From a virus, in IMG/VR virus record IMGVR_UViG_3300031576_001306, positions 1-31,947 of that record: a stretch of 31,947 nt of DNA. One strand, written 5' to 3'. The position numbers were made by a program, and so were the translations under genes. The notes beneath the pieces are model-generated. The model searched no databases and was not told the DNA's origin. It saw only the letters and a program-made list of their open reading frames with translations. This document shows, in pieces, positions 1 through 31,947 of this stretch; positions within the stretch are counted from its first letter, which is position 1, and each line of letters starts with the position of its first letter.

Positions 1-252
1 CTGAGCCCAGACCTGATCCCAGACCTGATCCCCGACCTGATCCCAGACCTGATCCCCGACCTGATCCCGAACCTGAGCCCGAACCTGATCCCCGACCTGA
101 TCCCGAACCTGATCCCGAACCTGAGCCCAGACCTGAGCCCAGACCTGATCCCGAACCTGAGCCCAGACCTGAGCCCCGACCTGATCCCCGACCTGAGCCC
201 AGACCTGAGCCCCGACCTGATCCCCGACCTGAGCCCAGACCTGAGCCCAGAC
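1..252. repeat. 12-bp coding minisatellite, 21 full units
   Basis: Twenty-one contiguous 12-bp units are present with no spacer, plus a degenerate unit beginning at 253. On the plus strand each unit is CTGA[G/T]CCC followed by AGAC, CGAC or GAAC. Read on the minus strand these encode [20 protein letters not shown] and VRDQ, and all six combinations occur. Variation is confined to two columns, while the V and Q codons and frame are kept. The array reaches the window edge, so its full length is unknown. Confidence 0.97.
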
Positions 253-501
253 CTGAGCCCCCTTCGGCGCCGCGACGATCCGCTGGATCATCGCGGCGCC
301 AATCGCGCCGGCCATGGGGGAGTCGAGCCAGATCACGAGCTCCGGGCCCGGAAGCCCGGCGCGCTCGTACGCGCGCCGCACGCCGGCCTCGGCTGCCTCG
401 CGGTCGGCCGGCTGGGTGCTCAGGCCGTGCTCGAGCCACTCGTCGCGGACGACGGGGAGCAGCGCGGCCTGAGCCTCGGTGAGCTTCGTGAGATTGGCCA
501 C
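1..501 (-). CDS. VxxQ tetrapeptide-repeat protein, N-terminal part (runs off left edge)
   Basis: The frame is open from a GTG at 501 to the left edge without a stop, so only the N-terminal part is present. The start lies three bases after the stop of the upstream gene, as expected in this operon. About 80 residues of ordinary sequence (starting [16 protein letters not shown]) come first. They are followed by an uninterrupted array of tetrapeptides V-[W/G/R]-[A/D]-Q that continues to the edge. From memory, actinobacterial and phage proteins with this N-terminus and DQV/AQV repeats often end in a DUF6745-type C-terminal region; that part is not in the window, so this is inference. Function is unknown. 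The repeat is coded by a 12-bp minisatellite and may vary in length between relatives. Confidence 0.8.
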
Positions 502-504
502 GGG

Positions 505-837
505 TCAGTCCGCGACGTAGACGGGCGCCTCGGGCGCGTACTCGCGCTGGCGGCGCACGAGGTAGTCGCCCGGCTCGAGCTTGATCGTGTCGTGCTCCTC
601 GTGCTCGACGGCGACCTCCTGCTCGACGCGCAGGAACCGGTCGGTCATCTCGTCGACGTCCGCCGGTGCGAACATCGTGACCGGGTCGTCGACGATGGCG
701 TGGGCGTGGCCGGTGACCTCGCCGTACGCGAGCACGACGCGGCCGCGGTCGCGCTCGACCTCGCGCAGTCCCTTCGGGATCTCGGTGATGCGGGTGATGA
801 GCACGTCGCCCTGACGTGCGTTGAACTGCTGTGTCAT
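505..837 (-). CDS. Conserved phage protein of unknown function (QGDVLI type)
   Basis: A 110-residue protein beginning MTQQFNARQGDVLITRI. It contains the motifs VVLAYGEVTGHAHAI near the middle and EHDTIKLEPGDYLVRRQREY near the C-terminus. I recognise this as a small phage/actinobacterial protein seen repeatedly in early regions, without a known function. The start at 837 is chosen because GGGAGGAC lies directly upstream at good spacing. An in-frame ATG at 867 has no such site. The stop is three bases before the next gene's GTG. The fold looks like a small beta-barrel with conserved His residues, but that is a guess. Confidence 0.8.
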   Translation of the reverse strand: MTQQFNARQGDVLITRITEIPKGLREVERDRGRVVLAYGEVTGHAHAIVDDPVTMFAPADVDEMTDRFLRVEQEVAVEHEEHDTIKLEPGDYLVRRQREYAPEAPVYVAD

Positions 838-863
838 GTGCGTCCTCCCGGACGTGGTGGTGG

Positions 864-1253
864 TCATCGCGGGCGTTCCCACCCGACGACGCGATACGAC
901 GTGATTCGACGTCCCCAGGCGCGCGCGGTGGCGCACGACGGGACCCAGAAGTCGAGCTGGCTGCCCCAGCCGACCCGGTCGGTGACCTGGTAGAGGCGGC
1001 GGCCGGGGAGCGGGGAGCTCGTGACGCGCACGATCGTGCCGAGCCGCAGCCCGTTCATCGCGACGGCGCCTGCGCGGGTGCGTGTGCCAGCAGCGGTGAT
1101 GGTGCCGCTCGATCCGGGGCAGTAGGCGGTCGACGTCGCGCGCTGCCAATCGACGGGGCGTCCCTCGGCGTCGGCGAGCAGCAGCGTGAACACGATCACG
1201 ACCACGAGGCCGCCGATCCTGAGGATCGCGGCGACGAGGGTGGAGAACCTCAC
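864..1253 (-). CDS. Membrane-anchored 3D/RlpA-like double-psi beta-barrel protein
   Basis: A 129-residue protein with one N-terminal hydrophobic segment (about residues 8-26) and an external domain. That domain contains TSTAYCPG, then a T-A-A-G-T segment, VAMNGLRLGTIVRVTS, and YQVTDRVGWGSQLDFWV. This pattern (TAY at the start, a G-x-x-V core, then a D-R-x-x-x-G and a D at the end) is that of 3D-domain or RlpA-like barrels, which act on or bind peptidoglycan. Its start overlaps the preceding stop by ATGA. It is odd to find a wall-type domain inside a replication/early operon. A role in late lysis, or a host-envelope role during lysogeny, are both possible. Confidence 0.7.
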   Translation of the reverse strand: MRFSTLVAAILRIGGLVVVIVFTLLLADAEGRPVDWQRATSTAYCPGSSGTITAAGTRTRAGAVAMNGLRLGTIVRVTSSPLPGRRLYQVTDRVGWGSQLDFWVPSCATARAWGRRITSYRVVGWERPR

Positions 1254-1669
1254 GCTCGGCTCCGCAGCGACTCGATGACGTCGAACACGTCAGCCGCGGC
1301 CAGGTCGAAGTCGCGGACGCGGTCCAGAACGCGCTTGCACTCAAGCTCGATCGCGACGATCGCGTGCGCGACGTGCGTTCCGTCGACCTCGCCGGTGTCG
1401 TCCAGGCGCGTACGTCGCGCGAAGGCGAGTATCTGCTGCAGCGTGCGGTGCACCTCGTCGATCGCCTCGTCGCGGTCGGTGACGGCTGGTCGGCTGTCGC
1501 CGGTGCCACGTCGCGCGGCCGCCGCGAGGTGACGGTCGGCGTGCGGCAGCCGGCCGAAGCGCATCTGCGGCTGCGGGTGGTAGCAGCACGGCGTGCCGAC
1601 TCGGGCGCCGCAGGCGCTGCACTCCTCGCCGCGGGTGCCATGCTGCTGGCTGGGATCGGCTGGTGTCAC
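1250..1669 (-). CDS. Small zinc-motif phage protein
   Basis: A 139-residue protein starting at a GTG that overlaps the previous stop (GTGA). Residues from about 15 carry CSACGARVGTPCCYH followed by FGRLPHADRH. This is a Cys-x2-Cys...Cys...His arrangement typical of short zinc-binding domains in actinophage early proteins. The C-terminal half is predicted helical and rich in charged residues (IVAIELECKRVLDRVRDFD). No enzymatic motif is visible. It may bind nucleic acid, but that is inference from the zinc motif alone. Confidence 0.65.
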   Translation of the reverse strand: MTPADPSQQHGTRGEECSACGARVGTPCCYHPQPQMRFGRLPHADRHLAAAARRGTGDSRPAVTDRDEAIDEVHRTLQQILAFARRTRLDDTGEVDGTHVAHAIVAIELECKRVLDRVRDFDLAAADVFDVIESLRSRA

Positions 1670-2310
1670 GAGTGGCCTCCCTGGTCTCCTCCGGCGGCGA
1701 GCTGGGCGCGTGGCTCGGCGAGGCCGAGCGCGGTGAGCGGGTCCATGCGCGTGAGCTCGCCGGCAGCGCGCACGCCCGCGGCGACGATCGCGGCGATCTG
1801 TCGCTCGTCGAACGCGTCGTGCATCTGCTGCCAGTCGTCGGCGAGCTCGCGGCGGCGGACGGGCCCGTACTCGGGGCACGCAACCTCGAGCGTGCGTAGG
1901 CGCCGCACGCCCTGCCGGTTGAGGAACGCGAGGACAGAGGGGTGCATGCTCTCGGCGCGCTCGAGCGCGGCGAGGTCGCGGCCGGCTTCCATCGCGGCCT
2001 CGCTGTCGTAGCCGCCGGCGGGCAGGCGCGCGGCGAGCGCGCCGCGCGGCCCGAAGATCAGCTGCTCGGCCTCAGCCCACGTCGGGCGCCCAGCGTCGCG
2101 CCGCACCTCAGCGGCGAGCTCGCTCGCGCTCGGCCGGAACCTGGACCCGCGGGCGATGAGTGCTGTCAGCGCGATCCGAAGCTCGTCGGGGGAGTAGCCG
2201 TCGAGCAGCACTCGGTACGCGGTGGCGTTCTCGGGCCCGAACTCCCCTGGCCACCCGTTCAGCAGCAACGAGCAGAACCCGTCCCACTCCGTCGGCGTCC
2301 ACTCGCTCAT
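1666..2310 (-). CDS. Putative replicative helicase loader/inhibitor-like phage protein
   Basis: A 214-residue protein, start overlapping the stop of the upstream HTH replication gene by ATGA. The N-terminal 75 residues (W-x3-C-x-L-L-L-N-G-W-P...Y-x-x-L-L-D-G-Y...L-I-A-R-G-S-R-F-R-P-S) match the layout of the small helical domain found in phage helicase loaders of the G39P type. The match is the Y...L-x-D and final F-x-P-S-x-x-E motif. The rest is Ala/Arg-rich helix without a Walker motif, so it would not be an AAA+ loader. The position directly downstream of the probable replication initiator supports a replication role. The assignment is from pattern memory and moderately sure. Confidence 0.55.
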   Translation of the reverse strand: MSEWTPTEWDGFCSLLLNGWPGEFGPENATAYRVLLDGYSPDELRIALTALIARGSRFRPSASELAAEVRRDAGRPTWAEAEQLIFGPRGALAARLPAGGYDSEAAMEAGRDLAALERAESMHPSVLAFLNRQGVRRLRTLEVACPEYGPVRRRELADDWQQMHDAFDERQIAAIVAAGVRAAGELTRMDPLTALGLAEPRAQLAAGGDQGGHS

Positions 2311-3083
2311 GCTGGAACGCGCTCCTCGATCAAGCTCGTGAGCGCGTCGTGCCAGCGCCTGGCGTGCTCAGAAACCGGTGGCCGGTGCTGGTCGAGTCCC
2401 TGCGCTTGTCGGCGCAGCGCCGCCTGCAACAGCCCGGCGGCATCGACGCGGCGCAGGCCACCGCGGGCACGCCACTGCACGACGGTCCGCGCAGCAGCGA
2501 CCGCATCCTGGTCGCGCCACTGCTCGGCGACCTGCGAGACGGTCAGCTCGGCGACGAGCAGGCGAGGTGTCGCGGTGCGCAGGATCTCGACGACCTCCCC
2601 GACAGGATCGTCTTCCTGATCTGCTTCCCCCCCGCGCGCGACAGGAAGGGCTTGCGGAGAAGAATGGGTGTTCCCTGGTAGTTCTCTCGGACAGCCATGG
2701 CTGTCCGTTCTAGACCGGACAGCCTGGCTGTCCGGTCTGAACTCCGGGTTGAGGGTCTGCGCGAGCAGCTTGTAGAGGACCGTCTGGCCCTGCCCGCGGC
2801 GACGGCGGGTGACGAGGTCGTGCTCCTCGAGCGTTGCGAGATCGTCGCGGACGCGCTTCGTCGAGCAGCCGACTTCTTCGGCGAGCCGCTCCTGCGAGGG
2901 CCAGCAGTCACCGGTGCGGTAGTCCGCGTACGAGGCGAGCACGAGCAGCAGCAGCCGTGGGCGCTGCGGGAGGCCGACGCGCTTGCCGGCCTCGCGCGCC
3001 CACGCGGCCAGGTGCGGTGGCCCCGGCGCGACATCAGCGCCGGTCACTCCGGGCTCGAACAGATGCTCGGCAACGGCGCTCAC
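2307..3083 (-). CDS. Phage replication initiator-like protein with winged helix (HTH_36 type)
   Basis: A 258-residue protein. Residues about 40-97 (RPRLLLLVLASYADYRTGDCWPSQ, RLAEEVGCSTKRVRDDLATLEE, then HDLVTRRRRG) form a clear winged helix-turn-helix of the HTH_36 type. This type is common in phage replication proteins and plasmid initiators. A less ordered linker (residues about 110-160) is followed by a helical C-terminal domain (residues about 165-255). Two nested palindromes lie inside the linker-coding part, which is where origins embedded in initiator genes usually sit. The start overlaps the upstream stop by ATGA. It could instead be a transcription factor, but the neighbours favour replication. 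Confidence 0.7.
   Translation of the reverse strand: MSAVAEHLFEPGVTGADVAPGPPHLAAWAREAGKRVGLPQRPRLLLLVLASYADYRTGDCWPSQERLAEEVGCSTKRVRDDLATLEEHDLVTRRRRGQGQTVLYKLLAQTLNPEFRPDSQAVRSRTDSHGCPRELPGNTHSSPQALPVARGGEADQEDDPVGEVVEILRTATPRLLVAELTVSQVAEQWRDQDAVAAARTVVQWRARGGLRRVDAAGLLQAALRRQAQGLDQHRPPVSEHARRWHDALTSLIEERVPA
2688..2738. repeat. Pair of palindromes sharing GGACAGCC (candidate origin iterons or operator)
   Basis: Positions 2688-2707 form a perfect 20-bp palindrome with arms CGGACAGCCA/TGGCTGTCCG. Positions 2712-2738 form a second one with 13-base arms AGACCGGACAGCC and GGCTGTCCGGTCT around a single T. Together they give four copies of GGACAGCC in alternating orientation. They sit within the coding region of the HTH replication protein, at about residues 116-132. 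Symmetric repeats inside an initiator gene are typical of phage origins. A regulatory operator is the alternative. Confidence 0.75.
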
Positions 3084-3760
3084 GCGACGTTCCCCGGGAG
3101 CAGCTTCGCGGCGGCGCGCGCCTCGAACCGCAACGCGTGTGCACGACGGCGCGCCGTGCCGTCGACGGCGCCGACCTGGGCAAGGCCTTCGACTGCGAGC
3201 AGCTCAGCGTCGAGCTGCGAGAGCACCGCGCGCAGCCGTCCGCCGCGGCCGCGCTGATGCGCGCGGCGCCGTCGACGGTTACGAGCGAACGCGTGTTCGA
3301 CACGCGGCTCTGTCGCGTCTACGATTCCGGCACGCACGCACGGTCCCTCCTCCTGCCTGAGATCAGCTGGGTCGTGATAGGGAGCCTCGGTCGCTGAGAC
3401 GCGGCCGAGGCTCCTGTCGTCTACGAGGGATGGAGCCGGCGCGCCGAGCACAGCACCCCGTCCGACGGGCTGCCTCCCATGCTCAGCGCGCGCGGCTCCT
3501 GGGGGGACTGGGCCCGTCATCGGGGCGCCCGGGGGGCGGGCGGCCCGCTCACGGGCCCGGCCGATCACGTCCGGAGTCATCGTTCGCGGTCGAAAGACGC
3601 GCAGCTCGGGGCGGGTGTCGGCTGAACGCATCCGGTCCCCTGCGTCACGCTTCCGACGCACCACAAGCAACCGCTCGTGACACACCACGAGGGCGATTGC
3701 CGCGAACAGGCTCCCGAGCAGCAGCCACGACGACGCCGTGCTCATCGCGATCACGATCAC
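3080..3760 (-). CDS. Early membrane-anchored protein, unknown function
   Basis: A 226-residue protein, GTG start in GTGA overlap with the stop of the XRE gene; an internal ATG five codons later is also possible. Residues about 8-28 (STASSWLLLGSLFAAIALVVC) are one strong membrane segment followed by positive residues. The rest is predicted cytoplasmic. It has a low-complexity Pro/Ala/Arg middle and a helical C-terminal part (LRAVLSQLDAELLAVEGLAQ) that could be a helix-turn-helix or a coiled coil. No family is recognised. Its position between the repressor-type gene and the replication initiator makes it an early or lysogenic-control gene. Confidence 0.6.
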   Translation of the reverse strand: MIVIAMSTASSWLLLGSLFAAIALVVCHERLLVVRRKRDAGDRMRSADTRPELRVFRPRTMTPDVIGRARERAARPPGAPMTGPVPPGAARAEHGRQPVGRGAVLGAPAPSLVDDRSLGRVSATEAPYHDPADLRQEEGPCVRAGIVDATEPRVEHAFARNRRRRRAHQRGRGGRLRAVLSQLDAELLAVEGLAQVGAVDGTARRRAHALRFEARAAAKLLPGNVA

Positions 3761-4002
3761 GCCGCGGCCTCCTTGGTGTGCTCGGTGTAGAACCACGCGA
3801 CGTCTACACCGATGAGTTCCGCGAGCGCCACGAGGTTCGTATCGCTGGGCCTGTGGGCACCACGTTCCCACTTGCTGATGAGCATCTGATCGACCTGGAG
3901 ACGCTCGGCGAGACGGCGCTGGGTGAGTCCTGCAAGGGCACGAGCGCGCCTGACGTTGATGGCGATGGTGGCTCTGGGGTGACAAGCAGCTTGACTAGGC
4001 AT
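3757..4002 (-). CDS. XRE-family helix-turn-helix regulator (Cro-like, first gene of leftward early operon)
   Basis: An 81-residue protein beginning MPSQAACHPRATIAINVRRA. The helix-turn-helix is RRARALAGLTQRRLAERL, then QVDQMLISKWERGAHRPSD, then TNLVALAELIGVDVAWFYTE, a textbook XRE fold. The ATG at 4002 is preferred over an upstream TTG. A good promoter (TTGACT, 17 bases, TATGGT) places the transcript start only two to four bases upstream, so the mRNA would be leaderless or nearly so. It is divergent from a second XRE gene at 4098. By analogy with temperate phages it would be the Cro-like partner that starts the early operon. Which of the two is the true lysogenic repressor cannot be decided from sequence. 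Confidence 0.85.
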   Translation of the reverse strand: MPSQAACHPRATIAINVRRARALAGLTQRRLAERLQVDQMLISKWERGAHRPSDTNLVALAELIGVDVAWFYTEHTKEAAA

Positions 4003-4019
4003 CTTGTTGCGACCATAGT
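3991..4019 (+). promoter_or_regulatory. Rightward promoter facing the leftward one (TTGACT-17-CATAGT)
   Basis: On the plus strand TTGACT (3991-3996) is followed after 17 bases by CATAGT (4014-4019). It overlaps almost completely with the leftward promoter on the other strand. The octamer TTGACTAG is an inverted repeat of CTAGTCAA at 4033-4040. The predicted start near 4026 would give the plus-strand XRE gene a leader of about 70 bases. The -10 box is weaker than that of the leftward promoter. Confidence 0.4.
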
Positions 4020-4033
4020 GGGTAGATCGCAAC
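4006..4033. promoter_or_regulatory. Candidate repressor operator (GTTGCGA-N14-TCGCAAC)
   Basis: Seven-base perfect inverted repeat: GTTGCGA at 4006-4012 and TCGCAAC at 4027-4033. It lies across the spacer and -10 of the leftward promoter and next to the -10 of the rightward one, between two divergent XRE genes. A GCCCAC direct repeat (4046-4051 and 4058-4063) lies further right and may add a second site. Confidence 0.5.
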
Positions 4034-4040
4034 TAGTCAA
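4012..4040 (-). promoter_or_regulatory. Leftward early promoter (TTGACT-17-TATGGT)
   Basis: On the minus strand TTGACT (4040-4035) is followed after exactly 17 bases by TATGGT (4017-4012). This is a good sigma-70-type promoter. The predicted start near 4005 lies just before the ATG at 4002. Confidence 0.65.
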
Positions 4041-4097
4041 ATCAAGCCCACAAAGTCGCCCACTGAGCGGGAAATCCTGCGCCGTAGGTTCGAGCTC

Positions 4098-4568
4098 ATG
4101 GCGAGCGAGCTTCAGCTGCGAATCGGTCAGCGGATCAAGGCGCGGCGCGAGGAGCAGGACCTCACGCAGCGCGAGCTCGCGGAGCTCATCCCAGGCAAGT
4201 CCGACGGGAATCAGGTCTCCGGGTGGGAGCGCGGCGAGCATCGACCCAGCGACGCGACCCTCGAGCACATCGCGTTCGCGCTGGAGGTCGACGTCTCCTA
4301 CTTCATGGCGCCGGAGCCGAGTTCGGAGATTCCCGACGTGATGGGCGCGCTGGGCGACGGAGATCGGCTGCGGCGCATCGAGCACAAGCTCGACGAGCTG
4401 CTCGATCTACTCAGGGAAGGGCCCGAAGGTGACGCCGCTGACCCGGCTGCGACTTCGGGGATGCCCCGGCCGCCGAGGCCTCCAGGTCTTCCGCCCAGCG
4501 ACGAAGCTCCCGAGCGAACGGATGACGAGGATCTGGGGGAGGGTGCTCGGCGAGAAGACGCCGGGTGA
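4098..4568 (+). CDS. XRE-family helix-turn-helix regulator (candidate lysogeny repressor)
   Basis: A 156-residue protein. Residues about 7-70 (RIGQRIKARREEQDLTQREL, then NQVSGWERGEHRPSDATLEH, then DVSYFMAP) form an XRE helix-turn-helix. A helical segment RRIEHKLDELLDLLRE (about residues 95-110) may be a dimerisation coiled coil. The last 45 residues are Pro/Asp/Glu-rich and disordered. TAGGTT lies seven bases before the ATG and could be the -10 of a leaderless transcript, an alternative to the promoter at 3991. There is no convincing ribosome site. The divergent pairing with another XRE gene and its plus orientation against the phage operons suggest the lysogenic repressor. Confidence 0.8.
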   Translation: MASELQLRIGQRIKARREEQDLTQRELAELIPGKSDGNQVSGWERGEHRPSDATLEHIAFALEVDVSYFMAPEPSSEIPDVMGALGDGDRLRRIEHKLDELLDLLREGPEGDAADPAATSGMPRPPRPPGLPPSDEAPERTDDEDLGEGARREDAG

Positions 4569-4626
4569 GCACCACGAGTTCAAACGCTGTTCGGGCCTCC
4601 CACTCCTGCGCGTCTTCACCGCTCAT
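4411..4626 (-). CDS. Possible small helical protein antisense to repressor tail
   Basis: A 71-residue frame beginning MSGEDAQEWEARTAFELVVL. It reads as an ordered amphipathic helical protein (TRRLLAEHPPP, then RHPFARELRRWAEDLEASA), unlike most antisense frames here. It overlaps the 3' end of the plus-strand XRE gene by 158 bases, where that gene is low-complexity. No ribosome site or promoter is clear. It could be a chance frame; kept only as a low-confidence candidate. Confidence 0.25.
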   Translation of the reverse strand: MSGEDAQEWEARTAFELVVLTRRLLAEHPPPDPRHPFARELRRWAEDLEASAAGASPKSQPGQRRHLRALP

Positions 4627-4789
4627 CGGACCACCGGGCCTACGCTCGCACGCCAGCGCCGACCTGGCGTCGCACTAGCGGACGGGTGTCCGAGCGAGCG
4701 CTGCCGTAGTTCTCGCAGTTTGCGTGCGATTGTTCTGAGGCTCCGCCCAGAACGAGGTGCCCCAAGGTGCCCTTGCCCGGGGTGACGGG
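4627..4789. other. Intergenic stretch without recognisable gene
   Basis: Between the end of the XRE gene (4568) and the lipoprotein gene (4826) there is no plus-strand gene. Apart from the doubtful antisense frame (4411-4626) and the lipoprotein promoter (4790-4819) I see nothing in it. The end of the repressor transcript would lie here, but no hairpin with a T-run is visible. Confidence 0.5.
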
Positions 4790-4819
4790 TTGCCGCGGAC
4801 TCCATTGGTCGGGTAGCGT
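4790..4819 (+). promoter_or_regulatory. Promoter of lipoprotein gene, leaderless type (TTGCCG-18-TAGCGT)
   Basis: TTGCCG (4790-4795), an 18-base spacer and TAGCGT (4814-4819) end six bases before the ATG at 4826. A -10 box at that distance puts the transcript start on the start codon. No ribosome site is present. This matches the leaderless arrangement common in actinobacteria. Confidence 0.6.
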
Positions 4820-4825
4820 CGCGCC

Positions 4826-5284
4826 ATGATCCGCATCCTGATTGCCCTGCTGCTCATCTCGCTGACGGTGACCGCAGCCGCCTGCGATACCACGACAACC
4901 GAAACCGGTGTGGACGCAGGCGCAGCCAGCGACTCAAGCGATGAGGGCGCGAAGCCCGAACCGAAACTCAAGCATCGTCTGACGTGCTCCTACGACCTCG
5001 GAGAAGTCGGCGCGAGTGGCTTCGAGAACATACGCATCATCGCCGGTGGCGAGCTCGAGAACACCGGCAACATCGGTGTCGTTGCGCGCGTCACGTTCAC
5101 TTGGGACATGGTCGGACAGGCGGATTACAAGGTGAGGAAGACCTACCGGGTCAAGCGCGGCCAGACACGCGAAGTCGACTACGCCGAGGGCGTCGGGCAA
5201 GACTTCATCACGGCCCACCAGGCCGGAAGCCAGGACTGCACGGCGCGCGCGAAGATCGTCGACACCTTCGGTAGCGCGAAATAA
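4826..5284 (+). CDS. Small secreted lipoprotein (candidate prophage moron)
   Basis: A 152-residue protein with a signal peptide: MIRILIALLLISLTVTAAAC, Cys20 being the lipid attachment site (lipobox AAAC). An acidic Thr/Ser/Glu linker (about residues 21-50) follows. The globular domain starts at LTCSYDLGE and includes ENIRIIAGGELENTGNIGVVARVTFTW, a beta-rich pattern. Two Cys (LTCSYD and SQDCTARA) could form a disulfide. The gene has its own promoter, is opposite to the late operon and sits beside the repressor. This is the usual place for genes expressed in a lysogen. Surface lipoproteins at such sites sometimes block superinfection, which is a hypothesis here. Family not recognised. Confidence 0.8.
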   Translation: MIRILIALLLISLTVTAAACDTTTTETGVDAGAASDSSDEGAKPEPKLKHRLTCSYDLGEVGASGFENIRIIAGGELENTGNIGVVARVTFTWDMVGQADYKVRKTYRVKRGQTREVDYAEGVGQDFITAHQAGSQDCTARAKIVDTFGSAK

Positions 5285-5309
5285 CGCACCGCCCTAGAAC
5301 GACGAAAAG

Positions 5310-5354
5310 GCCCCCGACCAGGCTCGCCCGTGGGTGGGCGGTCTGGTCGGGGGC
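5310..5354 (-). terminator. Rho-independent terminator of the late/lysis operon
   Basis: Twelve-base perfect arms GCCCCCGACCAG (5310-5321) and CTGGTCGGGGGC (5343-5354) enclose a loop that itself holds a short CGCCC/GGGCG stem. On the minus strand the stem is followed by CCTTTTCG. It therefore ends transcription arriving leftward from the lysis genes. It may also stop the plus-strand lipoprotein transcript, although no T-run follows on that side. Confidence 0.85.
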
Positions 5355-5444
5355 TGTCCCTTGAGGAGGATGGGTGGCGCTACATGCGGTAGAGCGGCGG
5401 ACTCAGGCTTTTTTTTGGTGTTGGGTTCGTAGGTGGTCGTGGTG
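5355..5444. other. Short intergenic stretch with T8 tract
   Basis: Between the terminator and the last lysis-cassette gene no coding frame is supported. The plus strand has a run of eight T at 5409-5416, preceded by an imperfect CGCTAC/GTAGAGCG hairpin (about 5377-5394). This might be a weak plus-strand terminator for the lipoprotein gene. Confidence 0.35.
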
Positions 5445-5666
5445 TCAGAGGCCGCGGTGGAGGTCGCGTGCGAGGCGCTCGCGCGCGGTCCGGACCCTGA
5501 GCAGTGCGACGCCGAGCACGCCGTGCGCTTCCTCGAGCAGCTCGAGCGTGTCTCTCGTCGGCTGTGTCGAGCGTCCGAGCGATCGGACCGCGTCCATCTT
5601 CGCCGGCAGGTCCACCGGCAGGTGCACGTCGAGGTCGCGCAGCAGATGGGGCAGCTCGTCATGCAC
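5445..5666 (-). CDS. Small helical protein, last gene of lysis cassette
   Basis: A 73-residue protein from a GTG at 5666, eight bases after the stop of the upstream gene. It is almost wholly helical: HDELPHLLRDLDVHLPVDLP, then KMDAVRSLGRS, then LELLEEAHGVLGVALLRVRT. No membrane segment, no known motif. The frame stays open further upstream, but that part overlaps the holin-like gene and is Arg/Pro noise. It could be a regulator or chaperone of lysis, or a minor structural protein. Not recognised. Confidence 0.5.
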   Translation of the reverse strand: MHDELPHLLRDLDVHLPVDLPAKMDAVRSLGRSTQPTRDTLELLEEAHGVLGVALLRVRTARERLARDLHRGL

Positions 5667-5674
5667 GGCCCGGA

Positions 5675-5986
5675 TTATCCGGGCCTGATCGGATCGACCA
5701 TCGGACGCGCCCGGGTCCTGCCGCCGGCTGCGCGGTCCTCGAGCTCGCGCAGGCGTTCGTCGTGGTCTTCGACGACCTGGTGCACGAGCGGGAGCAGCTC
5801 GAGCAGGTCGACGGCTTGGATCACGCGGTGCAGCAGCCGGCTGGCGGGGAGCAGGAAGCGCCGCCAGAGCTCGGTGAGGATCGCTGCGGCGGTGCCCCAC
5901 AGGATGATCGCTTCGGCGCCGCCGGCGAGCTCGCTGATCGCGGCGACCGCGGCGCCGGCGGCGGCTGCGAGCGCCGCCGGGGTCAT
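5675..5986 (-). CDS. Membrane protein of lysis cassette (possible holin)
   Basis: A 103-residue protein starting MTPAALAAAAGAAVAAISEL; ATG overlaps the amidase stop (ATGA). The N-terminal 45 residues hold one long or two short hydrophobic helices (Ala-rich segment, then AEAIILWGTAAAILTEL). A basic turn (WRRF) and a long heptad-like helix (HRVIQAVDLLELLPLVHQVV, then EDHDERLRELEDR) follow. Size, membrane segment and position directly after the endolysin fit a holin or holin-associated protein. The long coiled coil is less usual for a holin, so the function is inferred from context. Confidence 0.6.
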   Translation of the reverse strand: MTPAALAAAAGAAVAAISELAGGAEAIILWGTAAAILTELWRRFLLPASRLLHRVIQAVDLLELLPLVHQVVEDHDERLRELEDRAAGGRTRARPMVDPIRPG

Positions 5987-7017
5987 GTGCGCACCGGGCC
6001 GCGGCGGGTGCATCTCACGTCACGGCTGGTAAGCGTGTGGCGGCGTCGGATGGCGCGGCGTTCGGGGAGGCCGTGCGGGCGGCCGTGCGCTCGCCACCAG
6101 TTCAGCTTGCGGCAGGTGTGGCGGTCGACTGCGGTGACAGCGGTCGGGCCGTCGTGGAGCTGGCGCATGAACACGTCCCACGGGAAGCTGGGGGCGACGT
6201 CGGTGTGGTTGTTGCCGCACTCCAGTGCGTCGTGGTCGGTGACGCCGAGCTTGTCCTCGCAGCCGTCGGGGTCCACGCGGGTGGCGGGGAGGCCACGGGC
6301 GCGCAGGCGGTCCCTGACGATGTCGGCGAGGGTCCCGCGCTTGATGAGCGGCGCGTTGAGCCATTGCTCGCGGGTCTCGAGGCCGGTCGCGATGATCTCG
6401 ATGCTTTCCGAGGTTGAGTTGAACGCGCCTTGGGTCCAGGCGTTCTTCTCCCAGGGCACCATCTGCAGGCAGTGCGCCTCGAAGTCGACGATCAGGTGAG
6501 ATGAGCCGCGGCGCGTGCGGTGGAAGTAGTCGCGCACCCCGTACACGTCGCCCCAGCCGAGGATGTTCGCGCTGACGGTGTAGTGCAGCTTCACCGACAT
6601 CACCTTCTCGCCGGGCCGGCGGTCGTTGTAGACGTGGCCGGAGAAGTCCTGCTCGCACGTGTAGCTCTGCGCGCCGCCGACCGGCAGCGGCGCAGTCACC
6701 GCCGGCAACTCGACCGCAGCGGCGTGCTCGCGGGCCTCGGCGGAAGCGAGCACCGGTGCCGGCACACTCGGCGGCGTTTCGTCGCGCAGCACCGAGGCTG
6801 CGGGCGCCGGCGCGGACCCCGTTGGCGCGGCCTGCAGATCACCGGCCGGCGCCTCCGCTTTCACGGTGACGGTGACGCGGTCCGGCCGGCCGTCGTGGTC
6901 CTCGTCGCTGACGGTGACGACGATCGTCACGAGGGCGCTGATGATCAGCAGCCCGGCGATCAGTTCACGGGCGTACGGGGCCGCCGCGTCCCGCAGGGCG
7001 CGCAGTAGACGTCGCAT
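5983..7017 (-). CDS. Membrane-anchored N-acetylmuramoyl-L-alanine amidase (endolysin)
   Basis: A 344-residue protein that would cleave the bond between muramic acid and L-alanine in peptidoglycan. Residues about 19-36 (ELIAGLLIISALVTIVVTVS) are a membrane anchor or uncleaved signal-arrest segment. A Pro/Ala linker follows to about 110. The Amidase_2-type domain spans about 135-290, with likely zinc ligands H145 (VKLHYTV), H262 (VTDHDALE) and D273 (HTDVAPSFPWD). E206 (ESIEI) sits in the catalytic strand region. The last 40 residues are Arg-rich. An N-terminal anchor suggests holin-controlled activation or release. Overlaps the next gene by ATGA. Confidence 0.85.
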   Translation of the reverse strand: MRRLLRALRDAAAPYARELIAGLLIISALVTIVVTVSDEDHDGRPDRVTVTVKAEAPAGDLQAAPTGSAPAPAASVLRDETPPSVPAPVLASAEAREHAAAVELPAVTAPLPVGGAQSYTCEQDFSGHVYNDRRPGEKVMSVKLHYTVSANILGWGDVYGVRDYFHRTRRGSSHLIVDFEAHCLQMVPWEKNAWTQGAFNSTSESIEIIATGLETREQWLNAPLIKRGTLADIVRDRLRARGLPATRVDPDGCEDKLGVTDHDALECGNNHTDVAPSFPWDVFMRQLHDGPTAVTAVDRHTCRKLNWWRAHGRPHGLPERRAIRRRHTLTSRDVRCTRRGPVRT

Positions 7018-7035
7018 GGGTGTCTCCCGAGTGGG

Positions 7036-7167
7036 TTAGGGCTTGCGGCGCGGGCGGATCGCGAACGCGCCAGCGCGAATGCACTGCTCGCGTGCGACTG
7101 CCCGCCAGTCGATAGTCAGCGCGGCGCGAACGGCGCGCACCGTGAGGCGGTGCAGCAGCGGGATCAC
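7036..7167 (-). CDS. Very small basic protein between fibre and endolysin genes
   Basis: A 43-residue frame from a GTG at 7167, with AAAGGGGG about eight bases upstream. The product is VIPLLHRLTVRAVRAALTID followed by WRAVAREQCIRAGAFAIRPR and a short basic end. It is helical and strongly basic, with one Cys. It fills the gap between the fibre gene (ends 7217) and the endolysin (starts 7017), and no other frame there is credible. Function unknown. Confidence 0.45.
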   Translation of the reverse strand: MIPLLHRLTVRAVRAALTIDWRAVAREQCIRAGAFAIRPRRKP

Positions 7168-7216
7168 CGCGGTGCCCCCTTTGAGCGTCAGGTTTCGTGT
7201 GGTTCTTCGGGGCGGC

Positions 7217-7831
7217 TCATCCCACCCTGACTGGCCTGGCCGCGATCCATCGCGACAGGAACGTTCCCGTCGCTCCAAGCGTGGTGCGGTACTGAAGTTT
7301 GAGGACGTCAGCCGCCGTCCGGCCCGTGAAGCGCAGTGTGCGCGATCCCGCGGCGCCTTGTGACTGCGCGGCGGGATTGCCGACCGCTTGGCTGATCGCC
7401 TCCGCGTCTGAGGTCGCGGCGGCGGCGATCTTCACCGAGGTCCAGAAGCGGTCCTGCGCTGTGCCCTCCATCGTCGCCCCGTAGGGAACGTCGTAGTCGC
7501 CGCCGAGCGGTAGCGTGATCGACGGCCCGACGGTCGCCAGGTCCACGTAGCTTGTGCTCGCGGTGGTCTGGCTGGCGGCAACGGCCGAGACGAGCGGGGC
7601 CCCGCCGACGAACTCCCACTTGTACGCGGACGCCGATGCGGCCCGGTAACGGAGCCGCCACACGACCCCAGCCGTGGCGTCCGCCACGTAGAAAATCTCC
7701 TGCCCATCAATGGCCGGCGACGGCAGAGCGGAGACCACGGGGATGGTGGCGGTGCGCTCGAGCGTCGCGATCCGCGCGCGCAGATCACCGAACAGCGCGA
7801 TGAGATCGGGGGGGATGTGGTAGTCGCTCAT
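7217..7831 (-). CDS. Tail fibre/baseplate-associated protein
   Basis: A 204-residue protein, ATGA overlap with the hub gene. A short N-terminal helix (LIALFGDLRARIATLERTAT), probably for trimerisation, leads into a beta-rich body. The motifs QEIFYVADATAGVVWRLRYR and YKWEFVGGAPL are of a kind common in actinophage fibre proteins. The C-terminal half alternates Thr/Ser/Gly strands and ends in SRWIAARPVRVG. It is the last structural gene before lysis. Likely receptor-contact or tip protein. Family recognised only in general terms. Confidence 0.65.
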   Translation of the reverse strand: MSDYHIPPDLIALFGDLRARIATLERTATIPVVSALPSPAIDGQEIFYVADATAGVVWRLRYRAASASAYKWEFVGGAPLVSAVAASQTTASTSYVDLATVGPSITLPLGGDYDVPYGATMEGTAQDRFWTSVKIAAAATSDAEAISQAVGNPAAQSQGAAGSRTLRFTGRTAADVLKLQYRTTLGATGTFLSRWIAARPVRVG

Positions 7832-8922
7832 ACGACCTCGACTGCGAGCGACGCGCGCAGCGCTGCTTCCTCACCCGGTGCCTGCGGGTCTTGAACCTCG
7901 AAGACCTCGAGACCACTGTCGTCGATCGCCACCGTGATGCCGTTCACCCGAACCTGCACGTCCTCTGTGAATGCCTCGCGTCGGACGTAGAGCCTTATGG
8001 TGTCGCCGAGCCAGAAGTCATCCCACGGGCTCGGGGCGAGCGCGGGCTCCGGTGCGAACGTCACCGTCTTGATCGGGTCGGGGCGAAGCAGAGCGAGGGC
8101 CTTGTCGTCCAGCGTCGCCTGCTCGATGACGTCGGTGTAGGACGCCTGCGCAGGCCACCTCCCGTATTTGAGGATCGAGGTAGCGTCGCTCTTCTGCGCA
8201 ATCAGGCCGTTACCGCCGATGACTGTCACGACGTTGACGGGGGGCTGCGTGGCGCGTTGCACGCTGCGCACGTTGCCCAGGGTGTCGGCGCCGTACTCGA
8301 AGCGCGCGGACGGCTGATCGACGCCCTGTCGAGGCACTGCGTTGAAGTACGCGCGCGTCGCGCCCTCGTCAACGAACGTCTCGTAGAAGTCGTAGCCGTC
8401 GAGGACGGCCGACAGGTCGATGATCGCCTTCCCCACATTCGCGTGCTGGTAGGTTCGATCGCGCGTCTTGCTGGCCGTGATTCCACCGGCGGTTGTCGCG
8501 ATCCCCGTCGGCGAATCCGTGTTCGTGGTGTCGATCAGGGACTTCGCGATCAGGCCGGCATCGGTCGCCGTGAACGCGACTGCTGCGGCGGTGAAGCGCC
8601 CGGTGCCGGAACCGTCGCCGAGCAAACGCGCGAACGGGGAGCGGAACACCAGATGCAACGCGCTGGCCTCCTCCGCCTCCTCCGTGAACGGCGCGAGCTG
8701 CCCATTGAAGCGCAGAACCCCGTCGCGGTAAGCCTTCAGCGCCGGGATGCCCGCATTCGCGAGCGCGTCGAGCAGCCTGGCTGCCGCGTCGTCCTCGTGA
8801 GCGATCGTGCAGGTCGCCTCAGCGTAGGTGTTGCGCCGGAACGTGAGCCGGCGGCCCGCGGCCGTCGTGAGCTCGGCGAGGTTGACACCCGCATGGTCGG
8901 TGAGTAGAAACGACCACGGCAC
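7828..8922 (-). CDS. Tail hub / tail-associated baseplate protein (gp37-like)
   Basis: A 364-residue protein beginning MPWSFLLTDHAGVNLAELT. It has the beta-rich pattern of siphovirus hub proteins that follow Dit: LTFRRNTYAEATCTIAHEDD, then VLRFNGQLAPFTEE and LHLVFRSPFARLLGD in the first 120 residues. A middle domain contains YDFYETFVDEGATRAYF, and a C-terminal part has DDFWLGDTIRLYVRRE. This arrangement is close to what I remember for ReqiPepy6 Gp37-like proteins. It would cap the tail tube and carry the fibres. No lytic motif is visible. The start lies four bases from the upstream stop. Confidence 0.65.
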   Translation of the reverse strand: MPWSFLLTDHAGVNLAELTTAAGRRLTFRRNTYAEATCTIAHEDDAAARLLDALANAGIPALKAYRDGVLRFNGQLAPFTEEAEEASALHLVFRSPFARLLGDGSGTGRFTAAAVAFTATDAGLIAKSLIDTTNTDSPTGIATTAGGITASKTRDRTYQHANVGKAIIDLSAVLDGYDFYETFVDEGATRAYFNAVPRQGVDQPSARFEYGADTLGNVRSVQRATQPPVNVVTVIGGNGLIAQKSDATSILKYGRWPAQASYTDVIEQATLDDKALALLRPDPIKTVTFAPEPALAPSPWDDFWLGDTIRLYVRREAFTEDVQVRVNGITVAIDDSGLEVFEVQDPQAPGEEAALRASLAVEVV

Positions 8923-8926
8923 GTGC

Positions 8927-10024
8927 TTAGAAGCCCATCGTCCAGACCCAAAGTTTGCGGTCGCGCACGGAAACCGACTGCCCGAGGAACTGCACGCTCA
9001 CGTCATAGGTGCCGGCCGCCGCGAAGATCGCGCACGGCCCACCCCGCTGTTGCTGCGATCCATCGTAGTCCGACGCCGCGACAAGCTGCCCAGTTGTCAC
9101 GTCCCCGCCGTAGTCAGGGCCAGTGGATAACATGATTGACGACAGACCAACCGAGCCTGATGCCAGCGGGCGGTACTTCCCAAGACCAGCACCCGCGCCG
9201 CCGCCGCTGAAGTCCGCCTCCTGAATGGTCGGAAGCGAAGGCTCATTCACCGCTGTTTTCAGATGGTTTGCCCCTATGAAGATCGCGGCCTTCGAGACGC
9301 CGGGATTGGTCGTCTCCTTCCAGCGTGCCTGGTAGGCGACGAAGATCAGGCCATCTGTCGGCAGGACCACATTCCGTACGCGGTCGGGTGTGGTCAGCAG
9401 CCCATAGGCCGCGTTGTTGCGTGTCTCCTCCGTGGCGATGATGGATTTGCCTCCGGCACCGCCGCGCCATAGCGGTGTACGGCGGTCGTCAATCTGCGAG
9501 TCCGTGATCGAGGTATCCGCTGCGGGCACGTTCACGACGGCGAGCGCGATTGCTGAGGTGGGCAGGGTCGGTGTGCCATTGACGCCGAGCGCGTCCGTCG
9601 CGGCGGCGCCGGCCGTTGCCGTGCCGGTGATGACGCGCGTCTGCGCGAGGTTCGAGCCGCTCGCGTCGTGCTGGTGATCCTTGATCTCGAGCACAACGAG
9701 GTCGTTACGCGGCAATGTGGCGTGAGCCGCGGTGATCGTCTCGTTTATCACCGACGCGTGCGGTGCGATGGTGTAGAGACCCTGCAGCGTCACGGCATCG
9801 CCCTGCACTCTGGCGCCGCTGCCGGTGCTCGCGGCAATATCAACGCTCACGTTCGCGCCAGCGGCGCGCTGACTTACCGCGTACGACCCCGAGCTGATGA
9901 TGCCCTCGTCCGCGACGCCCTCGAACTGGCGGCGTAGGTCGATGGCGTCGTAGCCGGGTGTTGTGCCGACGCCTTGCTGGGTCCAGGGGCCGTGGCCGAG
10001 TGCCGGGCCGATCGTCGTGGTCAT
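8927..10024 (-). CDS. Minor tail/baseplate protein (fibre-type)
   Basis: A 365-residue protein, ATGA overlap with the Dit-like gene. The N-terminal 180 residues (YDAIDLRRQFEGVADEGIIS, AVSQRAAGANVSVDIAASTG, NDLVVLEIKDHQHD, then ITDSQIDDRR) follow a layout that I know from minor tail proteins of many actinophages. There, a jelly-roll-like base is closed by the DDRR motif. The C-terminal half is a separate beta-rich domain (LIFVAYQARWKE, AIFAAAGTYDVSVQFLG) probably exposed and ligand-binding. It would attach near the tail tip. Confidence 0.7.
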   Translation of the reverse strand: MTTTIGPALGHGPWTQQGVGTTPGYDAIDLRRQFEGVADEGIISSGSYAVSQRAAGANVSVDIAASTGSGARVQGDAVTLQGLYTIAPHASVINETITAAHATLPRNDLVVLEIKDHQHDASGSNLAQTRVITGTATAGAAATDALGVNGTPTLPTSAIALAVVNVPAADTSITDSQIDDRRTPLWRGGAGGKSIIATEETRNNAAYGLLTTPDRVRNVVLPTDGLIFVAYQARWKETTNPGVSKAAIFIGANHLKTAVNEPSLPTIQEADFSGGGAGAGLGKYRPLASGSVGLSSIMLSTGPDYGGDVTTGQLVAASDYDGSQQQRGGPCAIFAAAGTYDVSVQFLGQSVSVRDRKLWVWTMGF

Positions 10025-10887
10025 GTGTATGCGCTCCGGTAGAGGACGTCGCAGCGGGCGACGGTGTCGAACGTGCCGGCGAGAAGCTGGATCGTGCTGG
10101 CGCCCCGCGGTAGGTCGAACCAGGTTGTGTTCGCGGCGTCGAGGAAGTTCAGGACCGAACTCGTCCCGTTGACCTTGATCGTGCGCTGCGCAACGTCGAT
10201 CTCGAGGTAGTCACCGGCCGCGATCGTGCCGGTCAGTGCGATCCGCGAGGTGCTGCCAACCAAGAGGACCTGCGGGTTCACACACATCCCGTAGACGCGG
10301 AAGATCGGAGGTGTCGGCCGGTTGCCGATGTTGTTCACGGCGACGGCGCCACCGGCGCTCGCGGAGAACGTGATCGGCATGGTCCGCGGCCATGTCCAGC
10401 CGCCGGGGGCGGTGCTGATCGTCCCGCCCGTCGCCGTGTTCAGCGTCTGCGAGTACGCGCGCGGGTCCTCGGCAAGCAGCTGCGCTTGGTAGGCGAGCAG
10501 GTTCGCGCCGACCTCGACCGGGGGCTCAACCTCGCCGTACAGCTTCACGGACGCTTGGAGCGCGAGGCCGCTTTCCTCGGTCCATTTCAGCAGAGCTGCG
10601 CCCTCATCGAGCGTCTGGAGCATGGGGGTTGTCAGCGTCCGGAACTCCGCGAACGCGTCGGCTGGTGAGACGGTCGAGTGCACGCGACCTTCGAGCACGA
10701 CCAGGCGCCCGTCGGTCCAGCGGGTGTCGTTGATCTGGCCGTGCGCCGTCGGCCGGGAGCGCACGACCTGTCGTGGCGACTGGATACCCGACAGGCCGAT
10801 GGCGCGGTGGATGCGGCGCTTACCGGTCGGCTGGTGGAAGTCGACCGGTGAGCCGGAAGCGTCATTGAGCGTGATCGCCGAGAACAC
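10021..10887 (-). CDS. Distal tail protein-like (Dit) baseplate protein
   Basis: A 288-residue protein, GTG start three bases after the tape measure stop. Features of Dit proteins are the N-terminal VDFHQPTGKRRIHRAIGLSG and a beta-hairpin region with WTDGRLVVLEGRVHS (about residues 55-75). A later body follows with YQAQLLAEDPRAYS, PGGWTWPRTMPITFSA and the final WFDLPRGASTIQLLA galectin-like strand motif. Position directly after the tape measure is the standard place. Dit forms the hexameric ring joining tube and hub. Confidence 0.75.
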   Translation of the reverse strand: MFSAITLNDASGSPVDFHQPTGKRRIHRAIGLSGIQSPRQVVRSRPTAHGQINDTRWTDGRLVVLEGRVHSTVSPADAFAEFRTLTTPMLQTLDEGAALLKWTEESGLALQASVKLYGEVEPPVEVGANLLAYQAQLLAEDPRAYSQTLNTATGGTISTAPGGWTWPRTMPITFSASAGGAVAVNNIGNRPTPPIFRVYGMCVNPQVLLVGSTSRIALTGTIAAGDYLEIDVAQRTIKVNGTSSVLNFLDAANTTWFDLPRGASTIQLLAGTFDTVARCDVLYRSAYT

Positions 10888-10890
10888 CGG

Positions 10891-13818
10891 CTAGCCCGTC
10901 GTCGCGATCCGGAAGGCGAGGCGCTCCGCGAACGAGCGGGCCTCCAGGTGACTGCCGATCTGCGCGTGCTCGATATGCACGAGTGCCCCGCCAGCGAGCT
11001 CGTGGTTCGGTGTGACTCGCGAGCCGCGACGCAGGTTGACGATCTCGGGTCCGGACTCACCGACGACGTATGGGCCGCTTCGTCCGACCATGCCGCCTTT
11101 CTCGAAGAAGCCGAGATGCAGGTGCAAGCCCGAGCCGACGTCGTGGACGAGCAGTTCGGCGAGTTTCATGTGCGATCGCGCCCACGCCTGGGCCTGGTAC
11201 ATCTTGCTCACCGGGCCGGCGAGGTCTATCGCGCCGGGGTTGCCGGGTGAGCCGTGCGTGTGGAGGCTGTTCGGGACGCCGCCGACCGCAGCGTTGTGCT
11301 GCGGGGTGCGGTAGCCGGACGTGACGTGCAGCCCGAACATCGAGGCGACCTTTCCGGCCTGTGCGAGCGTCCCACCAGTGATCGACCCACTGCCGCCGGT
11401 GCCTTGCAGGATCGACGGGACGCTGCCGCCGGGGTCGCCCTTGCCGCCCTTCTTTGCCTTCAGCTTCGTATCCGACAGGAACGACTTGATCGCCGCGGCG
11501 ATCTTCTCGACCTTCAACAGCGACTCGGCCAGGCCGGACACGAACGCGTCGCCGAGGACCATGCCCGCCGTCTCGTAGTCGACGCCGAAGCTCGCGAACA
11601 GCTTCATCACCCTCTTGTGCGCGGTCGCTTGCGACGCGCCCTCCGTCGCAAGCGACGTCTGGAGCGCGGTGAGGCGGCTCTCGAAGTGCGTGCGCTTGAG
11701 GGCGATCTCCGCGTTCAGTTGGAGGCGCTCGTCGGCGGCGCGCTTCTGGAGCGCGGCCATCGTGATCGCCGTCTCCGCGTCCAGTACCGCCTTCTTGGCA
11801 GCGAGGATCGCCTGCGGGTCGCCTGCGGTCGTCGCCGCCGTCAGGCCCTTCTTGGCCTCGGCGAGCGTGTTCATCCGGTCGATTTGCGCGATGTTGTCCT
11901 GCCAGATGCGGAGCTGGTGCTCGGCCGGCGTCTCCTGGCCGGCGAACATCTTGTCGAACGCCGACAGCGCGCCCGAGGCCAGCGACCCCCAGGCCGTGTT
12001 GAACGCGCCACGCTTCGACTCGATAGTGGTCCGTGCCCGCTCGACGGCGGCGGTGATCGAATCGCTGAGCGCCTGCGGCAACGCGGCAGACCCCGTGACC
12101 CAGCCCTTGAGCGCGCCCTCCGCAAGCGGCTTGCCGATGTACTTCTCACCGCCGTGCTCCACCGGCGAAAACGGATTGAGACTTTCCAGCACACCCTTCA
12201 GCGTGGACTCAAGCTTCGACTTCAAGGCGGCGAACAGGCCGCCGAGACCGCTGAGCACACCGTCGATGATCTTCTGGCCGATCGTCCTGGCGCCCTGAAG
12301 GACGGACTCACCGATGCTGGTCAGCCCGCTCCGGACCTTCTCGAGTACCCAGCCGCCGACAGCGGCCAGGCCGCTGAGCGCCGCTCGCACCCCGTCGATC
12401 ATTCGGCCGAGCAGCCACTTCCCGACCGTGAGGTAGGCGCTGGCGTGGGCTTTGATCGCGTCGTCTATGTGCGACAGCACCCAGCCGGCGGCCGTGACGA
12501 GTAGGCCGGGCAGGAGTTTGATCCCGTCCGCGACCTTGCCGAGTAGCCACTTGCCGACCGTGAGGTAGGCGCTGGCGTGGGCTTTGATCGCGTCGTCTAT
12601 GTGCGACAGCACCCAGCCGGCGGCCGTGACGAGCAGGCCGGGGAGCGCCTTGATGCCGGCGACGAGCCCTTGCAGGATGCCCTGCCCGGCCGCCTTCATC
12701 TTCGCGGGGATCTTGTCGAACTCGCGGAAGAACCCGACGACCGCGGCCGCGCCGATCTTGAGCGCGTCCCAAACGGTGTTCACGATGTTGCGGAACGTCT
12801 CGCTCTCGCGGTACGCGACGACAAAGCCCGCCGCGAGAGCGGCGAGCGCGAGCGCGATCAGTACGAACGGATTGGCGGCCATGACCGCGTTGAGCGCGGC
12901 CTGCGCCCCGGTCATCAGCGCGGTGATCGCGGCGCTCGCCTTCATCGCAAGGTTCACGCCGAGCAGCGTCGCAGTCAGGCCAACCAGAGCGAGGCCGAGG
13001 ATCTTCGCGAGCTTCGGGTGCTCCTGAAGGAACGAGCCGACCTCAGCGGCGATCTTCGCGAGTGATTCCAGCGCCGGGAGCAGCGCGGAGACGAGGCCGC
13101 CCGCCACGTCCTCGAAAGAGTTGCGCAGCTTGCTGAGCTGGCCGGGGAACGTCTTGCCCGCGGCTTCGGCGCTGCCGCCGAACTCCTTTTGCAGTTCGGC
13201 GAGCACGATCTTCTGTGCGCCCATCGTGTCACCGGACGCGACCATCGCCTTGATCTGGTCCTTCTGCGCGTCGGTGAACGTCACGCCCTGCTTCGTCAGC
13301 TTCGACAGGCCGGCCGCGGGGTCGTTCAGCGCCTTACCCAGACTCATGGCCGCGGTCTTCACATCAGTGCCCATCGCGGTCGCCATGTCGGCGGCGGCCT
13401 GCGTGGTCTGGTTGAAGATGTCGTTGCCCTTGCCGGCCTCGTTCCTGATCCCCGTGAACGTGAGCAGCAGGTTCTCGCCGGACTGGATCGCTTCGTCGTC
13501 GATCCCGGACTTGCGGCTGATCGCACCGGCGAGCTTCTCAACCTCGCTGCTGGTGATCTTCGCCGCACCGCCGGTGGATTTCAGCACCGCCTGGGTTTGC
13601 GCGGTGACCTTCTGGCCTTCGGCGAGCTCCCCGAACCCGGCCTTCGCGGCGACCGCGAGACCGGCGCCGAGCGCGAACCCCGCGGTCTTCGCGGCGGTCG
13701 ACAGCCCGCCCAGTCCCTTGCCGGCCTTGTCGCTCTCGCCTTTGACGCGGCCTGTTGCCTTCTCGAGGCTGGAGGTGTCACCGATGAACTCGATAACGAG
13801 ACGGCGTGACGTGGCCAT
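10891..13818 (-). CDS. Tape measure protein with M15-like peptidase domain
   Basis: A 975-residue protein that sets tail length and travels with the DNA. AGGAGGTGAACC precedes the ATG, a strong ribosome site overlapping the chaperone stop. The N-terminal part has helical coiled regions. Hydrophobic segments lie at about residues 270-340 (ILGLALVGLTATLLGVNLAM, FVLIALALAALAAGFVVAY). A 44-residue internal repeat follows at about residues 390-475. Residues about 815-903 form a D-Ala-D-Ala carboxypeptidase-like M15 domain with SGYRTPQHNAAVGG, HTHG, AIDLAG and GLHLHLGF, which supply the His/Asp/His zinc set. This would help the tail pass the cell wall. The length fits a tail of ordinary siphovirus size. 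Confidence 0.92.
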   Translation of the reverse strand: MATSRRLVIEFIGDTSSLEKATGRVKGESDKAGKGLGGLSTAAKTAGFALGAGLAVAAKAGFGELAEGQKVTAQTQAVLKSTGGAAKITSSEVEKLAGAISRKSGIDDEAIQSGENLLLTFTGIRNEAGKGNDIFNQTTQAAADMATAMGTDVKTAAMSLGKALNDPAAGLSKLTKQGVTFTDAQKDQIKAMVASGDTMGAQKIVLAELQKEFGGSAEAAGKTFPGQLSKLRNSFEDVAGGLVSALLPALESLAKIAAEVGSFLQEHPKLAKILGLALVGLTATLLGVNLAMKASAAITALMTGAQAALNAVMAANPFVLIALALAALAAGFVVAYRESETFRNIVNTVWDALKIGAAAVVGFFREFDKIPAKMKAAGQGILQGLVAGIKALPGLLVTAAGWVLSHIDDAIKAHASAYLTVGKWLLGKVADGIKLLPGLLVTAAGWVLSHIDDAIKAHASAYLTVGKWLLGRMIDGVRAALSGLAAVGGWVLEKVRSGLTSIGESVLQGARTIGQKIIDGVLSGLGGLFAALKSKLESTLKGVLESLNPFSPVEHGGEKYIGKPLAEGALKGWVTGSAALPQALSDSITAAVERARTTIESKRGAFNTAWGSLASGALSAFDKMFAGQETPAEHQLRIWQDNIAQIDRMNTLAEAKKGLTAATTAGDPQAILAAKKAVLDAETAITMAALQKRAADERLQLNAEIALKRTHFESRLTALQTSLATEGASQATAHKRVMKLFASFGVDYETAGMVLGDAFVSGLAESLLKVEKIAAAIKSFLSDTKLKAKKGGKGDPGGSVPSILQGTGGSGSITGGTLAQAGKVASMFGLHVTSGYRTPQHNAAVGGVPNSLHTHGSPGNPGAIDLAGPVSKMYQAQAWARSHMKLAELLVHDVGSGLHLHLGFFEKGGMVGRSGPYVVGESGPEIVNLRRGSRVTPNHELAGGALVHIEHAQIGSHLEARSFAERLAFRIATTG
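12409..12672. repeat. 132-bp tandem direct repeat inside tape measure gene
   Basis: Two adjacent copies (12409-12540 and 12541-12672) have a period of 132 bp, or 44 codons. An 80-bp core is identical (12422-12501 and 12554-12633). The rest diverges. Each copy encodes LPGLLVTAAGWVLSHIDDAI followed by KAHASAYLTVGKWLLG. The identity suggests a recent duplication, or gene conversion. Confidence 0.9.
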
Positions 13819-13821
13819 GGT

Positions 13822-14291
13822 TCACCTCCTGCGGGTGTTGAGCTTGTTTAGGTAGTCGTGAACGTCCGACCACTGGTCGGGTGTCAGGTCGCCGAGATCA
13901 CTGGGGGAGAGTCCGAGGACGTGTCCGAGGACGGGGGTCCAGAGTCCTGCGGGGTTGTCTCCGGGCTGCCACTCTCTGCGGCGTCGTCGGCCGCGGCGGT
14001 AGGGTCCGGCTCGCCGTCGGGGACCTGGACGGTGATCGCCCCGGCCGCCATGTCCCACAACTCGTCGAGCGTGGGGCGGTTGCGGCCTTTGCGGCGCACG
14101 GCGATGTGCGCCAAGGCGACGAGCACGTCATTGTCGCCGCTCTCGATCGCGTCGAACATCTCGCCGCCGCGGACGCCGGCGACCTGCTTGATCAGGTGCA
14201 GCTCACGGTTTGTGAACGGCGGCGCGACCTCATACGGCTCGCCGTTGATCGTCAGTGTCAGCGCATCGCTGCTGTCGGTGCTCGTGCTCAT
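13822..14291 (-). CDS. Tail assembly chaperone, frameshifted long form (G-T fusion)
   Basis: Downstream and -1 to the short chaperone frame, an open frame ends at 13822 and encodes LWTPVLGHVLGLSPSDLG, then DLTPDQWSDVHDYLNKL. This resembles the T extension of siphovirus chaperones, has no start site of its own, and lies directly before the tape measure gene. A -1 shift during translation would fuse it to the short form. Candidate slip points are C5 runs at 13933-13937 (A CCC CCG in the zero frame) and 13903-13907 (T CCC CCA). The first keeps more of the conserved part. The exact site is inferred. Confidence 0.7.
13884..14291 (-). CDS. Tail assembly chaperone, short form (G)
   Basis: A 135-residue protein, ATGA overlap with the upstream gene. 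It starts MSTSTDSSDALTLTINGEPY. The helical body (FTNRELHLIKQVAGVRGGEM, ALAHIAVRRKGRNRPTLDEL) is typical of the chaperone that coats the tape measure during tail assembly. The last 45 residues are an acidic, Ser/Pro-rich tail that overlaps the T frame. It would be made in excess over the frameshifted form. Confidence 0.75.
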   Translation of the reverse strand: MSTSTDSSDALTLTINGEPYEVAPPFTNRELHLIKQVAGVRGGEMFDAIESGDNDVLVALAHIAVRRKGRNRPTLDELWDMAAGAITVQVPDGEPDPTAAADDAAESGSPETTPQDSGPPSSDTSSDSPPVISAT

Positions 14292-14698
14292 CCCGGGTCT
14301 CCTTGGAAGGTGTCGGCGAAGTCGTCGAGCAGCTGCTCGGTGGCGCGCAGCACGTCATCGCTGCGGTTCTCCAGCGCCGGGTACAGCGACGCTCTGGGTC
14401 CGAACTCCCCGCCGCCGCGCCCCTCGAACTCCAGGCGGCGCGGGTACTCGTAGCCGCGGTGGGCTGCACCGGAGCGCACGCCGGCGCGGCCCGACAGCGC
14501 GAACGGCTTGATCCCGCTGATCAGGTCCCCGGATGCGCGGAGCCCCTTGCTCTCGGCGATGCCGCGCGCTTCCACGGCGACGATCCCGGCGCTCGCGCGC
14601 AGCTGCTCGCGCAGGTCTTTGCGTAGCTGCTTGTCGGCTTTCCCGAGCGCCCGGTCGAGCTGTTTGAGCCCGCGCACCCGCACATCGAGTTCGCCCAT
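14288..14698 (-). CDS. HK97 gp10-like head-tail/tail completion protein
   Basis: A 136-residue protein beginning MGELDVRVRGLKQLDRALGK. The pattern is a leading strand with VRGLKQLDRAL, a basic helix (LRKDLREQLRASAGIVAVEA), and a later region SGRAGVRSGAAHRGYEYPRR. A C-terminal helix (LYPALENRSDDVLRATEQLL) completes it. This is the layout of the gp10-like tail-completion family. In this genome it lies after the tube gene, not before it. Its stop overlaps the chaperone start. Confidence 0.65.
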   Translation of the reverse strand: MGELDVRVRGLKQLDRALGKADKQLRKDLREQLRASAGIVAVEARGIAESKGLRASGDLISGIKPFALSGRAGVRSGAAHRGYEYPRRLEFEGRGGGEFGPRASLYPALENRSDDVLRATEQLLDDFADTFQGDPG

Positions 14699-15118
14699 CT
14701 AGACGGTGTTGCGGGTCAGCCCGGCCTGCGCGGCGTTGCGGAACGTGACCGTCGTCGTCGCCGCGTCACCGACCGCACCGTCGATCGGGTTGTACTCGAA
14801 CAGCAGGCACGTCAGGTCGTACCGCGGGTTAGTCGCGGAGACCGCGGCGTTCGTCGCCTTCACCGTGACCACGAACGGCGTGTCCGATGTCGACAGCGGC
14901 CACAGGGTCGCGTCGAGCTCGCCGGCAGCGAAATCCTGGAAGCACTCGCAGCTGATCGTGGCGTCACCGAGCCCTGCGATCGTCTCCTTGTTCGCGGCAC
15001 CGAACGCCGTCACGTCGACTTCGTCGCGGGAAGTCTCGATCGTCACCTGCCCGATGTGATCGGAGAGGTCGACCGCGTTGATCGTGATCACCGAGGTCTT
15101 GAGAGTCAGCTTCGCCAT
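14699..15118 (-). CDS. Major tail (tube) protein
   Basis: A 139-residue protein, [20 protein letters not shown]. Typical tube features: a strand pair around [20 protein letters not shown], the motif [20 protein letters not shown], and the C-terminal [17 protein letters not shown] strand. The protein would assemble as hexameric rings around the tape measure. The gene directly precedes the tail-completion and chaperone genes and lies three bases after the small protein upstream. Short for a tube protein, with no added Ig domain. Confidence 0.8.
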
Positions 15119-15121
15119 GTT

Positions 15122-15364
15122 CTACTCCTTCGTGCGTGGGGTCGGCTTCGTGCTGGCAGGCTTGGCCGGCGCGATTCTCTGAATGTGGCCCGCCTGGGTC
15201 AGGTGGGCCTCCTGGTCGAGTGGGAGCGTCGCCCGGAACTTGCTGCCGGGCTCGTGGCCGCACACCGCGTGCGGCCCGACGACCTTGTAGTCGCGCTCCT
15301 CCACGGGCGGTGGGGCCGGCTCGAGCGCGGCGCTGGTCTCGTCCGGTGTCCAGACCCAGCTCAC
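15122..15364 (-). CDS. Small unknown tail-cluster protein
   Basis: An 80-residue protein with a GTG start in GTGA overlap with the disrupted gene upstream. It begins [20 protein letters not shown] and ends in a Lys/Pro/Thr-rich tail. The middle part [20 protein letters not shown], with Cys-x-His, suggests a small strand-rich or metal-binding fold. Position between tail genes makes it likely a structural or assembly factor. Not recognised. Confidence 0.6.
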
Positions 15365-15702
15365 GGCTTGGTGACCTGGACTGCGGCGACGGTGACGCTC
15401 GTCACGCCGCTGTAGGTGATCGCCGCGAGCCCGTCGGACGGATCGGCGAAATGCTCGGCAGGCAGCGGGCCGATCATCCGGTCGCCGGTCGTTGCCGGCA
15501 CGGACACCGACACGTCAGCGACCGCCAGGCCGATGACGTTCCCCGGTGTCGCGATCGTGACGGTGATCGCGCCGCCGCCGGCGTTCTTGACGTGCAGGAA
15601 CGTGTCCGTGGACGGCAGCAGCTTGTCACCGCCGCCGGCTGCTGCGGCGTAGGACGGGGCGAGCCCGGTTCGGCTGATGGACTGAATAGCGAGAGTGGCG
15701 AT
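15361..15702 (-). pseudogene. Small tail/head protein gene with missing start codon (ATC where ATG is expected)
   Basis: The frame encodes (I)[17 protein letters not shown], then [56 protein letters not shown] and [18 protein letters not shown] recognise this type from actinophage tail regions, where the product starts MATL. Here the first codon is ATC (15702-15700). An in-frame TGA lies two codons upstream, and no ATG, GTG or TTG occurs for many codons downstream. GAAAGGG sits about nine bases before the ATC, correct spacing for a ribosome site. The plus-strand HNH gene begins only 33 bases away. Either ATC is used, or the base is an error, or the gene is damaged. Confidence 0.7.
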
Positions 15703-15735
15703 ACGTCATCACCCTTTCGTAAGGTGTGGGAGGAC

Positions 15736-16216
15736 ATGGACAGCCGCACACGAGTAGTGGGGCGGAGCGTCAGCGATATCTCGGATCGCTTCTGGGCGAA
15801 GGTCCGAAAGGATGCCGCTCTTGGTGGCTGCTGGGAGTGGCAGGGCTACCGACAGTCGAGCGGTCACGGACGGTTCAGACTGGACGGCAGAAGCTGCTCT
15901 GCACATCGCGTTGCGTGGTGGCTCGAGCACGGCCAGATTACGCCGGGGCTGTTCGTCTGCCATCGCTGCGACAACCCGCCGTGCGTCAACCCCGACCATC
16001 TGTTTCTTGGTACCCAAGCCGACAACATCGCGGACATGTGGGCCAAGGGACGCAACGGTCGCGGGAACGCCCGCCTCACTGCGGACCAAGTCCTAGCTAT
16101 CCGCGTCGCGTACGCCGCCGGCGAATCTCAGCAAGCCGTTGCTGAGCAGTTTCGGCATGTCGCAGAGACAGATCAGCAACATCGTCAGGCGACGACAGTG
16201 GCAGCACGTCGCCTGA
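15736..16216 (+). pseudogene. HNH homing endonuclease gene with one-base frameshift
   Basis: Opposite to the surrounding tail genes; GGGAGGAC precedes the ATG. The product has the layout of free-standing phage HNH nucleases: [40 protein letters not shown], then [20 protein letters not shown] (the HNH/zinc core), then [20 protein letters not shown]. After AVAEQF the frame departs from the family at TTT (16150-16152). Removing one base restores [20 protein letters not shown] and a stop at 16214-16216, a clear helix-turn-helix ending. Without correction the frame continues to 16293 into the tail gene. The nuclease core is intact, but its DNA-binding tail is broken unless this is a sequencing error or a +1 shift. 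Confidence 0.8.
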
Positions 16217-16223
16217 TGCGTAT

Positions 16224-16640
16224 TCAGCCACTCGCCAATACCTCGATTTCCCACTCGGCGCCGAGCACGGCGGCCTGGCCGGCGCGGTTGTAGAGGCGGT
16301 AGCCGGTGCAGCGCTTGACGTGCAGGTCGTCGCATGCGCCGCCGAGCGTCGGTTCGGCTTCGATTGCTGCTTTGACGCTGTCGACGCCGGACGGGGCGAG
16401 CATCTTGTCGAGGCGGATCTGCGCGCCTTTGTCGCTGGTGAACCCGACGAACACGCGGACGGTCAGGTTCCAGCGATCCAGGCCGCGGCCCATCGCGAGG
16501 TCGTACTCGATCTCACCGGGTTGCACCTCCGCTGCCGGTGGCGTGGGGTTGGCCAGCAGGTACGCGGACTGCTGCACACCGTTGAGCGTCTCGAGGTTCG
16601 CTGCGATCCCTTCGCGGATCGCTTGGAGCGTCGTTGCCAT
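16224..16640 (-). CDS. Tail terminator-like protein
   Basis: A 138-residue protein, [20 protein letters not shown]. The middle ([20 protein letters not shown], then [18 protein letters not shown]) and the strand [20 protein letters not shown] fit the tail-terminator/neck family of siphoviruses. Those proteins close the tail tube at the head side. The position between the adaptor and the tube genes is standard. Start overlaps the adaptor stop by one base. The HNH gene ends eight bases beyond its stop. Confidence 0.7.
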
Positions 16641-17248
16641 CAGGCGATCACGAGGTCGCGCATGTAGCTGCCGGTGAGCAGTTTCACGTCCGGGTCGAAG
16701 CGTGCGATGTGGATCGCGGCGGCGGCGTCCAGGCCGGCCGCGATGACTCCGAACGGCGCTTCGCGCGCGCGGCGCAGCAAGCGTGAGGCGAGCACGAGCG
16801 TCGCTTCCTTGATTGCTTCGGGTACCGCGACCCAGCCGAACTGGCCGGTCAGCCTCACCGACCGCTCGTCATCGGGCAGCCACCGGCTGCCGGACGAGCG
16901 AACACGGATCGTCGTCCACGGCCAGTTGTCGGCGGTCGCGTTGAGCGGCTCAAGCACGAAATCCGTGTTCAGGACCCACGTTGTCTCGAACGTGCCGTCA
17001 CCATCGTCGTCGCTGGCGAGCGCGGTGAACGTGACGAGGTCGTCGATCCGTAGCGACACCGCCGCCTGCGGCGAGTAGTAGCGCACCTGGGTGGCGTCGG
17101 CATCCTTGTAGAACCGGCGTTCGCAGAGGTTGTCCAGTGCGCGGGACGCCGCGGTCAGCGCGAGCGTGACGTCCGCGTCAGCGAACGACTCGCCCGACAG
17201 CTCCAGCGTCGACTTCAGCTCAACGGCGGTCGCGTATTCGTTCGCCAT
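16640..17248 (-). CDS. Head-tail adaptor (gp6-like connector)
   Basis: A 202-residue protein beginning MANEYATAVELKSTLELSGE. The helical N-terminal part (DADVTLALTAASRALDNLCE, then RRFYKDADATQVRYYSP) has the fold signature of gp6/gp15-type connectors. Later strands include WPWTTIRVRSSGSRW. A C-terminal helix (PEAIKEATLVLASRLLRRAR) follows. It forms the ring beneath the portal. Family assignment rests on this pattern and on its place between the capsid region and the tail terminator. Confidence 0.8.
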   Translation of the reverse strand: MANEYATAVELKSTLELSGESFADADVTLALTAASRALDNLCERRFYKDADATQVRYYSPQAAVSLRIDDLVTFTALASDDDGDGTFETTWVLNTDFVLEPLNATADNWPWTTIRVRSSGSRWLPDDERSVRLTGQFGWVAVPEAIKEATLVLASRLLRRAREAPFGVIAAGLDAAAAIHIARFDPDVKLLTGSYMRDLVIA

Positions 17249-17251
17249 GGG

Positions 17252-17602
17252 TCAGGCGGTGAGGTAATCGCGGACCTGGAACGTGAACGACGGTGTCGTG
17301 CCGGCGATCGTCCACCGCACGCGGTAGGTCGGCGCTTTCGCGGCGAACACCTTCGTTTTCTTCGCGGCCGCGGTGATCTGCGTGAACGCGTCCGGCGGGT
17401 CGGCGGTCATCCAGGTCGTCCCGCCGTCGTGCGACCACTCGATCGTCATGTCGAGAGTTGGGGTGGTGCCGGACGCGGCGGTCACGTCGACGGCCAGGGA
17501 GACGTCCTCCCCGAGACCGTCGAGCGTGATCGCGGATGACGTGCCCGTCGTCGTTCGTGCCGCGGACGCGACGACCTCACGGGGCGCCGCGAACGCCATC
17601 AT
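17252..17602 (-). CDS. Small virion protein, paralogue B of tandem pair
   Basis: A 116-residue protein, ATGA overlap with its paralogue. The core VDVTAASGTTPTLDMTIEWS and TIAGTTPSFTFQVRDYLTA match the upstream gene's VDVTAVSGTTPTMTVVVEGS and VIAGATPSFTYSVTVEASG at the same positions. The N-terminus differs (FAAPREVVASAARTTTGTSS). Both look like beta-sandwich domains. The place between the capsid and adaptor genes suggests a decoration or neck protein. Not a family I can name. Confidence 0.7.
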   Translation of the reverse strand: MMAFAAPREVVASAARTTTGTSSAITLDGLGEDVSLAVDVTAASGTTPTLDMTIEWSHDGGTTWMTADPPDAFTQITAAAKKTKVFAAKAPTYRVRWTIAGTTPSFTFQVRDYLTA

Positions 17603-18000
17603 CCCGACGCCTCGACGGTCACTGAGTAGGTGAACGACGGTGTGGCGCCGGCGATCACCGACCGTGACCGCAGGTGCCGCGCGCCGGGTAGGGACGCGCG
17701 TACCGTCACGGTGGTCGTCAGGTTCGATGGGGCGGTGCCGATCTGGCCGACCTTCGCGCCGTTCGCGCCGATCGTGCCGAGCTCGTACCAGGTGGCCCCG
17801 TCGTTGGAGCCCTCGACGACGACCGTCATCGTCGGGGTGGTGCCGGACACGGCGGTCACGTCGACCGTGACGTTGGCGTTTGCGCCTTCGCCCGCCTCAA
17901 CGCCGGCTCCGGTCGTCGACGCGGTTTCGGCACTGGACGCCTTCAGCGTGATGTCTGCGCGGCGGATCTGCCGCTTGAGGCCGTCGGAGAACTTAGGCAT
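17599..18000 (-). CDS. Small virion protein, paralogue A of tandem pair
   Basis: A 133-residue protein starting MPKFSDGLKRQIRRADITLK at 18000. It overlaps the upstream stop by eight bases. The basic N-terminal helix (KRQIRRADI) is followed by the same beta-sandwich core as its neighbour, here with an insertion (YELGTIGANGAKVGQIGTAP). It is likely a duplicated head or neck component with different attachment. Function unknown. Confidence 0.7.
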   Translation of the reverse strand: MPKFSDGLKRQIRRADITLKASSAETASTTGAGVEAGEGANANVTVDVTAVSGTTPTMTVVVEGSNDGATWYELGTIGANGAKVGQIGTAPSNLTTTVTVRASLPGARHLRSRSVIAGATPSFTYSVTVEASG

Positions 18001-18283
18001 CTGTGACCTCCTCGCCGGCGGCCTCAGCGTCCGCCGGCTCGTCCGCCGGCTCGTCTGCCGGCTCGTCGGTGGGCTTGGCGCGGCTACGGCCGCGGGCGGG
18101 CTTGTCACTGAGGAGGCCATGCGCCTTCGCGGTGCTGACGTCGACGCGGTCGCCGGGGACGTGCACGTGCACGACCCCGGCGACGACGACGCGATGGAAC
18201 TCCGTGACCTGGAGGTACTCCTCCGAGACTTGCTCGGCGGACCCCTTGTTGGAGATGTCGATGCTGTTGCTCATCGTTGTCAT
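17993..18283 (-). CDS. Acidic small protein downstream of capsid gene
   Basis: A 96-residue protein from the ATG at 18283 (an alternative ATG is at 18274), beginning MTTMSNSIDISNKGSAEQVS. The middle (YLQVTEFHRVVVAGVVHVHV, then PGDRVDVSTAKAHGLL) is beta-rich. The last 25 residues are Ala/Asp/Glu/Pro, with DEPA repeated, coded by repeated GCCGGCTCGTC units. Position after the capsid suggests a head protein. Family not known. Confidence 0.6.
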   Translation of the reverse strand: MTTMSNSIDISNKGSAEQVSEEYLQVTEFHRVVVAGVVHVHVPGDRVDVSTAKAHGLLSDKPARGRSRAKPTDEPADEPADEPADAEAAGEEVTDA

Positions 18284-18290
18284 CCCCCGA

Positions 18291-19592
18291 TCACATGCCG
18301 GTGACGGCCGCGAACGCCTTCGGCTGCCACGCCGCGAACGCGGCGCGCAGCTCGGCGAGCAGCGCGACGCGCCGCTCGGTGAAGAAGCTGGCGTGCGAGT
18401 CGGACGCGGACACCGATACACCGGAGCGGACCCAGAGGACCGCGCCCTGCTGGAAGTTGCCGACCAGGCTGGTGTTCTGCGCGATCACGGTCGAGACCGA
18501 GGTCGGGAATCCCCACATGGTGCGGGACTCCTGCTGCGATGCCGGCCCGAGCAGGTAGGCGCCGTTGGCGTCCTTCTCGAAGATCGCCTCCTCGTAGTCG
18601 GACGGGTGCAGCAGCAGCGCGTCCGGCTCCCCGAAGAAGTTCAGACGGGTCTGCGTGACGCCCTTGTGGATCGCCTCGATCCGCGGGTCGGTGCCGCGCG
18701 CGACCGACGCGATCCCGGACGTGTTCAGGATCCCGCGGAGGTTCTCGCCGGCGCCGTCACCGGACACCAGCTGCGACTCCAGGCGACGCTCCACGCCGTT
18801 CTGGAGGCGCCCCTCGAGCAGCGCGCGGATCTGGCCGGCGTCGGCGAGGTTGCGGCGGTGAGCGGGCGTGAAGTGCGTGATGTCCCGCACCGGCGCCTGC
18901 CGGTTGGTGTAGACGTACGTCGCTTCCGCCGCGGCGGTGCCGGGCGCTGTTTCTGCGGCCGCGTCCGTGCGGGTGGTCTCCTCGATGAAGTCAACCTGGT
19001 CGGAGTCGGTGGTGGTGACCTGGATCAGGTCCAGGAGCTTCACCATGCGAACGGGGACCGGGACGATGAAGTCGCGGCGGAAGTCGTCGACGACGATCGA
19101 CGCGACGTCGGCTGTCGCGGCCATCATGCCGCCCGCGGACAGCGCCCGAACCGTCTGGTCGCGAGACATGATCTCGACCTTCGGCAGTTCGACGCGGGCT
19201 GTTGACCCCTCGAACGCGTTGGACTCGAGCAGGCGCTCGTATTCCGGGGACCCCATGAACTTCTCGGCGGCGGACGCGAGCGCGTCCGCACGATGCTCGT
19301 TGGCGCTCTCGGCGCGCTGGACCGCCGGCGACTTCGAGCCGAGGTGTCCCATGACCGTTTCGCGGCGCTGGCGCAGAGCGGATGCCTGCTCGCGCAGTTC
19401 GTCAGCTTCGAGGAACGCCTTGTCGACGACCTCGAACGCGTCCTTGTCGAGCAGCGGGTTGGTGCCCTGCTCCTTGTAGTCGCTGACGATCTTGTCGGCG
19501 GCTTCGTGCTTGTCGGCGGCCTCGGCGTCGATCCGTCGGATCGTCTCGCCCAGTTCGCGCAGCTCGCTCTCGAGCGAGAGGGTGGTAGCCAC
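18291..19592 (-). CDS. HK97-type major capsid protein
   Basis: A 433-residue protein. Residues about 1-85 are a long coiled coil (ESELRELGETIRRIDAEAAD, KAFLEADELREQASALRQRR), the scaffolding delta domain removed by the protease. The mature part shows HK97 motifs: VPVRMVKLLDLIQVTTTDSD, VDFIEETTRT, YVYTNRQAPVRDITHFTPAH, RRNLADAGQIRALLEGRLQN, ALLLHPSDYEEAIFEKDANG and LVGNFQQGAVLWVRSGVSVS. The order protease, capsid, adaptor is standard. No covalent-crosslink Lys/Asn pair was assessed. Confidence 0.93.
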   Translation of the reverse strand: MATTLSLESELRELGETIRRIDAEAADKHEAADKIVSDYKEQGTNPLLDKDAFEVVDKAFLEADELREQASALRQRRETVMGHLGSKSPAVQRAESANEHRADALASAAEKFMGSPEYERLLESNAFEGSTARVELPKVEIMSRDQTVRALSAGGMMAATADVASIVVDDFRRDFIVPVPVRMVKLLDLIQVTTTDSDQVDFIEETTRTDAAAETAPGTAAAEATYVYTNRQAPVRDITHFTPAHRRNLADAGQIRALLEGRLQNGVERRLESQLVSGDGAGENLRGILNTSGIASVARGTDPRIEAIHKGVTQTRLNFFGEPDALLLHPSDYEEAIFEKDANGAYLLGPASQQESRTMWGFPTSVSTVIAQNTSLVGNFQQGAVLWVRSGVSVSASDSHASFFTERRVALLAELRAAFAAWQPKAFAAVTGM

Positions 19593-19624
19593 TGTGTTGC
19601 TCCTTTGGGGTTGGGTGGCTGGGT

Positions 19625-20623
19625 TTACGCCGCGGGCTCGAAGGCCTTGCGGACGGTGCGCCGGGCGAGGAGTCGCTCGGCACCGGGAACAAGCAGTGGC
19701 TCGCTCTCGGAAGTCTGTGGTGCAGCCTCAACAGGCGCTGCCGGCGGGGTTACCGCGGGCTCGGGCTGCTGGTGTTCGGCGCGGCGGGAGTGCCCGCCGC
19801 CACGCACGAGGCGCATCGCGGCCTGCTCGAGCGTTTCGACGCGGTCTGCCATCCCGAGCTTCACGGCGGTGCGTGCGGTGACCATCCGCCCCTCGCCGAA
19901 CTCGCCGCGAACGGCCTTCTCGCTGACGCCGCGGCCTTTCGCGACGTCCGCGACGAACATGCCGTAGTACTCGTCGACCTTGGCTTGCATCGCTTCGCGC
20001 GCCTCGTCGGACAGCGGCTCCAACGGGTTGCCCTCGGTCTTGTACTTCCCGGCGGCGATCAGCGTCGTGGTGACACCCATTCGCTCGTCGAAGCGGCTCC
20101 AGTCTTCGTGCGCGACGAACACGCCGATCGAGCCGACCTCCCCGGATGGCGTGACGACGAGCTCGTCAGCCTGGGAGGCCAGCCAGTACGCCGCCGAAGC
20201 GGCGAACGTGTTCGCGATCGCGACGATCGGCTTGGTGCCGCGCGCCGCTCGGATCTCGGCGGCTACCTCCGGGACGAGATCGACGAGCCCGCCGGGCGAG
20301 TCGACGTCGAGCAGTATCCCGGTGACCTGCTCGTCACCGAGCGCTTCGCGGAGCATCGACCGAAACGACAGCAGCCCGCCGCCACCGGCCCCGAACAGCA
20401 TCGCCAGCAGCGACGGCTTGGGGCGGATGACCCCCTGGAGTGGGATCACGGCGACGGTGCCGGCACGGCGTGCCGGCCGGGCGGCTGCGACACCCATCCG
20501 TTCGTGGATGTCGTCCTCATCAGCGCCGGCGGCGACGAGTTCGACGAGTTGCGCGAGTGCCTGGGGGCGCATCGCCCACGGCGTTTCGGCGATCTCTCGT
20601 AGGACGTGCGCGTTGCGTGTCAT
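19625..20623 (-). CDS. S49-family capsid maturation protease
   Basis: A 332-residue serine peptidase of the SppA/ClpP-like fold, start in ATGA overlap with the portal gene. Seen motifs: GILLDVDSPGGLVDLVPEVA (oxyanion strand), then FAASAAYWLAS with Ser143 as the likely nucleophile, then TPSGEVGSIGVFV. The general-base Lys lies in AGKYKTEGNPLEPLS (Lys193 or Lys195). The C-terminal 90 residues are linker-like (Pro/Glu-rich). It would process the capsid's delta domain. Confidence 0.9.
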   Translation of the reverse strand: MTRNAHVLREIAETPWAMRPQALAQLVELVAAGADEDDIHERMGVAAARPARRAGTVAVIPLQGVIRPKPSLLAMLFGAGGGGLLSFRSMLREALGDEQVTGILLDVDSPGGLVDLVPEVAAEIRAARGTKPIVAIANTFAASAAYWLASQADELVVTPSGEVGSIGVFVAHEDWSRFDERMGVTTTLIAAGKYKTEGNPLEPLSDEAREAMQAKVDEYYGMFVADVAKGRGVSEKAVRGEFGEGRMVTARTAVKLGMADRVETLEQAAMRLVRGGGHSRRAEHQQPEPAVTPPAAPVEAAPQTSESEPLLVPGAERLLARRTVRKAFEPAA

Positions 20624-21969
20624 GGTGTCTCCAGTTGGTGGCCGTTCCGGCTGTTGGCGATCGCAGCTGCGACCTGAGCGGCAGCTGCCTGCCCGCCCGC
20701 GAACGCGGTGACGGGCAGCGCCCCGGAGTCCAGCCACGGCACGTCGGTGACGCCCTTGATCGCGAACGGCGGCTTGTTCTCCATCCGTCGCATGTCATCG
20801 ATCGACAGGACGTGCTTCATCTTCTGGTAGACCTCGGCGCGCGCTTCGAGGTCGGGGCGCAGCTGCTCAGCGAGCTGCGACTCGACGAACAGGTTGCGCC
20901 ACGACGGGACGAGCGTCAGCAGCTGCGCCTGTATCTCTTCCTCGAACTCGGCGGCCCATGACCCGACGGAGTCGCGGACGTATTGCTCGCGGAGTTCCTT
21001 GACGTTTGACTTGATCGCCTGATCGAGGATCCCCAGCACCGGCGGCGGGATCGAGTACGCCGCGGCGATCTCCTCGCGGGAGAGCTTGACGAGCTCCACG
21101 ACCTGTGAGTGCTCGGGGGTGTCGGAGATCGACTGCCATTCCCCGGACGTGACCGCTACCCGCCCCGCGTTCTCCGGGCTGGTGTACAGGTCGACGAGCA
21201 TGTCGCGGATGTCGCGGGCCTTCTCCTTCGTGACCTTGTCGACCTTCAGGTGCCCGGACAGCCGCGCGGAGTTCGCGAAGTACGACAGCAGGTGCCGGAC
21301 GACCGCTTCGTGCAGCGCCAGCGTGTGCTTGCACGACTCCAGCGGGGAAATCCCGCCGGTTCCCTCGGGGTCCGTGCCGCGTCCAAAGTGCACGACATCG
21401 TCGGGCGCGACCCTGCGCGGCCGGCCGCGCGGCGAGCCGAGCGGCCCGTACGCGCCGATCTCGTAGTAGCCGACGTCACCCTCAGCGTCCTCGTAGGTTC
21501 GTACGCGCCGCCACGACACGTGCCGGCAGCCCGTTGGCTGACCGCCGCCGCCGCTTCGCTCCAGCGTCCACAAGGCGCTGCCGTACACGAGGCGGTCGAC
21601 GACGGTGCTGTGCCAGCGCGCGAACCGTGATGAGCGATCCGTCGACGGCGAGGACAGCAGCCTGTCGAGCGCCGCGCCGGCGGCCGGACGGCCGGGGGTC
21701 TGCGGCACGTCACCGCGAACGCGGCGCCGGTCACCGACCTCGTCGAGTTCGAACACGTGCAGCGGGGTGCGGGCGTAGCCACGGGCGATCGTGTTGACCG
21801 CCGCCCACACCCACGGGTTCGTGAGGTAGATGCCGCGGTAGGTCGCTGAGCGGTCCTGGCCGCGGGAGGAGACGAGCGGGATCCGCCCGATGATCGCTTC
21901 GAGCTGGCGGCGATCAGCGATCGGGCTGGCGACGGCGACGTACTCGCCGGTGGCGGTGCGCAACTTCAC
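20620..21969 (-). CDS. HK97-type portal protein
   Basis: A 449-residue protein starting at GTG 21969, with GAAAGGGCGG upstream; the longer open frame further upstream is non-coding. It shows portal features: an N-terminal VNTIARGYARTPLHVFELDE, then RLLSSPSTDRSSRFARWHST, GSALWTLERSGG, ARDIRDMLVDLYTSPENAGR, AAYSIPPPVLGILDQAIKSN and KHVLSIDDMRRMENKPPF. It forms the dodecameric ring at the vertex through which DNA is packed. The C-terminus is Ala/Gln-rich. Confidence 0.9.
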   Translation of the reverse strand: MKLRTATGEYVAVASPIADRRQLEAIIGRIPLVSSRGQDRSATYRGIYLTNPWVWAAVNTIARGYARTPLHVFELDEVGDRRRVRGDVPQTPGRPAAGAALDRLLSSPSTDRSSRFARWHSTVVDRLVYGSALWTLERSGGGGQPTGCRHVSWRRVRTYEDAEGDVGYYEIGAYGPLGSPRGRPRRVAPDDVVHFGRGTDPEGTGGISPLESCKHTLALHEAVVRHLLSYFANSARLSGHLKVDKVTKEKARDIRDMLVDLYTSPENAGRVAVTSGEWQSISDTPEHSQVVELVKLSREEIAAAYSIPPPVLGILDQAIKSNVKELREQYVRDSVGSWAAEFEEEIQAQLLTLVPSWRNLFVESQLAEQLRPDLEARAEVYQKMKHVLSIDDMRRMENKPPFAIKGVTDVPWLDSGALPVTAFAGGQAAAAQVAAAIANSRNGHQLETP

Positions 21970-21986
21970 AGCGAGGCCGCCCTTTC

Positions 21987-22187
21987 TCAGGCTTGGATGA
22001 ACGCGATCTGCTCGCGCGGTACGAACACGTCCCCGCCGAGCGCGATGTCGTCGTCGAGGTAGCGCGCGACGCTTAGCACCAGCCCGTCGCGCGCAACGGT
22101 GCGCAAGGTCCCGGAGAGCGTGCGCCCCTCGGTGGTGTGCACTTCGATGCGGCGCAGCGTCTGCCGGCTTAGCCAGGAGCCGATCAT
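21987..22187 (-). CDS. Small Sm-like linker protein between terminase and portal
   Basis: A 66-residue protein, ATGA overlap with the large terminase. The sequence RRIEVHTTEGRTLSGTLRTV, then ARDGLVLSVARYL and DVFVPREQIAFIQA, has the five-strand arrangement of a Sm/LSm-like barrel. Small genes of this type are frequent between terminase and portal in actinophages. Function is unknown. It could bind RNA or act as a portal accessory factor. Confidence 0.7.
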   Translation of the reverse strand: MIGSWLSRQTLRRIEVHTTEGRTLSGTLRTVARDGLVLSVARYLDDDIALGGDVFVPREQIAFIQA

Positions 22188-23830
22188 GCGGGCACTTCCT
22201 CACCGTAGGGGTCGATGACGACCGCGCCGAGGTCCGCGCCGCCGTCGTCGTTGGCGTGACGCCAGCGCGCGCGGTGATGCGCGACGATCATCGCGACCGC
22301 TGAGTCGATCTTGTCCGGCGAGTCGGGGTGCGACTTCGTGACGACGGTGTAGCCGCGGCGTTTGACCGCGACGCAGTTCCCGAGATGCCGGCTGAGGATC
22401 TCCGTGTTGTCGTGCGTGAGTTCCTTGTCGCGGACGGCCTGTTCGAAGTCATCGCAGGCCGGTCCGAACCTGCGCACCTGGTTGGTTTCGAAGCGGACGA
22501 CCACCTCGCCGTAGTCCGCTTCCCAGTCCTCAACCTCGCGGTGCCAGCCCGGCGGGTCCGGTGCGAGCTCCACCACCTCGTAGTAGCTCATCGCCCGGTC
22601 GAGCGTCTCGATGACCTCGCCGCGTGGTGTGCGCCAGCGGCCGCCAGGGTCGCTCAGCGGCTTCTCCCACGCCGCCACCAGGAACACGTGCGGGCGGGGC
22701 TCAACCGTCGCGCCGACCAGCACCGTCGAGTCGCGGCTGTAGGAGCCGTCGAACGCCAGCACCACCTGCTCACCCTCGGCGACTTCGCGGCGCGCTGCGC
22801 GCTGCGCGAACATGTCGGTCGATAGCCACTTGCGCACGGCTTTGCGCCGCTGGTTGAGCCAGTAGCGACGGAACTCCGCTTCGTCAACTTCGGGGTCCTG
22901 GAGCTGCGCGATGACCGATGGCACGTCGGTGAATTCCCAGGCGTCACCGGAGGCTTCGCGCAGCGCAGCCGCGACAGCCCGGTTGTTGACGGTCCCGCGC
23001 TTGGTTCGGATCTCGTGCCGTTCGGAGGCTTGGCGGTGATCGAACAGGATCCGCGGGTCCTGCACCTTGCCTTGGCGCACGAGCTCGGCGTAGCGGTGCG
23101 CGGCTTCGGCGACGGACTGCTCCCCGGGCGCGTACATCGTGGTCGTCTCAAGCGACCAGGCGTCCGCTTCGACGCGCTTGGGGACGTTGCGCAGCATCGT
23201 CTTGTGCGCCTGGCGGTGGCGCTCTGAGATAAGCAGGTGCGACTCGTCGAAGTGCTGGAACGATGTGCGGCCACCATCCCTCGCTGATGGTGCTGAGGCG
23301 AGCGCCTGGATCTTCCCGGGGGCGTGGCGATGCACTACCCGTTCGATCGCGACGTCGTAGTCGCCGGCGAGCTCGCAGCGCTGCACGATCTCCATCACCG
23401 CGCCGTACGCGAGGTCCTCTACCTGTTCCTCGGTGACCGCGACCATCGGGATGTACGGGTCGAGTACCGGCCGGCCGACCGGCACCCATTCGCCCGCCTG
23501 GATGTGCCAGCCGTCGCAGCGGACCGGTGCTTGGGGGTCCATCTCTCCGATCGCCAGCCATGCCGCGATCTCCGTCTTGCCGACACCTTTGCGGCGTGAG
23601 AGCACCACGCGTTTGAAGCGCCGGCGGCCGGCGAGCTCGTGCTCGCGCGGGAACACCTCGTAGGCGCGGTAGATGAAGCAGCGCAACTCGTCGGTCAGCG
23701 TGATCGGCTCGCCGAGCACATCCCCCGGCCCGTGCACCAGGCACGCCTCGAGCCAGTCGCAGACCTCCGGGCCCAGCGTCGGCCACGGCTCAGCGTCAGG
23801 TTCGGGCACGATCAGCCGGGTGTCATCCAC
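22184..23830 (-). CDS. Terminase large subunit
   Basis: A 548-residue packaging motor from GTG at 23830, which lies right after the TAA of the small subunit; the longer open frame upstream is in the wrong frame of that gene. Walker A is RRKGVGKTE at about residues 79-87. Walker B is SFQHFDESH at about 190-198, with D195-E196. The C-terminal nuclease begins with VVLAFDGSYSRDSTV, and SPDKIDSAVAMIVAHH carries further conserved residues. It cuts and translocates DNA together with the small subunit and portal. Confidence 0.92.
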   Translation of the reverse strand: MDDTRLIVPEPDAEPWPTLGPEVCDWLEACLVHGPGDVLGEPITLTDELRCFIYRAYEVFPREHELAGRRRFKRVVLSRRKGVGKTEIAAWLAIGEMDPQAPVRCDGWHIQAGEWVPVGRPVLDPYIPMVAVTEEQVEDLAYGAVMEIVQRCELAGDYDVAIERVVHRHAPGKIQALASAPSARDGGRTSFQHFDESHLLISERHRQAHKTMLRNVPKRVEADAWSLETTTMYAPGEQSVAEAAHRYAELVRQGKVQDPRILFDHRQASERHEIRTKRGTVNNRAVAAALREASGDAWEFTDVPSVIAQLQDPEVDEAEFRRYWLNQRRKAVRKWLSTDMFAQRAARREVAEGEQVVLAFDGSYSRDSTVLVGATVEPRPHVFLVAAWEKPLSDPGGRWRTPRGEVIETLDRAMSYYEVVELAPDPPGWHREVEDWEADYGEVVVRFETNQVRRFGPACDDFEQAVRDKELTHDNTEILSRHLGNCVAVKRRGYTVVTKSHPDSPDKIDSAVAMIVAHHRARWRHANDDGGADLGAVVIDPYGEEVPA

Positions 23831-23832
23831 AG

Positions 23833-24279
23833 TTACGCGCCCTTCACGAGCTTCAGCCGCGGGTCTCGGCGCGCGCGCGCGGCCGGCGCCGCCGGCGTCC
23901 CGCTCTCGCTCGCGGGGGACGGCGGCTTCCAGCGCAGCCGCTGGCGATCTTCCGCGGTGCCGCCGAGCTTCTGCTCGTTGATGCGGATCTCGGCGAGCAG
24001 GTCGATCTTCTTGGTCAGCGTCGTGTCGGGGTCGTGGTAGGCGTCGACGAGGTCGGCGAGCAGGTGCAGCCGCTTCCAGTCGGTGCTCGTCAGCAGTGAA
24101 GCCTGCGGCGAAGTGACCCACGCCGCGTACCAGTCGCGCGTCTGACGCCGGCGACCCTTCCTGGGCGGCAGCTTTGGCGCGCAGGCCGGTGCGGCGGGGT
24201 CGAGCGTGGTGAACGGCGCGGAACGGTCATGGCCGCGGCGCTTACCGGCGTCCATCGGCGCTGGTCCCTTGCCTGCCAT
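23833..24279 (-). CDS. Terminase small subunit-like protein
   Basis: A 148-residue protein beginning MAGKGPAPMDAGKRRGHDRS. The Lys/Arg-rich N-terminus is followed by KGRRRQTRDWYAAWVTSPQA and a long helix (WKRLHLLADLVDAYHDPDTT, then LTKKIDLLAEIRINEQKL). This is the arrangement of small terminases next to HNH genes in actinophages. The ATG at 24279 overlaps the HNH stop (TGATG). In-frame GTG and TTG codons lie three and six bases earlier. It would recognise the packaging site. Confidence 0.8.
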   Translation of the reverse strand: MAGKGPAPMDAGKRRGHDRSAPFTTLDPAAPACAPKLPPRKGRRRQTRDWYAAWVTSPQASLLTSTDWKRLHLLADLVDAYHDPDTTLTKKIDLLAEIRINEQKLGGTAEDRQRLRWKPPSPASESGTPAAPAARARRDPRLKLVKGA

Positions 24280-24674
24280 CACCAAACCCCCAGACTACGG
24301 GCCGAAAAAATCGACTTAGGAACGGGGCGGGAGGCGCCCCCGGGGAGGACTTTTGACCCCCCCGGTTGCGCACGCGGCGCGTCGGCGCGGCCGTGGCAAC
24401 CGCGGCACAGCGTCATGTAGCGACCAGGGTCCGGCGCGTGCTCGACGTCGACGTCGACGTGGTGCGCGGTCAGATCGTCGGTCGTGCCGCAGATCAGGCA
24501 GCCGCCATCGCGCTCGATTGCTACGCGCATCGCTCGCCGCACCGCGGCGCGGTCACGGCCATGAGCTCGCTGCTTGACGTGCCGGCGCGCGTTGTCAGCA
24601 CGCACCAGCGGCGCGGCGCACGCGGGGCAGCGCGTCGCGGTGGACGGTCGACCACAGTCAAGGCACGGGTTCAT
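24279..24674 (-). CDS. HNH endonuclease next to terminase
   Basis: A 131-residue protein. Two Cys-x2-Cys pairs (CLDCGRP, CPAC) near the N-terminus form a zinc ribbon. A basic helix (HVKQRAHGRDRAAVRRAMRV) and the HNH core CLICGTTDDLTAHHVDVDV...MTLCRGCHGRAD follow, with His-His and Cys-x2-Cys residues in place. HNH proteins beside terminases take part in cleaving packaging DNA in many cos phages. The C-terminal coding region contains the C-run region 24358-24364, where a cos site might lie. Overlaps the small terminase by one base. Confidence 0.85.
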   Translation of the reverse strand: MNPCLDCGRPSTATRCPACAAPLVRADNARRHVKQRAHGRDRAAVRRAMRVAIERDGGCLICGTTDDLTAHHVDVDVEHAPDPGRYMTLCRGCHGRADAPRAQPGGSKVLPGGASRPVPKSIFSARSLGVW

Positions 24675-24678
24675 CGGT

Positions 24679-25014
24679 TCAGGTGATCGGACGTTCGACG
24701 GGAAGCACGAACCGGAACTTGCGCTGCTTCCCGTCGCTGGTTCGGGTTGCGGTTAGATCGGCGTGGTAGGTGCCGGGCACCAGCGTGTTCAGCTCGCCCG
24801 TTGTGGCCCACGCGATCGTGATGTTCGGGCTGGTGTCAGCGCCGGTGATCCCGGTTGTCTTGGTGAGCGATGCGGCGGAGCCGACCTGGCCGACCTTGAG
24901 TTCGAAGGTGTGCGCGACCGTGCCGAACGCGATGAGGTTGCTTTGGCTGTCGCGCCAGTTGAGCGTGAGGTCCGGTAGGTCGGCGCCCTGGATGTATGGG
25001 GGGGCTGTGATCAC
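24679..25014 (-). CDS. Baseplate/fibre Ig-like protein (BppU N-terminal type)
   Basis: A 111-residue protein: MITAPPYIQGADLPDLTLNW, then RDSQSNLIAFGTVAHTFELK, and NTLVPGTYHADLTATRTSDG. This is the short Ig-like domain used at the N-terminus of baseplate upper proteins, here standing alone. It overlaps the stop of the repeat protein by four bases. It may act as a fibre base or as an adaptor to the baseplate. Located just before the packaging module, far from the tail hub. Confidence 0.65.
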   Translation of the reverse strand: MITAPPYIQGADLPDLTLNWRDSQSNLIAFGTVAHTFELKVGQVGSAASLTKTTGITGADTSPNITIAWATTGELNTLVPGTYHADLTATRTSDGKQRKFRFVLPVERPIT

Positions 25015-25712
25015 CGGGGCTCCGTGTATTCGAGGATGGCGTGCTCGGTGTGCGCGACGCGGCTGCGCGGTTCGGTGTACTCAAGGAGGGTGGGGTGGGG
25101 GTCGGGTGGGCTTGCCCCTCCGGCGATGAACTGCGTGACGAGGCTCGCGACGGCGGACGCGACGGCGGCGAGTGTCTTGCCAATGCGGCGTGTGATGGTC
25201 GCCGCTCCCGTGGCAGCCGCGGTGAGCGTCGTGCGGGCCGCCCTAGCGATGGTCGCTGAGCCGCTGGCGGTCGTACTCACCGCCTTGCCTATCAGCACAC
25301 GAATCGTGGCGACGGCGACCGAGGATGAGGTGACCATCTTCCCCGCTTGCCGAACGATGACAGCGGAGCTCGAGGTGACCGCCGTGAGCGTCAGCAAGAT
25401 CACCTTCGTCGCGACCAGCGTCGCAGTGCCGGCCGCGGTAGCGGAGAGCGTCTTTCCTACCGCGCTAACGATCGTCGCGGCGCCCGTGCCACCGGCCGTC
25501 GCGAGCTTGCCGACGCTCTTGACGATCACTGTCGCGGTGGCCGCGGTGGAGGTGACGATCTTGCCGGTTCGCCGCTCGAGCAGCGGTGACGCGGTTGCGG
25601 TAGCACTAAGCGTCTGGGTGAACGTGGCGGCTGCGGCGCCGAGAGCGCCGATTGGGCGCGACGTCGGCCGCTGCCGAGCGACCTGCCTGGGGACCGGGTA
25701 GGTAACCCGCAT
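25011..25712 (-). CDS. 18-residue-repeat fibre-like protein
   Basis: A 233-residue protein starting MRVTYPVPRQVARQRPTSRP. Residues about 47-193 consist of eight repeats of 18 (once 20) residues. The consensus is roughly R-x-x-G-K-x-[LV]-[ST]-x-[ST]-A-x-G-x-A-T-[IL]-[VT]. The Gly-Lys pair lies at 50, 68, 86, 124, 142 and 178, with degenerate copies in between. After a short linker the end holds LEYTEPR twice (209-215 and 227-233). Composition (Ala/Thr/Ser/Val) and regular period fit an extended fibre shaft or solenoid. Overlaps the beta-helix gene by one base. No enzymatic motif. Confidence 0.75.
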   Translation of the reverse strand: MRVTYPVPRQVARQRPTSRPIGALGAAAATFTQTLSATATASPLLERRTGKIVTSTAATATVIVKSVGKLATAGGTGAATIVSAVGKTLSATAAGTATLVATKVILLTLTAVTSSSAVIVRQAGKMVTSSSVAVATIRVLIGKAVSTTASGSATIARAARTTLTAAATGAATITRRIGKTLAAVASAVASLVTQFIAGGASPPDPHPTLLEYTEPRSRVAHTEHAILEYTEPR

Positions 25713-26902
25713 CAGCCGCCGAGCCTCATCCCGGAGCGGGTGACCGCGTTCAGCGACGGCGCGTTGCCGCCGCCTGTTGCGTACTCGTAGGCGCCGATGT
25801 CAGCGGCGACGCGGGCGATCAGCTCGAGGTCAGTGACCGGAACGAAGCTCGCATGACCAGCGGCGATCGCTGGGCTGCCTGACAGCAGGTGGTAGTCCCG
25901 GCCGGCGGCGCTGACGAATAGGGGATCACCGCTCAGGTTGTTCGCGAGGGTCATCGGGTGCAGCGCGTTGTTCTCGAAATAGTCGCCCGAGGTGTTGCCG
26001 TGGATGACGTTGTACTCGGCGGTCTGGTTGCTTCCGGCTGAGCCCTCGTAGTAGCCCTCCAGGCCGTAGGTGCCGTTGAACGCGAAGATCGAGTTGCGGA
26101 CCTCGAGGTCGATGATCGATCCGTCGAAGATCGCTCCGCCCTTGGCGTTGTGCGCCATCACACAATGGAACAGCCCGTTGCGCTGGCTGTTGGCGCCGCC
26201 GGAATAGAACTGCATCCCGAAGCCCTTGCCGGCGTCGCGGCAGATGCAGTTGACCATGTACGAGTCGCTGCACTCGATGTAGGCGCAGTGGCTGAGGTTG
26301 TCCTGGCCGGCAGCCGCCGGGTCGATCGAGTGGATCAGCGTGTTCCAGACCTGCAAGTAGCTGCTCGCCGCGTCGGCGTAGATGCCCTGCGCGCGAGTGC
26401 CCGCCGACGACGGGCGGTGGTCATGGATCAGACACCGGTCGACTTCGATGTGGCCGGCCGTGTACAGCGTTACCCCCGCGCCGTTCGCGGTGTGGTTGTA
26501 GCCCTTGATCTCGAAGTTGCGCCACCGGATGTAGTCGGCCAGCCACGCGCCCTCCCCGTAGAAGCTGAGGCAGTCTCCCTGCGCTGCGACGTACTGAAGG
26601 ATCGGCCGCGTCGGGCCATAACCCTCGATCGTCAAGACGTGCGTCGCGTCACCGTTCCTGGCGGTGTTCGTCGTCCCGTGTTGAATCCGTTCGCTGTAGG
26701 TGCCGGAGTAGACGAGGATCTTCGCGCCACCCGTGATCCCGGTCAGGTCTGGGATCGTGCTGATCGCGTGCCCGATCGTCGCCCACGGCGTGCTCTCACT
26801 CTGAGCTTGCGCTTGCGTGCGGCTGTCATCTCCACCCTCGCTGGCCGGCTTGACATACCAGGCGGTGCCGGTGGACTCAGCGATCCTCGCCGGGAGCGCC
26901 AT
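25712..26902 (-). CDS. Right-handed beta-helix tail-spike/fibre protein
   Basis: A 396-residue protein. The start (AWYVKPASEGGDDSRTQAQA, then TPWATIGHAISTIPD) is the entry motif of DUF1565/pectate-lyase-like beta-helix domains. The middle has repeated short strands with Asn/Asp turns: IEVDRCLIHDH, LQVWNTLIHSI, LEVRNSIFAFN and YNVIHGNTSGDY. The end reads DIGAYEYATG. Such domains form tail spikes that bind or cut cell-surface glycans. No clear catalytic acid was identified. It belongs to the fibre block upstream of the terminase. Confidence 0.8.
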   Translation of the reverse strand: MALPARIAESTGTAWYVKPASEGGDDSRTQAQAQSESTPWATIGHAISTIPDLTGITGGAKILVYSGTYSERIQHGTTNTARNGDATHVLTIEGYGPTRPILQYVAAQGDCLSFYGEGAWLADYIRWRNFEIKGYNHTANGAGVTLYTAGHIEVDRCLIHDHRPSSAGTRAQGIYADAASSYLQVWNTLIHSIDPAAAGQDNLSHCAYIECSDSYMVNCICRDAGKGFGMQFYSGGANSQRNGLFHCVMAHNAKGGAIFDGSIIDLEVRNSIFAFNGTYGLEGYYEGSAGSNQTAEYNVIHGNTSGDYFENNALHPMTLANNLSGDPLFVSAAGRDYHLLSGSPAIAAGHASFVPVTDLELIARVAADIGAYEYATGGGNAPSLNAVTRSGMRLGG

Positions 26903-26905
26903 TGG

Positions 26906-28240
26906 TCACCCACCCCACCCCGAGCCCGCGGGGATTCTCGGTGCCATGTTCACATCCGGCGGCGTGAGTGCTGCTGCCGCGGGCTCGCCGAGCAGCAGGT
27001 AAAGGAACTCGGCGGCTGTTGTCGCCACGTCATCCCATGTCAGGACGACGTTCGACCCCGAGAGGGAGCCGTCGGCCTGCGCGTCGAGGGTCGCTCCTGA
27101 CGCGGCGGCAAGGTGTCGCGCGAACGCCTTGGTCGTGCTGAACATGCGCGAGGCCTCGGTGAACCCGGAGGTTCCAATGTTGTCGCTATCGACGATTCCG
27201 GCGAAGCCGTCGCTACTGCCGTCGGTCGCGCCGAAGACGGGGCCGCCGAGGTCTGCGTGGGTCGTGTCGATGCCCGCGTTCGACGGGATCTGGTTGCCCC
27301 AGAAGATCCCTACCTTGGGGTTCCCGGACGCGAGCGCAAGGTTCTGCGTATTCGGGGCTCCACTCGTCGGTATGTTCGCCGTGCCGATCGTGGAGGTGAA
27401 CGTGCCCTTCAGCGCGATGTAGTTGCAGAGAAGTGTCAGTGTGGTCTGATCTACCCAGCTGAGGCGGAACCCGTCTACGGGCCAGTCCACCTTGGCCGCC
27501 AGGTCTGCCTCGGAGTCGGCGGCCGTGCCACTCGTGAGGAACAGCAAGGCACGATCCTTCACCCACGATGCGAGGCTTGATCCGTTCACCGCGTCCTGGA
27601 AGGTGAGGATGCTGCACCTACGTTCCGTCTCGTCCTTCGCCGCGCCAAACATGAAGCGGGCGTGGGCCTGGGAGAAGTTGGACGTGTAGGCGTGACATGG
27701 GAACAGCAGCAGGTCGGGCTTGCCGAACCCCGCCGTGATGGTGATGTCCTGGGTGGCTCCCGCGGCCGTGTTGAACGCGCCGACCATCGCGTCCGTGATG
27801 TCCGACCCGCCGAGCGCCAGGTAGTGAACTTTGATCTGGGAGGCGGGGGCGTTGACCCAGTTCAGGGTGAACTGCGACGGTGTGCCTGAGACGAGGCTGA
27901 CGAGGTCAGCCTCGTAGTCGGTCGCTGTCGCCTCGACCGCGTCAGACGTGAGCCCCTTCAGGACGGATGCTATATCACGGATATGGACCGTTGCGGACGT
28001 CCCCGCGTTGTCCTGGTTGAAGAGACCGATGCAGAACTGCTGCACCGCGGAGCCACGATAAGTGCCGGCCCCGAACGAGAAGATGCCATTACCGTTGGTG
28101 ATCCCGTCAGTGGTCTCGTACGTCGCCCAGAGGAGCAGCAGCCTGGGCAGCACCCCGTCGAACGCAGCCCCAAGGTTGTAGGTCTGGTTGCCCGTTGCGG
28201 CGGGCGCCGTGATGACGCCCTTCTCGACGACGAGGCCCAC
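26906..28240 (-). CDS. Large minor structural protein of fibre block
   Basis: A 444-residue protein: MGLVVEKGVITAPAATGNQT, then GVLPRLLLLWATYETTDGIT. It appears to hold two related halves of beta-rich sequence; for example VHYLALGGSDI and LLCNYIALKGTFTS both end strand sets near a jelly-roll-like motif. Ser/Thr/Gly-rich with few charged runs, without a hydrophobic leader. The flanks (fibre and beta-helix genes) mark it as virion surface. It is not recognised as a named family. Confidence 0.65.
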   Translation of the reverse strand: MGLVVEKGVITAPAATGNQTYNLGAAFDGVLPRLLLLWATYETTDGITNGNGIFSFGAGTYRGSAVQQFCIGLFNQDNAGTSATVHIRDIASVLKGLTSDAVEATATDYEADLVSLVSGTPSQFTLNWVNAPASQIKVHYLALGGSDITDAMVGAFNTAAGATQDITITAGFGKPDLLLFPCHAYTSNFSQAHARFMFGAAKDETERRCSILTFQDAVNGSSLASWVKDRALLFLTSGTAADSEADLAAKVDWPVDGFRLSWVDQTTLTLLCNYIALKGTFTSTIGTANIPTSGAPNTQNLALASGNPKVGIFWGNQIPSNAGIDTTHADLGGPVFGATDGSSDGFAGIVDSDNIGTSGFTEASRMFSTTKAFARHLAAASGATLDAQADGSLSGSNVVLTWDDVATTAAEFLYLLLGEPAAAALTPPDVNMAPRIPAGSGWGG

Positions 28241-28246
28241 AAGCCG

Positions 28247-28684
28247 CTACTCGTCCCACACGATGTAGAAGTCGAGGTGCTGCGCGGTGCCGGTCGGCAG
28301 CAGGATGCCAACGCCGTTCGCGGTCCCGGCGGGGATCACGAGCCCGCCCGCACCAAACGTCCAGACCATCCCTGAGCCGATGGCGGCGCCGAGCGACGCG
28401 CGCACGATCTCGTCGCTCGCGATCGCGTCAACGGTGTGCGTGTTGGCTGCTGTGGCGTCGGCGGCCGGACCGTTGCCGTCGTGCTTGGTCTCGGTGATCG
28501 CCGCGCCGACGGTGCCCGCGGCCGTCAACCGGTTCAGCGCAACCGCAACCGCGATGGTCGTCGTGTTGAACACGCCGACCTCGACGATCTTCGGCGAGCA
28601 CAGCGAGGCGATGTTGTAGAGGCTCGGGCCGCGCGCCGCCGTAGGCAACGCGCTCGTCCGGGCACTGGCGGTGAAGCGCGCCAT
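28247..28684 (-). CDS. Small minor virion protein of fibre block
   Basis: A 145-residue protein: MARFTASARTSALPTAARGP, then VEVGVFNTTTIAVAVALNRL, ASDEIVRASLGAAIGSG, and the end GTAQHLDFYIVWDE. A similar beta-sandwich with the C-terminal FYIVWDE is common in phage structural regions. Start immediately follows the upstream stop. No function beyond a structural one can be given. Confidence 0.7.
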   Translation of the reverse strand: MARFTASARTSALPTAARGPSLYNIASLCSPKIVEVGVFNTTTIAVAVALNRLTAAGTVGAAITETKHDGNGPAADATAANTHTVDAIASDEIVRASLGAAIGSGMVWTFGAGGLVIPAGTANGVGILLPTGTAQHLDFYIVWDE

Positions 28685-29053
28685 CTACGTGAACTGCACC
28701 TTGCAGGTGAACTGGATCGAGTCACCCGACGCGAGGTTGATCGTCGCGAAGTCACCCTTCATGAACAGGTTGCCCGCGGACGCCGCGTCGAACAGGCCGG
28801 CGTTTGTGATCGCGCGCACAGCCGTTGCCGTGATCGTGCCGATCACCTGATAGGTGTCGTTGGTCTGCGTGGTCGTCTGCTGGGTGGACGTGCCGGCGGT
28901 CCGTGCCTCCGCGGACTCCGTGAAGAGCGTTGTATCCGCCGCTGCCGCCGTGCCCGCACCGGTGCCCCACGCCACATGCAGCGGCTCAGTCCCGGCACCC
29001 TTGATTCTGTTGGTGGTGATCGCCTTACCGGCGTGCGTGTAGACGGTTGCCAC
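28685..29053 (-). CDS. Small structural protein (tail fibre-associated)
   Basis: A 122-residue protein from a GTG at 29053: MATVYTHAGKAITTNRIKGA, then LHVAWGTGAGTAAAADTTLF, and ESAEARTAGTS. I know this type from actinophage tail regions: a leading G-K-x-I-x-x-N-R-I-K-G motif, GWGTG loop and beta-rich end. It is likely a trimeric base or chaperone for a fibre. Start is five bases from the upstream stop. Confidence 0.75.
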   Translation of the reverse strand: MATVYTHAGKAITTNRIKGAGTEPLHVAWGTGAGTAAAADTTLFTESAEARTAGTSTQQTTTQTNDTYQVIGTITATAVRAITNAGLFDAASAGNLFMKGDFATINLASGDSIQFTCKVQFT

Positions 29054-29058
29054 TGGAT

Positions 29059-29214
29059 CTAGCTCCTATGCGTCAGGCGCCACCAGAGGCGCCGCAGCGG
29101 GTTGCGGTGGTAGTACGCGACAGTTCCGAGCTCCTCGCGGGTGCCATCAGCGCGGATCACGGTCGCCTGCATCTGCGCGCACTTGAGCCGGCCCTTCGCG
29201 CCAAGGTCAGGCAT
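29059..29214 (-). CDS. Small basic protein (51 residues)
   Basis: A 51-residue protein beginning MPDLGAKGRLKCAQMQATVI and ending YHRNPLRRLWWRLTHRS. The ATG overlaps the recombinase stop by eight bases, the same overlap style seen at 17993-18000. The end is basic and Trp-rich (RRLWWRL). Small proteins of this size and ending lie before fibre genes in several actinophages I recall. Function unknown. Confidence 0.65.
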   Translation of the reverse strand: MPDLGAKGRLKCAQMQATVIRADGTREELGTVAYYHRNPLRRLWWRLTHRS

Positions 29215-29944
29215 CTGGTCTCCTTCTTCCGTTACGGGTGATGGCTGGCAGCTGGGTCCGCCGCCGGCGCGGACGCGGCCGCTGGTAACCGGCGGCTGAC
29301 TGCACGCTGGATGGGCGCCAGAGCGCTGCGCCTCGAGCGGTCGGTACGCCGTCCTGGTTGAGCTGGCTGGCGATCGCCTGCAGCGTGAGGCCGTCGGCGC
29401 GCAGCTGGCGGATGCGGCCTTGCAGCTCGGGCTGGTCGGACACGCTTGGGCGGCCGGTCGGCTGACCCAGGGCGCGCTTAGCGGCGAGGCCGGCGCGGGT
29501 GCGTGCGGCGATGGTGCGGCGCTCCCACTCTGCGACCGCCATGAGCACTGTCGAGCACATCCGTCCGCTCGGAGTGGAGGTGTCGACGTTCAGGTCGAGG
29601 GCGGTGAGCCCCGCGCCGGCGTCCTCGAACCACTCGAGGAGGTCCCCGAAGTCGACCACGCTGCGACTCAGCCGATCGAGCTTCGCGACGGCCAGTCCCT
29701 CGGCGTGCCCGTCGGCGATGAGCTGCAGCGCACGCGTGAGTCCCGGGCGATCGAGCGTCTTGCCCGTGATGCCCTCATCGGAAATCGTGTCGACGACATC
29801 CCAGCGCTTGTACTTGGCTGCCCGGTCGAGCTCGTCGCGCTGAGCTGCGAGGCCGTATCCGAACTCGGCTTGCTCTTCGGTCGAGACCCGGAGGTAGAGG
29901 ACCATCCGCGGGGTGCGCGAGACTTCCTCAGTGCCAGCGGCCAT
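29207..29944 (-). CDS. Small serine recombinase (resolvase/invertase type)
   Basis: A 245-residue protein. The catalytic domain spans about residues 14-160. MVLYLRVSTEEQ holds the nucleophile Ser21; AVAKLDRLSRSVVDF carries the conserved Arg-Ser residues; MAVAEWERRTIAARTRAGLA is the E helix. Residues about 185-225 (LQAIASQLNQDGVPT) form a short recombinase/helix-turn-helix end. It lacks the long C-terminal part of large serine integrases, so it is of the resolvase or invertase size class. GGAG before the ATG at 29944 supports the start. Located beside the fibre genes, it may invert or rearrange them, or be a transposon relic. Confidence 0.88.
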   Translation of the reverse strand: MAAGTEEVSRTPRMVLYLRVSTEEQAEFGYGLAAQRDELDRAAKYKRWDVVDTISDEGITGKTLDRPGLTRALQLIADGHAEGLAVAKLDRLSRSVVDFGDLLEWFEDAGAGLTALDLNVDTSTPSGRMCSTVLMAVAEWERRTIAARTRAGLAAKRALGQPTGRPSVSDQPELQGRIRQLRADGLTLQAIASQLNQDGVPTARGAALWRPSSVQSAAGYQRPRPRRRRTQLPAITRNGRRRPDA

Positions 29945-30620
29945 CGAGATCTCCGTCGGGCAGGTGTTCGGCGCGTGGACCGTCGTCGGGCAAGCGTTCT
30001 CCCGGTCCGGATCACGTCGAGTGGTGCCCTGCCGATGTCAGTGTGGGCTTGAGCGCTGTGTCCTGGTCGCGCGGCTCGTGGCGGGTGGTACGCGTGGCTG
30101 CGGTCCTGAGTGCCGGCTGCGGGCGTCAGTGAAGACCGGGGACCGATTCGGAACCTGGACCGTGCTCGAGTCGTGGATGGCCGGCGGATACCGGCGCGCT
30201 CGGGCTCGGTGTGACTGCGGCGTGCTACGCACCGTCAACGCTGCGGTGCTCGTCCAGGGACACTCGCGGCGGTGCCGGGCGTGCGCTGCGCGCGAGCGGC
30301 AAACGAAGCACGGGCTGAGTGGCTCCGTGACCTACAACAGCTGGAAGTGCATGAACCACCGCTGCTACGCGCCGCACGACGTCGCGTGGCGGTACTACGG
30401 CGGGCGCGGGATTACGGTCTGCGAGCAGTGGCGTTCGGAGTCCTACGGCGGCGCGCCGGGGGCCTTCGAGAGGTTCCTCGCCGACATGGGCGAGCGCCCT
30501 GACGGCACGACGCTGGACCGCATCGACGTCGACGGCTCCTACAAGCCGAGCAACTGCAGGTGGGCCTCAGCCCGCACGCAGAGCGCGAATCGGCGCCATA
30601 CGCAACGGTCTGCGGCCTAG
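29913..30620 (+). CDS. Phage HNH-like protein with two zinc ribbons
   Basis: Plus-strand gene against the operon. The start is uncertain (GTG at 29913 or 29931) and it overlaps the recombinase start head-to-head. Two copies of a G-x-x-F-G-x-W-T-V module occur: VGQVFGAWTVVGQAF, with Cys at PCRCQCG, and TGDRFGTWTVLESW, with Cys at RCDCG and RRCRAC. Then comes the nuclease-like part: TKHGLSGSVTYNSWKCMNHR, YYGGRGITVCEQW, ADMGERPDGTTLDRIDVDG, then SYKPSNCRWASARTQSANRR. This ending is typical of free-standing phage homing proteins. Likely mobile, with a host-specific recognition role not deducible here. Confidence 0.82.
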   Translation: MRETSSVPAAIEISVGQVFGAWTVVGQAFSRSGSRRVVPCRCQCGLERCVLVARLVAGGTRGCGPECRLRASVKTGDRFGTWTVLESWMAGGYRRARARCDCGVLRTVNAAVLVQGHSRRCRACAARERQTKHGLSGSVTYNSWKCMNHRCYAPHDVAWRYYGGRGITVCEQWRSESYGGAPGAFERFLADMGERPDGTTLDRIDVDGSYKPSNCRWASARTQSANRRHTQRSAA

Positions 30621-30671
30621 CGATTTCCACTCACGCCCGGCTGCGTAGAAGGCAGGGCTTGCGTCCGAGTC

Positions 30672-30917
30672 TCAGCGTCCGAGGATGCGGCGCATCTCGC
30701 GCGCTGCTACGCCGACGTCGTCGAAGACGGGGACGGTCGCGAGCACCATGTCGGCTGGGGCGTGCCGTGTTCGCGGTCTCAGGACGGTGAGCTGGTCGAG
30801 TTCGCTGCGTGAGCGCTGCGGGGCGTGCTCGACGAGTGGCCCGGCGCTGAGCAGCACGTGCAGGCCTGCGGCGGCAGCGATGTCGCAGAGCGTGACGTAG
30901 TCGGGGTCTGGGTTCAC
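30672..30917 (-). CDS. Small unknown protein of right-end operon
   Basis: An 81-residue protein with a GTG start in GTGA overlap with the previous small gene: MNPDPDYVTLCDIAAAAGLH, then SELDQLTVLRPRTRHAPADM, ending VFDDVGVAAREMRRILGR. Helical and without a membrane segment. Not recognised. It ends 51 bases before the end of the plus-strand HNH-like gene. Confidence 0.55.
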   Translation of the reverse strand: MNPDPDYVTLCDIAAAAGLHVLLSAGPLVEHAPQRSRSELDQLTVLRPRTRHAPADMVLATVPVFDDVGVAAREMRRILGR

Positions 30918-31048
30918 CAGTCGTCTCCCACGGCGACGCTGCGCCGGTCAGCGAGCTCGTCGAGGCCTCGCGCGATCGCGTTCGGCGCCGGCGGGCGCGG
31001 TGGGGGAGTCGGTGCCGGCGGCGGGCCCGGCGCCTTGTCGGCGCCCAT
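30914..31048 (-). CDS. Proline-rich small protein (44 residues)
   Basis: A 44-residue frame: MGADKAPGPPPAPTPPPRPP, then APNAIARGLDELADRRS and a short end. Start lies four bases after the upstream stop, and its own stop overlaps the next GTG, so it fits the operon pattern. The Pro/Ala stretch is disordered; the end is a short helix. No ribosome site is strong. Function unknown. Confidence 0.45.
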   Translation of the reverse strand: MGADKAPGPPPAPTPPPRPPAPNAIARGLDELADRRSVAVGDDW

Positions 31049-31052
31049 CCGC

Positions 31053-31259
31053 TCAGCTGGTGCTGAACAGCAGGCCGAGAGGTGGGTCCGTCAGGCGTGG
31101 ATCCGGGACGGAGGTGATGCCGCGCTCAAGCAGCTCCTCGTGAGCCCTCGCGAGCACGAAGTCGTCGAGATGCACAAGCACGTCGAGGCCTCGCGGGAGG
31201 CCGTGGAGTGCCGCCGCGACGTGGCGAGGGTCGCCGGTTATCGTCGCGGTGGTGCGCAT
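31053..31259 (-). CDS. Small unknown protein
   Basis: A 68-residue protein, MRTTATITGDPRHVAAALHG, then LPRGLDVLVHLDDFVLARAH, then EELLERGITSVPDPRLTDP. Regular alpha/beta pattern (strand, helix, strand, helix). No known motif. No ribosome site precedes the ATG, but the frame is in line with neighbours. Possibly a small regulator. Confidence 0.5.
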   Translation of the reverse strand: MRTTATITGDPRHVAAALHGLPRGLDVLVHLDDFVLARAHEELLERGITSVPDPRLTDPPLGLLFSTS

Positions 31260-31317
31260 CAGCGACGCGGTGGTCGGGCCGCCGCCCGGGGTCAGTAGAC
31301 GCTCGGATCGACGTAGC

Positions 31318-31710
31318 TCATGTCGGTTCGACCGCGTCGATCTTCTTCGGGCCCGCGGCCGCGGTGACCGTCCAGCGGTCGTACGGCTTTCCGGCGTTGA
31401 TCGCGTCGACCATGGCGCTCGTGATCTTGTGGCCGAGCTCGCGGTAGCGCTTGAGGCTGAACGACTCGCCGCTGATGGACGGTGAGAGGCGGATCTTCAC
31501 GCCGCCGACGACCGTTTTGCGGACGCCCTTGGCGCGCTCGTCGATGTCGTCGCTGAGCGGCACGCGATTGCGGTAGCGGCCGCGGAGCTCGTCGCGCGCG
31601 GTCTTGGCGTCCTCGAGCTTGGCCTCGAGCTGCTTGACGGTGACCTCGGCGTCGTGCAGGCGGCGGGCCTGCGGGGCGCTGAGGATCTTCTCGGCCGTGG
31701 CGGTGCTCAT
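31318..31710 (-). CDS. Small coiled-coil protein
   Basis: A 130-residue protein beginning MSTATAEKILSAPQARRLHD. Residues about 20-50 (AEVTVKQLEAKLEDAKTARD) are a coiled coil. The rest, DIDERAKGVRKTVVGGVKIR, then SGESFSLKRYRELGHKITSA, looks like a compact domain of DNA-binding or structural type. Start is six bases from the upstream stop. Not a family I can name. Confidence 0.6.
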   Translation of the reverse strand: MSTATAEKILSAPQARRLHDAEVTVKQLEAKLEDAKTARDELRGRYRNRVPLSDDIDERAKGVRKTVVGGVKIRLSPSISGESFSLKRYRELGHKITSAMVDAINAGKPYDRWTVTAAAGPKKIDAVEPT

Positions 31711-31716
31711 CGGTGC

Positions 31717-31947
31717 CTACTTCCGGGTGCGCGCTCGGCTGATGTGCTCGAGCGCGGAGTCGATGTGGCCGGCGGCGGCCTTGAGCTCGTCGGCGAGCTC
31801 GTGGCCGTTGGGGATGTCGCGGGCGGCCGAGTGGACGGCGAGGAGCGCGTCGCGGGTCAGGACGAAGGCGCGCTTGCTCGTGTGAGCGAACTCGCCGGCG
31901 AGTTGCTGCGGCAGAGTGGCCATCGGTGGGAGGCGGAGCTGCTCCAT
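31717..31947 (-). CDS. Small helical protein at right edge (start may lie outside)
   Basis: A 76-residue frame whose first ATG is exactly at the window edge (31947); a second in-frame ATG (MATLPQQLAGEFAHTSKRAF) is at 31923. The protein is helical: VLTRDALLAVHSAARDIPNG, then HELADELKAAAGHIDSALEH. It could begin upstream of the window. Unknown function. Confidence 0.55.
   Translation of the reverse strand: MEQLRLPPMATLPQQLAGEFAHTSKRAFVLTRDALLAVHSAARDIPNGHELADELKAAAGHIDSALEHISRARTRK

Follow-up and report, generated by a model that had tools for sequence, protein, structure and literature searches.

The question raised by the window, which is the entire IMG/VR record of 31,947 bases and is classed as linear, is what kind of protein carries the short-unit repeat at its left edge and what such a repeat might do for a phage. 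A 12-bp array was detected by TRF at positions 1 to 260 (21.7 copies, 88% matches, score of 324), and base identity at a lag of 12 was 0.88 over positions 1 to 258, with shuffled sequences reaching at most 0.38 (n = 1,000). Therefore, the array did not arise by chance. Translation of the minus strand gave 21 contiguous 12-bp units of the form V-[W/G/R]-[A/D]-Q, as the first-pass annotation had read them, with the full units occupying positions 1 to 252. The first variable residue (x) was W in nine units, G in seven, and R in five, the second (y) was D in 11 and A in 10, and all six x-y words were present. On the plus strand, this variation came down to one G/T column and a two-base AG/CG/GA block, also in agreement with the earlier reading, and the Q and V residues were indeed fixed. 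Q was invariably encoded by CAG, while V was encoded by GTC preceding W or G and by GTT preceding R. Contigs from short-read assemblies commonly end inside repeats. The window array runs off the contig, so that 21 units is a minimum and the C terminus of the protein is unreadable here.

The open reading frame that contains the array occupies positions 1 to 501 of the minus strand, with a GTG start at 501 to 499 and its 3' end cut by the contig edge, and comprises an N-terminal domain followed by at least 21 units. The N-terminal domain, of approximately 80 residues (positions 253 to 501, minus strand; LTxxQ..R-W--GLST-PADR..), exhibited 49 to 68% identity to eight viral loci (best, 68%), and this homology to other phage proteins supports the reading frame. 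At all eight loci, the open reading frames continue into DUF6745-type C-terminal sequence. Four distinct relatives (L002, L003, L004, and L005) encode in succession the N-terminal domain, an array of this type, and DUF6745, and L006 and L007 to L009 encode the N-terminal domain with no array. The full layout in the relatives is thus an N-terminal domain of about 75 to 80 residues, the array, and then DUF6745 (PF20530). All six relatives tested passed the PF20530 profile with 91.6 to 159.6 bits against a cutoff of 27. The window protein ends ahead of this region, so no PF20530 match was possible, and the C-terminal DUF6745 that would be expected is missing. The first-pass annotation had taken the product for a phage protein with a nonrepetitive N terminus and had pointed to DUF6745-like ends in similar proteins; each of these points held, the array being situated between two nonrepetitive domains. 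Library matches to Kdo kinase, DUF4816, GvpQ, trigger factor, and other families were weak, being below cutoffs or on low-complexity sequence, and were discarded.

Upstream of the array gene, the window encodes an HTH_36/phage replication-initiation-like protein (positions 2307 to 3083, minus strand). The other phage genes on the minus strand include terminase, portal, capsid, amidase, serine recombinase, and a tape measure gene with a peptidase M15 domain. A 132-bp direct repeat (1.9 copies, 92% matches) was also observed inside the tape measure gene at positions 12406 to 12658. This context bears on the idea that the product is a structural fiber or an ice-binding-like scaffold protein of the virion. 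A low-complexity periodic sequence would suit such a protein, and the gene lies on the structural-gene strand, at the opposite end of the window from the terminase. However, it is downstream of the replication-initiation-like gene, the prophiGD102-1 copy is surrounded by genes for replication and regulation (RepA-like, ERF, and WhiB), and the units change in alphabet and order too rapidly for a component of the virion. A virion role is thus considered very unlikely.

When the DUF6745 part was used as the query, 75 viral loci were obtained, and the array pattern searched against viral contigs yielded at least 120 stretches. Of 80 array loci read, 63 encode the N-terminal domain and/or the DUF6745 part, the remainder being mostly small array-only genes. 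Strict four-residue periodicity was found in about 45 viral proteins examined, with lags of 3, 5, 6, and 7 scoring nothing comparable. The chromosomal DUF6745 proteins share the homologous C-terminal domain, but no comparable array was present in the 80 closest chromosomal homologues, except for a 15-residue LGTG/LDTG stretch in L152. The QV array pattern was found in 0 of 396 actinobacterial genomes, and an array-only query of isolated phages gave a Mycobacterium abscessus prophage as the sole convincing match. The absence from the chromosomal homologues and the actinobacterial genomes indicates that the array is essentially a viral feature. On two annotated Streptomyces plasmids (L304 and L305), DUF6745 and the partner gene described below adjoin an uncharacterized STM4011-STM4015 radical-SAM cluster. 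Together with the arrayless chromosomal proteins, this neighborhood suggests an older, different role for DUF6745.

The array gene of the window adjoins a small partner gene (positions 505 to 837, minus strand; 110 residues), which matches phrog_27831 (E value, 1.4e-15) and ends 3 bases ahead of it. The product has the pattern RQGD..GHAH..HEEH..VRRQREY..VAD, in which the invariant histidines of the GHxH and HxxH types suggest a metal site. The partner was found near DUF6745 at 75 of 80 chromosomal loci, 36 of 44 viral loci with a fused array, and 42 of 50 arrayless viral loci. Small array-only genes were found near DUF6745 at 26 of 49 arrayless viral loci, 1 of 44 fused loci, and none of the 80 chromosomal loci, these counts not being independent since some arrayless loci are near-duplicates. 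Hence, array and DUF6745 are either fused or neighbors, which points to a common function. The batteries comprise up to 18 array-only genes, with many 4-base stop/start overlaps. Their products are of about 45 to 110 residues, for example, MKQV(SDQV..)n..QVKENLK, each differing in word order. Batteries of such genes in a row were seen at L007/L008 (positions 6362 to 10179), L043, L044, L027, L033, L168, and L203, and further ones at L230, L233, L248, L271, and L302.

Closely related copies were compared, and their arrays proved to be hypervariable. In the M. abscessus prophages L010, L015, and L017, the upstream flanks were identical at 600 of 600 bases and the downstream flanks at 599 to 600 of 600, and these flanks enclosed 45, 18, and 61 units, respectively. 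A fourth copy, L016, compared on the downstream side alone, had an identical flank and at least 20 units, its array being cut at a contig edge. The arrays of L010, L015, and L016 had common end words and short runs, while that of L017 could be aligned with those of L010 and L015 no better than a shuffle. Nocardia farcinica IFM10152 and NCTC11134, with flanks 99.7 to 99.8% identical, carried 15 and 38 units with different word sets, and a metagenome pair with identical flanks (L214/L228) carried 30 and 35. The M. abscessus and metagenome arrays were mostly read from assemblies alone. For NCTC11134, the same unit order was found in a second contig, save for two single-base deletions, one of them in a flank and the other in the array; this agreement speaks against assembly noise as the source of the array. 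It was also observed that the NCTC11134 plasmid 3 record (L181) repeats part of plasmid 2 (L180) and looks like a redundant contig, with single-base deletions in the repeated part that split the DUF6745 gene. The proposal that unit number and order are variable was therefore upheld: near-identical flanks carry different arrays, and unit order, whose identity among all relatives had been set beforehand as evidence against the proposal, was not identical.

The codons showed where this variability is confined. In 80 Q[VL]xy arrays with 1,879 units, variation was counted as departure from the majority base of the same array. Bases 1 and 2 of the Q and V codons were invariant, and the third bases were near-fixed, varying in 0.2% (Q) and 1.1% (V) of the units. 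The first base of x varied in 50% and the second base of y in 36%. The same picture was obtained with 27 arrays whose discovery made no use of the array sequence. The constant codons differed between arrays (GTC, GTT, GTG, GTA, or CTC; CAG or CAA), and alternative frameworks were observed, namely, S-V-x-[D/A], A-T-x-[A/D], S-S-L-x, A-V-x-[G/D], and S-Q-L-x. Across frameworks, nearly all x residues belonged to a limited, chemically contrasting repertoire (W/G/R, supplemented in certain phages by E, S, D, Y, or H), and nearly all y residues belonged to D/A/G/S. The recurrence of phi-x-[D/A/G/S]-[Q/S/A] in different codons indicates a constraint on the protein, and synonymous sites that are fixed within arrays but differ between them indicate protein selection together with DNA-level homogenization of each array.

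These data can be set against the simplest account, in which the array is a passive minisatellite serving as a flexible or helical linker, its unit number drifting by slippage and its W/G/R and A/D choices being tolerated noise. Tandem 12-bp repeats are intrinsically unstable. Segmental duplications were present in some arrays (longest duplicated run significant in 9 of 57), and Llij, a relative of phage Tweety, is without the Tweety array gene, which is dispensable there (PMC2884959). Neutral drift, however, should leave synonymous variants, and the third bases of V and Q were near-fixed beside freely varying x and y. In addition, one alphabet is shared by arrays that differ in framework and codons, and identical neighbors were not in excess, being more frequent in only 2 of 57 arrays and less frequent in 6, with WW and AA slightly depleted in the pooled arrays. 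Overall, a passive minisatellite appears unlikely.

The order of units within arrays was thus close to random, and the Arg units gave an indication of how new orders arise. The five Arg units of the window are all linked to a GTT valine codon, as expected if whole words were copied. When arrays with four or more Arg units were compared (n = 58), Arg was encoded only by AGG in 35, only by CGG in 21, and by both in 2. Variation restricted to two bases per unit could also be produced by targeted mutagenesis, with a diversity-generating retroelement or another base-directed process rewriting the first base of x and the second base of y. Random change at the former, however, should mix AGG and CGG, and the window Arg words appear to have been copied. 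Furthermore, reverse transcriptase (RVT_1) was detected in 0 of 8 records, comprising the window and seven related records that may be fragments, with 3 of 14 control genomes positive. A diversity-generating retroelement was rejected on the RVT_1 result and the unmixed Arg codons. The Arg codons, unmixed in nearly all arrays, the linked GTT, and the lack of reverse transcriptase in these records make random base-directed mutation unlikely, and targeted mutagenesis as a whole is barely credible. What remains as a simple mechanism is that a few founder words are copied when 12-bp units recombine or slip against one another. Copying by recombination is a better fit than simple slippage, and random mutation fits far less well than such copying. 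The first-pass annotation had suggested slippage or recombination; change in number and order was confirmed, but slippage as the mechanism sits less well with the near-random order and the lack of excess identical neighbors. Recombination genes near some copies, namely, ERF in prophiGD102-1 and a lambda-type exonuclease with RecT in N. farcinica, could promote array change.

Structure prediction with AlphaFold2 was conducted on 26 relatives. The N-terminal domain (pLDDT of >90 in L012) and DUF6745 were predicted confidently, with the array modeled as a helix at a pLDDT of 40 to 50. The window array alone was modeled as one continuous alpha-helix with a mean pLDDT of 89 and a pTM of 0.46. The models suggest that the array is a long alpha-helix rather than a solenoid, with low confidence in the full-length model. 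In an alpha-helix, each four-residue unit adds about 6 angstroms and about 40 degrees, so that the number of units would alter both the spacing and the rotation of the end domains. No clear pattern indicating a fixed helical phase was found in the lengths of 49 arrays modulo 9 units. Searches with the full-length model using Foldseek and VIA gave nothing convincing (best Z score, 4.1, WRKY domains), and PDB sequence searches gave no convincing match. TALE-type arrays consist of 34-residue solenoid repeats that read DNA, with two variable residues per unit. The window array is similar in its constant scaffold and two variable residues but differs in having units of four residues and no known target.

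The closest described system is gp54 of mycobacteriophage Tweety, which has 12-bp units that encode A-A-[G/W/Q]-[S/Y] with invariant third positions (PMC2884959). This codon signature was confirmed here, x being encoded by GGG, TGG, or CAG. The end parts of the gene (426 and 111 nt) proved to be identical in Tweety, DeadP, Taj, and KristaRAM, where they enclose 48, 38, 30, and 16 units, respectively, counts that include one extra word, LI, at the array end. The gp54 group, which also includes Che8 gp57 and PMC gp51, resembles the window gene in being a phage accessory gene with conserved termini around an array of 12-bp tetrapeptide units, with fixed third positions (the exception on the window side being GTT before R) and variation in x and y. 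As in the DUF6745 arrays, unit number and order differ between identical-ended copies. The frameworks are different, AA-x-y in gp54 and Q-V-x-y in the DUF6745 arrays, and the N- and C-terminal parts are unrelated, the DUF6745 side being judged from the C terminus of relatives, as that of the window is missing. No homology of gp54 to the N-terminal domain, DUF6745, or the partner was detectable in profile searches (E ≥ 0.1), and gp54 had no Pfam match. With the same layout and variability on an unrelated scaffold, the window protein therefore resembles gp54 but lies outside its family. Another repeat, VR2 of bbp36 from Bordetella phage BMP-1, has been cited as a gp54 analogue; it is likewise a coding repeat whose copy number varies and whose phage gene is dispensable (PMC2884959). 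It differs in being a 24-bp element with 5-bp spacers.

According to reviews, escape mutants in which gp54 has gained or lost repeats overcome prophage defenses, and gp54 is described as a counter-defense protein tuned by repeat number (PMC9262239, PMC8549241). This activity is reported for gp54 only and not for DUF6745 arrays (PMC9262239, PMC8549241), and since gp54 is not detectably homologous to the window proteins, their function is argued by analogy. The gp54 phenotypes also bear on the possibility that the array is a self/non-self or superinfection tag, that is, a phage-specific label matched between copies in exclusion or polymer assembly. Each lineage has its own array, many phages encode 5 to 18 different array-only proteins at once, and the predicted long helix could associate. 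However, the reported phenotypes are directed against unrelated prophage defenses, and a tag is considered distinctly unlikely.

Counter-defense or recognition is the best-supported role for the window protein, although the case is evenly balanced. The more complete proposal, to which we would give about an even chance, is that of a phage accessory protein with a tunable counter-defense or recognition function whose array is changed by recombination between units. The protein, with its N-terminal domain, hypervariable array, and DUF6745, would be made together with the small histidine-rich partner, and array length and word order would set which host or prophage defense (or competitor) is met. 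The fixed V/L/T and Q/S/A residues would form a constant, probably helical scaffold on which the two free positions change the surface, and gain or loss of units would also alter how far apart the two end domains lie and how they are rotated against each other. The 12-bp units have 10 of 12 bases in common, and recombination or template slippage between them would generate new arrays, with protein-level selection maintaining the small, chemically contrasting alphabet. Variable arrays between identical flanks, combined with a fixed alphabet and fixed synonymous sites, are what would be expected of an arms-race specificity element. Annotation of defense systems with PADLOC gave nothing convincing, with weak Cas2 matches on the array only.

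A broader proposal is put forward tentatively, as somewhat less than probable: many phage lineages may share an undescribed device, in which helical short-unit arrays with a two-position alphabet of contrasting chemistry, either fused to DUF6745 or split into batteries of up to about 18 small array-only proteins, act as a fast-changing repertoire that recognizes or neutralizes variable host or prophage defenses. If so, the class would extend far beyond gp54, which would represent one of its scaffolds, and what had been a single odd case in Tweety is suggested to belong to something widespread in phages. New in this study are a second scaffold for gp54-like arrays, consisting of DUF6745 and the histidine-rich partner, and the split versions with many small array-only genes. 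How the order and number of four-residue words relate to specificity, a point left open by the work on gp54, becomes testable.

Several individual loci departed from the common layout. The QVxy arrays of L213, L245, and L252 were joined to another type of C-terminal sequence (ATSYWAIKVVLGLPIKHWFFDFLKLG..), which may represent a third scaffold. Arrays that were very long or eroded occurred at L061, L064, and L083, in open reading frames of 1,425, 1,018, and 676 residues, respectively, and in L083, a YHETVDAI block recurs within an AT-x-y array. The cyanophage Ma-LMM01 of Microcystis (L303) encodes a distant DUF6745-like protein, gp174, at positions 6431 to 7567, beside DNA metabolism genes.
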